Assembly: GCF_016901015.1 (NCBI RefSeq) | Contig: NZ_JAFEUP010000007.1 | Location: 124,001-188,000, forward strand | From: Zestomonas insulae | GTDB taxonomy: Bacteria; Pseudomonadota; Gammaproteobacteria; Pseudomonadales; Pseudomonadaceae | Direction: 5' to 3' | DNA: 64,000 nt | In this document: one piece after another, positions 1-64,000 of the stretch | How positions within the stretch are numbered: the first letter of the stretch is position 1 | Layout of the letters: every line of letters begins with the position of its first letter | Made by a program: the position numbers and the translations under genes | Notes under the pieces: model-generated | What the model saw: only the letters and a program-made list of their open reading frames with translations | Told to the model about the DNA's origin: nothing | The model's database searches: none

Positions 1-376
1 TGGCGCCAAGCACGGTTTCCAAGCGACGCCCGAGTACCTGCTGATCACCCTGCAGCTGCGCCACCAGGCGGCGGCGCTCTTCCAATTCCTCGGCGCTGGG
101 CAACTGGCCGAGCTGCTGCGCCAGCGCCTGCTCGCGCTCAGCGAGCGACTGCGCCTGGCTGCGCGTGTCATTGAGCACGCCCACCTGCTGCTGGTCGTGC
201 TGCTGCAGCTGACGCACCTGCCACAGGCCCCAACCGGCTGCGCCGGCGGCGGCCGCGGCGAGCAGCACGGCGAGCAGCGCCAAACCATTGCCGCGGCGCG
301 CCACGGTGGGTTCGCTGGCCGGCGCTTCGGGAAGCAGTTGCTTGTCGTCCTGGGGGAAGGTTGCTTCTTCGCTCAC
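1..376 (-). CDS. hemX: HemX-like uroporphyrinogen-III C-methyltransferase family protein (partial)
   Basis: Only the N-terminal part, about 125 codons, is in the window; the gene runs off the left edge. A GTG start at 376 gives an acidic cytoplasmic head, then an Ala/Leu/Gly-rich membrane segment at about residues 36-55, then a Gln-rich region likely to form a coiled coil. This is the usual HemX layout: single-pass inner membrane protein with a periplasmic coiled coil. It lies 16 bases after hemD and on the same strand, as in other Pseudomonas heme clusters. Despite the family name, methyltransferase activity is not established for HemX; its role is probably structural in heme synthesis. Confidence 0.8.
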   Translation of the reverse strand, partial: MSEEATFPQDDKQLLPEAPASEPTVARRGNGLALLAVLLAAAAAGAAGWGLWQVRQLQQHDQQQVGVLNDTRSQAQSLAEREQALAQQLGQLPSAEELEERRRLVAQLQGDQQVLGRRLETVLGA

Positions 377-392
377 GTATCCGTCCTTTGCA

Positions 393-1163
393 TCAGAGGG
401 CCGCCGCGGGATACGCCCGCAAGGCCGCCAGCAGGGCCGCGGCGCTGGCACCGCGGCAATCCACAACAATCTGCGCCCCGGCCGCGCGCGCCAGGTCGGC
501 AACCCGCGGGCTGGGTACGAACAAGGGTAGTCGGGCCAGCTCCGGCCAGCGCTCGGCGGACAGCTCGCGCAGGTGCTCGAAACCCTGTCCACTGCTGACC
601 ACTAGGCCGTTCAGCCGTTCACTGTGCACCTGCGCCGCCAGGGCGCCGGGCGCATGGGGCGGCAGCGCGCGGCGGTAGAGTGGGAGATAGTCGACCGTCG
701 CGCCTTGGCCGCGCAGCCGCTCGGCGAGGAATTCTCGGCCACCCTCGCCGCGCAGGATCAGCACCCGCGGAGCCGGGACCGCCAGGGCCTGTTGCAGGCG
801 CGGCAGGGTGAGCAGCGCCTCGCTGTCATCGCCGTCGGCTGGCCAGTGCACGTCGAGGCCGTAGTCGTCGAGCAATTGCCCGGTGGCAGCGCCAACGCTG
901 AACCAGGCCTGGCGCGCCGGCGGCTGCGGCCAGTAGCGGTCGAGCAGTTCAAGGCCGAGGCGCGCGGCCGACTTGCTGACCACGATCACCGCCTGGTAGC
1001 GATCCAGGTCGAGGATCACGGCGCGCTGTTCGGGCGTTTCCGCCAGCGGCTGAATAGCGAGCAGCGGCAGGCTGCTGGAGAACACGCCCTGTTCGGCGAG
1101 GCTGGCGGCCAGCGCCGCGCACTCCTCGGCCGGGCGCGTCAGCAGCAGGCGCCACTCGCTCAC
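393..1163 (-). CDS. hemD: uroporphyrinogen-III synthase
   Basis: The 256-residue product fits the HemD family, which closes and inverts ring D of hydroxymethylbilane to make uroporphyrinogen III for heme, siroheme and B12. It opens with a typical LLLTRPAEE segment and carries the weakly conserved two-lobed pattern, including [10 protein letters not shown] near residue 90 and [11 protein letters not shown] near residue 180. HemD is poorly conserved in sequence, so position matters: its ATG overlaps the hemC stop by 4 bases (ATGA), which implies translational coupling with the enzyme that makes its unstable substrate. hemX follows directly. Confidence 0.93.
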
Positions 1164-2101
1164 GGGTGGCCGGCCTCGCCGTACACCGCCTTGAGGATCG
1201 CCTCGGCGCCCTGCGCGAGCAGCGCTTCGGCGACCGTGACACCGAGTGCTTCAGCCTGGCTCGCCGGCGCGCTGGCTTCGGCGCGCAGCAACTGGCCGCC
1301 ATCCGGCTGACCGACCAGGCCGCGCAGCCACAGCTGCTCGCCCTGCAGCTCGGCGTAGCAGGCGATCGGCACCTGGCAGCCGCCATTCAGGCGCTTGTTC
1401 AGTGCGCGTTCGGCGGTCACCCGCAATGCGGTCTCGCGGTGGTGCAGCGGCGCCAGCAGGGCGTGGATCTCGCTGTCGGCGCTGCGGCACTCGATGCCGA
1501 CTGCGCCCTGGCCACCGGCCGGCAGGCTGTCGGCGACGCTGATCGCGTCGCGGATGCGCGCTTCGAAACCGAGGCGGATCAGGCCGGCGGCGGCGAGGAT
1601 GATCGCGTCGTAGTCACCGGCGTCCAGCTTGGCCAGGCGGGTGTTGACGTTGCCGCGCAGGAACTGGATTTTCAGGTCGGGGCGCTGGGCCAGCAGCTGC
1701 GCCTGGCGACGCAGGCTGGAGGTGCCGACCACGCTGCCGGCCGGCAGTGCGGCGAGGCTGGCGTAGGTGTTGGAGACGAACGCGTCGCGCGGATCTTCGC
1801 GCTCGCAGATGCAGTACAGGCCAAGGCCGGCGGGGAAGTCCATCGGCACATCCTTCATCGAATGCACGGCGATATCCGCCTCGTTGTCCAGCAACGCGGT
1901 TTCCAGTTCCTTGACGAACAGGCCTTTGCCGCCGATTTTCGCCAGCGGCGCGTCGAGCAATTTGTCGCCACGACTGACCATCGGCACCAGGCTGACGCGC
2001 AGTCCCGGGTGCGCCTGCTCGAGGCGCGCCTTGACGAATTCGGCCTGCCACAGGGCCAGGGCACTTTTGCGGGTGGCGATACGGATTTCGCGGGAAGACA
2101 T
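1160..2101 (-). CDS. hemC: porphobilinogen deaminase (hydroxymethylbilane synthase)
   Basis: This 313-residue cytoplasmic enzyme joins four porphobilinogens into hydroxymethylbilane. The cofactor-binding cysteine is visible as C242 in [10 protein letters not shown], and the Arg/Lys-rich substrate motifs [10 protein letters not shown] (about 126-135) and FLRGNVNTR (about 147-155) are present. The ATG at 2101 ([13 protein letters not shown]) was chosen because it matches the family N-terminus; an in-frame extension to 2182 has no family resemblance. hemC heads a hemC-hemD-hemX unit and is separated from algR by 95 bases that hold a plausible promoter. Confidence 0.97.
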
Positions 2102-2131
2102 GACGGCACTCGACGAACAGGGAATGCCCGA

Positions 2132-2137
2132 ATGATA
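2132..2137 (-). promoter_or_regulatory. candidate -10 element of the hemC promoter
   Basis: Read on the minus strand the hexamer is TATCAT, in the context GTTATCATTC, about 30 bases before the hemC ATG. A GC-rich inverted repeat (CCGGGG, 7 bases, CCCCGG) lies just upstream. I could not assign a convincing -35 box, so this is a partial match only. Confidence 0.4.
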
Positions 2138-2196
2138 ACAGGCCCGGCCGGGGAGCTCCGCCCCGGCGGCGCAGGGCGGCAATCGTGCTCAGGTGC

Positions 2197-2943
2197 TCAG
2201 AGCGCGTTCATCAACTTGCGCACGCCGGCGACATGGCGGCGGCTGACGGTCAGCGCCTCACCGTTCATACCTTTCAAGAACAGCTGGAAATGTCCGAGCG
2301 GCGTGCGCTGCAGGCGCTCGATGCGTTCGCGGGCGACCAGCGCGTTGCGGTGGATGCGCACGAAGCGGTCGCCGAACTCGTCTTCCAGGGCTTTCAGCGG
2401 CTCGTCGAGCAGCACCTCGCCGCCTTCGTGGCGCAGGGTTACGTACTTGTGGTCGGCGATGAAGAAGATCACCTGGTCCAGCGGCACCAGCTCGATGCCT
2501 TTGCGGGTGCGCGCACTGATGTGGCTGCGCGGGCCGCTGCCGGCCTCGGCGGCCGGGCGGGTCAGCGCCGCCAGTTGCACGCGGTTGGGCCGCTCGGCGT
2601 TCTTCAGCGCTTCGGCAAGGTTCTCCGCGCGCACCGGCTTGACCAGGTAGCCGACCGCGCTGACCTTGAAGGCATCGAGGGCAAATTCGTCGTGGGCGGT
2701 ACAGAAGATCACCGCCGGCGGCGCTTCGCGTTCACACAACTTGGCCGCGACCTGCAAACCGTCGAGGCCGGGCATGCGGATGTCCAGCAGGACGACATCC
2801 GGTTTCAAACTGTCGATCAGGGTCAACGCTTCTTCGCCATTGCTGGCGCCGGGCTCGAGGACACGGTATCCGTCGAGCTCGCCAACCATACGGCTGAGGC
2901 GCTCGCGGGCCAGCGGTTCATCATCAGCGATCAGGACATTCAT
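2197..2943 (-). CDS. algR: AlgR response regulator (LytTR family)
   Basis: The 248-residue protein has a receiver domain (residues 1-120) with acidic pocket D7/D8, phosphoacceptor D54 in LLDIRMPG and K-P near residue 102, followed by a LytTR DNA-binding domain (about 140-245). Length and D54 match P. aeruginosa AlgR, which controls alginate genes, twitching motility and virulence. Its ATG overlaps the fimS stop by 4 bases (ATGA), so sensor and regulator are made together. I chose the internal ATG because it begins with the family start [10 protein letters not shown]; the frame stays open to 2976 upstream. Confidence 0.96.
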   Translation of the reverse strand: MNVLIADDEPLARERLSRMVGELDGYRVLEPGASNGEEALTLIDSLKPDVVLLDIRMPGLDGLQVAAKLCEREAPPAVIFCTAHDEFALDAFKVSAVGYLVKPVRAENLAEALKNAERPNRVQLAALTRPAAEAGSGPRSHISARTRKGIELVPLDQVIFFIADHKYVTLRHEGGEVLLDEPLKALEDEFGDRFVRIHRNALVARERIERLQRTPLGHFQLFLKGMNGEALTVSRRHVAGVRKLMNAL

Positions 2944-4046
2944 AGTGCTCTGGCTTCCTGCGTGAGTCTCGCACAAGGATAGCGTAGACAGGTGTAGTGG
3001 CGGCCGTCACGGCGATCCACGCTGAGACTCGCGCGGGGACCAAAAAGTGCCGCAAGGCGCCCATCGATATTGGTCAGCCCCTGACGCGTACCGCGCGACG
3101 GTTGCGCACTGCCGTCGCCGTCGTAGGGATTGCTGACGCACAGCTGGAACACGCCGTCGCGGTAGTCGGCCTCGATGCGTACCAGGCCGCCTTCGATGCG
3201 CGGCTGCACACCATGGATCAAGGCGTTCTCCAGCAACGGCTGGAGGGTCAGCTGGGGGATCGGCAGGTCGCTCGGCACGCCGTCGATGTGCCATTCCAAC
3301 TGCAGGCGTTCGCCGAGGCGGTACTGCTCGATCGACAGGTAGCGGCGGCTCAGTTCCAATTCTTCCCCCCAGGTCACCAGGCTGCCGGGTTTGGCCAGGC
3401 TGGCGCGGAACAGGTCGGACAGGTCGAGCACCGCCTGCTCGGCCTTGACCGGGTCGACCGGCACCAGGCTGGCGATGCTGTTCAGACTATTGAAGAGAAA
3501 GTGCGGCTTGATGCGGGCCTGCAGCGACTCGATGCGGGCTTTCAACTCGGCCTGCTGCTGACGCCGCCACTGGCTCTGCAGATAAAAGTAGCGCAACAAA
3601 ATCGCCGAGATGATCAGACTGACCACGCCGTGGCGCAGATAGAGCTCCAATTGGCCACCGCCGGACAGCGGGCCGCCGAGGTCGTAGCGGTCGGCGACCG
3701 CGGTGCAACCGAGTGTCAGGGCGACCACCACCAGGCAGCACAGCGGCCCGGAATAGGCCGCACGCCAGCGCGACAGCCAGGGACGCAGGCGGCACAGCAG
3801 GCCGGCCGAGAGCAGCACGATCCACTGCACGAACAGCGAGGTCAGCGCCAGGCGCTGCCAGTTGAAGCCGCCGGCCAGCGGCTCGGCAAGCACCAGCGCG
3901 AGGACCAGCAGCTCGGCGAGCAGGACCAGCACCAGCAGCGCCTCGGCGGCGCACAGCTCAGGCAGGAAGAAGTCATCGGCTGGCGTCACCACGCTTCGCT
4001 CGTTGAAGTTGAACCAGTCGATGCGCATTCGCAGCGTTTCCACCAT
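2940..4046 (-). CDS. fimS: FimS/AlgZ sensor histidine kinase (LytS type)
   Basis: Up to 368 residues. Several hydrophobic segments in the first 160 residues make a membrane module. A short linker coiled coil leads to the His_kinase box [15 protein letters not shown], with the likely phosphoacceptor His at 182 (176 if translation begins at the internal ATG at 4028). The N-box region [12 protein letters not shown] follows. It is the partner of AlgR, with which it overlaps by 4 bases. The start is uncertain because neither ATG (4046 or 4028) has a strong ribosome binding site. Confidence 0.93.
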
Positions 4047-4265
4047 CGGCAAAGAAGAGGGCCGGCAAAGGGCCACGATTGTTGCAATGAAAGCACTGAT
4101 CGGAATAACTGCACCAGAATTCGCGCACAACCTGAAAACTTCGCCTCGCCCGGCCCCGGGACGACAAAGGGTCGCGCCGCCTGCGCCGGCGAGCCTGCTA
4201 TCATCGGCACCTTTCATCCGCCATGCTGGCCGCCGCCGCGGCCTGCCCGTCAGCCGAGCGAATCC

Positions 4266-5660
4266 ATGAGCAGCGAAAAAACCAACCAGTCCTGGGGCGG
4301 CCGCTTCAGCGAGCCCGTCGACGCCTTCGTCGCCCGCTTCACCGCCTCCGTCGATTTCGACAAGCGCCTGTACCGTCACGACATCATGGGCTCGATCGCC
4401 CACGCGAGCATGCTCGCCCAGGTCGGCGTGCTGACCCAGGAAGAGCGCGACACCATCGAGGCCGGGCTGAAGCTGATCCAGAGCGAGATCGAGGCCGGCA
4501 CCTTCGACTGGCGCGTCGACCTGGAAGACGTGCACATGAACATCGAGGCGCGCCTCACCGACCGCATCGGCGTGACCGGCAAGAAGCTGCACACCGGCCG
4601 TTCGCGCAACGACCAGGTGGCCACCGACATCCGCCTGTGGCTGCGCGACGAGATCGACCTGATCCTCGCCGAGATCACCCGCCTGCAGCAGGGCCTGCTC
4701 GGCCTCGCCGAAGCGGAAGCGGACACCATCATGCCCGGTTTCACCCACCTGCAGACCGCCCAGCCGGTGACCTTCGGCCACCACCTGCTGGCCTGGTTCG
4801 AGATGCTGACCCGCGACCATGAGCGCCTGGTCGACTGCCGCAAGCGGGTCAACCGCATGCCGCTCGGCTCGGCCGCGCTGGCCGGCACCACCTACCCGAT
4901 CCAGCGCGAGATCACCGCGCAACTGCTCGGCTTCGACCAGGTCGGCGGCAACTCGCTGGACGGCGTGTCCGATCGCGACTTCGCCATCGAATTCTGTGCC
5001 GCCGCCTCACTGGCGATGATGCACCTGTCGCGCTTCTCCGAAGAGCTGGTGCTGTGGACCTCGGCGCAGTTCCAGTTCATCGACCTGCCCGACCGCTTCT
5101 GCACCGGCTCCTCGATCATGCCGCAGAAGAAGAACCCCGACGTGCCGGAGTTGGTGCGCGGCAAGAGCGGCCGGGTGTTCGGCGCGCTGATGGGCCTGCT
5201 GACCCTGATGAAGGGCCAGCCGCTGGCCTATAACAAGGACAACCAGGAAGACAAGGAACCGCTGTTCGACGCCGCCGACACCCTGCGCGACAGCCTGCGC
5301 GCCTTCGCCGACATGGTTCCGGCAATCAAGCCCAAGCGCGAGATCATGCGCGAAGCGGCGCGCCGTGGCTTCTCCACCGCCACGGATCTCGCCGACTACC
5401 TGGTGCGCAAGGGTCTGCCGTTCCGCGACTGCCACGAGATCGTCGGCCATGCAGTGAAGTACGGCGTCGACAGCGGCAAGGACCTGGCCGAGATGAGCCT
5501 CGCCGAGCTGCGCCAGTTCAGCGACCAGATCGACGACGACGTGTTCGCCGTGCTGACCCTGGAAGGCTCGGTCAACGCCCGCGACCATATCGGCGGCACC
5601 GCGCCGAACCAGGTGCGCGCCGCGGTGGCGCGCGGCCAGGCGCTGCTGGCTGGGCGCTAA
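4266..5660 (+). CDS. argH: argininosuccinate lyase
   Basis: This 464-residue cytosolic enzyme splits argininosuccinate into arginine and fumarate, the last step of arginine synthesis. The fumarase/aspartase superfamily signature [11 protein letters not shown] is at residues 281-291, the flexible loop carrying the catalytic serine. T160-H161 in FTHLQTAQP and [11 protein letters not shown] (111-121) are the other two conserved regions. The ATG at 4266 gives the family N-terminus [14 protein letters not shown]. It is divergent from fimS across about 220 bases, the arrangement known in P. aeruginosa. Confidence 0.97.
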
Positions 5661-5678
5661 GCGCGACCGGAAGCACCG

Positions 5679-5799
5679 CCCCTCACCCCAACCCTCTCCC
5701 GCAGGGAGAGGGAGTTGCTCCGCGCGAGCACCTGCCCCCAGGCTGCCCGCCACTCCGATCCAGTCCCCTCTCCCCCTGGGAGAGGGCTAGGGTGAGGGG
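5679..5799. repeat. long imperfect inverted repeat after argH
   Basis: Arms at 5679-5699 and 5779-5799 are reverse complements with two mismatches (core CCTCACCCCAACCCTCTCC against GGAGAGGGCTAGGGTGAGG) and enclose about 79 bases. This type of C-rich/G-rich pair occurs in many Pseudomonas intergenic regions. It may terminate or stabilise the argH message; that is inference. Confidence 0.7.
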
Positions 5800-5829
5800 A
5801 CCCGGCTTCGCCACCCTCTAGGATTCTCC

Positions 5830-6312
5830 ATGGCATTACACATCCGCCCCGCCACCGTCGACGACGCCGCGCTGATCCTGCGCTTCATCACCGACCTGGC
5901 GATCTACGAAAAAGCCGAGCATGAGGTGCAGACCGATGTCGCCGGCATCGAAGCCAGCCTGTTCGGCGCCACCAGCAGCACCCGCGCGCTGATCTGCGAG
6001 CAGGACGGCGTGGCGATCGGCTACGCCGTGTACTTCTTCAACTACTCGACCTGGCTGGGCAAGCACGGCCTGTACCTGGAAGACCTCTACGTCGACCCGG
6101 CCCACCGCAAGTGCGGCGCCGGCAAGGCGCTGCTCCGCCACCTGGCGCAGACCGCCGTCGAACGCGGCTGTGGCCGATTCGAGTGGGCGGTGCTGGACTG
6201 GAACACCCCGGCTATCGACTTCTACGAATCCTTCGGCGCCCGCCCGCAGGATGAATGGACCACCTACCGCCTGACCGGCCAGGCGCTGCTCGACTTCGCC
6301 GCCGGCCGCTGA
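5830..6312 (+). CDS. GNAT family N-acetyltransferase
   Basis: The 160-residue protein is a single GNAT domain. The acetyl-CoA loop is visible as a variant Q/RxxGxG/A in DPAHRKCGAGKALLRHL (about residues 90-106), preceded by the beta-4 strand LYLEDLYVD and followed by WAVLDWNTPAIDFYESFGA. It resembles the diamine/thialysine acetyltransferase (SSAT2-like) subgroup, which acetylates small amines, but the substrate cannot be read from sequence. It is followed 14 bases later by a small unknown gene and is probably cotranscribed with it. Confidence 0.88.
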   Translation: MALHIRPATVDDAALILRFITDLAIYEKAEHEVQTDVAGIEASLFGATSSTRALICEQDGVAIGYAVYFFNYSTWLGKHGLYLEDLYVDPAHRKCGAGKALLRHLAQTAVERGCGRFEWAVLDWNTPAIDFYESFGARPQDEWTTYRLTGQALLDFAAGR

Positions 6313-6326
6313 CCCTGGAGCCCACC

Positions 6327-6617
6327 ATGAACCCAGTCGACGACCACGACGACGAAGACTTCGCCGAATCCACCCTGACCCAGGCCATCGAGAACCAGCT
6401 TGAGGCCGGCAGCCCGGCCGCCGTGCAGGCCACCCTGAACAAGCTGACCCTGGTCGGCTACCCGCGCGAGGAGAGCCTGCACCTGATGGCCCTGGTGCTC
6501 GCCGACGAGATTGACGCCATGCTGCGCGACGACCGACCGTTCGACACCGCGCGCTACGAGGACAACCTGCGCGCGCTGCCCAGCCTGCCCGGCGACGAAC
6601 CCGCCAGCGACAGCTGA
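6327..6617 (+). CDS. small acidic conserved hypothetical protein
   Basis: This 96-residue protein is strongly acidic at both ends (MNPVDDHDDEDFAEST at the start, PGDEPASDS at the end) with a helical middle (residues 15-75). I see no signal peptide, membrane segment or enzyme motif. The ATG at 6327 has GGAG upstream and lies 14 bases after the acetyltransferase stop, suggesting an operon. I do not recognise a named family. Confidence 0.75.
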   Translation: MNPVDDHDDEDFAESTLTQAIENQLEAGSPAAVQATLNKLTLVGYPREESLHLMALVLADEIDAMLRDDRPFDTARYEDNLRALPSLPGDEPASDS

Positions 6618-6671
6618 GTCCCGCGCCAGAGCGGGCGCCACGCACGTCCATCGGCGCAGGCAAATAAAGCT

Positions 6672-6737
6672 GCGCCGGCGGCGGGCGGCGTCGCTACACT
6701 GCAGGCAGGCGCGCACGCGCCACTCCCGCCGCCGGCG
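6672..6737. repeat. GC-rich 13-bp perfect inverted repeat upstream of the TIGR02647 gene
   Basis: CGCCGGCGGCGGG at 6673-6685 pairs exactly with CCCGCCGCCGGCG at 6725-6737, with 39 bases between. A TACACT hexamer in the loop could be a -10 element of the next gene. There is no T-run, so a simple intrinsic terminator is unlikely. Confidence 0.6.
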
Positions 6738-6778
6738 TTGCCCGGCGGCGCAGAACAACAAGCAGTCTGGAGTCGTTT

Positions 6779-7030
6779 ATGGCCTACACCCCCGAGCTGA
6801 TCGCCGAGCTGGAAATCCTCGCGCTATACAACCTGGACAACACCCAGGAAGGTCTCAAGGTGCACAACAACGCCTCAAACAAGGCTCAGGCAGCCATCAT
6901 GCGCCTGCACGACAAAGGCCTGGTCACCCAGGCAGACGGTGGCTATCTGACCAGCCTGGGTCTGGACGCCGCCGAACACGCGCAAGCCCTACTGACCATC
7001 CTCGCCACCGAAACCAGCCATTCAAGCTAA
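6779..7030 (+). CDS. TIGR02647 family protein, predicted DNA-binding
   Basis: The 83-residue protein matches the pattern I recall for TIGR02647, a small family found mainly in Pseudomonas and relatives. It is mostly helical and looks like a winged-helix fold: an N-terminal helix (YTPELIAELEILALYNL), a recognition-like helix (NKAQAAIMRLHDKGLVTQ) and a short wing (ADGGYLTSLG). Its length is normal for the family. Function is unknown. It sits just upstream of cyaA on the same strand. Confidence 0.8.
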   Translation: MAYTPELIAELEILALYNLDNTQEGLKVHNNASNKAQAAIMRLHDKGLVTQADGGYLTSLGLDAAEHAQALLTILATETSHSS

Positions 7031-7103
7031 GCCGCGTTAGTGCCGATACAGGGAGCGCAGTCCCGCTGATAGGCTGTGCTCCCCGGAATTGATCGACACC
7101 GCC

Positions 7104-9968
7104 ATGACGCGCAGCGAAGAAATCCGCCCCGACCTCGACGACGGCATCGACCGCAAGGTGCTGGCGCAGTTGCGTGCGCGCTTCCTCAGCGTCAACCAGG
7201 GCCGCCTGCTGCGCGCCCAGCAGGCGCTGTCGACCCGTCAGCAGCTGGTGCTGCGCCTGCTGCCGCTGCTGTTTCACGTCAACCACCCGCTGCTACCCGG
7301 TTACGTCTCGGCCGCCACCCCGGCCGGGCTGTGCGGTTTCGAGCCGGACGAGGCACTGCTCGCCGAGGTGCAGCGGCTGACCCGCTCGTTCGCCTACAAG
7401 CCGCAGCGCGGCCACGGCCTCGGCGGCCGCCCGGCGATGCCAATCCACGGCCTGTTCCTGATGGGCAGCCTGGGCACCGTGGCGCAGGCCGAGCAGAGCG
7501 ACATGGACCTGTGGGTCTGCCACGACCCGCAGCTGTCTGCCGCGGCGCTCGTCGAACTGCAGCGCAAGTGCGCACTGCTGGAAGCCTGGGCGGCGACCCA
7601 GGGCGCCGAGGTGCACTGCTTCCTGGTCGACCCGGCGCGCTTCACCGCCGGCGCCCGCGAGGCACGGCTGACCTCCGACGACTGCGGCACCACCCAGCAT
7701 TACCTGCTGCTCGACGAGTTCTACCGCACGGCGATCTGGCTCGGCGGGCGCACCCCGCTGTGGTGGCTGGTGCCGGTGTACGAGGAAGCGCGCTACGCCG
7801 AGTACACCGAGGCGCTGCTGTCGCGCCGCTACATCCGCGCCCAGGAGGTGCTCGACCTCGGCCACCTGGCGCAGATTCCCCCCGAGGAATTCCTCGGCGC
7901 CGGCATGTGGCAGCTGTTCAAGGGCATCGAGTCGCCCTACAAGTCGGTGCTCAAGCTGCTGCTGACCGAGGTCTACGCCAGCGAGCACCCGCAGGTGCAG
8001 TGCCTGTCGCTGCGCTTCAAGCAGGCGGTGTTCGCCAACCGCCTCGACCTCGACGAGCTCGACCCCTACGTGATGGTCTACCGGCGTCTCGAGGAATACC
8101 TCGCCGAGCGCGGCGAGAGCGAGCGTCTCGAGCTGATCCGCCGCTGCCTGTACCTGAAGGTCGGCAAGAAACTCAGCCACCCGCCGCGCAACCGGCGCAA
8201 GAGCTGGCAGCGCCTGCTGCTCGAGCGACTCACCGAAGCCTGGCACTGGACCCCGCGGCACCTCGCGCAACTCGATAGCCGCAGCCAGTGGAAGGTCCGT
8301 CAGGTTGGCAGCGAGCGGCGCATGTTGGTCAACGAGCTGACGTACAGCTACCGCTTCCTGTCCCAGTTCGCCCGCCGCGAACAGGTCGCCAGCTCGCTCA
8401 ACAGCCGCGATCTCGGCGTGCTCGGTCGGCGCCTGTACGCGGCGTTCGAGCGCAAGGCCGGCAAGGTCGAATTCATCAACCCGGGGATCGCCCCGGACCT
8501 CGCCGAAGACAACCTGACCCTGGTCCACTGCCCGAGCGCCGACAACCCGCGCGACAGCCAGTGGGCGCTGTTCCCCGGCAACCTGACCGGCCAGGAATGG
8601 CAGGACTTCGCCCCGCTCAAACGCAGCCGGGTGCTCAGCGACCTGCTCGCCTGGTGCCACCGCAACGGGGTGATCGACGCCAGCACGCGCCTGGCCCTGC
8701 ACCCCGGCACCAGTGACCTCGGCGAGTTCGAACTGAGCAACCTGCTCGGCAGCCTGCAGCAGGCCTTCCCGCTGCCGCTGGCCAGCGTCGAGGAAAACGC
8801 CCTGCTGCAGGCCGCCGCGCCGCGCGAAGTGCTGTTGCTGGTCAACGTCGGCCTCGACCCGCTCAAGCAGCACAGCCAGATGAATGTGCACATGACCAGC
8901 GGGCGCACCGACTCGCTGGGCTACTCCGGGGTGCGCGAGAACCTGGTGCAGACCGTCGACCAGATCAGCCTGAACAGCTGGAACGAGCTGCTGGTCAGCC
9001 GCTACGACGGGCCCAACGCGGTGCTCGACTGCCTGCGCGACTACCTCAACAGCCTGCCGCCCGGCGGCCCGCTGCCGAACCTGCGGGTGCGCTGCTTCTG
9101 CCGCAACCGTGCGCCGGCGATCGCCGAACGGGTCGAGGCGCTGTTCCGCGACGTGCTCGAGCATTTCCTCGACGGCCGCGGCGGCCGCCACCTGGTGCAG
9201 GTGCGTCAGCAGTACCACGTGCTCGACCTGCAGCCCGGCCAGGTGCGCCACGCCGCACTGGCCGACCTGCCGGCGCTGCTCGACTACCTCGGCGAGACTC
9301 GCCCGGCATTCAGCCCGCTGCACCTCGACCGGCACGCCCTGGAAGGCGACGACCTGGCGCTGATCCTGCCGCTCGGGCGCACCGACTGCGTGCAGGTGTT
9401 CTACCGCCTGCACGGCGATCAGGCTGAGCTGACCGTGCTCGACGAGCACAACGCGCTGTGGCGCCAGCGCCTGCCGTTCCATGACGAGCAGAGCCTGCTC
9501 ACCCCGCTGCATCGTTTCCTCGAATCGCTGCTCTACCGGCGCAACGCCAGCCTGACCCTGGACGCGCCGGCCGAGCTGAACGCGCTGGAAATTCGCTACT
9601 ACCAGATTCTCCCGCCGGCACCGGCACGCGCCCAGTCACTGGAGCGCCGCGAACCGCCGGAAGCGGCGATCAGCCATCCGTTCTACGACGTCCAGGCCAT
9701 TCTTGAACCGGGCGCCAATGGTCGCCTTCAGGTCACCCTGTACTGCAACCATCGGGAATTTTCCGAGCTGGAATATGGTGCCGGCCTGTACCGCGCGGTG
9801 GCCCGGCACATCCTCGAGCAGCGCAGCGGCAGCGCACGCTACCCCTGCTACCTCACCGACCTCGACCTCTCGCAGGTGCTCGGCGACGGCCGCCTGCAGA
9901 GCACCCAGTACCTGCGCTACAAGGCCAAGCTGGAAGCGGCGCTGAACCAAGCGCTGCAGAGCGCTTAG
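7104..9968 (+). CDS. cyaA: class I adenylate cyclase
   Basis: The 954-residue protein has the class I (enterobacterial-type) layout: an N-terminal catalytic domain of about 500 residues and a long C-terminal regulatory part. The nucleotidyltransferase signature is seen as GSLGT (about 121-125) followed by SDMDLWVCHD (about 132-141), whose aspartates bind metal. It makes cAMP for Vfr/CRP-type regulation. I chose the ATG at 7104; an in-frame TTG at 7089 would add five residues. Its 3' end converges on rnk with 4 bases between, and no terminator is visible there. Confidence 0.95.
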   Translation: MTRSEEIRPDLDDGIDRKVLAQLRARFLSVNQGRLLRAQQALSTRQQLVLRLLPLLFHVNHPLLPGYVSAATPAGLCGFEPDEALLAEVQRLTRSFAYKPQRGHGLGGRPAMPIHGLFLMGSLGTVAQAEQSDMDLWVCHDPQLSAAALVELQRKCALLEAWAATQGAEVHCFLVDPARFTAGAREARLTSDDCGTTQHYLLLDEFYRTAIWLGGRTPLWWLVPVYEEARYAEYTEALLSRRYIRAQEVLDLGHLAQIPPEEFLGAGMWQLFKGIESPYKSVLKLLLTEVYASEHPQVQCLSLRFKQAVFANRLDLDELDPYVMVYRRLEEYLAERGESERLELIRRCLYLKVGKKLSHPPRNRRKSWQRLLLERLTEAWHWTPRHLAQLDSRSQWKVRQVGSERRMLVNELTYSYRFLSQFARREQVASSLNSRDLGVLGRRLYAAFERKAGKVEFINPGIAPDLAEDNLTLVHCPSADNPRDSQWALFPGNLTGQEWQDFAPLKRSRVLSDLLAWCHRNGVIDASTRLALHPGTSDLGEFELSNLLGSLQQAFPLPLASVEENALLQAAAPREVLLLVNVGLDPLKQHSQMNVHMTSGRTDSLGYSGVRENLVQTVDQISLNSWNELLVSRYDGPNAVLDCLRDYLNSLPPGGPLPNLRVRCFCRNRAPAIAERVEALFRDVLEHFLDGRGGRHLVQVRQQYHVLDLQPGQVRHAALADLPALLDYLGETRPAFSPLHLDRHALEGDDLALILPLGRTDCVQVFYRLHGDQAELTVLDEHNALWRQRLPFHDEQSLLTPLHRFLESLLYRRNASLTLDAPAELNALEIRYYQILPPAPARAQSLERREPPEAAISHPFYDVQAILEPGANGRLQVTLYCNHREFSELEYGAGLYRAVARHILEQRSGSARYPCYLTDLDLSQVLGDGRLQSTQYLRYKAKLEAALNQALQSA

Positions 9969-9972
9969 CGTC

Positions 9973-10380
9973 TCAGCGCTGGTATTCGCCAGCGGCTTCC
10001 GGTTGGTACTCGACCGCCAACAGGGTCAGCTGGATGGTCTTGCCGTTGGGCAGCGGCCAGTCGATCTGCTGGCCGACGGTCAGGCCGAGCAGCGCGCTGC
10101 CGACCGGGGCGAGGATCGACACCTTGCCTTCACCGCCTACGTCGTCCGGGTAGACCAGGGTCAGGTGGTATTCCTTGCCGCTGTGGTCGTCGCGGCAGTG
10201 CACCCGCGAGTTCATCGTCACCACGCCGGCCGGCACTTCGTCGAGACCCACCACCTGCGCGCGCGCCAGCTCCTGCTCGAGCGCCTCGGCGCCCGGACCG
10301 AACTCCTCGAGGCCGTCGAGCAGGCGCTCCAGGCGTTGCAGGTCGAGGCGGGTGATGATGATCGGCGGCGTACTGGTCAT
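9973..10380 (-). CDS. rnk: nucleoside diphosphate kinase regulator Rnk
   Basis: The 135-residue protein has the Rnk layout: an N-terminal helical pair (about 5-45) and a C-terminal GreA/GreB-like FKBP-fold domain (about 50-130) with VSILAPVGSALLGL. Rnk binds RNA polymerase at the secondary channel and affects nucleoside diphosphate kinase levels. The N-terminal arm is too short to act as a Gre cleavage factor. The ATG at 10380 gives the family start MTSTPPIIITRLD. A terminator separates it from cyaY upstream. Confidence 0.93.
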   Translation of the reverse strand: MTSTPPIIITRLDLQRLERLLDGLEEFGPGAEALEQELARAQVVGLDEVPAGVVTMNSRVHCRDDHSGKEYHLTLVYPDDVGGEGKVSILAPVGSALLGLTVGQQIDWPLPNGKTIQLTLLAVEYQPEAAGEYQR

Positions 10381-10410
10381 GATGAAGATCGAGCTCCTTG
10401 GCGACGGGTC

Positions 10411-10444
10411 AGAAAAAACAAAACCCCGACCGAAGACGGGGTTT
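10411..10444 (-). terminator. intrinsic terminator after cyaY
   Basis: AAACCCCG at 10421-10428 pairs with CGGGGTTT at 10437-10444. On the minus strand the stem is followed by a run ending TGTTTTTTCT, as expected for termination of cyaY transcripts before rnk. Confidence 0.85.
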
Positions 10445-10518
10445 GGAGATGGGCTTGAGGCCTGACCGTACCACACCGGCGGTTTTTAGCAATACCGGTC
10501 GGTCACGCCAGCACGCCG

Positions 10519-10851
10519 TCAGAGTTCGTCGAACTCCAGCTCCTCGCCGGACTGCTCGAACGTCAGGCGCACCAGCATTTCGCCGAGCAGCTCGTCGCTG
10601 GTGTCGCAGATCCAGCGCCCGCTGGCCTCGTCGTAATCGAAGTGGAAACCACCGGAGCGCGCGGCCAGCCACAGCTGGCGAATCGGCGCCTGGCGGCTGA
10701 AGATCAGTTGGCTGCCGTTGTCGAAGCGCACGGTGAGCACGCCGCCGGAGTTCTCCAGGTCGATGTCCAGATCGCTGTCGTCGAAGATGTCCTCCACCGC
10801 CTGCTGGGCGGCGTCGACCAGGTCGTGGAATCGGGACTCGCTCAAACTCAT
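10519..10851 (-). CDS. cyaY: iron donor protein CyaY (bacterial frataxin)
   Basis: This 110-residue protein is the bacterial frataxin, which binds iron and tunes iron-sulfur cluster assembly on IscS/IscU. The acidic first helix is clear (residues 9-31, including EDIFDDSDLDIDLE), followed by the beta-sheet with the conserved QLWLAARSGGFHFDY segment. Length is normal. It is transcribed away from the AraC-type gene's own start but on the same strand, and ends in a strong terminator. Confidence 0.95.
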   Translation of the reverse strand: MSLSESRFHDLVDAAQQAVEDIFDDSDLDIDLENSGGVLTVRFDNGSQLIFSRQAPIRQLWLAARSGGFHFDYDEASGRWICDTSDELLGEMLVRLTFEQSGEELEFDEL

Positions 10852-10874
10852 GGGTCACTCCTCGAAACGAAAAC

Positions 10875-11915
10875 TCAACTCGCCGGAAATTGGCGGCGAT
10901 ACTCGGCGGGACTTTGCCCGGTCCAGCGCCGAAATGCACGGACCAGTGAACCGGGCTCGCTGAATCCGACGAAAAAAGCGATGTCGGCGAGTTCCAGCTG
11001 CGGGTCGCGCAGGTAGTGCAGGACCAGTTGCTGACGGGTTTCGTCGAGCAGCTGGCTGAAGGATAACCCGGCCTCGCGCAGGCGCCGCTGCAAGGTGCGC
11101 GGGCTGAGCTGCAGGCTGTCGGCGAGCTGCTCGAGGTCCGGCACCCGCTCGCCGAGCTGGTTGGCCAGCGCCAGGCGCGCGCGGTCGAATACGTTGTGCC
11201 CCTGGCGCAGCTCGCCGAGCAGGCGTTCGGCATAGGCGTCCAGCGTGCCGCGGACTTGCGCATCGGCCTGGCCGAGCGGCGTGGCGAGCAGCCGTTTGGG
11301 GAACACCAGGGCGTTGTCGGCCTGGCCGAAGTGCACCGGGCAGCGGAAGATCCGCGCGTGCTCGGCGGTGTCCGCCGGCGCCGGGTGGCGGAAGCGCACC
11401 TCGGTCGGGGCGATGTCCAGGCCGCTGATCCAGCGCCCGAAACTGACCCAGCCGGCCAGCGTCTCTTCGCCCGCCTGGCGCTGCTGCTGGGCCAGCAGCG
11501 GCTGCCAGCTGAGCGCCACCTGCGGCTCCAGGCCGGCGCGCGGCGCTTCGTCGTCGAGGCCGAGCTGGCCGAGATTACCGACCAGCGCGGCGTAGCGCGC
11601 CTGGCGGTGCAGCGCGTCGGCCAGCGTGGCGCAGCTCATCAGCAGGTAGCCGAGCACGCCGTAGTAGCCGGGGCGCACCGCCTCGCCCAAGTGCAAGCCG
11701 AGGCTCGCGTCGCCGGTGCGCTCGACGCCGAGGCCGAGCAGGCGCAGGTAGGCCGAGGCGGCGATGCGCTGATCGCGCTGGGCGAGCACTGCCGGGCTCA
11801 GCTGCACCTCGGCGAGCAGCGCGGCGGGCTCGATGCCCTGGCGCTGCAGGTAATCGACCAGCCCCTGCAGGTAGGCGACCGAGACCGAGCTGACCAGCGT
11901 GAGCGGACTGTCCAT
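10875..11915 (-). CDS. AraC family transcriptional regulator (Arabinose_bd type)
   Basis: The 346-residue protein has the OruR/ArgR-like AraC layout: a long N-terminal ligand domain (about 15-200) and two helix-turn-helix motifs at the C-terminus, QLADSLQLSPRTLQRRLREAG (seen in parts) and LADIAFFVGFSEPGSLVRAFRRWTG, ending SPAEYRRQF. The ATG at 11915 has AGGAG at good spacing; the frame is open further upstream without family similarity. It lies 23 bases upstream of cyaY on the same strand and is divergent from lppL. The ligand and targets are unknown. Confidence 0.88.
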   Translation of the reverse strand: MDSPLTLVSSVSVAYLQGLVDYLQRQGIEPAALLAEVQLSPAVLAQRDQRIAASAYLRLLGLGVERTGDASLGLHLGEAVRPGYYGVLGYLLMSCATLADALHRQARYAALVGNLGQLGLDDEAPRAGLEPQVALSWQPLLAQQQRQAGEETLAGWVSFGRWISGLDIAPTEVRFRHPAPADTAEHARIFRCPVHFGQADNALVFPKRLLATPLGQADAQVRGTLDAYAERLLGELRQGHNVFDRARLALANQLGERVPDLEQLADSLQLSPRTLQRRLREAGLSFSQLLDETRQQLVLHYLRDPQLELADIAFFVGFSEPGSLVRAFRRWTGQSPAEYRRQFPAS

Positions 11916-12049
11916 CGACTCTCCTGATTGATCCGAAGCCCCGCGCGGCAACGGCGCAAGCCCCGCCAGGCGGGAGTCCCGGCGCATAGGCAATAGGCCG
12001 GGGGGTCGGTATACTCCGGCGCAATTCACGCTTTTACAAGGATTCCGCC

Positions 12050-12190
12050 ATGAAGCGCCTGCTGCTTCCCCTGCTCGCTCTCGCCGTGCTCTGCGGCGCG
12101 CTCGCTGGCTGCGGCCAGAAAGGCCCGCTGTACCATCCGGACGATGAGAAGGCTGCCAAGCAACACGACAAAGACGTCTACGGTTACTAA
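12050..12190 (+). CDS. lppL: small lipoprotein LppL (LptM/YifL family)
   Basis: This 46-residue protein has a short signal peptide and a lipobox LAGC with the acylated cysteine at residue 21, followed by the family motif CGQKGPLY. LptM/YifL proteins help mature the LPS translocon LptD. The gene sits between cyaY and lysA-dapF, the same neighbourhood as in E. coli and P. aeruginosa. It ends 12 bases before lysA and probably begins the lppL-lysA-dapF operon. Confidence 0.93.
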
Positions 12191-12202
12191 AGGAGGCATC
12201 TG

Positions 12203-13450
12203 ATGGAGGCCTTCAACTACCGCGACGGTGAGCTGTTCGCGGAGGGCGTGGCGCTGTCCGCGATCGCCGCGCGCTTCGGCACGCCGACCTACGTCTACTC
12301 GCGCGCCCATATCGAAACCCAGTACCGCGCCTACACCGACGCCCTGAGCGGCCTGCCGCACCTGGTGTGCTTCGCCGTGAAAGCCAACTCCAACCTCGGC
12401 GTACTGAATGTCCTGGCGCGCCTCGGCGCCGGTTTCGACATCGTCTCGCGCGGCGAGCTGGAGCGGGTGCTGGCGGCCGGCGGCGAGCCGGGCAAGATCG
12501 TCTTCTCCGGCGTCGGCAAGACCCGTGACGACATGCGCCGCGCCCTGGAAGTCGGCGTGCACTGCTTCAACGTCGAATCCAGCGTTGAGCTGGAGCGCTT
12601 GCAGGAAGTCGCCGCCGAACTGGGCGTCAAGGCGCCGGTGTCGCTGCGCGTCAACCCGGACGTCGATGCCGGCACCCACCCGTACATCTCCACCGGTCTC
12701 AAAGAGAACAAGTTCGGCATCGCCATCGCCGACGCCGAAGCGGTGTACGCCCGCGCCGCCGAACTGGCGAACCTCGAAGTGATCGGCGTCGACTGCCACA
12801 TCGGTTCGCAGCTGACCAGCCTGCCGCCGTTCCTTGATGCCCTCGAGCGTCTGCTCGGGCTGATCGACCGCCTCGCCGCACGTGGCATCCACATCCGCCA
12901 CCTGGACCTCGGCGGCGGCCTCGGCGTGCGCTACAAGGACGAAACCCCGCCGCTGGCCGGCGAGTACATCCAGGCGATCCGCCAACGCATCGCCGGCCGC
13001 GACCTGGCTCTGGTGTTCGAGCCGGGCCGTTTCATCGTCGCCAACGCCGGCGTGCTGCTCACCCAGGTCGAGTACCTCAAGCACACCGAGCACAAGGATT
13101 TCGCCATCGTCGACGCGGCGATGAACGACCTGATCCGCCCGGCGCTGTACCAAGCCTGGATGGACGTGGTCGCGGTACACCCGCGCGATGCCGCGCCGCG
13201 CGCCTATGACATCGTCGGACCGATCTGCGAAACCGGTGACTTCCTCGCCAAGGGCCGCGAACTGGCCCTCGACGAAGGCGACCTGCTGGCCGTGCGTTCG
13301 GCCGGCGCCTATGGCTTCGTGATGAGCTCCAACTACAACACCCGCGGCCGCGCCGCCGAGGTGCTGGTGGATGGCGCGCAGGCCCATGAAGTGCGTCGCC
13401 GGGAAACCCTGGCCGAGCTGTTCGCGGGCGAAAGCCGCCTGCCGGAGTGA
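12203..13450 (+). CDS. lysA: diaminopimelate decarboxylase
   Basis: The 415-residue PLP enzyme decarboxylates meso-diaminopimelate to lysine. The PLP lysine is K60 in CFAVKANSN, the glycine-rich phosphate loop is [11 protein letters not shown] (about 234-244), and the catalytic-cysteine motif GPICETGDF is at about 340. A strong AAGGAGG lies 5 bases before the ATG. dapF, which makes the substrate, starts six bases after the stop. Confidence 0.97.
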
Positions 13451-13455
13451 CGGCC

Positions 13456-14286
13456 ATGCTATTGCGATTCACCAAGATGCACGGCCTCGGCAATGATTTC
13501 ATGGTCATCGACCTGATCAGCCAGCACGCGCACATCCAGCCCAAGCATGCCAAGCAGTGGGGCGACCGCAACACCGGGATCGGTTTCGATCAGCTGCTGC
13601 TGGTCGAGGCGCCGAACAACCCGGACGTCGACTTCCGTTACCGCATCTTCAATTCCGACGGTTCCGAAGTGGAGCAGTGCGGCAACGGCGCGCGCTGCTT
13701 CGCGCGCTTCGTGCTGGACAAGCGCCTGACTCTGAAAAAGAAGATCCGCGTGGAAACCAAGGGCGGGATGATCGAGCTGAACGTCCGCCCGGATGGCCAG
13801 GTCATCGTTGACATGGGCGCGCCGCGCCTCGAGCCGCAGCAGATTCCCTTCCAGGCCGAGGCCGAGGCACTCAGCTACACAGTCGAGGTCGAGGGCCAGG
13901 CCCTTGAGCTGGCCGCGGTGTCGATGGGCAATCCGCACGCCGTGCTGCGCGTCGATGACGTGGCCGGCGCGCCGGTGCACCAACTCGGCCCGAAGCTGGA
14001 ACATCACCCGCGCTTTCCCAAGCGCGTCAACGTGGGTTTCCTCCAGGTCCTCGACCGGCAGCAGGCCAAGCTGCGCGTCTGGGAACGCGGCGCCGGGGAA
14101 ACCCAGGCCTGCGGCACCGGCGCCTGCGCGGCGGCGGTGGCGGCGATCCGCCAGGGCTGGATGGACTCGCCGGTGCAGCTCGAGCTGCCCGGCGGCAAAC
14201 TGCTCATCGAGTGGGCAGGCCCGGGGCAGCCGGTTATGATGACCGGACCCGCCGTGCGTGTGTTTGAAGGACAGGTTCGCCTATGA
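13456..14286 (+). CDS. dapF: diaminopimelate epimerase
   Basis: The 276-residue enzyme interconverts LL- and meso-diaminopimelate for lysine and peptidoglycan. Both catalytic cysteines are visible: C75 in EQCGNGARC and C219 in [18 protein letters not shown] near residue 12 is also conserved. I chose the ATG at 13456, which gives the family start [10 protein letters not shown]; a GTG nine bases upstream is possible. The stop overlaps the next gene's ATG by 4 bases. Confidence 0.97.
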
Positions 14287-14978
14287 CCGATCAGCACCAG
14301 GATCAGCCCGAGCTCGACGCCGAGCGCGTCGCCGCGTATCTGCGTCAGCACCCCGAATTCTTCGTCGACCACGACGAGCTGATCCCCGAGCTGCGCATTC
14401 CGCACCAGCCCGGCCAAGCGGTGTCGCTGGTCGAGCGCCAGGTGAAGCTGCTGCGCGAGCGCAACATCGAGATGCGCCATCGCCTGTCGCAACTGATGGA
14501 CGTGGCGCGCGACAACGACCGGCTGTTCGACAAGACCCGCCGCCTGGTACTCGGCCTGCTCGACGCGGCGAGCCTGGAGGAAGTGGTCAGCACCGTGGAA
14601 GACAGCCTGCGCCACGAATTTCAGGTGCCCCACGTCAGCCTGATCCTGTTCAACGAGACGCCACTGGCAGTCGGCCGCTGGGTTAGCAGCGCCGAGGCAC
14701 ACCAGACCATCGGCGGCCTGCTGGCCGGCGGCAAGACGGTGTGTGGCGTGCTGCGCGCCCCGGAGCTGGAATTCCTGTTCGGCGACGAGGCCCCGCAGGT
14801 CGGCTCGGCGGCGGTGGTTAGCCTGTCGCACCAGGGCCTGCACGGCGTGCTGGCGATCGGCAGCCCGGACCCGCAGCACTACAAGAGTTCGCTCGGCACG
14901 CTGTTCCTCGGGTACATCGCCGAGGTGCTGGCGCGCGTGTTGCCGCGCTTCGCCACGCCACTGCGCTCGGTCCGCTAA
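14283..14978 (+). CDS. DUF484 family protein
   Basis: The 231-residue protein has the DUF484 layout: N-terminal helical segment with [19 protein letters not shown], a coiled coil (about 45-75, [13 protein letters not shown]), and a GAF-like domain (about 85-220). No catalytic motif is visible. It overlaps dapF by 4 bases and lies between dapF and xerC, as in E. coli (yigA). Its function is not established; position suggests only coexpression. Confidence 0.9.
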
Positions 14979-15051
14979 GCGTCAACCGCCGCGAATGGCG
15001 GAACCCGCGCGGCAGGCTGACTGCCGCGCCGCATGCTAGGGAGCTTGCAGT

Positions 15052-15957
15052 GTGAAGCTTGCCGCCGATCTGGACGCCTACCTCGAACACCTGCGCAGTG
15101 AGCGCCAGCTCTCCGCGCACACCCTCGACGGGTACCGCCGCGACCTGCACACCGTGCTGGCGCTCTGCGAGGCGCAGGCGATCGACGCCTGGAGCGACCT
15201 CGACCCGCGCAGCCTGCGCAGCTTCATCGCCCGCCTGCACGCCAAGGGCCACGCCAGCCGCTCGCTGGCGCGACTGCTCTCGGCGGTGCGCGGGCTGTAC
15301 CGCTACCTCAACCGCGAAGGGCGCTGCCAGCACGATCCGGCCAGCGGCCTGCGCCCGCCCAAGGGCGAGCAACGCCTGCCCAAGACCCTGGATGCCGACC
15401 GCGCCGCGCAACTGCTCGACGGCGCGGTGGAGGACGACTTCATTGCCCGCCGCGACCAGGCGCTGCTCGAGCTGTTCTATTCCTCCGGACTGCGCCTGTC
15501 CGAGCTGACCGGACTCAACCTCGAGCAGCTTGACCTCGCCGCCGGCCTGGTCGAAGTGCGCGGCAAGGGCAACAAGAGCCGGGTGCTGCCGGTCGGCGCC
15601 AAGGCGCGCAGCGCCCTGGAGGCCTGGTTGCCGCTACGCGCGCTGAGCCGCCCGGCCGACGGCGCGGTGTTCGTCAGCCAGCAGGGGCGGCGCCTGGGAC
15701 CACGGGCCATCCAGCTGCGCGTGCGCCAGGCCGGCGTGCGCGAGCTCGGCCAGCACCTGCACCCGCACATGTTGCGGCACAGCTTCGCCAGCCACATGCT
15801 GGAATCCTCACAGGACCTGCGCGCGGTGCAGGAGCTGCTCGGCCACGCCGACATCGCCACCACCCAGGTCTACACCCACCTCGACTTCCAACACCTCGCC
15901 AAGGTCTACGACAGCGCCCATCCCCGGGCCAAACGGCGCAGCGGAGACGGCCAATGA
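15052..15957 (+). CDS. xerC: site-specific tyrosine recombinase XerC
   Basis: This 301-residue recombinase works with XerD at dif to resolve chromosome dimers. The N-terminal SAM-like DNA-binding domain covers about 1-90. All catalytic residues are visible: R148, K172, H239, R242, H265 and nucleophile Y274. The GTG start at 15052 has AGGGAG 8 bases upstream. The stop overlaps the start of the HAD gene by 4 bases. P. aeruginosa calls this gene sss. Confidence 0.96.
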
Positions 15958-16649
15958 GCATCCGCCTGATCACCTTCGACCTCGACGACACGCTGTGGGA
16001 CAACCGCCCGGTGATCGTCGGCGCCGAGGCGGCGATGCGCGACTGGCTGGCGCTGCACACGCCGCTGCTCGCCGCACAGCCGGTGGAGCACCTGTGGGAA
16101 ATCCGCACCCAGTTGCTCAAGGGCGAACCGCAGCTGCGCCATCGCCTCAGCGAGCTGCGCCGACGCACCCTGTTCCACGCCCTGGAAGGTGTCGGCTACA
16201 CCCGCCAAGAGGCCGTGGCACTGGCCGAAGGCGCATTCCAGGCAATGCTCCGCGCGCGGCACCAGATCACACTGTATCCGGACACCGTGCCGATGCTCGA
16301 GGCCCTGGCCAGCCGTTACCACCTCGGCGTGATCACCAATGGCAATGCCGACGTGCGCCGCCTGGGCCTGGCCGACTACTTCCAGTTCGCCCTCTGCGCC
16401 GAGGACCTAGGCATCGGCAAGCCCGACCCGAAGCCCTTCCAGGAAGCCCTCAAGCGGGTCGGCGTGAGCGCCGAGCAGGCAGTGCATGTCGGCGACCATC
16501 CGGGCGACGATATCCGCGGCGCGCAGGCCTCCGGCCTCCGCGCGATCTGGTTCAACCCGACTGGTAGCGACTGGGCCGGCGAGGAATCCCCGGACGCGGA
16601 AATCCGCAGCCTCGGCGAGTTGCCGCAGATCCTGCAGCGCTGGCAGTAG
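15954..16649 (+). CDS. HAD family hydrolase (YigB-like)
   Basis: The 231-residue phosphatase has HAD motif [11 protein letters not shown] (nucleophile D9, acid D11), motif II ITNGN (about 122-126), the motif III lysine in [10 protein letters not shown] (about 153) and motif [13 protein letters not shown] (about 180). The helical cap lies between motifs I and II. It overlaps xerC by 4 bases; in E. coli the same neighbour, yigB, dephosphorylates a riboflavin intermediate and FMN. That activity is likely here but is inferred from family and context. Confidence 0.9.
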
Positions 16650-16661
16650 GCGCCGCGCAGA

Positions 16662-16697
16662 CACGAAAAAGCCCGCCGATTGGCGGGCTTTTTCGTG
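16662..16697. terminator. bidirectional intrinsic terminator
   Basis: GAAAAAGCCCGCC pairs with GGCGGGCTTTTTC around a short loop, with A and T runs on both sides. It lies between the converging HAD gene and sutA and can serve both. Confidence 0.9.
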
Positions 16698-16710
16698 AGG
16701 ATTCGCAGGC

Positions 16711-17037
16711 TTAGATGGGCCGGCTGCCGTACTTGCTGTCCGGCTTCTTGGGTGGATCGGCAACCACGTTGGGTTCGATCTCCTGCACCCGACCACCGCG
16801 CGAGAGGAATTCCTGCATGGCCCGCTCGAGCGCGTCGCGCTCTTTCTGCTTGGCCTCAATGCTGGGCATTTCCTCGGGCTCGACTGCTGCCTTGGCTTTC
16901 TTGCCAGGCTTCGCCGCACCTTCGCTGTCGCCACCGTCATCGGCGTCGACTTCGCCATCGTCCGCGGCCGCCAGCTCCTCGCCGTCGTCCTCGACGCCCT
17001 CGTCCATATCGTCCTGTTCCAGATCTTCGTCGCTCAT
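16711..17037 (-). CDS. sutA: RNA polymerase-binding regulator SutA
   Basis: The 108-residue protein has the SutA pattern: a long, very acidic disordered N-terminus (about 1-45), a short helix rich in KQKERDALERAMQEFL (about 63-80), and the conserved tail with NVVADPPKKPDSKYG. In P. aeruginosa SutA binds RNA polymerase and supports transcription of ribosomal and maintenance genes during slow growth. The ATG at 17037 gives the acidic start MSDEDLEQDD; an ATG 12 bases upstream is also possible. It has no cysteine or enzyme motif. Confidence 0.88.
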   Translation of the reverse strand: MSDEDLEQDDMDEGVEDDGEELAAADDGEVDADDGGDSEGAAKPGKKAKAAVEPEEMPSIEAKQKERDALERAMQEFLSRGGRVQEIEPNVVADPPKKPDSKYGSRPI

Positions 17038-17112
17038 GTTCAACCTCATGACTTGCGAAAAGCACGTTAGTTATAGACCAGCTACGTACCGCAATAGAAC
17101 GTCGCTGAAAAA

Positions 17113-17541
17113 TTATTGAGCCACTTCACCGTGCAAGGTGGCGAGCACCTGGCGGGCGCCACCCTGTTCGCGGTGCTCGCCGAGGTAGAGCCCTTGCCAG
17201 GTCCCCAGGGCCAGGCGCCCAGCACTCACCGGCAGGCTCACCTGGCAGCCGAGCAGGCTGGCCTTGAAATGCGCGGGCAGGTCGTCCGGCCCTTCGTCGT
17301 TGTGTTCGTAGCCGCTCGCGCCTTGCGGCACCAGGCGGGCGAAAAACCGTTCGAAGTCGCGGCGCACCGCCGGGTCGGCGTTCTCATTGATGGTCAGCGA
17401 CGCCGAGGTGTGCCGCAGCCACAGATGCAACAGACCGACGCGGCAGTCGAGCAGTTCCGGTAACGCCGCAAGGATTTCATCGGTGATCAGATGAAAACCG
17501 CGCGGGCGCGGTTGCAAGCGAATCAAACGCTGCTGCCACAT
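17113..17541 (-). CDS. yjbQ: YjbQ/UPF0047 family protein
   Basis: The 142-residue protein has the YjbQ signature: [23 protein letters not shown] (shown in part) near residues 40-60, [19 protein letters not shown] (about 80-98) and the C-terminal [13 protein letters not shown]. The conserved histidines and acidic residues probably bind a metal. Family members have weak thiamine-phosphate synthase activity, but the true role is unclear. The ATG at 17541 gives the family start MWQQRL. Confidence 0.92.
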
Positions 17542-17658
17542 ACCCTGCCCTCCCATTTGGCGCGCATTCTAGCGCGCCAAGGAAAAAAGCAAAGAGTGGC
17601 GTTACAGAGCCTTTGGTCGGATTGCGCCAGCCCCGTCGAAGGACCGGGCGGCGCAACG

Positions 17659-17686
17659 CAAAACGCCCGGCACAGGCCGGGCGTTT
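17659..17686 (-). terminator. stem-loop terminator after amtB
   Basis: AAACGCCCGG at 17661-17670 pairs with CCGGGCGTTT at 17677-17686, just past the amtB stop. On the minus strand the stem ends in TTTT, a short T-run, so termination may be partial. Confidence 0.75.
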
Positions 17687-17703
17687 CGGTACCGCGAGAG
17701 GGC

Positions 17704-19023
17704 TTACAGGTTGTAGCCACGCTCGTTGTGCTGCGCCAGGTCGAGACCGACGGTCTCTTCCTCTTCGCTGACGCGCAGGCCCATGACCACGTCCAGCACC
17801 TTGAGGATGACGAAGGTGACGATGGCGGTGTAGACCACGGTGAAGGCGACGCCTTTGAACTGGATGAACAGTTGCGCGCCGATGTCTTCCACGGTGCCGA
17901 AGCCACCTAGGGCCGGAGCCGCGAACACGCCGGTCAGCAGGGCACCGATGATGCCGCCGATGCCGTGCACGCCGAAGGCGTCCAGGGAGTCGTCGTAGCC
18001 CAGCTTGCGCTTCAGGCTGGTGGCGCAGAAGTAGCACAGCACGCCAGCGACCAGACCGATGATCAACGCGCCGATCGGGCCGACAGTACCGGCAGCCGGG
18101 GTGATGGCGACCAGGCCGGCAACCACACCGGACGCGATGCCCAGGGCGCTCGGCTTACCGTGGGTGATCCACTCGGCAAACATCCAGCCCAAGGCGGCGG
18201 CGGCGGTGGCGATCTGGGTGACCAGCATGGCCATGCCGGCGGTGCCGTTGGCGGCGACCGCGGAACCGGCGTTGAAGCCGAACCAGCCGATCCACAGCAT
18301 GGCGGCACCGACCAGGGTGAAGCCCAGGTTGTGCGGGGCCATCGGGGTGGTCGGGTAGCCTTTACGCTTGCCGAGCACCAGGCAGGCAACCAGACCGGCG
18401 ATACCGGCGTTGATGTGCACCACGGTGCCGCCGGCGAAGTCCAGCACGCCCCAGTCCCACATCAGGCCGCCGTTGCCGGACCAGACCATGTGCGCGATCG
18501 GTGCATAGACCAAGGTGAACCACACGGCCATGAAGATCAGCATCGCGGAGAACTTCATGCGCTCGGCGAAGGCACCGACGATCAGTGCCGGGGTGATGAT
18601 CGCGAAGGTCATCTGGAAGGTGATGAACACGCTTTCCGGGAAGGCCATGGTCAGGCTGGCCGGAGTCAGGCCGCTGAGGAAGGCTTTGCCGAGACCGCCG
18701 ACGAAGGAATTGAAGTTGACGACGCCCTGTTCCATGCCAGTGGTGTCGAACGCCAGGCTGTAGCCGTAGACCATCCACAGAATGGAGATCAGACCGGTGA
18801 TGGCGAAGCACTGCATCATCACCGAGAGAATGTTCTTGGAACGCACCATGCCGCCGTAGAACAGCGCCAGGCCGGGGATGGTCATGAACAGCACCAGCGC
18901 GGTCGCGGTGAGCATCCACGCGGTATCACCGCTATTCAACACGACCTCGTCGGCGGCCATGGCCAAGCCGGGGGTAACAAGGGACAACAGGGCTCCTAGC
19001 CCTGCGAGTTTACGCAGAGTCAT
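17704..19023 (-). CDS. amtB: ammonium transporter AmtB
   Basis: The 439-residue protein has a cleavable signal peptide (about 1-23, ending AMAA) and eleven predicted membrane helices. The twin pore histidines are visible in TVVHINAG and GVHGIGG, with the D-rich MWDWGVLDFAGG external site before the first. It carries ammonium across the inner membrane and is blocked by GlnK under nitrogen excess. glnK lies 34 bases upstream on the same strand, the usual glnK-amtB operon. Confidence 0.97.
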   Translation of the reverse strand: MTLRKLAGLGALLSLVTPGLAMAADEVVLNSGDTAWMLTATALVLFMTIPGLALFYGGMVRSKNILSVMMQCFAITGLISILWMVYGYSLAFDTTGMEQGVVNFNSFVGGLGKAFLSGLTPASLTMAFPESVFITFQMTFAIITPALIVGAFAERMKFSAMLIFMAVWFTLVYAPIAHMVWSGNGGLMWDWGVLDFAGGTVVHINAGIAGLVACLVLGKRKGYPTTPMAPHNLGFTLVGAAMLWIGWFGFNAGSAVAANGTAGMAMLVTQIATAAAALGWMFAEWITHGKPSALGIASGVVAGLVAITPAAGTVGPIGALIIGLVAGVLCYFCATSLKRKLGYDDSLDAFGVHGIGGIIGALLTGVFAAPALGGFGTVEDIGAQLFIQFKGVAFTVVYTAIVTFVILKVLDVVMGLRVSEEEETVGLDLAQHNERGYNL

Positions 19024-19057
19024 TTTGTTTTCTCCTGGGGCGTTGGGTTCGGCGGCG

Positions 19058-19615
<558 letters not shown>

Positions 19616-19684
19616 CTAAAAACAGATTTTTCAGGTGTTTACTGGCATAAGGCCGGCCAGACGCCGCAGGCTGCGGGAGATCGG

Positions 19685-19701
19685 CGCACAACAATGGTGC
19701 G
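19685..19701. promoter_or_regulatory. NtrC-binding site (enhancer) for glnK
   Basis: The 17-mer CGCACAACAATGGTGCG keeps the NtrC dyad GCAC-N6-GGTGC and matches the E. coli glnA site at 12 of 17 positions by my comparison. It lies about 90 bases upstream of the sigma-54 box, a normal enhancer distance. Confidence 0.6.
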
Positions 19702-19789
19702 TTCAGCCCTGAAAAAGCGCTCAAAGTTTGTGCAGCGGGCGCAGCAAGTCAGCGTGCTAAACTGCCCGCTCTCGTTCGGAAGCCAGATC

Positions 19790-20050
19790 ATGCTGCCACC
19801 CAAAGCCCTCTTCGATGCCGTCGCCGGCCAAGCCGCCCGCCTGTTCGGTGCCGACAGCCCACTGCCCCGCGCGGAACTGGAAAGCCAGTTCAAGGCCCTG
19901 CTGCAAAGCGCGTTCAGCAAGCTGGACTTGGTCAGCCGCGACGAATTCGACAGCCAGATGAGCGTCCTCGCCCGCACCCGCGCACGCCTCGAGGCGCTGG
20001 AAGCCAAGGTCGCCGAGCTGGAAGCGCAGCTCAACCGCCCCGCCGAGTAA
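19790..20050 (+). CDS. ubiK: ubiquinone biosynthesis accessory factor UbiK
   Basis: The 86-residue protein has the YqiC/UbiK (BMFP) layout: an amphipathic N-terminal helix (FDAVAGQAARLFGA), a conserved FKALLQSAFSKLDLVSRDEFD core and a C-terminal coiled coil (about 60-82, RLEALEAKVAELEAQL). Family members trimerise, bind membranes and help the late ubiquinone complex. I chose the ATG at 19790, the family start MLPPKALFDAVA; the frame is open upstream without similarity. It is divergent from glnK. Confidence 0.9.
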   Translation: MLPPKALFDAVAGQAARLFGADSPLPRAELESQFKALLQSAFSKLDLVSRDEFDSQMSVLARTRARLEALEAKVAELEAQLNRPAE

Positions 20051-20200
20051 GCGCCGCGCGCGATAGCGTCACCAGTCCCAGTGCCGACCTGAATGCGCGA
20101 CGCAAGTTGCGCGGCCGGTCATGGACCGCCCCGCCAGCGCTCCCTACACTGCCGGACTACTGCCGCAGGACGCGGCACTCTTCGTGATCAAGGAGCGATC

Positions 20201-21694
20201 ATGTCTTTGGCCATCGTCCACAGCCGCGCGCTGGTTGGCGTCGAGGCGCCTGCCGTCACCGTCGAAGCCCACCTCGCCAATGGCTTGCCGTCGCTGACCC
20301 TGGTCGGCCTGCCGGAAGCCAGCGTCAAGGAAAGCAAGGACCGCGTGCGCAGCGCGATCCTCAACAGCGGCTTCGATTTCCCGCCCAGGCGGATCACCCT
20401 GAATCTCGCCCCGGCCGACCTGCCGAAGGACGGCGGGCGCTTCGACCTCGCCGTCGCCCTGGGCATCCTCGCCGCCAGCGGCCAGCTGCCCGGCGACGGC
20501 CTCGACGGTGTCGAGTGCCTCGGCGAGCTGGCGTTGTCCGGCGCGTTGCGCCCGGTCCAGGGCGTGCTGCCGGCGGCACTCGCCGCACGTGCCGCGGGAC
20601 GTACGCTGATCGTGCCCAAGGCGAATGCCGAAGAAGCCAGCCTGGCCTCCGGCCTGCGCGTGCTGGCCGCCGAGCATTTGCTGGAACTCGCCGCGCACTT
20701 CAACGGCAGCGCACCACTGCCGACCTACCAGGCCCAGGGCCTGCTGCGCCGCACCCCACCGTATCCGGACCTCGCCGAGGTGCAGGGCCAGGTCGCCGCC
20801 AAGCGCGCCCTGCTGATCGCCGCCGCCGGTGGCCACAACCTACTGTTCAGCGGCCCGCCTGGCACCGGCAAGACCCTGCTGGCCAGCCGTCTGCCCGGCC
20901 TGCTGCCGCCGCTCGACGAGGCCGAGGCGCTGCAGGTCGCTGCCATCCATTCGGTGGCCAGTCATGCGCCGCTGGATTGCTGGCCGCAGCGGCCGTTCCG
21001 CACCCCGCACCACTCGGCCTCCGGGCCGGCGCTGGTCGGCGGCGGCAGTCGCCCGCAACCCGGCGAGATCACCCTCGCCCACCAGGGTGTGCTGTTTCTC
21101 GATGAGCTGCCGGAATTCGACCGCAAGGTGCTGGAGGTGCTGCGCGAGCCGCTGGAGACCGGGCACATCGTCATTGCCCGGGCGCGCGACAAGGTGCGCT
21201 TCCCGGCCCGTTTCCAGCTGGTGGCGGCGATGAACCCCTGCCCATGCGGCTACCTCAACGACCCCAACGGCCGCTGCCGCTGCACCCCGGAGCAGGTGCA
21301 GCGCTACCGCGCCAAACTATCCGGGCCGCTGCTCGACCGCATCGACCTGCACCTCACCGTGGCGCGCGAGACCACCTCGCTGCAGGCGCCGCCGAGCGCC
21401 GGGCAGGACAGCGCCAGCGTCGCCGCCCAGGTCGCGTGCGCGCGCCAGCGCCAGCTGCAGCGTCAGGGCTGCGCCAACGCGGTGCTCGACCTGCCCGGCC
21501 TGCGCCAGCACTGCGCCCTGCCGCTGGACGATCAGACCTGGCTGGAGCAGGCCTGCGAACGCCTCAACCTGTCGCTGCGCGCCGCGCACCGCCTGCTCAA
21601 GGTGGCGCGCACCCTGGCCGACCTCGACGAGGCCGCGACGATCGGCCGCGCGCACCTCGCCGAAGCCCTGCAGTACCGCCCGGCGGCGGGCTGA
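20201..21694 (+). CDS. comM: YifB family Mg chelatase-like AAA ATPase (ComM)
   Basis: The 497-residue protein has the YifB layout: an N-terminal Lon-protease-like S5 fold (about 1-170), an AAA+ Mg-chelatase domain with Walker A GPPGTGKT at 218-225 and Walker B GVLFLDELPEF near 298, a cysteine cluster NPCPCGYLNDPNGRCRC, and a C-terminal lid. ComM is a hexameric branch-migration helicase that helps integrate transforming DNA. AAGGAG precedes the ATG by 5 bases. It converges on the SRPBCC gene with 8 bases between and no visible terminator. Confidence 0.94.
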   Translation: MSLAIVHSRALVGVEAPAVTVEAHLANGLPSLTLVGLPEASVKESKDRVRSAILNSGFDFPPRRITLNLAPADLPKDGGRFDLAVALGILAASGQLPGDGLDGVECLGELALSGALRPVQGVLPAALAARAAGRTLIVPKANAEEASLASGLRVLAAEHLLELAAHFNGSAPLPTYQAQGLLRRTPPYPDLAEVQGQVAAKRALLIAAAGGHNLLFSGPPGTGKTLLASRLPGLLPPLDEAEALQVAAIHSVASHAPLDCWPQRPFRTPHHSASGPALVGGGSRPQPGEITLAHQGVLFLDELPEFDRKVLEVLREPLETGHIVIARARDKVRFPARFQLVAAMNPCPCGYLNDPNGRCRCTPEQVQRYRAKLSGPLLDRIDLHLTVARETTSLQAPPSAGQDSASVAAQVACARQRQLQRQGCANAVLDLPGLRQHCALPLDDQTWLEQACERLNLSLRAAHRLLKVARTLADLDEAATIGRAHLAEALQYRPAAG

Positions 21695-21702
21695 GCGCGG
21701 AG

Positions 21703-22230
21703 CTACTGGGCCGGCTCGACCCGCGCGCGGAGCTGCTGCAGGCCCTGCTCGAAGGCCCCGCCAACCATCTTGTCGGGGTCGCAGACCAGGCCCATGGCCT
21801 TGGCGAAGAAGTTGTTGCGCCCATCCAGCCCCCACACCACGCGCGTGCCGTTGCCTTCCGGCTGCAGGTGGAATTCGGCGACGCTGCTGGCGCGGAACGG
21901 CTTGAGAAACTCCAGCTGCATACGCACCAGCTGCTGCGGACGGCTCTCGGTGATGGTCGCGTTGCCTTCGCCGACCTCCTTGTTGCCGGCCCAGCGGTAC
22001 ACCGCGCCGGTGCCGCTGGCCGCACCTTCGTAGTCGACGCGCATGTTCGGGTCGCGGGCGAACGGCGACCATTGATGCCATTGGCGGAAATCGTTGATCT
22101 GCGCGAACACCTCGGCAGGCGGCGCCTGGATCAGCGTGCTGCGTTCGATATGGAAGCTCTCCGGCTGGCGCCCCACGAGCACGGCCAGGCCGGCGAGCAG
22201 CAGGGCGACGACGATCAGTACGGTCAACAT
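21703..22230 (-). CDS. SRPBCC family protein (polyketide cyclase/START-like)
   Basis: The 175-residue protein has an N-terminal membrane or signal segment (about 1-23) and an SRPBCC fold: IQAPPAEVFAQINDFRQWHQWSPF near the start, a central RWAGNKEVGEGNATI strand pair and a C-terminal helix. SRPBCC proteins form a hydrophobic pocket for lipids or aromatic ligands; the ligand here is unknown. I prefer the ATG at 22230 because AGAGGA lies 6 bases upstream; an ATG at 22245 adds five residues. It is the last gene of the ECF42-linked cluster. Confidence 0.82.
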   Translation of the reverse strand: MLTVLIVVALLLAGLAVLVGRQPESFHIERSTLIQAPPAEVFAQINDFRQWHQWSPFARDPNMRVDYEGAASGTGAVYRWAGNKEVGEGNATITESRPQQLVRMQLEFLKPFRASSVAEFHLQPEGNGTRVVWGLDGRNNFFAKAMGLVCDPDKMVGGAFEQGLQQLRARVEPAQ

Positions 22231-22278
22231 GCGCGGTCCTCTCATGGCAGTTTCTCGATGGCAGGCGAGCGCGCCCGC

Positions 22279-22725
22279 TCAGGGTTGGGCATCGAAGATC
22301 GCCTGGCCGCTGGCGATGTCGATCGGGAACGAGAAATGCTCGTGGTCGATCAGCCAGCGGCCCTGCTCGCGGCGCAGCCCCTGGGTGACCCGCGACCAGC
22401 TGCCCTGAGCATTGCCCTCGGCGTCGGTGCCGCCGCAGTGGCCGAGGTAGTGGACGATGGCCAGGTCGCCGCTGACCGCGATCTTCTGCTCGCGCACCTC
22501 GTAGGTCGGCAGGCCCGGGCACATCGCCATGCACGCTTCCCAGTGCACGCGGTAGGCGTCGCGGCCGTTGAAGCGCAGCTGGCTGATCGCGTCGAAGGCG
22601 ACGATGTCCTCGGTGTAGGTGGACACCACGGTGGCGACATCCTTGGCGAGGAAGCCGCGCAGCCAGGTGGCGAGCACGGCGGCGATCTGCGCCTGTTCGG
22701 TGGATGCGGGGGTGGCAGTGTTCAT
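22279..22725 (-). CDS. SnoaL-like/SgcJ-type NTF2-fold protein
   Basis: The 148-residue protein has the NTF2-like cone fold: an N-terminal helix (ATWLRGFLAKDVATVVSTYTEDIV in part), FNGRDAYRVHWEACMAM, and paired C-terminal strands ending GRWLIDHEHFSFPI. The last segment is typical of the SgcJ/EcaC or ketosteroid-isomerase-like group. Such proteins bind small hydrophobic ligands or act as isomerases; no substrate can be assigned. It starts 12 bases after the DUF899 stop, which implies coupled translation. Confidence 0.83.
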   Translation of the reverse strand: MNTATPASTEQAQIAAVLATWLRGFLAKDVATVVSTYTEDIVAFDAISQLRFNGRDAYRVHWEACMAMCPGLPTYEVREQKIAVSGDLAIVHYLGHCGGTDAEGNAQGSWSRVTQGLRREQGRWLIDHEHFSFPIDIASGQAIFDAQP

Positions 22726-22737
22726 CGGCGTTCTCCG

Positions 22738-23526
22738 TCAGGCGCTGGTGGGTGAGGCGGCGCAGCAATCGTGCTCGACTGGCGCGCCGTATTGATCGTG
22801 CAGGCGGGTCCAGTTCATCCCCGCGCCATGCAGGTCGGGCATGCCGTCCCAGCCTTCGCCGCGGCCGAAGGGAGTGAGGTCGAGGTAGTTGTAGGTGCCG
22901 AGCAGCAGGTCGAGGCCGCGGCCGTAGCTCGAGTAGCTGTGGAACACCTGCGCGCCGTCGCGCAGGAACACGCTGACCCCGGGCTGTTCGCCGGCCAGGT
23001 GGTAGTCGAGGCCGAGGCGCTGCAACTCCGCCGCGTCACGGTAGTTGTACTGCACCGGGGCGACCGCGGCGTCGAGGGTCACGTGGAAGTCATAGTTGAA
23101 CGGACTGGCGAACGACGAGTACCAAGGCAGCGTCCAGCCCATGCGCCGCTGGAACGCCTGCAGTTCAGCCAGCGGCGCGCGCGAGACCAGCACCAGGCTG
23201 GTGTCGCGCGCGTGCAGGTGGGCCAGGTGGCCGATGTTGTCGACGACGAACGAGCAGCCCGGGCAGCCCTCGCCGCGGTCGCGGTGGAACATGAAGTGGT
23301 AGACGATCAGCTGCCGGCGGCCGGCGAACAGCTCGAGCAACGGCACCTCGCCGTGCGGACCGTCGAAGCGGTAGTCCTGCTCGATGGCGACCATCGGCAG
23401 CGCGCGACGCTGGACGTTGAGGCGGTCACGCGCGGCGGTCAGGGCCTTCTCCTCGGCAAGCAGCGCAGTGCGCGCGCGCAACCACTCGGCGCGTGACACC
23501 ACGGGCGGCAGGTCAGGACGGTTCAT
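22738..23526 (-). CDS. DUF899 family thioredoxin-like protein
   Basis: The 262-residue protein fits DUF899: N-terminal PPVVSRAEWLRARTALLAEEK, a conserved PMVAIEQDYRFDGPHGE strand, HFMFHRDRGEGCPGCSF (about 76-92) and a C-terminal RGLDLLLGTYNYLDLTPFGR. The GCPGC motif is a CxxC at the thioredoxin active-site position, preceded by the family's mid-domain histidines, so redox chemistry is possible but not shown. A clear TGGAGGA ribosome site precedes the start. It is 34 bases after the YciI gene. Confidence 0.87.
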   Translation of the reverse strand: MNRPDLPPVVSRAEWLRARTALLAEEKALTAARDRLNVQRRALPMVAIEQDYRFDGPHGEVPLLELFAGRRQLIVYHFMFHRDRGEGCPGCSFVVDNIGHLAHLHARDTSLVLVSRAPLAELQAFQRRMGWTLPWYSSFASPFNYDFHVTLDAAVAPVQYNYRDAAELQRLGLDYHLAGEQPGVSVFLRDGAQVFHSYSSYGRGLDLLLGTYNYLDLTPFGRGEGWDGMPDLHGAGMNWTRLHDQYGAPVEHDCCAASPTSA

Positions 23527-23560
23527 GACGATTTCCTCCAGGGCGGATGGATGCGGCGGC

Positions 23561-23905
23561 TCAGACCTGCAGCTGGCGCACCGGACGGACTTCCACGCAG
23601 CCGACGCGCGCCGCCGGGATCTTGCCGGCCAGCTGCAGGGCTTCGTTGAGGTCTCGGGCGTCGATCAGGTAGAAGCCGGCGAGCTGCTCCTTGGTTTCAG
23701 CGAACGGGCCGTCGGTGATCGACAGCTTGCCGCCGCGCATGCGCACAGTGGTGGCGCTGCGCACCGGCTCGAGCGCCTCGGCGGCGACCAGCCGGCCGCT
23801 GGCGCGCACCGATTCGCAGTAGTCGTTGCATTCAGCGTCGTGCGGGCTGTCGGGCTGGCTGTGCATCAGTTGCTCGGAGCCGTAGACCAGACACAGGTAT
23901 TTCAT
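23561..23905 (-). CDS. YciI family protein with DGPF motif
   Basis: The 114-residue protein belongs to the YCII-related, DGPF-domain group (motif TDGPFAETKEQLAGFYLI at about 64-81), with the usual start MKYLCLVYGSEQ. The fold is a ferredoxin-like dimer related to muconolactone isomerase; the enzyme role is unknown. This gene is the standard partner of ECF42 sigma factors. It has its own ECF-type promoter in the 107-base gap upstream and heads the yciI-DUF899-SnoaL-SRPBCC group. Confidence 0.9.
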   Translation of the reverse strand: MKYLCLVYGSEQLMHSQPDSPHDAECNDYCESVRASGRLVAAEALEPVRSATTVRMRGGKLSITDGPFAETKEQLAGFYLIDARDLNEALQLAGKIPAARVGCVEVRPVRQLQV

Positions 23906-23945
23906 GGCACATCTCCTTGGGTGGCGGAGCCGGGACTTACTCACT

Positions 23946-23973
23946 AGTCGCCGTGCAGTTCGGCGAATCGACA
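23946..23973 (-). promoter_or_regulatory. ECF42-type promoter of the DGPF operon
   Basis: On the minus strand, TTGTCGA (-35), a 17-base spacer, then CGACT (-10). The -10 end lies about 40 bases before the YciI ATG. TGTCGA and CGA(C/T) are the ECF42 target elements as I remember them. The same pattern stands before the sigma gene. Confidence 0.7.
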
Positions 23974-24012
23974 AGCGCGGAAAATTTCTTTGCTCCGCAC
24001 GGGCGCGCCGCC

Positions 24013-25260
24013 CTAGGCGTCGCCCAGCTCGGCCAGACGGCCCTCGAGGTACTGCCGATCGGCGCCCTGCTGGGTCAGTTCGAGGGCGCGTCGGTAGGCC
24101 GCCGCGGCCGCGGCGCGGCGCCCCAGGCGCCGGCAGAAATCGGCGCGCGCGGCGTGTGCCAAGTGGTAGTCGGCCAGCTCGCCGCGCGCCAGTAGTGCAT
24201 CGATCAGCGCCAAGCCGGCCTCCGGACCGTCGCGCATGCCGAGTGCCACCGCGCGGTTCAGCTCGATCACCGGCGACGGCTGCAGGCGCTGCAGCGCGTC
24301 GTAGAGGCCGACGATCTGCGCCCAGTCGGTCTGCGCGGCGCTCTCCGCCTCGGCATGCACCGCGGCGATCGCCGCCTGCAGGCTGTAAGCGCCGAAGCGT
24401 CGCGAACGCAGCGCGGCGAGCACCAGCGCATCGCCCTCGCCGATCAGCGCGCGGTCCCACAGCGCGCGGTCCTGCTCTTCGAGCAGCACCGGCGCGCCGC
24501 TGGCCGACAGCCGCGCCGGGCGGCGCGCCTCGTGCAGCAGCATCAGCGCCAGCAGGCCCTGGACCTCCGGTTCGGGGAGCAGCTCGAAGAGCAGCCGGCC
24601 GAGACGGATCGCCTCGCTGGACAGCTGGCTGCGCGTCAACGCTTCGCCGAAGGAGGCGAAGTAGCCCTCGTTGAACACCAGGTAGACCACCCGCAGCACC
24701 GACTCCAGGCGCTCGGCCAGCTCGCCGCGCCCGGGCACCTCGTAGGGAATGCGCGCCTCGCGGATCTTCGCCTTGGCGCGCACGATGCGCTGCGCCACGG
24801 TGCTCGGCGTGGTCAGGTAGGCGCGGGCGATTTCCTCGGTGGTCAGGTCGCAGACCTCGCGCAGGGTCAGCGCCACCTGGGCGTCGGCGGCCAGCGCCGG
24901 GTGGCAGCAGGTGAACAGCAGGCGCAGCCGGTCGTCTTCCAGGTGCTGCTGATCGAGGTCCACCTCGACGGCCAGCGCGGCCAGTTCCGGCAGGTCGTCG
25001 AGCGGCCGGAAGCGCGCCTGGCGGCGCAGCCCGTCGATCGCCTTGAAGCGCCCGGCGGAGACCAGCCAGGCGCGAGGGTTGGCCGGCTCACCGTCGCGCG
25101 GCCACTGCTCCATGGCGGCGCGAAAGGCTTCGTGCAGCGCTTCCTCGGCCAGGTCGAAATCGCCGAGCAGGCGAATCAGGGTCGCCAGCACGCGGCGCGA
25201 CTCGCGGCGATAGAGCTCCTCCAGCCCGGCATGCGGGCCTTGGGCAGCGTGAATATTCAT
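24013..25260 (-). CDS. ECF42-type RNA polymerase sigma factor with C-terminal TPR-like extension
   Basis: The 415-residue protein has sigma region 2 (about 10-80, with FDLAEEALHEAFRAAMEQWP and PRAWLVSAGRFKAIDGLRR), sigma-4 (about 110-175, ALTLREVCDLTTEEIARAYL and VAQRIVRAKAKIREARIP), then a long C-terminal half (about 190-415, including LLALMLLHEARRPAR, SPVIELNRAVAL and a final helical repeat resembling TPR). This layout, with no anti-sigma gene nearby and a DGPF neighbour, is the ECF42 type, where the extension is thought to be needed for activity. GGGGGA precedes the ATG at 25260. Confidence 0.92.
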   Translation of the reverse strand: MNIHAAQGPHAGLEELYRRESRRVLATLIRLLGDFDLAEEALHEAFRAAMEQWPRDGEPANPRAWLVSAGRFKAIDGLRRQARFRPLDDLPELAALAVEVDLDQQHLEDDRLRLLFTCCHPALAADAQVALTLREVCDLTTEEIARAYLTTPSTVAQRIVRAKAKIREARIPYEVPGRGELAERLESVLRVVYLVFNEGYFASFGEALTRSQLSSEAIRLGRLLFELLPEPEVQGLLALMLLHEARRPARLSASGAPVLLEEQDRALWDRALIGEGDALVLAALRSRRFGAYSLQAAIAAVHAEAESAAQTDWAQIVGLYDALQRLQPSPVIELNRAVALGMRDGPEAGLALIDALLARGELADYHLAHAARADFCRRLGRRAAAAAAYRRALELTQQGADRQYLEGRLAELGDA

Positions 25261-25311
25261 CTCATCCCCCTTGGTGCTAGCCTTCATCCTTGCTGGCGTA
25301 GCGTACTCTCT

Positions 25312-25339
25312 GGTCGTTCCGCGGGATCGGTTTTCGACC
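25312..25339 (-). promoter_or_regulatory. ECF42-type promoter of the sigma gene (autoregulation)
   Basis: On the minus strand, GGTCGA, a 17-base spacer, then CGACC; the -10 end is about 52 bases before the sigma ATG. It shares GTCGA-N17-CGAC exactly with the site before the YciI gene, differing mainly in the first -35 base. Confidence 0.6.
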
Positions 25340-25461
25340 GACGGATCAGGGGTAAAAACTATTAGATGATATTGGTCAATTCGTAAAAGCTATCGAAATT
25401 TGTTAGCATGCTTAGCTTCTCCGCCCTTGGCGGCCATCCGATAACAAGGAGAGCTAGCTCA

Positions 25462-27423
25462 ATGGAGGCCAAACAGTCTTCGCTCAATCCACCGGTATTC
25501 TTCGGCTCCGCGATCCTCATCGTCGCCCTGGTGCTGTACAGCGTGTTCTTCCAGGCGCAGGCGCAACAGCTGTTTGCCCAGCTGCAGCACTGGATCATCG
25601 ATACTGCCAGTTGGTTCTACGTGCTCACCGTGGCACTGATCCTGATCAGCGTGGTATTCCTCGCGGTCAGCCGTTACGGCGACCTCAAGCTCGGCCCCGA
25701 CCACAGCCGGCCGGATTACCGCAATGTCACCTGGTTCGCCATGCTGTTTTCCGCCGGCATGGGCATCGGCCTGATGTTCTTCGGCGTCGCCGAACCGCTG
25801 ATGCACTTCAGTTCGCCGCCGGTGGGCGCCGCCAACACCGTGCAGGCCGCCCGCGAGGCGATGAAGCTGACGTTCTTCCACTGGGGCCTGCACGCCTGGG
25901 CGATCTACGCCATCGTCGCGCTGATCCTGGCGTTCTTCAGCTTTCGCCATGACCTGCCGCTGACCCTGCGTTCAGCGCTCTATCCGTTGATCGGCGAACG
26001 CATCCACGGACCGATTGGCCATGCGGTGGATATCTTCGCCATCTTCGGCACGGTGTTCGGCGTCGCCACCTCGCTTGGCTACGGCGTGACGCAGATCAAC
26101 AGCGGCCTGCACCATGTGTTCGGGCTGCCGATCAGCCTGCCGGTGCAGGTTGGCCTGATCGCCGGCACCTGCGCACTGGCCACGCTGTCGGTGGCCAGCG
26201 GCCTGGACAAGGGCATTCGCATCCTTTCCGAGCTGAACCTGGCGCTCGCGGTCCTGCTGTTGCTGTTCGTGCTGGCGCTGGGGCCGACGGTGTTCCTGCT
26301 CAAGACCTTCGTGCAGAACACCGGCGGCTACCTGTCGGAGATCGTCAGCAAGACCTTCAACCTCTACGCCTACGAGCCAACCGACTGGATCGGTGGCTGG
26401 ACCCTGCTCTACTGGGGCTGGTGGCTGTCCTGGTCGCCCTTCGTCGGCCTGTTCATCGCGCGCATCTCGCGCGGCCGGACGATTCGCGAGTTCATCTGCG
26501 GCGTGCTGTTCGTGCCCGCCGGCTTCACCCTGCTGTGGATGACCGTGTTCGGCGACAGTGCCATTCATATGGTGCTCAACGAAGGCATCAGCAGCCTGGC
26601 CGCGACGGTGAACGGCGACAGCTCGCTGGCGCTGTTTGCCTTCCTCGAGCACTTCCCGCTGTCCAGCGTGCTCTCGCTGCTCGCGGTGTGCATGGTGGTG
26701 GTGTTCTTCGTCACCTCGGCGGACTCCGGCGCGCTGGTGGTGGACATGTTGGCCTCCGGCGGCCGATCCGATACGCCGCTGTGGCAACGGCTGTTCTGGT
26801 CGATCCTGATCGGCGTGGTGGCCATCGCCCTGCTCCTCGCCGACGGCCTCAAGGCGCTTCAGACCGCCACCATCGCCAGCGCCCTGCCGTTCTCCATCGT
26901 CCTGCTGGCAGCGATCTGGGGCCTGTTCAAGGCGCTGCGCCTGGATGCCACCAAGCGCGACATCCGCTACCAGGCGCTGAATATCAGCCCGCTCCCCCGC
27001 CAGCACGGTGCCTGGCAGCGCCGCCTGCAGAATCTGGTGACCTTCCCCAGTCGCGCGCAGGTTCGCCAATTCCTCAGCGGCACAGTGCACGCGGCCAGCG
27101 AAGCGGTGGCCGAAGAGCTACGCAAACGTGGCCTGAACGCCAGTGTCGAGGGCGGCGAGGATGGCCGGGTGCGCTTGGTGGTGGCCCACGGGGCGGAAAC
27201 CGACTTCCTCTATGAGGTGCGCCCGCGCGCCCTTCTGCAGCCGAGTTTCGTGCTGCTGGATGGCAAGGAGCCGGGAGAGGATCAACAGTACTTCCGCGCC
27301 GAGGTGCACCTGCTCGAAGGCGGCCAGGACTACGACCTGATGGGCTGGAGCCGCGACGAGGTGATCGGCGACATCCTCGATCAGTACGAGAAGCACATGC
27401 ACTACCTGCATGTGGTGAGGTAG
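25462..27423 (+). CDS. betT: BCCT family transporter, choline/betaine type
   Basis: The 653-residue inner-membrane protein has 12 predicted helices and the BCCT signature region with WGWWLSWSPFVGLFIARISRGRTIREF (in parts, about 320-350), followed by a large C-terminal cytoplasmic domain (about 500-653). The long C-terminus is typical of BetT choline carriers, where it sets osmotic response. AAGGAG lies 10 bases before the ATG. It is divergent from the ECF42 sigma gene. P. aeruginosa has a choline transporter at this position; the exact substrate remains to be proved. Confidence 0.88.
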   Translation: MEAKQSSLNPPVFFGSAILIVALVLYSVFFQAQAQQLFAQLQHWIIDTASWFYVLTVALILISVVFLAVSRYGDLKLGPDHSRPDYRNVTWFAMLFSAGMGIGLMFFGVAEPLMHFSSPPVGAANTVQAAREAMKLTFFHWGLHAWAIYAIVALILAFFSFRHDLPLTLRSALYPLIGERIHGPIGHAVDIFAIFGTVFGVATSLGYGVTQINSGLHHVFGLPISLPVQVGLIAGTCALATLSVASGLDKGIRILSELNLALAVLLLLFVLALGPTVFLLKTFVQNTGGYLSEIVSKTFNLYAYEPTDWIGGWTLLYWGWWLSWSPFVGLFIARISRGRTIREFICGVLFVPAGFTLLWMTVFGDSAIHMVLNEGISSLAATVNGDSSLALFAFLEHFPLSSVLSLLAVCMVVVFFVTSADSGALVVDMLASGGRSDTPLWQRLFWSILIGVVAIALLLADGLKALQTATIASALPFSIVLLAAIWGLFKALRLDATKRDIRYQALNISPLPRQHGAWQRRLQNLVTFPSRAQVRQFLSGTVHAASEAVAEELRKRGLNASVEGGEDGRVRLVVAHGAETDFLYEVRPRALLQPSFVLLDGKEPGEDQQYFRAEVHLLEGGQDYDLMGWSRDEVIGDILDQYEKHMHYLHVVR

Positions 27424-27451
27424 ACCGCGAGCACGTGCCCGCGCCAAGCCC

Positions 27452-28372
27452 CTACGGCCGCACGCGCGCCACCGCCGGCAGCTGCATCGCGGCGATCTCT
27501 GCCTGCAGGTAGTCACGCAGGCGGCGGAAACGTTCCTGGCCGCGGCGCGCCTTTGGCCACACCAGGTAGTAGCCGCAGCCGCTGTACACCGCACTCGGCC
27601 AGGGCAGGCCGAGGCGCCCGTCGGCGACGTCCTCGGCCACCATCAGCAGGTCGCCGATCGAAACCCCGTAGCCGCGCGCGGCGGCGACGATGCCCAGCTC
27701 GAGCATGTCGAAGGTCTGCCCGCCCTTCAGCGGCACCTGTTCGGCAAGCCCCAGGGCGCTCAGCCAGCCGCGCCAGTCGCGCCGATCAGGGGTCGGGTGC
27801 AACTGGTCGGCAGCCTGCAGGCGCGCCAGGTCCCAGGGCCCGCCGGCGACCTCCTGCGGGGCGCAGACCGGGATCAGCCATTCCTCGAACAGCAGCGCGC
27901 TGTCCCACTCCGGAGGGAACTCGCCGCTGCCGAGCAGCACCGCGCAGTCGTAGGGCTCGTGCTGGAAGTCGACGGTGTCGACATCCATCCAGGCGCTGGT
28001 CAGCTGCACTTCGATGTCCGGGTTGTTCTGCCGAAAGCGCGACAGGCGCGCCAGCAGCCAGCGCACGGTGAGCGTCGACGGCGCCTTCAGGCGCAGCGCG
28101 CCGTCTTCGCTGCGCAGGCTGGCGCAGGCCTGCTCGAGCGCGGCGAAGCCGTCGCGCAGCCCTGGCAGCAGCAGCCGGCCGGACTCGGTGAGGCGCAGGC
28201 CGCGGCCGGCGCGCTCGAACAGCCGACAGCCGAAATCCGCCTCCAGGGTGCGGATGTGCCGACTCACCGCGCTCTGCGTCAGGGCCAGCTCCTCGGCGGC
28301 GCGCGTGTAGGACAGGTGCCGCGCGGCGGCCTCGAAGGCGCGCAGCGCGTAGAGCGGCGGGAGACGCTTCAT
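27452..28372 (-). CDS. LysR family transcriptional regulator
   Basis: The 306-residue protein has the N-terminal winged helix (residues 1-60, ALRAFEAAARHLSYTRAAEEL and TQSAVSRHIRTLE), and a type-2 periplasmic-binding effector domain from about 90, including CGYYLVWPKARRGQERFRRLRDYL near the C-terminus. The start MKRLPPLYALRAFEAAARH resembles the GcvA group. It is divergent from the MATE gene across 127 bases and probably controls it and itself, as LysR genes often do; this is inference. Confidence 0.92.
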   Translation of the reverse strand: MKRLPPLYALRAFEAAARHLSYTRAAEELALTQSAVSRHIRTLEADFGCRLFERAGRGLRLTESGRLLLPGLRDGFAALEQACASLRSEDGALRLKAPSTLTVRWLLARLSRFRQNNPDIEVQLTSAWMDVDTVDFQHEPYDCAVLLGSGEFPPEWDSALLFEEWLIPVCAPQEVAGGPWDLARLQAADQLHPTPDRRDWRGWLSALGLAEQVPLKGGQTFDMLELGIVAAARGYGVSIGDLLMVAEDVADGRLGLPWPSAVYSGCGYYLVWPKARRGQERFRRLRDYLQAEIAAMQLPAVARVRP

Positions 28373-28499
28373 AGATGAGTTTGACTCATGCCTGACATGG
28401 CTTTTCTCGGTTTGTGGCGACCGCTAGCAAGCCAGGAGAATAGCGGGCATTGCTTGGCCTGGGACAGTCCCATGGCCACCCTAACGATGATTCCTGATT

Positions 28500-29885
28500 A
28501 TGTCCGACAGTCTCCGCAGTGAACTCGTCGCGCTGTTGCGCCTGGCCGGCCCGCTGGTCGCCGCGCAGCTCGCCCACGTGCTGATGGTGTTCACCGACAC
28601 CGTGATGATGGGCCTGCTCGGCCCCGCCGAGCTGGCCGCCGGCGCACTGGGCGCGGCCAGCTACAGCTTCGTGTCGATCTTCTGCGTCGGCGTGATGGCG
28701 GCGGTCGGCAACCTGGTGGCGATCCGTCACGGCGCTGGCGACGCCGCCGGGGTGCGGGCGATGACCCAGGCCGGGCTGTGGGTGGCGGTCGGCCTGGCGC
28801 TGCTCGGCGGTGTGCTGCTCTGGCACTTCGCCCCGCTGCTGCGCCTGGCCGGCCAGGACGCGGCGAACATCGCCGGCGCCATGCAGTTCCTCGGCACCCT
28901 GGTGTTCGCCCTGCCCGGCTACCTGCTGTTCATGGCCCTGCGCGGCTTCACCGGCGCGCTCGGCCGGCCCGGCGCGGTGCTGGTCATCAGCCTGTGCGGC
29001 GCGGCGCTGAACTTCCTCCTCAACTACGCGCTGATCCACGGCTGGTTCGGCCTGCCGCGCATCGGCCTGGCCGGTATCGGCCTGGTCACCGCGCTGGTGT
29101 CGACGCTGATGGCCGCGCTGCTCGCCCTGTACCTGCGCTGGCAGCCGTTCTTCCGGCCCTGGCCGCTGCTGCCCGGGCTGCTGCGCCCGGACTTCGCCGC
29201 GCTGCGCGAGAACCTGCGCCTGGGCCTGCCGATCGGCGGCACCTATGTGGTCGAGTCCGGATTGTTCTTCGTCGCCACGCTGTGCATGGGCGCGCTCGGC
29301 AGCAGCGAGCTGGCCGCCCACCAGATCGCCATCCAGGCGGTGTACGTGGCGTTCATGGTTCCGGTGGGGATTTCCTACGCGGCCAGCTACCGCATCGGCC
29401 AGCACTACGGCGCCGGTCGCTACCACGCCGCGCGGCAGACCGGGCGCCTGGCGATCGGCCTCGGCGCACTGTGCATGCTCGGTTTCGCCCTGCTGTTCTG
29501 GCTGGCGCCGCACGCGGTGATCGGCCTGTTCCTCGACGCCGGGGACGCCCAGCACCAGGCGGTGATCGCGCTCGCCGTGCAGCTGCTGGCGATCGCCGCC
29601 TGGTTCGAGCTGTTCGACGGCCTGCAGACCATCGCCATGGGCGCGATCCGCGGCCTCAAGGATGCGCGCACCACCTTGCTGGTCGGCCTCGGCTGCTACT
29701 GGGCGATCGGCGCGCCGGCCGCCTGGGGCCTGGCGTTCGGCGCCGGCTGGGGCGCCAGTGGGGTGTGGTGGGGTCTGGCGCTGGGCCTGGCCTGTGCGGC
29801 GGCGGGGCTGACCCTGGCCTTCGAAGGCAAGACCGCGCGGCTGCTGCGCGATCCGCGGGCAACGGCCCAGGCCTGCCCGGCCTAG
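28500..29885 (+). CDS. MATE family efflux transporter (NorM-like)
   Basis: The 461-residue protein has 12 predicted membrane helices in two MATE halves. The first half begins RLAGPLVAAQLAHVLMVFTDTVMMGLLGPAEL, shown here in parts, with the family's conserved D-T-x-M-x-G pattern. The second half repeats it as NLRLGLPIGGTYVVES and ELAAHQIAIQAV. NorM-type proteins export cationic drugs in exchange for H+ or Na+. Start is ATG at 28500; no clear partner gene exists besides the divergent LysR regulator. Confidence 0.93.
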   Translation: MSDSLRSELVALLRLAGPLVAAQLAHVLMVFTDTVMMGLLGPAELAAGALGAASYSFVSIFCVGVMAAVGNLVAIRHGAGDAAGVRAMTQAGLWVAVGLALLGGVLLWHFAPLLRLAGQDAANIAGAMQFLGTLVFALPGYLLFMALRGFTGALGRPGAVLVISLCGAALNFLLNYALIHGWFGLPRIGLAGIGLVTALVSTLMAALLALYLRWQPFFRPWPLLPGLLRPDFAALRENLRLGLPIGGTYVVESGLFFVATLCMGALGSSELAAHQIAIQAVYVAFMVPVGISYAASYRIGQHYGAGRYHAARQTGRLAIGLGALCMLGFALLFWLAPHAVIGLFLDAGDAQHQAVIALAVQLLAIAAWFELFDGLQTIAMGAIRGLKDARTTLLVGLGCYWAIGAPAAWGLAFGAGWGASGVWWGLALGLACAAAGLTLAFEGKTARLLRDPRATAQACPA

Positions 29886-29891
29886 CGTGCG

Positions 29892-31565
29892 CTAGAGCGG
29901 CAGGTCGGCGAGCAGCGCCTGGCGCTCGCCATACACCAGGAAGCGCGCCAGGTCGGCGAGCGGCAGCGGCTTGCTGATCAGGTAGCCCTGCGCCTGGTCG
30001 CAGCCGTACTGGCGCAGCAGCGCCAGGTGTTCGCCGTCCTCGACGCCTTCGGCGACCACTTCCAGGCCGAGGTTGTGCGCCAGGTTGATCATCGCCCGCA
30101 CCAGCTGGCGGTTCTCGGCGCGCTCGCGCATGCCGCCGACGAAGCTCTTGTCGATCTTCAGCAGCGAGATCGGCAGGCTATTGAGGTGCACGAACGACGA
30201 GAAGCCGGTGCCGAAATCGTCCAGCGAGAAGCGCACGCCGAGCTGGGTGAGGCCGAGCATGGTCTGCTGCACCGGCTCGGGGCGACGCATCACCGCGGTC
30301 TCGGTGAGTTCGAACTCCAGCCAGCGGGCGTCCACGCCGCGCTCGGCGATCAGCCGGCTGAGGGTCGGCAGCAGCTGGCTGTCCTGGAACTGGCGGAACG
30401 ACAGGTTGACCGCCATGTGCATGGCCGGCAGACCGCGCCCGCGCAGCCACTGCATGTCGCGCAGCGCGCGAGACATCACCCAGTAGCCGAGCGGCACGAT
30501 CAGCCCGCTCTGCTCGGCGAGCGGCACGAATTCGTCGGGGCCAAGCAGGCCGCGTTCACTGTGGCGCCAGCGCACCAGCGCCTCCAGACCGACGATCTTG
30601 CCGCTGCCGATGCTCAGGCGCGGCTGGTAGTGCAGCTCGAGTTCGTCGCGGCGCAGCGCATGGCGTAGCTCGGCCTCGAGGTCGGCGAGGCTGCGCGCGC
30701 TGCGGTTGATGCGTTCGTCGAACACGTGGAAGGTGCAGCCCTGGGCGTTCTTCGCCTGCTGCATGGCAATGTGCGCGTGCCACATCAGCGGGTCGGCGCC
30801 GGCGCCGGCGCGCGCGTGGGCGATCCCTAAGCTGCAGCCGAGCAGCAGGCTCTCGCCGTCGATCAGGTAGGGCTCGGAGAGCGCCTCGGTGAGCCGCTCG
30901 GCGAGCTGCGCGGCACGCTGGCGATCGGCGCGGGTGTCGAGCAGCAGGGCGAACTCGTCGCTGCCCAGGCGTGCCAGCTGGTCGCCGGCGCCGAGCAGCG
31001 CCTGCAGGCGCGCCACCACCTGACGAATCAGCCGGTCACCGGCCTGATGGCCGAGCGCATCGTTGGCGTGGCGGAAGTTGTCGAGGTCCAGGTGGCCGAG
31101 CGCCAGGCCACGCCCGCCGGACTCGGCCAGACGCGCGGCGAGCAGGGTCTGGAAGCCCTGGCGGTTGGCGATACCGGTCAGCGGGTCCTGCTCGGCGAGG
31201 CGTTGCAGGGTGTCCTTCAGCGCGCTGTGCTCGCGCACGTAGCGCAGGCAGCGGCGCAGCATGTCGGCATTGAAGCCGCGGCGCACCAGCCAGTCGTTGA
31301 CGCCGAGCGGCGCCTCGAGCGGCTCCTCCTCGAGCAGCAGGATCACCGGCAGCGGGCAGCTGCCCGGCGCCGGCTGGCGTTCCGGGGTGGCCAGCAGCAG
31401 ACCGTGCGGGGTGCCGTCGAACAGCGAACTGGCAGCGTGCCAGGACGGCGCGGTAATCAATGAGGAAGGCGAGCCCAGCGCGGCCAGTTGCTCGCGCAAT
31501 GATTGGGCCCACTCCGGCCCATCGGCCAGCAGGACTATCCGCAAAGGTTCGACGAACGCGGACAA
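29892..31565 (-). CDS. proE: c-di-GMP phosphodiesterase with degenerate GGDEF and intact EAL domain
   Basis: About 557 residues: an N-terminal receiver-like region (1-115), a GGDEF domain whose signature is GSDEF, and an EAL domain (about 300-545). The EAL residues look complete: EALVRW, NLSFRQ, ELTETAV, DDFGTGFSS, KIDKSFV, AEGVE and QGY. Phosphodiesterase activity is therefore expected and cyclase activity doubtful. By position it matches ProE (PA5295), which controls exopolysaccharide in P. aeruginosa. The start is probably the TTG at 31565, 4 bases after GGGGGAGG; no ATG is suitably placed. Confidence 0.85.
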   Translation of the reverse strand: MSAFVEPLRIVLLADGPEWAQSLREQLAALGSPSSLITAPSWHAASSLFDGTPHGLLLATPERQPAPGSCPLPVILLLEEEPLEAPLGVNDWLVRRGFNADMLRRCLRYVREHSALKDTLQRLAEQDPLTGIANRQGFQTLLAARLAESGGRGLALGHLDLDNFRHANDALGHQAGDRLIRQVVARLQALLGAGDQLARLGSDEFALLLDTRADRQRAAQLAERLTEALSEPYLIDGESLLLGCSLGIAHARAGAGADPLMWHAHIAMQQAKNAQGCTFHVFDERINRSARSLADLEAELRHALRRDELELHYQPRLSIGSGKIVGLEALVRWRHSERGLLGPDEFVPLAEQSGLIVPLGYWVMSRALRDMQWLRGRGLPAMHMAVNLSFRQFQDSQLLPTLSRLIAERGVDARWLEFELTETAVMRRPEPVQQTMLGLTQLGVRFSLDDFGTGFSSFVHLNSLPISLLKIDKSFVGGMRERAENRQLVRAMINLAHNLGLEVVAEGVEDGEHLALLRQYGCDQAQGYLISKPLPLADLARFLVYGERQALLADLPL

Positions 31566-31883
31566 GCAACCTCCCCCAACACAAGACAAGTGGCGATCGA
31601 ATCGCCTCGGCGCGCCGTTCACGGCGTCTAGATCGCACATCCTGTGCAATTGCTCGGTCATCCTGCGGGATGGCTTGCTGGGCCACAACCCCCGATAGCG
31701 GGACTAGCGTACTGGATCGCAGTATTAAGCCAATACTGGCCACACGCCATCGCTGCGCCCGCGCAAACTACCCGGATTGGCTACGCTGGAGAATTCAGCG
31801 CCCGCCGTGAGCCTCCGGACGGTTACGGCATCGCCGCCCCGGCCTGCTAGAATGCGCGCCCATCGTCCTTCGACCCTATCCCG
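31566..31883. other. proE/rep divergent intergenic region (318 bases)
   Basis: It contains the proE ribosome site (31570-31577), the perfect inverted repeat at 31720-31738, and a likely rep -10 element TAGAAT at 31848-31853 in the context GCTAGAATGCGCGCC. The best upstream -35-like hexamer is 19 bases away, so the promoter is not firm. I see no other gene. Confidence 0.5.
31720..31738. repeat. perfect 7-bp inverted repeat, operator-like
   Basis: CAGTATT, five bases, AATACTG. The dyad is exact and AT-rich against a GC-rich background, between proE and rep. It resembles a repressor site more than a terminator, since no T-run follows. Confidence 0.5.
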
Positions 31884-34540
<2,657 letters not shown>

Positions 34541-34558
34541 CTCGCGCCGTCAACCAAC

Positions 34559-34632
34559 GGGTAGGAGCGAATTCATTCGCGATCAAAGCGACGCGGCGTT
34601 GCCTGTCTTCGCGAATGAATTCGCTCCTACCC
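34559..34632. repeat. REP-type palindromic repeat after xpt
   Basis: GTAGGAGCGAATTCATTCGCG and its perfect reverse complement flank about 26 bases. The unit with GGAGCGAATTCATTCGCG is a widespread Pseudomonas intergenic repeat. It separates xpt from the convergent downstream gene and may act on message ends or gyrase binding; function is not shown. Confidence 0.85.
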
Positions 34633-34651
34633 GCCCTGGCAAACGACCCGC

Positions 34652-36766
34652 TCAGGCCACCGCGGTGGCCTTCAGCCCGGCCAGCACCAGCTTCTGGTAG
34701 AGCTGCTCGCGCAGCCCGGCCGGTTGCCCCAGGCCCATACGCTGCAGGTGCGCGGCGTAGTCGGCCGGCTTGGGCAGGTCGAACAGCGTGGCGATGCCCA
34801 GTTCGAAGATCTCGCTCAAGCGCAGCTTGCTCTTCAGCCAGCGCAGCGCGCGCAGCAGGTCCTGCTCCTCAGCGGTGAAATCGCAGCCCAGCGGGTACTC
34901 GCGGAACAGTTGCGGGTGTTCGCCCTGCACCACCAGCAGGCGCCACGGCGTGTTGTCGCGGTACGCCGGCTCCAGCACGAAATCGCGCGGCAGCTTGCCG
35001 GCAGCCTGGGCCTGGGCCAGCAGTTCGTCCTGGAAGCGCGAGTCGGCGATGCGCAGCAGCGCGGCGATCACCTCGCTGTCGTTCTTGCCGCGCAGGTCGG
35101 CGATACCGTACTCGGTCACCACGATGTCGCGCAGGTGGCGCGGAATGGTCGCGTGGCCGTACTCCCAGACGATGTTCGAGCTGACCTCGCCGCCGCTCTC
35201 GCGCCAGCTGCGCAGCAGGGTGATGGCCCGCGCGCCGTGCAGCTCGTGGGCCTGGGCGACGAAGTCGTACTGCCCGCCGACGCCGCTGAGCACCCGGCCG
35301 CCCTGCACCTGGTCGGCGACGCTGGCGCCGAGCAGGGTCACCGTGAAGGCGCTGTTGATGAAACGCGCGTCGCGGCGCTGGCGGCGCTTGAGCGGCTCGT
35401 CGCCGTACAGGCGGTTGATGTAGCTGATCGCGGTCATGCCGATCTGCCCGCGCTGGCCGAGGTCCATCTCGCGCAGCCGCGCATAGAACGCCAGCGGGCC
35501 CAGGAAGAAGCCGCCATGCGCCAGCACCCCGCCGCGCGCGCAGCCGAGACTGGCCTGCAGCGCCGGCTGGTCGAGGCGCGCCGGGATGCGGCTGCCGTCG
35601 CCGAGCAGCAGGCGTTCGCCGTCGAAGCGGATGCCCGCGTCGAGCAGGCCGTGTTCCTGCAACCAGGCCAGGGTGGCGCCGTCGAGCAGTTGCGGCAGGC
35701 CGCCGTCGAGCAGCGCCTGGGCGCTGCGTGGCCGCCCTTCGGCGTCCAGCGCGCCGCTGTCGGCCAGCGCCTGCAGGCGCAGGTCGGGGTACACCGCGCG
35801 GCGCAGCACGCCGCCGTCGAGCAGCTTGAGCAGGCCGTGGACGAACATCTCGCTGCAGCCGTACAGCCCGGCGCTGAACGGCTCGAGGCCACCCTCGCGG
35901 TCGATCAGCGCGCCCCAGCGCGCCGGCCCCTGCAGCTCGTCGAGCACCGCGCGGTAGGCGGCGTTGTCCGCCTGCCTGGCGAGCAGCGCGGCGCTCAGCG
36001 CATCGCCGAGCGAGCCGATACCGATCTGCAGGGTGCCGCCGTCGCGCACCAGCGCGCTGGCGTACAGGCCGATGGCGTGGTCCTGGGCGTTGACCGGCAT
36101 CTGCGGGGTGGAGAACAGCTGGCTGTGGTCGGCCGGCTCGATGAGCAGGTCGAACAGCGTCTCGTCGACCTCGGCGGCACCGGGCATGTACGGCAGGCCG
36201 TCATGCAGCACCCCGACGCACAGCGGCATGCGCCCGGCGGCACGTGCGGCGGCCAGCAGGTCGAGGGTGATGTCCGGGTTGCAGCTCAGGCTCAGCCGCC
36301 CCGGCCGCTCGGGGTCGCGGGCGACCAGCTGGGCGATCAGGTTGACCTCCTTGCGCAGCAGGTCGCCGGCCACCTGGCTGTAGTTGAGGCTGATGTAGCG
36401 CTGCTGGGCCAGGTCGTTGTTCAGCTGGCTGCCCGGCTGCAGGTAGAACTCCTCGACCCGCACGTGCTCGGGCAACTCGCCGCAGTCGAGGTCGTCGAGG
36501 TAGTCGAGCTCCGGGTAGTCGCCGTACACCCGGCTGAAGAACGGCCCCATGAAACGCTGCTCCAGCTCGTTGCCGGGGCGCGGGCGGCCGAGGCTGAGCG
36601 CGGTGTAGATGGTCAGCGGGCGCTCGGGCAGCTCCTTGATCCGCCGGTACAGGGCGTTGACGAAATGGTTGGGTTTGCCGAGGCCGAGCGGCAGACCGAG
36701 GCGGATCGGGCCGTCGATGCGGGCGAGGACCTGTTCGACTGCGGCTTCGAGCGTACTGACGGGCAC
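34652..36766 (-). CDS. acetyl-CoA hydrolase/transferase-like protein, long form
   Basis: The 704-residue protein resembles CoA-transferase family I (acetyl-CoA hydrolase/transferase): N-terminal LGLPLGLGKPNHFVNALYRR, NPDITLDLLAAARAAG, and the C-terminal GVGGQYDFVAQAHELHGARAI with EYGIADLRGKND. Common members have about 500 residues; this one has about 200 more, mainly a middle insertion and a C-terminal helical tail. The GTG start at 36766 has AGGAGA at 6 bases. It converges with xpt and lies downstream of cycB. Substrate is unknown; acetate or succinate CoA exchange is plausible. Confidence 0.75.
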   Translation of the reverse strand: MPVSTLEAAVEQVLARIDGPIRLGLPLGLGKPNHFVNALYRRIKELPERPLTIYTALSLGRPRPGNELEQRFMGPFFSRVYGDYPELDYLDDLDCGELPEHVRVEEFYLQPGSQLNNDLAQQRYISLNYSQVAGDLLRKEVNLIAQLVARDPERPGRLSLSCNPDITLDLLAAARAAGRMPLCVGVLHDGLPYMPGAAEVDETLFDLLIEPADHSQLFSTPQMPVNAQDHAIGLYASALVRDGGTLQIGIGSLGDALSAALLARQADNAAYRAVLDELQGPARWGALIDREGGLEPFSAGLYGCSEMFVHGLLKLLDGGVLRRAVYPDLRLQALADSGALDAEGRPRSAQALLDGGLPQLLDGATLAWLQEHGLLDAGIRFDGERLLLGDGSRIPARLDQPALQASLGCARGGVLAHGGFFLGPLAFYARLREMDLGQRGQIGMTAISYINRLYGDEPLKRRQRRDARFINSAFTVTLLGASVADQVQGGRVLSGVGGQYDFVAQAHELHGARAITLLRSWRESGGEVSSNIVWEYGHATIPRHLRDIVVTEYGIADLRGKNDSEVIAALLRIADSRFQDELLAQAQAAGKLPRDFVLEPAYRDNTPWRLLVVQGEHPQLFREYPLGCDFTAEEQDLLRALRWLKSKLRLSEIFELGIATLFDLPKPADYAAHLQRMGLGQPAGLREQLYQKLVLAGLKATAVA

Positions 36767-36832
36767 CGGCGATCTCCTGGGCAGCCACTTGCCGCATTGG
36801 ACCCCGCCGACGGCGCTTTGCTCCCCGATCGC

Positions 36833-36868
36833 CAAAAACGACGAAGCCGCCCGGAGGCGGCTTCGTCA
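36833..36868 (-). terminator. intrinsic terminator after cycB
   Basis: ACGAAGCCGCC pairs with GGCGGCTTCGT around CGGA. On the minus strand the stem runs into CGTTTTT, ending the cytochrome transcript before the acyl-CoA gene. Confidence 0.88.
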
Positions 36869-36883
36869 CAGCAAGCGGATGTC

Positions 36884-37306
36884 TTACAGACCGGACATCT
36901 TCTTGATGGTGGCCTTCAGCTCGTCATCCGAGCAGTCGGCGCAGGTGCCCTTCGGCGGCATCGCGTTGACGCCGGAGATGGCCTTGGCCAGCAGACCGTC
37001 GAGGCCGCCCTGCTCGCTGGCGCGCTTCTTCCAGTCGGCGCTGTCGCCAATCTTCGGCGCACCCAGCACACCGGCGGTGTGGCAGGCGCCGCAATGGCCG
37101 GCGATGATCGAATCCGGCGTCTTGGCGCCGCCACCGGCCGCCGCAGCGACAGGCTCGATGCCCTTACATTCTTGGCCTTGCACGCAGACTTCGCCGACCG
37201 GCTTGATACGCGCGGCGATCTCGTCGTTGGTCGCGGCCTGGACGTTCACAGCCCACAGCGCCAGGACGGCAGCTTGAGCCGCCAGCATTTTATTAATCAG
37301 GTTCAC
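36884..37306 (-). CDS. cycB: cytochrome c5 (periplasmic monoheme c-type)
   Basis: The 140-residue precursor has a signal peptide (about 1-25, ending NVQAA) and one heme site CGACH near residue 74, with the axial methionine expected near MPPKG. The CADC pair after it is the second cysteine bridge typical of cytochrome c5. It carries electrons in the periplasm. It is a separate transcript with its own terminator, and lies beside pauR as in P. aeruginosa. Confidence 0.93.
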   Translation of the reverse strand: MNLINKMLAAQAAVLALWAVNVQAATNDEIAARIKPVGEVCVQGQECKGIEPVAAAAGGGAKTPDSIIAGHCGACHTAGVLGAPKIGDSADWKKRASEQGGLDGLLAKAISGVNAMPPKGTCADCSDDELKATIKKMSGL

Positions 37307-37429
37307 GGTACACCCTCATCGTGGCTAGTTGGCCCGCGGCCACGGTTTCGCGAGCGGGCGCAAGTATAACTGCAAGGTCCGCCGGCCGGAACAATCCTTG
37401 TTGTCGCAGGCCGGCGCCACATCCCGGCC

Positions 37430-37978
37430 TTAGAAGTTGGCCGGTGTGGTGGCGCTGATCAGACGCGCCGGCAGATCGAACGGATTGCGGAAGCGGTGCG
37501 GCTTGCTGCTCTCGAAGTAGTAGCTGTCGCCCGGCTCGAGGATGAACACCTCGTTGCCGACGGTCAGCTCGAGACGCCCTTCGACCAGCAGGCCAGCCTC
37601 CTCGCCATCGTGCGCATACATCTCGTCACCGGTATCGGTGCCCGCCGGGTAGATCTCGTCGAGGAAGGCGATGGCCCGGCTCGGATGCGCCTTGCCGACC
37701 AGCTTCATGGTGATCGCGCCGCTGCAGATATCGGTCAGTTCCGAGGCCCGGTAGACCACCTGGGTCTGGTTGTCCTGCTCCAGGTCGAGGGAGAAGAACT
37801 CGACCAGCGACATGGGGATGCCGCCCAGCACCTTCTTCAGCGAACTGATGGAAGGGCTGACGCTGTTCTTCTCGATCATGGAGATGGTGCTGTTGGTGAC
37901 GCCCGCCCGCTTGGCGAGTTCACGCTGGGAAAGGCCTTTGAGCTTGCGAATGGATTGCAGTCGAACACCGACGTCCAA
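37430..37978 (-). CDS. pauR: transcriptional repressor PauR (XRE HTH plus cupin)
   Basis: The 182-residue protein has an N-terminal XRE helix-turn-helix (about 8-62, LSQRELAKRAGVTNSTISMIEK) and a C-terminal cupin (about 105-180, EAGLLVEGRLELTVGNEVF and PHRFRNP). This PuuR-like layout and the neighbours match PauR (PA5301), which represses polyamine catabolism and is released by polyamines or their gamma-glutamyl forms. Likely targets in this window are pauB and kauB, by family knowledge rather than by a site I can read. Confidence 0.9.
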   Translation of the reverse strand: MDVGVRLQSIRKLKGLSQRELAKRAGVTNSTISMIEKNSVSPSISSLKKVLGGIPMSLVEFFSLDLEQDNQTQVVYRASELTDICSGAITMKLVGKAHPSRAIAFLDEIYPAGTDTGDEMYAHDGEEAGLLVEGRLELTVGNEVFILEPGDSYYFESSKPHRFRNPFDLPARLISATTPANF

Positions 37979-38073
37979 TGGCTGGATCCTCCGTGGGATC
38001 TGGTTGTGATTGTCGGCGTATCATCGCAACAGCGTTCAGTATTTACAACACACCATTCATCAGCGAACGGAAA

Positions 38074-38092
38074 GGCCCCGCCCGGCGGGGCT
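38074..38092 (-). terminator. stem-loop terminator after dadX
   Basis: GGCCCCGCC pairs with GGCGGGGCT, followed on the minus strand by CCTTTCC. The stem is strong but the T-run is short. It lies about 56 bases beyond the dadX stop. Confidence 0.6.
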
Positions 38093-38147
38093 CCAGGCGT
38101 TCAGCCGGAGCCGGCGGCGGCGCACTGATCGATTTCCTGATCACCCT

Positions 38148-39215
38148 TTAGGAGTAGCTGAGCGGCACCCGGCGCAGGTTGCAGAAGATCTGGTAGGGGA
38201 TGGTGCCGGCCTGCGCCGCCACCTCGCTGGCCAGCACCTGCTTGCCCCACAGCTCGACGCGGCTACCCAGGCCGGCCTGCGGCAGGTCGCTGAGGTCGAC
38301 GGTGAGCATGTCCATCGACACCCGGCCGATGATCCGCGCCAGCTGGCCATCGATCGCCACCGGCGTACCGGTCGGCGCGTGGCGCGGGTAGCCGTCGGCA
38401 TAGCCCATGGCGACCACGCCGACGCGGGTCGGCCGCTCGCTGATGAAGCGCGCGCCGTAGCCGACCGGCTCACCGGCCGGCAGCTCGCGCACGCTGATCA
38501 CCTTGGATTGCAGGGTCATCACCGGCTGCAGCTGGGCGGCCAGCGCCTGTGCCTGTTCGAACGGGCTGGCGCCGTAGAGCATGATGCCGGGGCGCACCCA
38601 GTCGCTGGGCATGTTCGGCCAGCCGAGCACGGCCGGCGAGTTGCGCAGGCTGATCTCGGCGTCGAGACCGGCGCGCGCCTGCTCGAACACCGCCAGCTGT
38701 TCCTCGCTGCGCGGGCAATCCAGTTCGTCGGCGCGGGCGAAGTGGCTCATCAGTACGATGCGCGCGACCTTGCCGCTGGCTTGCAGGCCGCGGTAGGCGG
38801 CGGCGTAGTCCTCGGGGTGCAGACCGACGCGGTGCATGCCCGAGTCAAGCTTCAGCCACACGGTCAGCGGCTTGCGCAGCGGCGCCTGGAGCAGCGCCTC
38901 GACCTGCCACAGCGAGTGCAGCACGCACCACAGGTCGTGTTGCTCGATCAGCTCCAGTTCGCTGGCTTCGAAGAACCCCTCGAGCAGCAGGATCGGCCGG
39001 CGGATGCCGGCGGCGCGCAGTTGCAGCGCCTCCTCGATGCAGGCCACGGCGAAGCCGTCGGCCTCGCCCTGCAGCGCCTCGGCGCAGCGCACCGCGCCGT
39101 GCCCGTAGGCATCCGCCTTGACCACGGCCAGGGCTTTGGCGCCGGACACTTCGCGGGCCAGGCGGTAGTTGTGGCGCAGGGCGTTGAGGTCGATCAGGGC
39201 ACGAGCTGGACGCAT
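38148..39215 (-). CDS. dadX: catabolic alanine racemase
   Basis: The 355-residue PLP enzyme converts L-alanine to D-alanine. K33 ([11 protein letters not shown]) binds PLP and Y253 (VGYGARF) is the second catalytic base, both at the positions known for P. aeruginosa DadX. The D-alanine it makes is oxidised by DadA, encoded nearby. A terminator lies between the RidA gene and dadX, so dadX may be read partly by read-through or from its own promoter. Confidence 0.96.
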
Positions 39216-39233
39216 GGCGAGGGCTTCTTCGGG

Positions 39234-39262
39234 AATAAAAAGACCCGGCGCGGACGCCGGGT
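39234..39262 (-). terminator. intrinsic terminator or attenuator between the RidA gene and dadX
   Basis: ACCCGGCG at 39243-39250 and CGCCGGGT at 39255-39262 form an 8-bp perfect stem with a four-base loop. On the minus strand it is followed by CTTTTTATT, so it should act on dad transcripts before dadX. Confidence 0.82.
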
Positions 39263-39273
39263 TAGAGCAGGGT

Positions 39274-39627
39274 TCAGTTGGCCGCGGCGATGATGCAGAT
39301 TTCCACCAGCACCTCGGGCTTGTACAGGCGTGCCTCGACGCAGGCGCGCGGCGGCGCGTTGCCGGCGGCGACCCAGGCGTCCCACTCGGCGTTGAGGCCG
39401 TCGTAGTGGGTGGCGATGTCCTTCAGGTAGATGGTCGCCGAGAGGATGCGCGACTTGTCGCTGCCGGCCTCGGCCAGCATGCGGTCGATGTTGGCCAGGG
39501 TTTCGCGGGTCTGCTGGCGGATGTCGCCAGTCAGGTCGTCAGCCAGCTGGCCAGCGAGGTAGACGGTGCCGTTGTGGATCGCCGCCTCGCTGTAACGGGT
39601 TTCAATGTGCAGGCGCTGGATGGCCAT
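39274..39627 (-). CDS. RidA family deaminase in the dad cluster
   Basis: The 117-residue protein belongs to the RidA/YjgF family, which hydrolyses reactive enamines and imines. The key arginine is R94 in APPRACVEA, with the C-terminal [11 protein letters not shown] strand. In this place it likely clears 2-iminopropionate from D-alanine oxidation by DadA; that is inference from family and context. Its ATG lies inside the dadA frame, giving a 26-base overlap. Confidence 0.9.
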
Positions 39628-40900
39628 GAGCCGGGCTCTCCTTGCTGTCGCCGTAACGGAAGATGTCCAGGCCTTCGGCGCTGATCTGCGGACGCTTGCG
39701 CGCCATCAGGTCGGCGAGGAAACGGCCGGAGCCGCAGGCCATGGTCCAGCCCAGGGTACCGTGGCCGGTGTTGAGGAACAGGTTGCGGAACGGCGTGGCG
39801 CCAACGATCGGCGTGCCGTCCGGAGTGGCCGGACGCAGGCCGGTCCAGAACTCGGCCTGGCTCAGGTCGCCGCCTTCCGGGTAGAGGTCGTTGGTGATCA
39901 TTTCCAGGGTCGCCCGACGCTTCGGATTGAGGCTCAGGTCGAAACCGGCGATCTCCGCCATGCCGCCGACGCGGATGCGGTTGTCGAAACGGGTGATGGC
40001 GACCTTGTAGGTCTCGTCGAGGATCGTCGAGTTCGGCGCCATGGCCGCATTGGTGATCGGCACGGTCAGCGAGTAGCCCTTCAGCGGATAGACCGGGGCC
40101 TTGATGCCCAGCGGCTTGAGCAGCTGCGGCGAGTAGCTGCCGAGCGCCAGCACGTAACGGTCGGCTGTTTCCAGCTTGCCGTCGATCCACACGCCGTTGA
40201 TGCGGTCACCGGCGTGGTCGAGGCGCTGGATGTTCTGCCCGAAACGGAACTCGACGCCGAGGTCCTTGGCCATCTGCGCCAGCTTGGTGGTGAACAGCTG
40301 GCAGTCGCCGGTCTGGTCGTTGGGCAGGCGCAGGGCGCCGGCAAGCTTGTCGGCGACGTTGGCCAGGGCCGGTTCGGCGCGCACGATGCCGGCGCGATCG
40401 AGCACTTCATAGGCGACCCCGGAGCGTTCCAGCACGGCGATGTCCTTGGCCGCGGCATCCAGTTGCGCCTGGGTACGGAACAGCTGGGTGGTGCCGAGCT
40501 GGCGGCCTTCGTAACCGATGCCGGTCTCCGCGCGCAGTTCGTCGAGGCAGTCGCGGCTGTACTCGGACAGGCGCACCATGCGCTCCTTGTTCACCGCGTA
40601 GCGGGACGCGGTGCAGTTGCGCAGCATCTGCGCCATCCACAGGTACTGGTCGAGGTCGGCGGTGGCCTTGATGGCCAGCGGTGCGTGCTGCTGCAGCAGC
40701 CACTTGATGGCTTTCAGCGGCACGCCCGGGGCGGCCCATGGCGAGGCGTAGCCGGGCGAGACCTGGCCGGCGTTGGCGAAACTGGTTTCCAGGGCGGGAC
40801 CGTTCTGCCGGTCGACTACCACCACTTCGAAACCGGCACGGGCCAGATAATAGGCACTGGCGGTACCAATCACGCCGCTGCCGAGCACCATTACACGCAT
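39602..40900 (-). CDS. dadA: D-amino acid dehydrogenase small subunit
   Basis: The 432-residue flavoenzyme oxidises D-alanine and other D-amino acids to keto acids, passing electrons to the respiratory chain. The N-terminal FAD fingerprint is [29 protein letters not shown] in parts, with GxGxxG at 7-12; the C-terminal [13 protein letters not shown] is the DadA flavin tail. It is divergent from the Lrp-type regulator and overlaps the RidA gene. Start is ATG at 40900. Confidence 0.96.
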
Positions 40901-41055
40901 GTTTGTCTCCTCGCCGCGAGTAAACGCTGACGTTTGTTATATTGAGCGTAGATGCGCGCAGTATATGGAGCGCTAGCCAGTGCTTTTCACTATAGTTACA
41001 CCTATATTTGGAGAGAATTCTCGGCAACCACGCATTTCACGGAGTGGCATTCACC

Positions 41056-41544
41056 ATGCGTACCCAGCATCAATCCCGTCGCGAGCTGGACAAGATCGAC
41101 CGGAATATTTTACGGATCCTGCAGGAGGATGGCCGCCTGTCCTTCACCGAGCTGGGTGAGCGCGTCGGCCTGTCGACCACGCCATGCACCGAGCGCGTGC
41201 GGCGCCTGGAGCGCGAAGGGATCATCATGGGCTACTCGGCGCGCCTCAATCCGCAGCACCTCAAGGCCAGCCTGCTGGTGTTCGTCGAGATCAGCCTGGA
41301 CTACAAGTCCGGCGACACCTTCGAGGAGTTCCGCCGCGCGGTGCTCAAGTTGCCGCACGTGCTGGAGTGCCACCTGGTGTCCGGCGACTTCGACTACCTG
41401 GTGAAGGCGCGCATCAACGAGATGGCCAGCTACCGCAAGCTGCTCGGAGACATCCTGCTCAAGCTGCCGCATGTGCGCGAATCGAAGTCGTACATCGTCA
41501 TGGAGGAGGTCAAGGAGTCGCTGGCGCTGCCGGTGCCGGAGTAA
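41056..41544 (+). CDS. dadR: Lrp/AsnC family regulator (DadR)
   Basis: The 162-residue protein has an AsnC helix-turn-helix (about 12-58, LDKIDRNILRILQEDGRLSFTELGER in parts, LSTTPCTERVRRLE) and a C-terminal RAM domain (about 70-155, LVFVEISL, LECHLVSGDFDYLVKARI). By position and type it matches the Lrp homologue that activates dadAX with L-alanine in P. aeruginosa. It is divergent from dadA across 155 bases, the right place for shared Lrp sites. I chose the ATG at 41056. Confidence 0.92.
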   Translation: MRTQHQSRRELDKIDRNILRILQEDGRLSFTELGERVGLSTTPCTERVRRLEREGIIMGYSARLNPQHLKASLLVFVEISLDYKSGDTFEEFRRAVLKLPHVLECHLVSGDFDYLVKARINEMASYRKLLGDILLKLPHVRESKSYIVMEEVKESLALPVPE

Positions 41545-41579
41545 GCCCGGCTACTAGCCCTGACGCCTGACCCGAGGCG

Positions 41580-41933
41580 TCAGACCAGCACCTGCCGGGT
41601 CGTGGCGATCAGGCGGTGCACCTGCTCCTCGACATGCGCCTCGATCGGCGTCTTCGGACCCTGGCCGCGCGGGCACGGCAGGCGCGGCGTGGTGCCGAAC
41701 AGCCGGCAGATCAGCGGGCGCTGGTCATACACCTGGCAGCCCTGCGGGCCGAGGTGCACGCAGTTCCACTCGGCCAGCGCGGCCTCGTGCTCGGCCGCAC
41801 TCTTCACCGGCAGACGGGCCATTTCCTCGGACGAGGCGGTCACCGGGCCACAGCAATCGTGGCAGCCAGGCACGCAGGCGAAGCCCGGAATCTGGCGGCG
41901 CAGGTGATCGATCTTGCGGTCGGTGCAGCTCAT
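41580..41933 (-). CDS. YkgJ family cysteine cluster protein
   Basis: The 117-residue protein has the YkgJ/CxxCxxCC pattern: CVPGCHDCCGP near residue 22, then C in WNCVHLG, GCQVYDQRP and CRLFG. These cysteines probably bind a zinc or iron-sulfur centre. Function is unknown. The ATG at 41933 (MSCTDRKIDHLRRQIPGF) follows GGAG. The frame continues upstream in GC-rich DNA without similarity. It converges with dadR and is divergent from pauB. Confidence 0.85.
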   Translation of the reverse strand: MSCTDRKIDHLRRQIPGFACVPGCHDCCGPVTASSEEMARLPVKSAAEHEAALAEWNCVHLGPQGCQVYDQRPLICRLFGTTPRLPCPRGQGPKTPIEAHVEEQVHRLIATTRQVLV

Positions 41934-42094
41934 CGGCGGCTCCTGGAGAAATCGCCGGCAGCTTACTGCAAGGCCGCCCCGCAGTCCGCCGCGCGCGACG
42001 AATGCGGCTTTTTTCCCCGCCCCCCTTGGCGCTTTGCCGGAGCCGCGCTTATTCTGCGTTGAATTTTCCAAACACCACACTCAGGATTTCGCAC

Positions 42095-43426
42095 ATGAAC
42101 GCCCGCGTTCGCCAGCCCGTGCACAGCGCCGACCACGCCGCCTCCTACTACGCCGCCAGCGTCAATCGCCAACTCGATTTTCCGCCGCTGGGCGGCGAGG
42201 TGCAGGCCGACGTGTGCATCATCGGCGGCGGCTTTTCCGGCCTGAACACCGCCATCGAGCTGGCCGAACGCGGCTTCAGCGTGGCGCTGCTGGAAGCGCA
42301 CCGGATCGGTTGGGGCGCCAGCGGGCGTAATGGCGGGCAGCTGATCCGCGGCGTCGGCCACGACCTCGACCAGTTCGCCGGGGTGCTCGGCAGCGATGGC
42401 GTGCGCGAACTCAAGCTGCTCGGCCTGGAGGCGGTGGAGCTGGTGCGGCGGCGCATCGAACACTTCGCCATCGATTGCGACCTGACCTGGGGTTACTGCG
42501 ACCTGGCCAACACCGCCAAGGATTTCGCCAGCTTCCTCGACGACCGCGAGGAGCTGCGCGAGCTCGGCTACCGCCACGAACTGCGCGTGGTGCGCCCGGA
42601 CGAGATGCACCAGGTGGTCGGCTCCGACCGCTACGTCGGCGGCCTGATCGACATGGGCTCGGGGCACCTGCACCCGCTCAACCTGGCGCTCGGCGAAGCG
42701 GCCGCGGCACAGGCACTCGGCGTGCGGCTATTCGAGCACTCGCCGGTGACGCGCATCGACTACGGCGCCGAAGTGCGCGTGCACAGCACGCAGGGCACGG
42801 TGCGTGCCAAGCACCTGGTAATCGCCTGCAACGCCTACCTCAACGACCTCAACCCGGAGCTGGGCGGCAAGGTGCTGCCGGCCGGCAGCTACGTGATCGC
42901 CACCGAGCCGCTCAGCCTGGCCCAGGCGCGCACGCTAATCCCGCAGAACATGGCGCTGTGCGACCAGCGCGTGGCGCTCGATTACTATCGCCTGTCCGCC
43001 GACCGCCGCCTGCTGTTCGGCGGTGCCTGCCACTACTCAGGGCGCGACCCGGCGGACATCGCCGCCTATATGCGGCCGAAGATGCTCGCGGTGTTCCCGC
43101 AGCTGGCCAACACGCGCATCGACTTCCAGTGGGGCGGGATGATCGGCATCGGTGCCAACCGCCTACCGCAGATCGGCCGACTGCACGCGCAGCCTAACGT
43201 CTACTACGCGCAGGCCTACGCCGGGCACGGCCTGAACGCCACCCACCTGGCCGGCCGGCTGCTCGCCGAAGCAATCGCCGGGCAGGAAAGCCGCGGTTTC
43301 GACCTGTTCGCCCAGGTGCCGCACCTGACCTTCCCCGGCGGCAAGCTGCTGCGTTCGCCGCTGCTCGCCCTGGGCATGCTCTGGTACCGGCTGAAGGAGC
43401 GCTTCGGCAGCGGCGGCGCACTGTAG
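42095..43426 (+). CDS. pauB: gamma-glutamylpolyamine oxidase PauB-type FAD oxidoreductase
   Basis: The 443-residue protein is a DAO-family flavoenzyme. The FAD fingerprint is VCIIGGGFSGLNTAIELAERG in parts (about 40-58), followed by WGASGRNGGQLIRG, and the C-terminal YYAQAYAGHGLNATHLAG is typical of PuuB/PauB oxidases. They oxidise gamma-glutamyl-putrescine or related amines to aldehydes, the substrate of KauB encoded nearby. Its position matches a pauB paralogue in P. aeruginosa (PA5309). Substrate range is inferred. Confidence 0.87.
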   Translation: MNARVRQPVHSADHAASYYAASVNRQLDFPPLGGEVQADVCIIGGGFSGLNTAIELAERGFSVALLEAHRIGWGASGRNGGQLIRGVGHDLDQFAGVLGSDGVRELKLLGLEAVELVRRRIEHFAIDCDLTWGYCDLANTAKDFASFLDDREELRELGYRHELRVVRPDEMHQVVGSDRYVGGLIDMGSGHLHPLNLALGEAAAAQALGVRLFEHSPVTRIDYGAEVRVHSTQGTVRAKHLVIACNAYLNDLNPELGGKVLPAGSYVIATEPLSLAQARTLIPQNMALCDQRVALDYYRLSADRRLLFGGACHYSGRDPADIAAYMRPKMLAVFPQLANTRIDFQWGGMIGIGANRLPQIGRLHAQPNVYYAQAYAGHGLNATHLAGRLLAEAIAGQESRGFDLFAQVPHLTFPGGKLLRSPLLALGMLWYRLKERFGSGGAL

Positions 43427-43489
43427 GCGCTGAATCTTTCCCCCGCCGCTGCGCTCCAATGACTAGGTAGTCCTACCCCGGAGGCCGCG

Positions 43490-45061
43490 GTGGCCCTGCG
43501 CATCCTGCTGATCCTGGCGCTGTTCCTGAGCGGCTGCGCCACCGCCCCGCCGCGGCAGACCAGCCAGGCCTTCCCGCCGGCGGCCTCGAGCTTCGGCCGC
43601 GACATCGAGGCGCGCGCCGCGCAGCACCCCGGGCACTCCGGCTTCCGCCTGCTGCCGTCGAGCAACGAGGCGTTCGCCGCGCGCCTGGAGCTGATCCGCG
43701 CCGCGCAGAGCAGCCTCGACCTGCAGTACTACATCGTCCATGACGGCCTTAGCACCCGCCTGCTGTTCAACGAGCTTCTGCGTGCCGCCGACCGCGGCGT
43801 GCGCGTGCGCCTGCTGCTCGACGACACCAGCAGCGACGGCAAGGATCGCGAGATCGCCCTGCTCACCGCCCACCCGAACATCCAGGTGCGGGTCTTCAAC
43901 CCGCTGCAGCTCGGCCGCAGCACCGGGGTGACCCGCGTACTGGGGCGCACCCTCAACCTCAACCAGCAGCACCGGCGCATGCACAACAAGCTGTGGCTGG
44001 CCGACAGCAGCGCGGCGATCGTCGGTGGGCGCAACCTCGGCGACGAGTACTTCGATGCCGAACCGACGCGCAACTTCACCGACATCGACTTGCTCGCCGT
44101 CGGCCCGGCGGCCAACGACCTCGGCCACAGCTTCGACCAGTACTGGAACAGCCGGCTCAGCCAGCCGATTCAGCAGTTCGTCTGGCGCCAGCCGAATCGC
44201 CGCGACCTGGAAATCGCCCGCGGCGAGCTGCGCGCCTACCTGGCCGAGGCACGCAGCGACCAGCGGCCGCTCTATGAGCGGCTGTTCAAGGCCCAGGAAC
44301 GTCCGCAGCTGTACCGCTGGCTGGGCGAGCTGATCTGGGCGCCGAGCCAGGTGCTGTGGGACGCGCCGAGCAAGGTGCTGGCCAGCGGCGAACCGTCCGC
44401 CGCGCTGCTGCTGACCAGCCAGCTGCAGCCGGTGCTGGACGGCGTGCAGCACGAGCTGATCATGATCTCGGCGTACTTCGTGCCGGCCGCCGAGGGCATG
44501 GACTACCTGATCGGCAAGGCCGACCAGGGCGTGCACATCCGCCTGTTGACCAACTCGCTGGAGGCCACCGACGTGCCGCCGGTGCATGGCGGCTATGCGC
44601 CGTACCGGCCGCGCCTGCTCGAGCACGGCGTGCGGCTGTTCGAGATGCGCAGCCTGGCCGACGGCAACGGCCAGGGCACGCGCAGCCGCGGCAGTGCGCC
44701 GTACAGCCTGAGCGGCACCTCGGAATCCAGCTTGCACAGCAAGGCGATCGTGTTCGACCGCCGGCAGGTGTTCATCGGCTCGTTCAACTTCGACCCGCGC
44801 TCGGTGCTGTGGAACACCGAAGTCGGCGTACTGATCGACAGCCCGCAGCTCAGCGAGTACGTGCGCCAGCTGGCCCTCGAAGGCATGCAGCCGGCGCTCA
44901 GCTACGAGGTGCGCCTACAGGGCGACGGCAGCCGCCGGCAGCTGGTCTGGCTCAGCGAGGAAGACGGCCAGCCGCGCACCCTGACCCAGGAACCGGGCAG
45001 CCGCTGGCGGCACTTCAACGCCTGGGTCGCCGAGCGCATCGGCCTGGAGCGCATGCTCTAG
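43490..45061 (+). CDS. phospholipase D / cardiolipin synthase-like lipoprotein
   Basis: The 523-residue protein has a signal peptide with lipobox LSGC (lipid cysteine at 15), so it is a membrane-anchored lipoprotein. Two PLD HKD motifs are complete: HNKLWLAD (about 165) and HSKAIVFD (about 415). This fits the ClsC/YmdC group, which makes cardiolipin or remodels phospholipids. The start is GTG at 43490 with GGAGG upstream. It ends 2 bases from a convergent MFS gene, and no terminator is visible. Confidence 0.87.
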   Translation: MALRILLILALFLSGCATAPPRQTSQAFPPAASSFGRDIEARAAQHPGHSGFRLLPSSNEAFAARLELIRAAQSSLDLQYYIVHDGLSTRLLFNELLRAADRGVRVRLLLDDTSSDGKDREIALLTAHPNIQVRVFNPLQLGRSTGVTRVLGRTLNLNQQHRRMHNKLWLADSSAAIVGGRNLGDEYFDAEPTRNFTDIDLLAVGPAANDLGHSFDQYWNSRLSQPIQQFVWRQPNRRDLEIARGELRAYLAEARSDQRPLYERLFKAQERPQLYRWLGELIWAPSQVLWDAPSKVLASGEPSAALLLTSQLQPVLDGVQHELIMISAYFVPAAEGMDYLIGKADQGVHIRLLTNSLEATDVPPVHGGYAPYRPRLLEHGVRLFEMRSLADGNGQGTRSRGSAPYSLSGTSESSLHSKAIVFDRRQVFIGSFNFDPRSVLWNTEVGVLIDSPQLSEYVRQLALEGMQPALSYEVRLQGDGSRRQLVWLSEEDGQPRTLTQEPGSRWRHFNAWVAERIGLERML

Positions 45062-45063
45062 CG

Positions 45064-46221
45064 CTAGCTGGACGCCGGATTGCCGGCCAGCGGCGTGGCG
45101 AACGCGTCGCGCCGCCAGGCAAGGATCACGAAGCCCAGCGCGCCGGCAGCCATCAGCAACGGCAGCGCGTGGCTGCTCAGCCACTGGCTGGCGGCGCCGG
45201 TGAACAGCGGCCCGATCAGGCAGCCGGCGCCCCACAGCTGGGCGACGTGGGCGTTGGCACGGACCAGCGCGTCGTCGCGGTAGCGCTCGCCGATGAGGAT
45301 CAGCGCCAGGGTGAACAGCCCGCCGGCGCTGGCGCCGAACAGCACCAGCAGCGGCCAGGCCAGCGGCGTGTGCAGCAGCAGCGGCATGCCCAGGCTGGAC
45401 AACAGCAGCACCACCCCGCAGACGCGGAACAGCGTGGTCCGCGACACCCGGTCGGCGAGCCAGCCGATCGGCAACTGCAGCAGCGCATCGCCGACCACCA
45501 CCACGCTGACCAGGGTCAACGCCAGGCTTTCGCTGAAGCCCTCGCGCAGCAGGTAGATCGGCAGCAGGGTGAGGATCATCGCCTCGAACGCGGCGAACAG
45601 GGTGACCGCCCAGGCGATCGCCGGCAGGTTGCGGCAGAAGCCCCACAAGCCGCGTCCGGAGGCGCTGTGCGCATCGACCCGTGGCGCGCCGCTGCGCCCC
45701 AGGAGGACCAGCGAGCCGCCGATCAGCAGCGCGGTGCCGCACCAGAAGCCGAGGTCGGTGGCGCTGCCGAGCAAGCCGAGCAGCAGCGGCCCGGCCAGCT
45801 GGCTGAGCGCATAGCCGGTGCCGTACAGCGCCACCAGGCGGCCGCGCCACTGTTCGACGGCGAGCTGGTTGATCCAGCTTTCGCCGAGGATGAACACCAC
45901 GGTCAGGGCGATGCCGATCACCAGGCGCAGCACCAGCCACAGCGGGTAGCTGGGCAGCACGGCGAGCAGCGCCACCGACACCGCGCTGAACAGCAGGCAG
46001 GCCTGCATCAGCCGGGTGGTGCCGAGGCGCGCCGCCCAGCGTCCGGCGACCAGCGCGCCGAGCAGCACGCCAAGCGCCGGAGTGGCGGCCATCACACCGA
46101 TGGCGAAGCTGCCGTAGCCCCAGCTTTCCAGGCGCAGCGAGACCAGCGGCATGGTCACCCCGAGGGCCAGGCCGATGCTGATCACCGCCGCGCACACGGC
46201 GAAATAGGTGCCCCAACGCAT
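45064..46221 (-). CDS. MFS transporter (YcaD/sugar-efflux-like)
   Basis: The 385-residue protein has 12 predicted helices. The N-terminal half includes YFAVCAAVISIGLALGVTMP, the cytoplasmic-loop motif GRWAARLGTTR and the second-half loop WLADRVSRTT. It resembles the YcaD group of MFS proteins, whose substrates are poorly defined. AAGGAG lies 6 bases before the ATG at 46221. A terminator for kauB lies just upstream of it. Confidence 0.87.
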   Translation of the reverse strand: MRWGTYFAVCAAVISIGLALGVTMPLVSLRLESWGYGSFAIGVMAATPALGVLLGALVAGRWAARLGTTRLMQACLLFSAVSVALLAVLPSYPLWLVLRLVIGIALTVVFILGESWINQLAVEQWRGRLVALYGTGYALSQLAGPLLLGLLGSATDLGFWCGTALLIGGSLVLLGRSGAPRVDAHSASGRGLWGFCRNLPAIAWAVTLFAAFEAMILTLLPIYLLREGFSESLALTLVSVVVVGDALLQLPIGWLADRVSRTTLFRVCGVVLLLSSLGMPLLLHTPLAWPLLVLFGASAGGLFTLALILIGERYRDDALVRANAHVAQLWGAGCLIGPLFTGAASQWLSSHALPLLMAAGALGFVILAWRRDAFATPLAGNPASS

Positions 46222-46240
46222 GACGTGCTCCTTGCAATGC

Positions 46241-46277
46241 AAAACGGCCGGGCTCCCCTCAGGGAAACCCGGCCGCA
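46241..46277 (-). terminator. stem-loop terminator after kauB
   Basis: CGGCCGGG at 46245-46252 pairs with CCCGGCCG at 46268-46275, with a loop of about 15 bases. On the minus strand it ends in GTTTTGC. It lies 213 bases beyond the kauB stop. Confidence 0.55.
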
Positions 46278-46329
46278 GGTGTGGCTCGCGACGAGCCGGC
46301 CCCGAAGGGCGGACCTTGATTACAACGCT

Positions 46330-46470
46330 ATCCGGCCTAACCTCGACCGAATCCACCACCCATCCAGAGCTTCGGGACTAAGGCCAGGCGAGGCGCCCCG
46401 CAGCTTAAGCGCAGCGTACTGCAGTACGTGAGCATTAAAGCGAGGACGCAACGCAGCATGGCCGACGGCC
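46330..46470. repeat. intergenic repeat-like sequence with a palindrome
   Basis: Between kauB and the MFS gene, the 12-base palindrome GTACTGCAGTAC at about 46416-46427 sits in a stretch beginning AAGGCCAGGCGAGG and ending CGCAGCATGGCCGACGGCC. I recall similar stretches between genes in other Pseudomonas genomes. It holds no convincing gene. Confidence 0.4.
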
Positions 46471-46489
46471 CGGAGGTCGCCCAAAATTA

Positions 46490-47983
46490 TTACAGCTTGA
46501 TCCAGGTCGCCTTGATCTCGGTGTACTTGTCGAAGGCATGCAGCGACTTGTCGCGGCCGTTGCCAGACTGCTTGTAGCCACCGAACGGCGCGGTCATGTC
46601 GCCGCCGTCGTACTGGTTGACCCACATGCTGCCGACGCGCAGCGCCTTGGCGGCGAGGTGCGCCTTGGACAGGTTGCTGGTCCAGATCGCCGCGGCCAGG
46701 CCGTAGATGCTGTCGTTGGCGATGGCGATGGCTTCCTCGGTGGTGTCGAACGGAATCACCGTCAGCACCGGGCCGAAGATCTCTTCCTGGGCGATACGCA
46801 TCTTGTTGTGCGCGTCGTCGAAGATGGTCGGCTCGACGTACACCCCGCCAGTTTCCTCCAGCGCGCGCTTGCCGCCGCAGAGCAGCTTGGCCTGATCGGC
46901 GTGGCCGGCCTCGATGTAGGCCAGCACGGAGTTCAGGTGACCCTGGTCGACCAAGGCGCCGACCTGGGTGTCCGGGTCCAGCGCGTGGCCGACCTTCCAG
47001 CCCTTCAGCGCCTCGACCACCATCGGCATGAACTGCTCCTTGATCGAACGCTCGACCAGCAGGCGCGAGCCGGCGGTGCACATCTCGCCCTGGTTGAAGC
47101 AGATCGCCATGGCCGCGGCCTCGGCGGCTTCCTTGAGGTCCGGCGCGTCGGCGAAGACGATGTTGGCGCTCTTGCCGCCGGCTTCCAGCCAGACGCGTTT
47201 CATGTTCGATTCGCCGGCGTAGATCATCAGCTGCTTGGCGATCTTGGTCGAGCCGGTGAACACCAGGGTGTCGACGTCCATGTGCAGGGCCAGGGCCTTG
47301 CCCACGGTGTGACCATAGCCCGGCAGGACGTTGAGCACGCCGGCCGGAATGCCCGCCTCGAGGGCCAACTGGGCCATGCGGATGGCGGTCAGCGGCGACT
47401 TCTCGGACGGTTTGACGATCACCGAGTTGCCGGTGGCCAGCGCTGGGCCGAGCTTCCAGGCGGTCATGATCATCGGGAAGTTCCACGGCACGATGGCGGC
47501 GACCACGCCGACCGGCTCGCGGGTCACCAGGCCCAGTTCGTCATGCGGGGTGGCCGCCACTTCGTCGTAGATCTTGTCGATCGCCTCGCCGCTCCAGCGG
47601 ATCGCCCGCGACGCACCGGCCACGTCGACGCTCAGCGAGAAGCCGATCGGCTTGCCCATGTCGAGGGTTTCCAGCAGCGCCAGCTCCTCGGCGTGCGCGT
47701 CGAGCAGGTCGGCGAAGCGGATCATGGTCTGCTTGCGCTCGACCGGCTTGAGCTTCGACCACACGCCCGACTCGAAGGTGGCGCGCGCGTCGGCCACGGC
47801 CAGTTCGGCGTCGGCGGCATCGCAGCTGGCGACCAGGCCGAGCAGGCGCCCGTCGACCGGGCTGACGCACTCGAAGGTGGCGCCACTGGCCGCGTCGCGG
47901 CTGGCGCCGTGAATCACGGCACGACCGTCGATCTGCAGGTTGCGGGCGCGCTGTTCCCAGTCGGCACGGGTCAGGGTGGTCAT
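46490..47983 (-). CDS. kauB: aldehyde dehydrogenase KauB/PauC (polyamine catabolism)
   Basis: The 497-residue NAD(P)-dependent enzyme has the ALDH residues: VPWNFPMIM (about 160-168), VFTGSTKIAKQ, the catalytic Glu in LEAGGKSANIV and the nucleophile Cys in NQGEMCTAGSR (about 302), with EEIFGPVL near 400. It oxidises amino-aldehydes from polyamine and 4-aminobutyrate routes, the products of PauB. Position matches PA5312. In P. aeruginosa a transaminase gene (gabT2) follows in the region; here the next gene upstream is a cupin. Confidence 0.92.
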   Translation of the reverse strand: MTTLTRADWEQRARNLQIDGRAVIHGASRDAASGATFECVSPVDGRLLGLVASCDAADAELAVADARATFESGVWSKLKPVERKQTMIRFADLLDAHAEELALLETLDMGKPIGFSLSVDVAGASRAIRWSGEAIDKIYDEVAATPHDELGLVTREPVGVVAAIVPWNFPMIMTAWKLGPALATGNSVIVKPSEKSPLTAIRMAQLALEAGIPAGVLNVLPGYGHTVGKALALHMDVDTLVFTGSTKIAKQLMIYAGESNMKRVWLEAGGKSANIVFADAPDLKEAAEAAAMAICFNQGEMCTAGSRLLVERSIKEQFMPMVVEALKGWKVGHALDPDTQVGALVDQGHLNSVLAYIEAGHADQAKLLCGGKRALEETGGVYVEPTIFDDAHNKMRIAQEEIFGPVLTVIPFDTTEEAIAIANDSIYGLAAAIWTSNLSKAHLAAKALRVGSMWVNQYDGGDMTAPFGGYKQSGNGRDKSLHAFDKYTEIKATWIKL

Positions 47984-48202
47984 CGGGGCATCCTCTTATT
48001 GGGTGGCGAGCGGGGCAACTGTCGCCCGCGCGCGCTGGCCGCAAGGCCGGTTAAGCGAAGTGCGACAACACTAAACCGCGGCCGAGGCATTTTCAATATT
48101 TTTGACAGTAGCGGGGTAAACACCCTTGTCTTGTGTGTTTTATTAAACATAGACTGCGGCCATCCGGGCCCCCTGCCCTGCCACCAATGACGTCGTCTTG
48201 CC

Positions 48203-48568
48203 ATGAACATTGAACAGATCGTCGATTTCGCCAGCGCCACCACGGCCGCCGAACACTACCGCCCCGCCGCGGAAAAGGTCCTCAAGGGCGACCCCGAGCA
48301 GAGTGTGCGCAACCACTATTCCAGCCCCTGCGGCCAGTTCAGCAGCGGCATCTGGGAAGGTGCGGTCGGCCAATGGACGGTCAACTACACCGAGCACGAG
48401 TACTGCGAGATTCTCCAGGGCGTGTCGGTGCTGCGCGACGCTCAGGGCACGGCGAAGACCCTGCGCACCGGCGACCGCTTCGTGATTCCCGCCGGCTTCA
48501 GCGGCACCTGGGAAGTGCTCGAGCCGTGCCGCAAGGTCTACGTGATGTTCGAGCAGGCCAAGGCCTGA
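48203..48568 (+). CDS. cupin domain protein (DUF861/EutQ-like)
   Basis: The 121-residue protein is a single small cupin of the (S)-ureidoglycine aminohydrolase-like (Cupin_3) group: SSGIWEGAVGQWTVNYTEHEYCEILQG in parts, TGDRFVIPAGFSGTWEVLEP. The E-H-E-C segment may hold a metal. Its enzyme role is unknown, though relatives often sit in amine catabolism loci. It is divergent from kauB and ends in a terminator. Confidence 0.87.
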   Translation: MNIEQIVDFASATTAAEHYRPAAEKVLKGDPEQSVRNHYSSPCGQFSSGIWEGAVGQWTVNYTEHEYCEILQGVSVLRDAQGTAKTLRTGDRFVIPAGFSGTWEVLEPCRKVYVMFEQAKA

Positions 48569-48595
48569 GCCCCGCTTACTCTCTGCGTGACTTCG

Positions 48596-48619
48596 GCCCG
48601 CCCTGTGCGGGCTTTTTCT
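48596..48619 (+). terminator. intrinsic terminator after the cupin gene
   Basis: GCCCGC and GCGGGC pair around CCTGT, followed by TTTTTCTT on the plus strand. Confidence 0.8.
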
Positions 48620-48644
48620 TGCCTGCGCGGGGCAAATCGCGGGC

Positions 48645-48676
48645 AAAAAAAACCCGCCGGAGAGGCGGGTCTTTTT
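48645..48676 (-). terminator. intrinsic terminator after rpmG
   Basis: ACCCGCC at 48652-48658 pairs with GGCGGGT at 48664-48670. On the minus strand a run of eight T follows, marking the end of the rpmB-rpmG transcript. Confidence 0.9.
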
Positions 48677-48693
48677 TGCAAGGTGCCGATCAA

Positions 48694-48849
48694 TTACTTG
48701 ATCTTGGCTTCCTTGTAGATCACGTGCTTACGGATGGTCGGATCAAATTTCTTGATCTCGATCTTGTCCGGGGTGGTGCGCTTGTTCTTGTCGGTGGTGT
48801 AGAAGTGGCCGGTACCGGCGCTGGACACCAAACGGATCAGTTCACGCAT
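48694..48849 (-). CDS. rpmG: 50S ribosomal protein L33
   Basis: The 51-residue basic protein begins [19 protein letters not shown] and ends [10 protein letters not shown], the standard L33 pattern. It lacks the zinc-type CxxC pairs, so it is the C-minus form common in pseudomonads. It lies 10 bases after rpmB and shares its transcript. The ATG at 48849 was chosen by family start. Confidence 0.97.
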
Positions 48850-48859
48850 GATTAGCTCC

Positions 48860-49096
48860 TTAAACCTTTTCGCCGCGAGCGCGCAGCTCGGCCAGCACGA
48901 CATCAATACCACGCTTGTCGATGATGCGCATGCCCTTGGCGGTCAGACGCAGACGAACGAAGCGCTTCTCGGACTCGACCCAGAAACGGTGATGTTGCAG
49001 GTTCGGCAGGAAACGACGACGGGTTTTGTTGTTGGCGTGGGAAACGTTGTTCCCGGTTACCGGACCCTTACCGGTAACTTGACAGACTCTCGACAT
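48860..49096 (-). CDS. rpmB: 50S ribosomal protein L28
   Basis: The 78-residue protein starts [20 protein letters not shown] and has the L28 core [20 protein letters not shown] (in part). One cysteine only, so it is the zinc-free form. It heads the rpmB-rpmG operon, with a sigma-70 promoter about 130 bases upstream. Confidence 0.98.
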
Positions 49097-49417
49097 ACCT
49101 CAGCCCTCTAAACCTCATGCCCAACCCGGCATGGGTTGGCCGCTTAAACTCAATGTTCAATGGCGCTCAGCGCCGCGTTTCTCGGGGGTCTTACCGGCCG
49201 CTTGAACCGGGCCCCTAGAAAAGAGCGCTGCTTTATACCAGAAAGCCCCCCATGCAACAAGGATAACCACACACGGAAAACTGGCGGCGCGCAGCGCCCT
49301 GCACTGCTGCCGGGCTTGCGGCGCGGCAACCGCTCGTCGGCCGGCGCCGTTGTCCCGCGCCGGCGCATGGTCTAGGGTAAGCCCTTTGCCCGCTCGTCTG
49401 CCGTTCAGGAGTCCTCC
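49097..49417. other. rpmB / peptide-binding protein intergenic region (321 bases)
   Basis: It carries the rpmBG promoter and its leader on the minus strand and the ribosome site AGGAG of the plus-strand peptide-binding gene near 49407. I see no further gene, and no clear plus-strand promoter. Confidence 0.6.
49232..49260 (-). promoter_or_regulatory. sigma-70 promoter of rpmB-rpmG
   Basis: On the minus strand: TTGTTG (-35), exactly 17 bases, TATAAA (-10, five of six consensus bases). The transcript would start near 49225, giving a leader of about 130 bases. Confidence 0.6.
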
Positions 49418-50995
49418 ATGCGCCTCGCCGCCCTGCCCCTGCTGTTCGCTCCGCTCCTGGCCCAGGCCGCCACCCTCAGCGTGTGCACGGAGGCCAGCCC
49501 GGAGGGCTTCGACGTGGTGCAGTACAACTCGCTGACCACCACCAACGCCTCGGCTGACGTGCTGATGAACCGCCTGGTCGACTTCGACGCCACCAGCGGC
49601 CAGCTGACGCCGAGCCTGGCGGACAGTTGGGCGGTGTCCAGCGACGGCCTGAGCTACAGCTTCAAGCTGCATCCGGGGGTGAAGTTCCACCACACCGAGT
49701 GGTTCACCCCCAGTCGCGAACTGAACGCCGACGATGTGCTGTTCAGCCTGCAGCGCATGCTCGACCCGGCGCACCCCTGGCACAAGACGGCCGCCAACAG
49801 TTACCCGCACGCCCAGTCGATGCAGCTGGCCAGCCTGATCCGCCAGGTCGAGGCACCTGACCCGCTGAGTGTGCGAATCACCCTGGCGCATCCCGACGCG
49901 ACCTTCCTCGCCACCCTGAGCATGGGCTTCGCCTCCATCTATTCCGCCGAGTACGCCGAGCAGCTGCTCAAGGCCGGTACGCCGCAGCTGCTCAACAGCC
50001 AGCCGATCGGCACCGGGCCGTTCGTGTTCAAGCGCTTCCAGAAGGATGCGCTGGTGCGCTACGTCGCCAACCCCGAGTACTTCGCCGGCGCGCCGGCGGT
50101 CGACGCGCTGGTGTTCGCCATCACCCCGGACGCCAACGTGCGCCTGCAGAAGCTGCGCCGCGGCGAGTGCCATATCGCCCTGTCGCCGAAGCCGCTGGAC
50201 GTGCGCGCCGCCGCCCAGGACCCCAGCCTGCAGGTGCTCAGCACCCCGGCATTCATGACTGCCTTCGTCGCCCTCAACAGCCAGCACGCGCCGCTCGACA
50301 AGCCGGAAGTGCGCCAAGCGATCAACCTGGCGTTCGACAAGGCCAGCTACCTCAAGGCGGTGTTCGAGGACGGCGCCACCGCCGCCAACGGCCCCTACCC
50401 GCCGAACACCTGGAGCTATGCCAGCGCGCTGCCCGGCTACGCCCACGACCCGGCGCAGGCCCGCGCACTGCTGGCCAAGGCCGGGCTGGCCGAGGGTTTC
50501 AAGACCACCATCTGGACGCGCCCGTCGAGCAGCCTGCTCAACCCCAACCCGAGCCTCGGCGCGCAGCTGCTGCAGGCCGACCTCGGCGAAGTCGGCATCC
50601 AGGCGGAGATCCGCGTGATCGAATGGGGCGAGCTGATCCGCCGCGCCAAGGCCGGCGAGCACGACCTGCTGTTCATGGGCTGGGCCGGCGACAACGGCGA
50701 CCCGGACAACTTCCTCACCCCGCAGTTCTCCTGCGCCGCCGTGCAGTCGGGGACCAACTTCGCGCGCTACTGCGCCAAGGATCTCGACCAGCTGATCAGC
50801 GCCGGCAAGCGCAGCGCCAGTCAGGACGAGCGCAGCCGCCTATATAAGGAAGCGCAGGCGCTGATCCAGCAGCAGGCGTTGTGGCTGCCGCTGGCCCATC
50901 CGCAGGCCAGCGTGCTGGCGCGCAAGCAGATCAGCGGCTACCAGGTCAGCCCGTTCGGCCGCCAGGACTTCGCCAAGGTCAGCCTGCAGCGCTGA
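49418..50995 (+). CDS. ABC transporter substrate-binding protein (peptide/nickel, SBP family 5)
   Basis: The 525-residue periplasmic protein has a signal peptide (about 1-17, ending LAQAA) and the family 5 layout: LSVCTEASPEGFDVVQYN, LADSWAVSSDGLSYSFKLHPGVKFH, YLKAVFEDGATAANGPYPPNTW. It resembles DppA-type dipeptide receptors; P. aeruginosa has such a gene here. No permease or ATPase gene is near, so it probably shares a transporter encoded elsewhere. It ends one base from the convergent radC stop. Confidence 0.9.
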   Translation: MRLAALPLLFAPLLAQAATLSVCTEASPEGFDVVQYNSLTTTNASADVLMNRLVDFDATSGQLTPSLADSWAVSSDGLSYSFKLHPGVKFHHTEWFTPSRELNADDVLFSLQRMLDPAHPWHKTAANSYPHAQSMQLASLIRQVEAPDPLSVRITLAHPDATFLATLSMGFASIYSAEYAEQLLKAGTPQLLNSQPIGTGPFVFKRFQKDALVRYVANPEYFAGAPAVDALVFAITPDANVRLQKLRRGECHIALSPKPLDVRAAAQDPSLQVLSTPAFMTAFVALNSQHAPLDKPEVRQAINLAFDKASYLKAVFEDGATAANGPYPPNTWSYASALPGYAHDPAQARALLAKAGLAEGFKTTIWTRPSSSLLNPNPSLGAQLLQADLGEVGIQAEIRVIEWGELIRRAKAGEHDLLFMGWAGDNGDPDNFLTPQFSCAAVQSGTNFARYCAKDLDQLISAGKRSASQDERSRLYKEAQALIQQQALWLPLAHPQASVLARKQISGYQVSPFGRQDFAKVSLQR

Positions 50996-50996
50996 C

Positions 50997-51671
50997 TCAC
51001 ATCCAGCCGCGCTCGGCCATCGACAGCGGCTCGCCGTCGCCGACGATGAAATGGTCGATGACCCGCACATCGACCAGCGCCAGGGCGTCCTTCAGACGCT
51101 GGGTCAGCACTCGGTCGGCCTGGCTCGGCTCGGCGACCCCGGAGGGATGGTTGTGGGTCAGGATCAGCGCCGCCGCGTTGTGCGCCAGGGCGCGCTTGAC
51201 CACCTGGCGCGGGTACACGCTGGCGCCGTCCACGGTGCCTTGGAACAGCACCTCGAAGGCCAGCACGCGGTGCTTGCTGTCGAGAAACAGGCAGGCAAAC
51301 ACCTCGTGCGGCTCGTGGCGCAAACGGGCCTTCAGGTAGTCGCGCACCGCCTGCGGGCTTTCCAGCGCCGAGTCGCGGCGCAGCCGCTCGGCCAGGTGCC
51401 GGCGGGCCATCTCCAGCACCGCCTGCAGCTGGGCGAACTTCGCCGGGCCGAGCCCCAGGTGCGCGCTGAACGCCGCCAGATCGGCCTCCAGCAGGCCGCG
51501 CAGGCTGCCGAACTCGCCGAGCAACTGGCGCGCCAGGTCGACCGCGCTGCGCCCGGCGACGCCGGTACGCAGGAAGATCGCCAGCAGCTCGGCATCGCTC
51601 AATACCGCGGCGCCCTGGGCCAATAATTTCTCCCGCGGACGCTCGGCCGCGGGCCAGTCGCGAATGCTCAT
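50997..51671 (-). CDS. radC: RadC family JAB/MPN domain protein
   Basis: The 224-residue protein has an N-terminal helix-hairpin-helix region (about 1-90, [20 protein letters not shown] in parts) and a C-terminal JAB/MPN domain with the metal motif [14 protein letters not shown] (HxH-x7-SxxD). The family was once tied to recombination repair, but its activity is unproved. It is divergent from coaBC and converges with the peptide-binding gene. Confidence 0.95.
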
Positions 51672-51808
51672 TTCCCCTCCTTGGTGACAGAGCCGGCCCG
51701 CTGCTCCAGTGCGGGCGCTGTGCTATCGTAGCCGCTCTTTTTGCGCGACGACCAGCCAGGGCGGGCAGCGTCCGCGTTCCTCTTCCTCTCTCTGTGTAAG
51801 GCAGTGCT

Positions 51809-53017
51809 ATGCAGCGGTTGTATCGGAAACGCATCGTCCTGGGCGTGGGCGGCGGCATCGCCGCCTACAAGAGCGCCGAACTGGTCCGTCGACTGCGCGA
51901 CCAGGGCGCCGAAGTCCGCGTGGTGATGACCCACGGCGGCCGCGAATTCATCACCCCGCTGACCCTGCAGGCGCTGTCCGGCCATCCCGTGCACCTCGAG
52001 CTGCTCGACCCCGAGGCGGAGGCCGGCATGGGCCATATCGAGCTGGCGCGCTGGGCCGACCTGGTGCTGATCGCCCCGGCCACCGCCGAGCTGCTCGCGC
52101 GCCTGGCGCAGGGCAACGCCAACGACCTGCTGACCACCCTGGTGCTGGCCACCGACGCCACCGTCGCCCTCGCTCCGGCGATGAACCAGGCGATGTGGCG
52201 TGACCCGGCGACCCAGGCCAACCTCGAGCTGCTCGCCAGCCGCGGCCTGAAGGTATTCGGCCCGGCCTCCGGCAGCCAGGCCTGCGGCGACGTCGGCCTC
52301 GGCCGCATGCTCGAAGCCGACGACCTGGCGCAGCTCGCCGCCGACTGCTTCCAGCGCCAGGCGCTGGACGGCAAGCACGTGCTGATCACCGCCGGGCCGA
52401 CCCAGGAAAACATCGACCCGGTGCGCTACATCACCAACCACAGCTCCGGCAAGATGGGCTTCGCCCTCGCCGAGGCCGCCGCCGAAGCCGGTGCGCGGGT
52501 GACCCTGGTGAGCGGCCCGGTGCACCTGCCAACCCCCGACCGGGTCAGCCGCATCGACGTGGTCAGCGCCCGCGACATGCTCGCCGCCTGCGAAGCCGCG
52601 ATGCCCTGCGACCTGCTAATCGCCGCCGCCGCGGTGGCCGACTACCGCCCCGAAGTGGTCGCCCAGCACAAGCTGAAGAAGGACCCAACCACCGGCGACG
52701 GCCTGTTCCTGCAGATGGTGCGCAACCCGGACATCCTCGCCACCCTCGCCGGCCGCGACGACCGCCCGTTCAGCGTCGGCTTCGCCGCCGAGACCGAGAA
52801 CCTGCTCGACTACGCGTCGCGCAAGCTGCGTGACAAGAACCTCGACCTGATCGTCGCCAATGACGTGGCCAACCCGACCATCGGCTTCAACAGCGAAGAG
52901 AACGCCATCACCATCATCGATCGCGAACAGCGGCAGACTAGCTTCGCCCAGACCAGCAAGGGCAAGATCGCCCGCCAGCTGATCGCTTTCATTGCCGACC
53001 GCCTCAACCAAGCCTGA
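51809..53017 (+). CDS. coaBC: bifunctional phosphopantothenoylcysteine decarboxylase/synthetase
   Basis: The 402-residue enzyme carries out two steps of coenzyme A synthesis. The N-terminal CoaC domain (about 1-190) binds FMN and has catalytic H76 in GHIELARWADL, PAMNQAMW and C159 in SQACGDVGLGRM. The C-terminal CoaB domain (about 190-402) has GPTQENIDPVRYITNHSSGKMG and the KLKKDP motif. It was formerly called dfp. dut starts 6 bases after its stop. Confidence 0.96.
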   Translation: MQRLYRKRIVLGVGGGIAAYKSAELVRRLRDQGAEVRVVMTHGGREFITPLTLQALSGHPVHLELLDPEAEAGMGHIELARWADLVLIAPATAELLARLAQGNANDLLTTLVLATDATVALAPAMNQAMWRDPATQANLELLASRGLKVFGPASGSQACGDVGLGRMLEADDLAQLAADCFQRQALDGKHVLITAGPTQENIDPVRYITNHSSGKMGFALAEAAAEAGARVTLVSGPVHLPTPDRVSRIDVVSARDMLAACEAAMPCDLLIAAAAVADYRPEVVAQHKLKKDPTTGDGLFLQMVRNPDILATLAGRDDRPFSVGFAAETENLLDYASRKLRDKNLDLIVANDVANPTIGFNSEENAITIIDREQRQTSFAQTSKGKIARQLIAFIADRLNQA

Positions 53018-53023
53018 GACCCC

Positions 53024-53479
53024 ATGCACTCACTGCAAGCCAAGATTCTCGACCCGCGCCTCGGCCGCGATTTCCCGCTGCCGCAATACGCCACCCCGGG
53101 CTCCGCCGGCCTCGACCTGCGCGCCATGCTGCAGGACGACGTGACCCTGGAGCCGGGCCAGACCGTGCTGATTCCCACCGGCCTGGCGATTCACATCGCC
53201 GACCCGGGCCTCGCCGCGCTGGTCCTGCCGCGCTCGGGCCTCGGCCACAAGCACGGCATCGTACTGGGGAACCTGGTCGGCCTGATCGACTCCGATTACC
53301 AGGGCGAGCTGATGGTGTCGTGCTGGAACCGCGGGCAGAGCAGCTTCCGCATCACCGTCGGCGAGCGCATCGCCCAGCTGATGCTGGTGCCGGTGGTGCA
53401 GGCGCACTTCGAGCTGGTCGACGAGTTTCACGAAAGCCAGCGCGGCACCGGCGGCTTCGGCCACTCCGGCAGCCAGTAA
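53024..53479 (+). CDS. dut: deoxyuridine 5'-triphosphate nucleotidohydrolase (dUTPase)
   Basis: The 151-residue trimeric enzyme hydrolyses dUTP to dUMP. All five motifs are visible: [44 protein letters not shown] and the C-terminal [10 protein letters not shown] arm. Length is standard. It lies between coaBC and algC in a close run of plus-strand genes. Confidence 0.97.
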
Positions 53480-53530
53480 GCGCAACGCCACCGTTCCACC
53501 ATTCAGGATGAATCGTCGAGGAGCCATCGC

Positions 53531-56131
53531 GTGAAACTCTTCCAACGCGCCGCCAAGGAACCGGACCTGATCAATCCCGAGGCCAGCACCCCACCGCGAA
53601 GCGCCGGCAACCTGCGCGCCGAGCTGGCGCCGCTGCTGCCCGGCCTCGCCATCAGCCTGGCCGGACTGCTCGCCGGAGCGGCGATGCTCTGGTTCGGCAG
53701 CCTGCAATCCCAGCAGGCGGAGGAGCGCCAGCACCTTGCCGAAGCCTGGAGCGCCAACCAGGCCGGCGCGCTGCAGCAGGCACTCAAGCAGCTGCAGGCC
53801 GAGACCACTGCCGCGGCCCGCGACCCGCAGCTGCTGCAGGTCCTGCAGAGCCAGGACAACACCCAGATTCGCGCCGCCGAACGCACGCTCAGCTACCGCG
53901 ACGGGGTGATTGATGCGCGCCTCAACCTGCGCGGCCAGGCCGTGCAGGACGCCAGCGGCGCAGCGCCGGTGAACTTCGCCGCGCTCGACCTGCTGCGCCG
54001 TGTCGAGAACGGCCAGCCGCCAGCCGTCGAGGCCTACCGGGTCGGCCAGCGCTGGGTGGTGTACAGCGTCGCCCCGCTGCGCGTCGCCGACAACGAGCCG
54101 GCCGGCGGCACGCTGCTGCTGATGGTCGACCTGCAGCGCCTGCTCAGCAGCCTGCCGCCGCTACCGGCCGGCGTCGGCCAGTTGCAGCTGACCCAGCAGT
54201 TCGGCAAGGGCCCGGCGCAGCTGCTCAGCCAGCGCGGCGCGGCCGGCGACGGCGCACTGCTCAACCTCGACAGCGGCAATCCCAACTGGAAACTGAGCTT
54301 CCAGTCCGGCCCCGGCCTCGACCAGGGCGGCACCTCGCCCTGGGTGCTGCTGCCGGCGCTGCTGGTGGCATTCGGTGCGGTGCTGCTCGGCCTGCTGGTG
54401 CTGCGCCGCAGCCAGCAACGTCAGCTGCAGGACGACGCTCATCAGCTCGGCCAGATGCTCCACGAACTCTCCGCCGGAAAGGCCGTCAAACCCTTCAGCC
54501 TGCGCCTGGCCGAACTCAACGGCCTGTCCCAGCAACTCGCGCGCCTGCCGCGCGGCAACGGCCACAACGGCAATGGCAACGGCAAACCGGCCAGCGCGCC
54601 GCAACGCCCGGATGCCCCGCCTGCAGCACCGGCCAGCGAACTGGTCGACCCCCTGTTTCAAGACACCGATATTCTCGATATCGACATTCTCGACGAAGAC
54701 CAGGATCTCCTGGGATTGGAGCAAAGCCCCGCCATGTCAGTACAGAGCCTCACCCCGCCCAAACTGCCCGCCAGCATCTTCCGCGCCTACGACATCCGCG
54801 GCGTGGTCGGCGACACCCTGACCAGCGAAACCGCCTACTGGGTCGGCCGTGCGGTCGGCGCGGAAAGCCTCGCCAAGGGCGAGCCGAACGTCGCAGTCGG
54901 CCGTGACGGCCGGCTGTCCGGCCCGGAGCTGGTGCAGGCACTGATCCAGGGCCTGGTCGAAGCCGGCTGCGACGTCAGCGACATCGGCATGGTGCCGACC
55001 CCGGCGTTGTACTACGCCGCCAACGTGCTGGCCGGCAAGTCCGGGGTGATGCTTACCGGTAGCCACAACCCGCCGGACTACAACGGCTTCAAGATCATGG
55101 TCGCCGGCGACACCCTGGCCAACGAACAGATCCAGGCGCTGCGCGCACGCATCGACAACAACGACCTGTCCAGCGGTCATGGCCGTGTCGAGCAAGTCGA
55201 GATCCTCGAGCGCTACTTCAAGCAGATCCGCGATGACATCGCCCTGGCCAAGCCGCTGCGCGTGGTGGTCGACTGCGGCAACGGCGCCGCCGGGGTGATC
55301 GCCCCGCAACTGATCGAGGCGCTCGGCTGCACGGTGATCCCGCTGTTCTGCGACGTCGACGGCACCTTCCCGAACCACCACCCGGACCCGGGCAAGCCGG
55401 AAAACCTCGAAGACCTGATCGCCAAGGTCAAGGAAGTCGGCGCGGATGTCGGCCTGGCCTTCGACGGCGACGGCGACCGCGTCGGCGTGGTGACCAACAC
55501 CGGCACCATCGTCTACCCGGATCGCCTGATGATGCTGTTCGCCAAGGACGTGGTGTCGCGCAACCCCGGCGCCGACGTGATCTTCGACGTCAAATGCACC
55601 CGTCGCCTCGGCGCTCTGATCAGTGGCTACGGCGGTCGCCCGGTGATGTGGAAGACCGGTCACTCGCTGATCAAGAAGAAGATGAAGGAAACCGGCGCGC
55701 TGCTGGCTGGCGAGATGAGTGGGCACATCTTCTTCAAGGAGCGCTGGTTCGGCTTCGACGACGGCATCTACAGCGCCGCGCGCCTGCTGGAAATCCTCAG
55801 CCTCGACAAGCGCGACGCCGAGCACGTGTTCTCCGCGTTCCCGGTCGACGTGTCGACCCCGGAGATCAATATCCAGGTCACCGACGAGAGCAAGTTCCGC
55901 CTGATCGACAAACTGCAGAGTGGCGGCAGCTGGGGCGAAGGCAGTGTGACCACCCTCGACGGTGTGCGCGTCGACTATCCCAAGGGCTGGGGCCTGGTGC
56001 GCGCCTCCAACACCACGCCGGTGCTGGTGCTGCGCTTCGAAGGTGACACCGCCGAGGAGCTGGAACGCATCCAGACGGTGTTCCGCGCCCAGCTGCTGGC
56101 CGCCGACCCTTCCCTCAACCTGCCGTTCTGA
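53531..56131 (+). CDS. algC: phosphomannomutase/phosphoglucomutase AlgC with N-terminal membrane domain
   Basis: The 866-residue frame joins an N-terminal region with two membrane segments (about 36-56 and 271-291) and a periplasmic-size loop between them, an acidic linker (about 370-400), and the AlgC catalytic core from about residue 402. The core holds TGSHNPPDYNG with the phosphoserine, DGDGDRVG for metal, and GEMSGHIFF. AlgC makes mannose- and glucose-1-phosphate for alginate, Psl and LPS. The start is GTG at 53531. The ATG at 54734 would give the soluble core of 465 residues alone. Confidence 0.94.
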   Translation: MKLFQRAAKEPDLINPEASTPPRSAGNLRAELAPLLPGLAISLAGLLAGAAMLWFGSLQSQQAEERQHLAEAWSANQAGALQQALKQLQAETTAAARDPQLLQVLQSQDNTQIRAAERTLSYRDGVIDARLNLRGQAVQDASGAAPVNFAALDLLRRVENGQPPAVEAYRVGQRWVVYSVAPLRVADNEPAGGTLLLMVDLQRLLSSLPPLPAGVGQLQLTQQFGKGPAQLLSQRGAAGDGALLNLDSGNPNWKLSFQSGPGLDQGGTSPWVLLPALLVAFGAVLLGLLVLRRSQQRQLQDDAHQLGQMLHELSAGKAVKPFSLRLAELNGLSQQLARLPRGNGHNGNGNGKPASAPQRPDAPPAAPASELVDPLFQDTDILDIDILDEDQDLLGLEQSPAMSVQSLTPPKLPASIFRAYDIRGVVGDTLTSETAYWVGRAVGAESLAKGEPNVAVGRDGRLSGPELVQALIQGLVEAGCDVSDIGMVPTPALYYAANVLAGKSGVMLTGSHNPPDYNGFKIMVAGDTLANEQIQALRARIDNNDLSSGHGRVEQVEILERYFKQIRDDIALAKPLRVVVDCGNGAAGVIAPQLIEALGCTVIPLFCDVDGTFPNHHPDPGKPENLEDLIAKVKEVGADVGLAFDGDGDRVGVVTNTGTIVYPDRLMMLFAKDVVSRNPGADVIFDVKCTRRLGALISGYGGRPVMWKTGHSLIKKKMKETGALLAGEMSGHIFFKERWFGFDDGIYSAARLLEILSLDKRDAEHVFSAFPVDVSTPEINIQVTDESKFRLIDKLQSGGSWGEGSVTTLDGVRVDYPKGWGLVRASNTTPVLVLRFEGDTAEELERIQTVFRAQLLAADPSLNLPF

Positions 56132-57061
<930 letters not shown>

Positions 57062-57063
57062 AC

Positions 57064-57501
57064 ATGCTCGTCCGCGACGACTTCCGCTTCAGCCATCCGC
57101 TGCGTGTGCGCTGGGCGGAAGTCGACCCACAGAGCATCGTGTTCAACGGCCACTACCTGACCTACGCCGACGTCGCCATCACCGAGTACTTTCGTGCGCT
57201 GGGGGTCGCCTACCCGGCGGACCTCAGCCGCGATGGCGGCGACTTCTTCGCGGTGAAGACCGTGCTCGAATACTTCGCCCCGGCACGCTTCGACGACTGC
57301 CTGGAGATCGGCGTGCGCGTCGGTCGCCTGGGGCGCTCGAGCCTGAGCTTCGTGGTCGGTATCTGGCGGGATGGCGCGCTGCTGACGGCGGGCGAGGTGA
57401 TCTACGTGCATGCCGACGCCGCCACTCGCAGCAGCAGCCCGCTGCCGGACTGGCTGCGCGACAAAGTCAGCGCCTACGAGCGTCGCGCGCCCGACGCCTG
57501 A
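57064..57501 (+). CDS. acyl-CoA thioesterase (4-hydroxybenzoyl-CoA/YbgC type)
   Basis: The 145-residue hot-dog-fold protein has the YbgC/FadM signature VRWAEVDPQSIVFNGHYLTYADVAITEYFR in parts, with the catalytic Asp in AEVDPQ near residue 21. The preferred acyl-CoA is unknown. It follows argB by 2 bases and is probably coexpressed, though no metabolic link is obvious. In P. aeruginosa sph genes follow argB as I recall; they are absent here. Confidence 0.85.
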   Translation: MLVRDDFRFSHPLRVRWAEVDPQSIVFNGHYLTYADVAITEYFRALGVAYPADLSRDGGDFFAVKTVLEYFAPARFDDCLEIGVRVGRLGRSSLSFVVGIWRDGALLTAGEVIYVHADAATRSSSPLPDWLRDKVSAYERRAPDA

Positions 57502-57504
57502 GGA

Positions 57505-58101
57505 CTAGGGGCGCGCGCCGAGCAGTTCGCTGAGGCGTGCGCGGTCGGCGTCGAAGCTGGCCGCGGCCTGCTTGCGCACGCCTTCGTAGCGGGTGATGTC
57601 GTGCTGGGTGTGCACCTGCTCCGCCTTGAGGTTCTCGATCTGCGCCACCAGGTGGGCCGGCACTTCGCGGCCGGCACGCTCGGTGTCGGCGGCCTGGCTC
57701 TGCAGGTTGGCCTGCTGGGTACGCAGCGACTGCAGGTTGCTGCGCGCCACGCTGATCACTCCATCCAGCTCGGCCAGCTTGCGCTCCTTGGCGCGCTCGA
57801 CGTCTTCCGGGGTGCTGTACAGGCGCAGCAGCTGCGCATCGGAACTGGCCCGCGCCTTGTCCGCCAGTTGGCGGCGCATCTCGTCGGCGCTCGGTGCCGG
57901 CGGCACCACCTTGACCACCCGACCCTGCTCGTTGAGCACTTCATAGCCCTTGCCGATGTACTGCGGCGGCACGCCCTGGCGATCCAGCACCGGCACGCCC
58001 TTGTCGTTGGTATAGCGATACAGCTCAGTCGCCTGGGCCAACAACGGCAGCGACAGCGACCCGAACAGCAACATCACGCGCAGCGAAACCGGATTGAGCA
58101 T
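57505..58101 (-). CDS. DUF4124 domain-containing exported protein
   Basis: The 198-residue protein has a signal peptide (about 1-24, ending LAQA), a DUF4124 segment ELYRYTNDKGVPVLDRQGVPPQY with the typical R/W-Y-x-D-x-x-G pattern, and a long C-terminal coiled coil (about 75-195). It is likely periplasmic; function unknown. The ATG at 58101 has AAGGTGA 7 bases upstream; a GTG at 58107 is possible. It converges with the thioesterase gene. Confidence 0.84.
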   Translation of the reverse strand: MLNPVSLRVMLLFGSLSLPLLAQATELYRYTNDKGVPVLDRQGVPPQYIGKGYEVLNEQGRVVKVVPPAPSADEMRRQLADKARASSDAQLLRLYSTPEDVERAKERKLAELDGVISVARSNLQSLRTQQANLQSQAADTERAGREVPAHLVAQIENLKAEQVHTQHDITRYEGVRKQAAASFDADRARLSELLGARP

Positions 58102-58125
58102 GAACACGTCACCTTAACTGGCGAG

Positions 58126-58767
58126 TTAGATCCCGTATTGGTCGCGGTACGCCTGCACCGCCGGAAGATGCTCTTTCAGTGCAGCATCCTCGGCGAGATA
58201 TTCCAGTACCTGCTCCAGCGACACAATGCTGATTACTGGCATTTTGAAATCACGCTCGACTTCCTGGATTGCCGAGAGCTCGCCCTGACCGCGTTCCTGA
58301 CGGTTCAGCGCGATCAGCACACCAGCGGCCTGGGCGCCTTGCGCCTGGATAATCTGCATGACTTCGCGAATCGCCGTACCGGCGGTGATCACATCGTCGA
58401 CAATCAGCACCCGGCCTTGCAGCGGTGCGCCGACCAGCGTGCCGCCCTCGCCGTGCGCCTTGGCCTCCTTGCGGTTGAAGCACCAGGGCAGGTCGCGCTG
58501 GTGCTTGTCGGCGAGCGCCACTGCAGTGGTCGCCGCCAGCGGAATGCCCTTGTAGGCCGGGCCGAACAGCACGTCGAAGTCGATTCCGCTGTCGACCACC
58601 GCCGCCGCGTAAAACTGACCAAGCTGGGCCAGCGCCGAGCCGCTGTTGAACAGCCCGGCATTGAAGAAATACGGACTGACCCGACCCGACTTGAGGGTGA
58701 ACTGACCGAAACGCAGCACCCCGCGTTCGATGGCAAAACGAATGAACTCGCGCTGGTACGCCTGCAT
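58126..58767 (-). CDS. pyrE: orotate phosphoribosyltransferase
   Basis: The 213-residue enzyme joins orotate to PRPP in pyrimidine synthesis. The PRPP loop [14 protein letters not shown] and the [10 protein letters not shown] and [10 protein letters not shown] regions are clear. The ATG at 58767 gives the family start MQAYQREF and the length of the P. aeruginosa enzyme; an ATG at 58788 is also open. It is divergent from crc across 82 bases, the known pyrE-crc arrangement. Confidence 0.96.
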
Positions 58768-58849
58768 GAAAAAAGCCCCGAACGGCACGGATTTAGCTAA
58801 TTGAGATGAGCTCGGGTATCATACACGCACGTGTTTTTGGGGGCCATTT

Positions 58850-59629
58850 ATGCGGATCATCAGTGTGAACGTGAATGGTATTCAAGCTGCAGTCGAGCGA
58901 GGTCTTCTCAGCTGGCTGCAAGCCCAGAATGCCGACGTCATCTGTCTGCAAGATACCCGCTCTTCCGCCTTTGACCTGGACGACCCTGCCCTCCAACTGG
59001 ATGGCTACTTCTTCTATTCCTGCGAAGCCGAAGTGCCCGACCAAGGTGGTGTGGCGCTGTATTCGCGGTTGCAACCCAAGGCGGTGATCAGCGGACTCGG
59101 ATTCGAGACGGCCGATCGCTACGGGCGCTATCTGCAGGCAGACTTCGACAAGCTGAGCATTGCCAGCGTGTTGCTGCCATCGGGACAAGACGGCGACGAG
59201 AGCCTGAACCACAAGTTCAAGTTCATGGACGACTTCACCCACTACCTGGACAAGCAGCGTCGCAAGCGCCGCGAGTACATCTACTGCGGCTCGCTGTACG
59301 TCGCCCACCAGAAGATGGACGTGAAGAACTGGCGCGACTGCCAGCAATCGCCGGGTTTCCTGGCGCCCGAGCGCGCCTGGCTCGACGAGGTGGTCGGCAA
59401 TATGGGCTACGTCGACGCGCTGCGTGAAGTCAGCCGCGAAGGCGAGCAGTTCAGCTGGTGGCCGGATACCGAGCAGGCACAGTTGCTGAATCTCGGCTGG
59501 CGCTTCGACTATCAGCTGCTCACCCCCGGCCTGCGCCGCTTCGTGCGCAGCGCCCGCCTGCCGCGTCAGCCGCGCTTCTCCCAGCATGCGCCGCTGATCG
59601 TCGACTACGACTGGACGCTGAGCGTCTGA
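58850..59629 (+). CDS. crc: catabolite repression control protein Crc
   Basis: The 259-residue protein has the exonuclease III-like fold: MRIISVNVNGIQAAVERGL start, ICLQDTRSS in place of the usual active-site LQE, DRYGRYLQADF and the C-terminal HAPLIVDYDWTLSV. In Pseudomonas Crc works with Hfq to block translation of catabolic mRNAs and is not thought to cleave nucleic acid. Start is ATG; it ends in a strong terminator. Confidence 0.97.
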   Translation: MRIISVNVNGIQAAVERGLLSWLQAQNADVICLQDTRSSAFDLDDPALQLDGYFFYSCEAEVPDQGGVALYSRLQPKAVISGLGFETADRYGRYLQADFDKLSIASVLLPSGQDGDESLNHKFKFMDDFTHYLDKQRRKRREYIYCGSLYVAHQKMDVKNWRDCQQSPGFLAPERAWLDEVVGNMGYVDALREVSREGEQFSWWPDTEQAQLLNLGWRFDYQLLTPGLRRFVRSARLPRQPRFSQHAPLIVDYDWTLSV

Positions 59630-59634
59630 GCCAT

Positions 59635-59664
59635 GAAAAAAGCCGGCATTGCGCCGGCTTTTTT
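59635..59664. terminator. bidirectional terminator after crc
   Basis: AAAAAAGCCGGC pairs with GCCGGCTTTTTT around a five-base loop, with A and T runs on both sides. It serves crc and the convergent DUF4870 gene. Confidence 0.92.
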
Positions 59665-59678
59665 GTTGCTGCACTGAG

Positions 59679-60044
59679 CTACTTGAGCAAGCGCCAGCAG
59701 AACGGATAGCGATAGTCCTGCCCTTCGTTGGCCTTGATCCCGGCAATCACGGTGAGCACCAGCGCGCCGATGCCCAGCAGGCCGAGCAGCAGGAAGCCGA
59801 TCACCACCAGCATCAGCAGCATGCACACCAGCGCCGCCAGCGACACGGTGATCTGGAAGTTCAGCGCTTCCTTGCCCTGCGCGTCGACAAAGGGATCAAG
59901 GTCCTTCTTGATCTGCCAGACGATCAGCGGCCCGAGCAGGTTGCCAAACGGGAATACCAGGCCGAGGAAGGCGGCGAAGTGGCAGAACATCGCCCACTGG
60001 CGCGCCTCCAGGCTAGGCGTGGTCACCGGCATGTCATCGCTCAT
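59679..60044 (-). CDS. DUF4870 domain inner membrane protein
   Basis: The 121-residue protein has the DUF4870 (Tic20-like) pattern: QWAMFCHFAAFLGLVFPFGNLLGPLIVWQ (in parts), an acidic KKDLDPFVDAQGKEALNFQ loop and two further hydrophobic helices. It is predicted to span the inner membrane three to four times. Function is unknown. It lies 28 bases after rph on the same strand. Confidence 0.88.
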   Translation of the reverse strand: MSDDMPVTTPSLEARQWAMFCHFAAFLGLVFPFGNLLGPLIVWQIKKDLDPFVDAQGKEALNFQITVSLAALVCMLLMLVVIGFLLLGLLGIGALVLTVIAGIKANEGQDYRYPFCWRLLK

Positions 60045-60072
60045 GGGCTCGCTCCTTGCTGTTGCGGAAGAA

Positions 60073-62445
<2,373 letters not shown>

Positions 62446-62567
62446 GCCGGCGGGCAGGGCGAAAAATCCGCTCTTCCCTAAAGGCTGGCTATTTTTTAAA
62501 CTACCCAGTCCGCCGCCCCGTTCGGGCGCGGCTTTCTGCTCAATTTTCACGTCGCTAGAGGAACACC

Positions 62568-62831
62568 ATGGCCCGCGTTACCGTTGAAGACTGCCTGGAC
62601 AACGTCGATAACCGCTTCGAGCTGGTCATGCTCGCCACCAAGCGTTCCCGTCAACTGGCTACCGGCGGCAAAGAGCCGAAGGTCGCCTGGGAAAACGACA
62701 AGCCGACCGTCGTCGCCCTGCGTGAAATCGCCGCCGGCCTGGTCGACTACAACGTGGTTGCCGAGGAAGAACTGGTTGAAGACGAGCCGCTGTTCGTCAA
62801 CTACGAGGAAGAGGCCAACGAGGCCCTCTAA
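62568..62831 (+). CDS. rpoZ: RNA polymerase omega subunit
   Basis: The 87-residue protein has the omega start [26 protein letters not shown] (in parts) and an acidic C-terminal tail. Omega assists assembly of the beta-prime subunit and is needed for part of the (p)ppGpp response. GAGGA precedes the ATG. spoT begins 57 bases after the stop. Confidence 0.98.
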
Positions 62832-62888
62832 GCCTATGCCTGGTCGAAGCGTCGCGACGCAGGTGCCGCAGCGGCAGGGGGTGAACCC

Positions 62889-64000
62889 TTGCCGAGCATA
62901 GACGTCCTCGCCGAACGCCTTTCGACCTACCTGGGCCAGGAACAGATCAACCTGGTCCGGCGTGCCTACTTCTACGCCGAGCAGGCCCACGACGGGCAGC
63001 GCCGCCGCAGCGGCGAAGCCTACGTGACCCATCCGTTGGCCGTCGCCAACATCCTCGCCGAAATGCACATGGACCATCAGAGCCTGATGGCGGCCATGCT
63101 GCACGACGTCATCGAGGACACCGGGATCGCCAAGGAAGCCCTGACCTCGCAGTTCGGCGAAACCGTCGCCGAGCTGGTCGACGGGGTCAGCAAGCTGACC
63201 CAGATGGACTTCCAGACCAAGGCCGAGGCGCAGGCCGAGAACTTCCAGAAGATGGCCCTGGCCATGGCCCGCGACATCCGCGTGATTCTGGTCAAGCTCG
63301 CCGACCGCCTGCACAACATGCGCACCCTCGACGCCATGCCGCACGAGAAGAGCCGGCGCATCGCCAAGGAAACCCTGGAGATCTACGCGCCGATCGCCAA
63401 TCGCCTGGGCATGCACAGCATGCGCATCGAGTTCGAGGACCTCGGCTTCAAGGCCATGCACCCGATGCGTTCGGAACGCATCCGCGCCGCGGTGCGCCGG
63501 GCGCGCGGCAACCGCAAGGAAATCGTCAACAAGATCGAGGAATCGCTGGTCAACTGCCTGACCCGCGACGGCATGAGCGGCGAAGTGATCGGCCGCGAGA
63601 AGCACCTATTCAGCATCTACAAGAAGATGCGCGGCAAGCGTAAGGCGTTCAACGAGATCATGGACGTCTACGCCTTCCGCATCATCGTCGACAAGGTCGA
63701 CACCTGCTACCGCGTGCTCGGCGCCGTGCACAACCTGTACAAGCCGCTGCCCGGTCGCTTCAAGGACTACATCGCGATCCCCAAGGCCAACGGCTACCAG
63801 TCGCTGCACACCACGCTGTTCGGCATGCACGGGGTGCCCATCGAGATCCAGATCCGCACCCGCGAGATGGAAGAGATGGCCAACCACGGCATCGCCGCGC
63901 ACTGGCTGTACAAGTCCAGCGAGGACGACACGCCGAAGGGCAACCACGCGCGCGCGCGCCAGTGGGTCAAGGGCATCCTCGAACTGCAGCAGCGCGCCGG
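62889..64000 (+). CDS. spoT: bifunctional (p)ppGpp synthase/hydrolase SpoT (partial)
   Basis: About 370 codons are present and the gene runs off the right edge. The HD hydrolase domain has VTHPLAVANIL and LHDVIEDTGIA (about residues 50-85), and the synthetase domain has GRFKDYIAIPKANGYQSLHTTL (in parts, about 280-310) and EIQIRTREM. The start appears to be TTG at 62889 after GGGGGTGA, giving the family-like N-terminus with SIDVLAERLSTYLG. No ATG fits. The TGS and ACT domains expected later are outside the window. Confidence 0.93.
   Translation, partial: MPSIDVLAERLSTYLGQEQINLVRRAYFYAEQAHDGQRRRSGEAYVTHPLAVANILAEMHMDHQSLMAAMLHDVIEDTGIAKEALTSQFGETVAELVDGVSKLTQMDFQTKAEAQAENFQKMALAMARDIRVILVKLADRLHNMRTLDAMPHEKSRRIAKETLEIYAPIANRLGMHSMRIEFEDLGFKAMHPMRSERIRAAVRRARGNRKEIVNKIEESLVNCLTRDGMSGEVIGREKHLFSIYKKMRGKRKAFNEIMDVYAFRIIVDKVDTCYRVLGAVHNLYKPLPGRFKDYIAIPKANGYQSLHTTLFGMHGVPIEIQIRTREMEEMANHGIAAHWLYKSSEDDTPKGNHARARQWVKGILELQQRA

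Follow-up and report, generated by a model that had tools for sequence, protein, structure and literature searches.

Sigma factors of the ECF42 type are widespread. According to the accessible parts of a recent review, their activity depends on a C-terminal extension, and a YCII-domain protein is conserved near the group (PMC8999054). The same text proposes that a protein binding to the extension sets ECF42 activity, the YCII protein being a suspect (PMC8999054), and a related suggestion, in the part of PMC9023288 available, is that such binding suppresses activity. In Sinorhizobium meliloti, the three promoters of the ECF42 sigma factor RpoE10 listed in Table 1 of PMC6180224 follow TGTCGG-N17-CGTC, with a spacing of 17 in all three. 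Two promoter sequences printed in that paper end 9 bases after CGTC, one of them in a lower-case letter, which we take to be the transcript start. Glyoxalase-like proteins and a hydrophobic-ligand-binding-domain protein are among the RpoE10 targets named in the available sections, as is an operon located on a different replicon, and RpoE10 is reported there not to activate its own operon (PMC6180224).

Like RpoE10 as described in those sections, the locus studied here has a TPR-extended sigma factor beside a YCII gene and the same 17-base spacer. In contrast to the present elements, the -35 of RpoE10 ends in G and its -10 reads CGTC. In the S. meliloti system, as far as that source extends, yciI and the sigma gene are in one operon with no self-activation, whereas here the sigma gene comes first and yciI has a putative promoter of its own; the predicted target set is also larger here than the one given for RpoE10 in the same excerpt. 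On the evidence of the accessible text of PMC8999054, Streptomyces venezuelae Sven_0747, Sven_4377 and Sven_7131 likewise belong to ECF42 and carry a C-terminal TPR extension that is essential, but they are actinobacterial. Pseudomonas putida KT2440 ECF-10 (ECF42) belongs to the same family and comes from the same organism group. The literature searched contained no Pseudomonas ECF42 regulon with unlinked targets and no target list this broad. Liu 2018, Wu 2019 and Tettmann 2014, the principal ECF42 papers, lay outside that search, which therefore tells us little about what has been published.

Gene organization and identity of the sigma factor

Within the window, which is the whole 64-kb stretch of DNA analysed, the sigma gene is followed on the minus strand by four genes of small-molecule enzyme families, and a transporter gene diverges from it:

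25462..27423, plus strand: BCCT (betaine/carnitine/choline) transporter gene, divergent from the sigma gene; Pfam PF02028 on the longer reading frame 25408-27423
25311..25339, minus strand: candidate self-promoter, GGTCGA-N17-CGACCA; the motif begins 79 bp ahead of the ATG at 25260
24013..25260, minus strand: ECF42-type sigma gene, 415 aa, with sigma2, sigma4 and a TPR-like C-terminal extension; assigned from Pfam Sigma70_r2, Sigma70_r4_2 and DUF6596, orthologues and predicted fold
23945..23973, minus strand: putative yciI promoter, -35 TGTCGA (23973-23968), 17-base spacer, -10 CGAC (23950-23947) followed by TA
23561..23905, minus strand: yciI, YCII/DGPF-type protein of 114 aa, predicted first gene of the target operon; Pfam PF03795
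22738..23526, minus strand: DUF899 gene, predicted second operon gene after a 34-base gap behind yciI; Pfam PF05988
22279..22725, minus strand: SnoaL-like gene, predicted third operon gene after a 12-base gap; Pfam PF13474
21703..22245, minus strand: SRPBCC / polyketide-cyclase-like gene, predicted fourth operon gene after a 33-base gap; Pfam PF10604

An alternative start of the sigma gene at 25287 is possible; the start at 25260 is favoured by its purine-rich leader and by alignment with the start in P. carbonaria (Zestomonas carbonaria in the NCBI taxonomy). The sigma stop codon is followed after 107 bases by yciI, which would form one operon with DUF899, SnoaL and SRPBCC. The only solved relative of yciI obtained by sequence search was 1s7i (PA1349), and such a search gave no solved structure for the DUF899 protein. 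The gap with the candidate self-promoter ends at the BCCT gene, which is not thought to be a target of the sigma factor; the same divergent order is present in the P. carbonaria locus (L031). A tRNA search of the window found none, a search of 21500-25700 found no terminators, and an inverted-repeat search in both motif-bearing gaps gave nothing interpretable.

A reading made from the sequence alone had called the sigma factor ECF42-type, and the protein comparisons strongly support this. Pfam matches to Sigma70_r2 (7e-11) and Sigma70_r4_2 (1e-9) indicate an ECF core with sigma2 and sigma4, and a sequence search for solved structures gave eight chains, all of them sigma factors of this kind. 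Among the 25 NCBIfam matches listed, the ECF superfamily model alone was over its cut-off. Residues 178-413 are helical in the predicted model (mean pLDDT 80.7). Structural matches of this extension include the CHIP-TPR structure 8fyu (Z 13.1, 2.4 A over 119 residues) and 2pl2 (Z 13.4, 3.3 A over 187), and nearly all of the 50 structural matches listed are, judged partly by title, presumably TPR proteins; helical repeats easily reach such Z scores. Foldseek returned no match at E 0.001 or better, and Pfam TPR_2 on the sigma protein was below its cut-off. The model predicts the TPR-repeat C-terminal extension of about 200 residues that is characteristic of ECF42. A YCII protein is encoded nearby as well, by the adjacent PF03795 gene, and no anti-sigma gene was found among the five Pfam-tested neighbours (YCII, DUF899, SnoaL, SRPBCC, BCCT). 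Taken alone, the window holds an ordinary ECF42 locus, a system of a known kind; the wide predicted regulon of unlinked genes described below is the useful part.

Motif copies in the window and chance matches

The sequence-only reading had reported an exact GTCGA-N17-CGAC on the minus strand before both yciI and the sigma gene, and both copies were found as claimed. The yciI-side copy is at 23947-23972 (motif TGTCGATTCGCCGAACTGCACGGCGACTA; TGTCGATTCGCCGAACTGCACGGCGAC when read from 23973) and the sigma-side copy at 25313-25338 (motif GGTCGAAAACCGATCCCGCGGAACGACCA; GGTCGAAAACCGATCCCGCGGAACGAC when read from 25339); no other match occurs in the 64 kb. The motif extends by two bases to CGACYA, the window copies being CGACTA and CGACCA, respectively. 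The base preceding GTCGA is T at the yciI copy and G at the sigma copy, and TGTCGA-N17-CGAY is matched by the yciI copy only. Promoters of ECF42 type have TGTCGA/G, a 17-base spacer and CGAY/CGTC; the agreement first claimed with TGTCGA and CGA[C/T] is exact for the yciI copy and does not extend to the sigma copy, which reads GGTCGA.

The accompanying argument that two copies were unlikely by chance fails for the bare nine bases, of which 0.85 matches are expected per window; at least two occurred in 21 of 100 shuffled windows. Nor did a genome-wide count help it. The bare pattern occurred 86 times in the 4.87-Mb genome versus 81 for the reversed control, and this count was rejected as evidence. 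Because the bare motif is not rare, position and conservation must carry the case. At the genomic density, 0.0013 sense copies are expected in the 150 bp upstream of one given gene. The shuffles and the genome count are what one would expect if both window copies were chance matches in a GC-rich genome, but this explanation is hardly credible against the position of the copies, the conservation of the element in linked loci and the unlinked copies before the same gene families. As a whole explanation, chance was rejected for the yciI copy by its conservation in 59 of 61 linked loci, described in the next section.

One exact TGTCGA-N17-CGAC, TGTCGAGGACAGTCATTCCTCTACGAC, lies within RNase P RNA (RF00010) at C4:659251 of the window's own genome (L121, the only copy on which Rfam was run). 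It recurs in 8 of 10 genomes whose sigma gene lacks a YciI neighbour, in one with a single base changed. This is a chance match kept through conservation of the RNA and a warning for motif counts, and recurrence of an exact site across genomes was rejected as evidence by itself for this reason.

The element before yciI

The yciI-side motif starts 68 bp before the yciI ATG and scores 24.1 bits with a matrix built from 57 distinct sites of named relatives, the window sites being excluded. Among 80 named relatives, a YciI gene adjoins the sigma gene in 61 (sigma first in 45, yciI first in 16), and none is nearby in 19. The element is present in 59 of the 61 linked loci, in the gap before yciI or, where yciI comes first, in the 2.2 kb before the sigma gene. 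It reads TGTCGA..CGAC in 50 of them, TGTCGA..CGAT in 6, GGTCGA..CGAC in 2 and AGTCGA..CGAC in 1. The two misses are L072 and L107; in L072 a strong site precedes the sigma gene instead, with yciI directly behind sigma. The consensus of the 57 distinct sites is TGTCGAWT-N15-CGAC[TC]A, with the final A in 56 and the T before GTCGA in 54. In the sigma-first linked loci the motif start is 60-70 bp before the yciI ATG in 34 of 44, and an exact TGTCGA-N17-CGAC lies within 1.5 kb of the sigma gene in all 24 same-genus loci compared (L002-L025, the window's locus aside). On this evidence a promoter function of the yciI copy is very probable, and the proposal that the sigma factor has a promoter before its DGPF partner is strongly supported.

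GTCGA and TCGAC are each other's reverse complement and lie about two helical turns apart, so the element might also be the operator of an ordinary dimeric regulator; 31 of the 57 distinct sites also give GTCGA-N17-CGAY when the opposite strand is read, one such reverse reading reaching 22.1 bits. The flanks, however, are asymmetric. On the gene strand T stands before GTCGA and YA after CGAC, whereas the reverse readings never have T there (A in 16 and G in 15 of the 31), and the median score is 31.0 bits forward versus -1.1 reverse. The occurrence of the sites also goes with that of the sigma gene, and their spacing equals that of the RpoE10 promoters in the part of PMC6180224 available. Because of the asymmetry we consider a palindromic operator very improbable.

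Distribution across same-genus genomes

The sigma gene was present in 25 of 36 same-genus genomes. This YciI occurred in the same 25 and in 0 of the 11 genomes without the sigma gene (Fisher p = 1.7e-9, a value that ignores relatedness). The extended motif TGTCGAW-N16-CGACYA was found 85 times in the 25 sigma genomes (6 for the reversed controls) and 7 times in the 11 sigma-less ones (4 for the controls), a difference with a Mann-Whitney p of 2e-5, which likewise ignores relatedness. A target-family gene lies behind 69 of the 85 sites and behind 0 of the 7 in sigma-less genomes. By coordinates, 23 of the 85 precede the linked yciI, 10 DUF1428 and 9 the second YciI, and a further 2, in the window's genome, precede VOC and GST. 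The remaining 41 were fetched and compared with reference proteins. A target was found behind 25 of them (DUF899 in 14, VOC PF06983 in 4, RibD_C in 3, GST in 2 and second YciI in 2; one RibD_C case, L259, is only a partial match) and none behind 16, "no target" meaning that the 900 bases downstream gave no tblastn match to any of 14 reference proteins at E 0.001. With the scoring matrix trained on linked named loci only, the 25 fetched targets scored 23.4-34.5 bits, the 16 non-targets 0.6-18.4 and the 7 sigma-less sites 6.4-15.5.

DUF1428 was present in 13 of the 25 sigma genomes (one copy broken) and in 0 of the 11 without the sigma gene. All 12 intact same-genus DUF1428 genes have an element 61-89 bp upstream, with scores of 13.9-28.3 bits. 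The two lowest, 13.9 and 14.6 bits, overlap the non-target range, so targets cannot be told apart cleanly by score alone; a high matrix score is a good mark of a target, but some conserved sites, such as these two, score low. Two DUF1428 copies outside the genus had no site of their own, and one of them (L164) lies inside the sigma-yciI cluster of its genome.

Elements elsewhere in the window's genome

TGTCGA-N17-CGAC occurred 16 times in the window's own genome versus 7 times in reversed form. Forty-nine candidates were scored, namely 48 matches to GTCGA-N17-CGWYYA (reversed control 23) and the DUF1428 site. Eighteen of the 49 were scored without the base before GTCGA; the 2 window copies among them were later scored in full, and the other 16 reached at most 10.7 bits. 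The top five were the second YciI with GFA (36.7 bits), VOC (32.4), GST (28.3), a YciI with CGTC (24.7) and the window yciI (24.1), all some 50-80 bp before a gene of the set. Next in rank came two sites without a visible target gene (18.2 and 18.0), the window sigma site (14.9) and DUF1428 (13.9). The elements outside the window are:

C1:1041653 (L116): before the second yciI, with gfa behind
C1:1042732 (L117): before GST
C1:197493 (L225): before VOC PF06983
C7:230068 (L122): before DUF1428
C4:346465 (L252): before another YciI

DUF1428 and this other YciI gene are probably among the targets in this genome. The regulon had at first been drawn as the sigma gene and the four-gene group; the yciI operon stands, and the set was understated, the same element being present before unlinked genes.

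Sigma genes without a YciI neighbour

In the 19 of 80 named loci with no YciI gene within about 6 kb of sigma, L053 among them, no site was found before the sigma gene (best -4.5 bits). Most of these loci, we assume, belong to the P. mendocina group; one, L073, is a short contig on which the element lies immediately downstream of sigma. In each of the ten genomes of this set that were searched, the element precedes a non-adjacent YciI-family gene. It is a close relative of the window yciI in 8, including 6 of 6 in the mendocina group, and another YciI-family gene in the remaining 2; DUF899 and/or SnoaL follow in 7 of the 8. These yciI genes are on another contig or about 19 kb or more away from sigma. 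With elements before distant YciI genes and none before the orphan sigma genes, the element goes with the target genes rather than with the sigma gene.

Over the ten genomes TGTCGA-N17-CGAC showed no aggregate enrichment (131 versus 124 for the control). Twenty of the 131 sites were fetched. Behind 18 of these lies a target-family gene (a YciI identified by tblastn, except for one GST and one VOC recognized by eye), a proportion that is not a rate because the 20 were picked by eye for spacer likeness. The other 2 lie inside a reading frame that we take to be AroB. The genome of L044 (P. benzenivorans, G064) has several near-identical copies of TGTCGAACCTGTGGATGGC[GA]CGCCGAC, which are probably part of a repeated element, not promoters.

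Proposed regulation and its possible role

The observed elements are conserved, go with the presence of the sigma gene and precede a recurrent set of gene families; from this we infer the following scheme. The active sigma factor with RNA polymerase would start at the yciI element and transcribe yciI, DUF899, SnoaL and SRPBCC as one operon. It would also start at the elements of the distant second yciI (with gfa behind), VOC and GST, and probably of DUF1428 and another YciI. By analogy with RpoE10, transcript starts would be expected near 23938 and 25304. The activity of the sigma factor would probably be set by the binding of a partner protein to the TPR-like C-terminal extension. We hold it to be highly likely that this ECF42 sigma factor uses TGTCGAWT-N15-CGACYA for the yciI operon and for distant small-enzyme genes, with probable feedback.

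We lean, with less confidence, towards the broader view that ECF42 throughout Pseudomonas controls scattered small-molecule enzyme genes and not neighbours only, namely YciI paralogues, DUF899, DUF1428, VOC PF06983, GST, GFA, RibD_C, SnoaL and SRPBCC, some of them glutathione-linked. If so, the ECF42 signal would be an electrophile or a similar toxic metabolite, and the sigma factor of the P. mendocina group, which lacks the usual neighbours, would act entirely on distant targets. As far as family names alone can tell, the target set suggests enzyme activity on small reactive molecules, with a link to glutathione indicated by GST and GFA. The regulon hints at glutathione-linked detoxification, a role now open to testing, and the conserved element together with the natural controls (sigma-less and lone-sigma genomes) gives a concrete gene list to assay.

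The element before the sigma gene

The sigma-side site scores 14.9 bits, below all training sites (19-38 bits, minimum 19.1; the window sites are not in training), and 0 of 1040 shuffles reached this score (maximum 9.8). The self-promoter test covered 52 upstream regions, namely that of the window, those of all 45 sigma-first named loci and those of 6 from 24 further loci, the other 18 having been dropped by eye as duplicates or as loci without yciI. Clear self-sites were present in L031 (27.4 bits), in L040 and L214 (identical, 25.0), in L072 (25.0), in L033 (16.8) and in the window. The upstream region of L074 gave 7.6 bits, and the other 45 regions gave 0.0 or less, inside the shuffle range. 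The transporter-sigma gap of the window aligns without gaps to that of P. carbonaria up to the start codon, with GTCGA and CGA[CT]CA kept and much of the spacer changed.

It is possible that the yciI element is the sole promoter of the two, the sigma copy being decayed or a chance match and the sigma gene being read by another sigma factor. G replaces the conserved T, the score lies within the range of the 16 target-less sites, and 46 of the 52 sigma-first upstream regions have no site of at least 14.9 bits. In addition, RpoE10 is reported in the available part of PMC6180224 without a rise of its own operon, so feedback is not a family rule. We nevertheless regard this explanation as unlikely, though not negligible, against the 0.0013 copies expected in 150 bp, the shuffles and the gap-free match to the 27.4-bit P. 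carbonaria site in the corresponding position. The two lowest conserved DUF1428 sites score no higher, and a consensus scan of 21500-25700 gave no sigma-70-like promoter. The sigma-side copy is probably a real but weak, lineage-restricted feedback promoter, from which the sigma factor would exert positive feedback in this lineage; chance keeps a small probability as its source. Self-activation by the sigma factor, as originally claimed, is probable but less well supported than the yciI promoter: the position, the shuffles and the P. carbonaria alignment favour it, and the missing T, the low score and the many regions without such a site count against it.

Just before the sigma gene in L036, L043, L047, L048, L054 and L064, none of which has a strong self-element, we observed a GTGGTTAGGCTC block followed by a TGG..TCTA-like stretch. 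This block may be another promoter or a regulator site.
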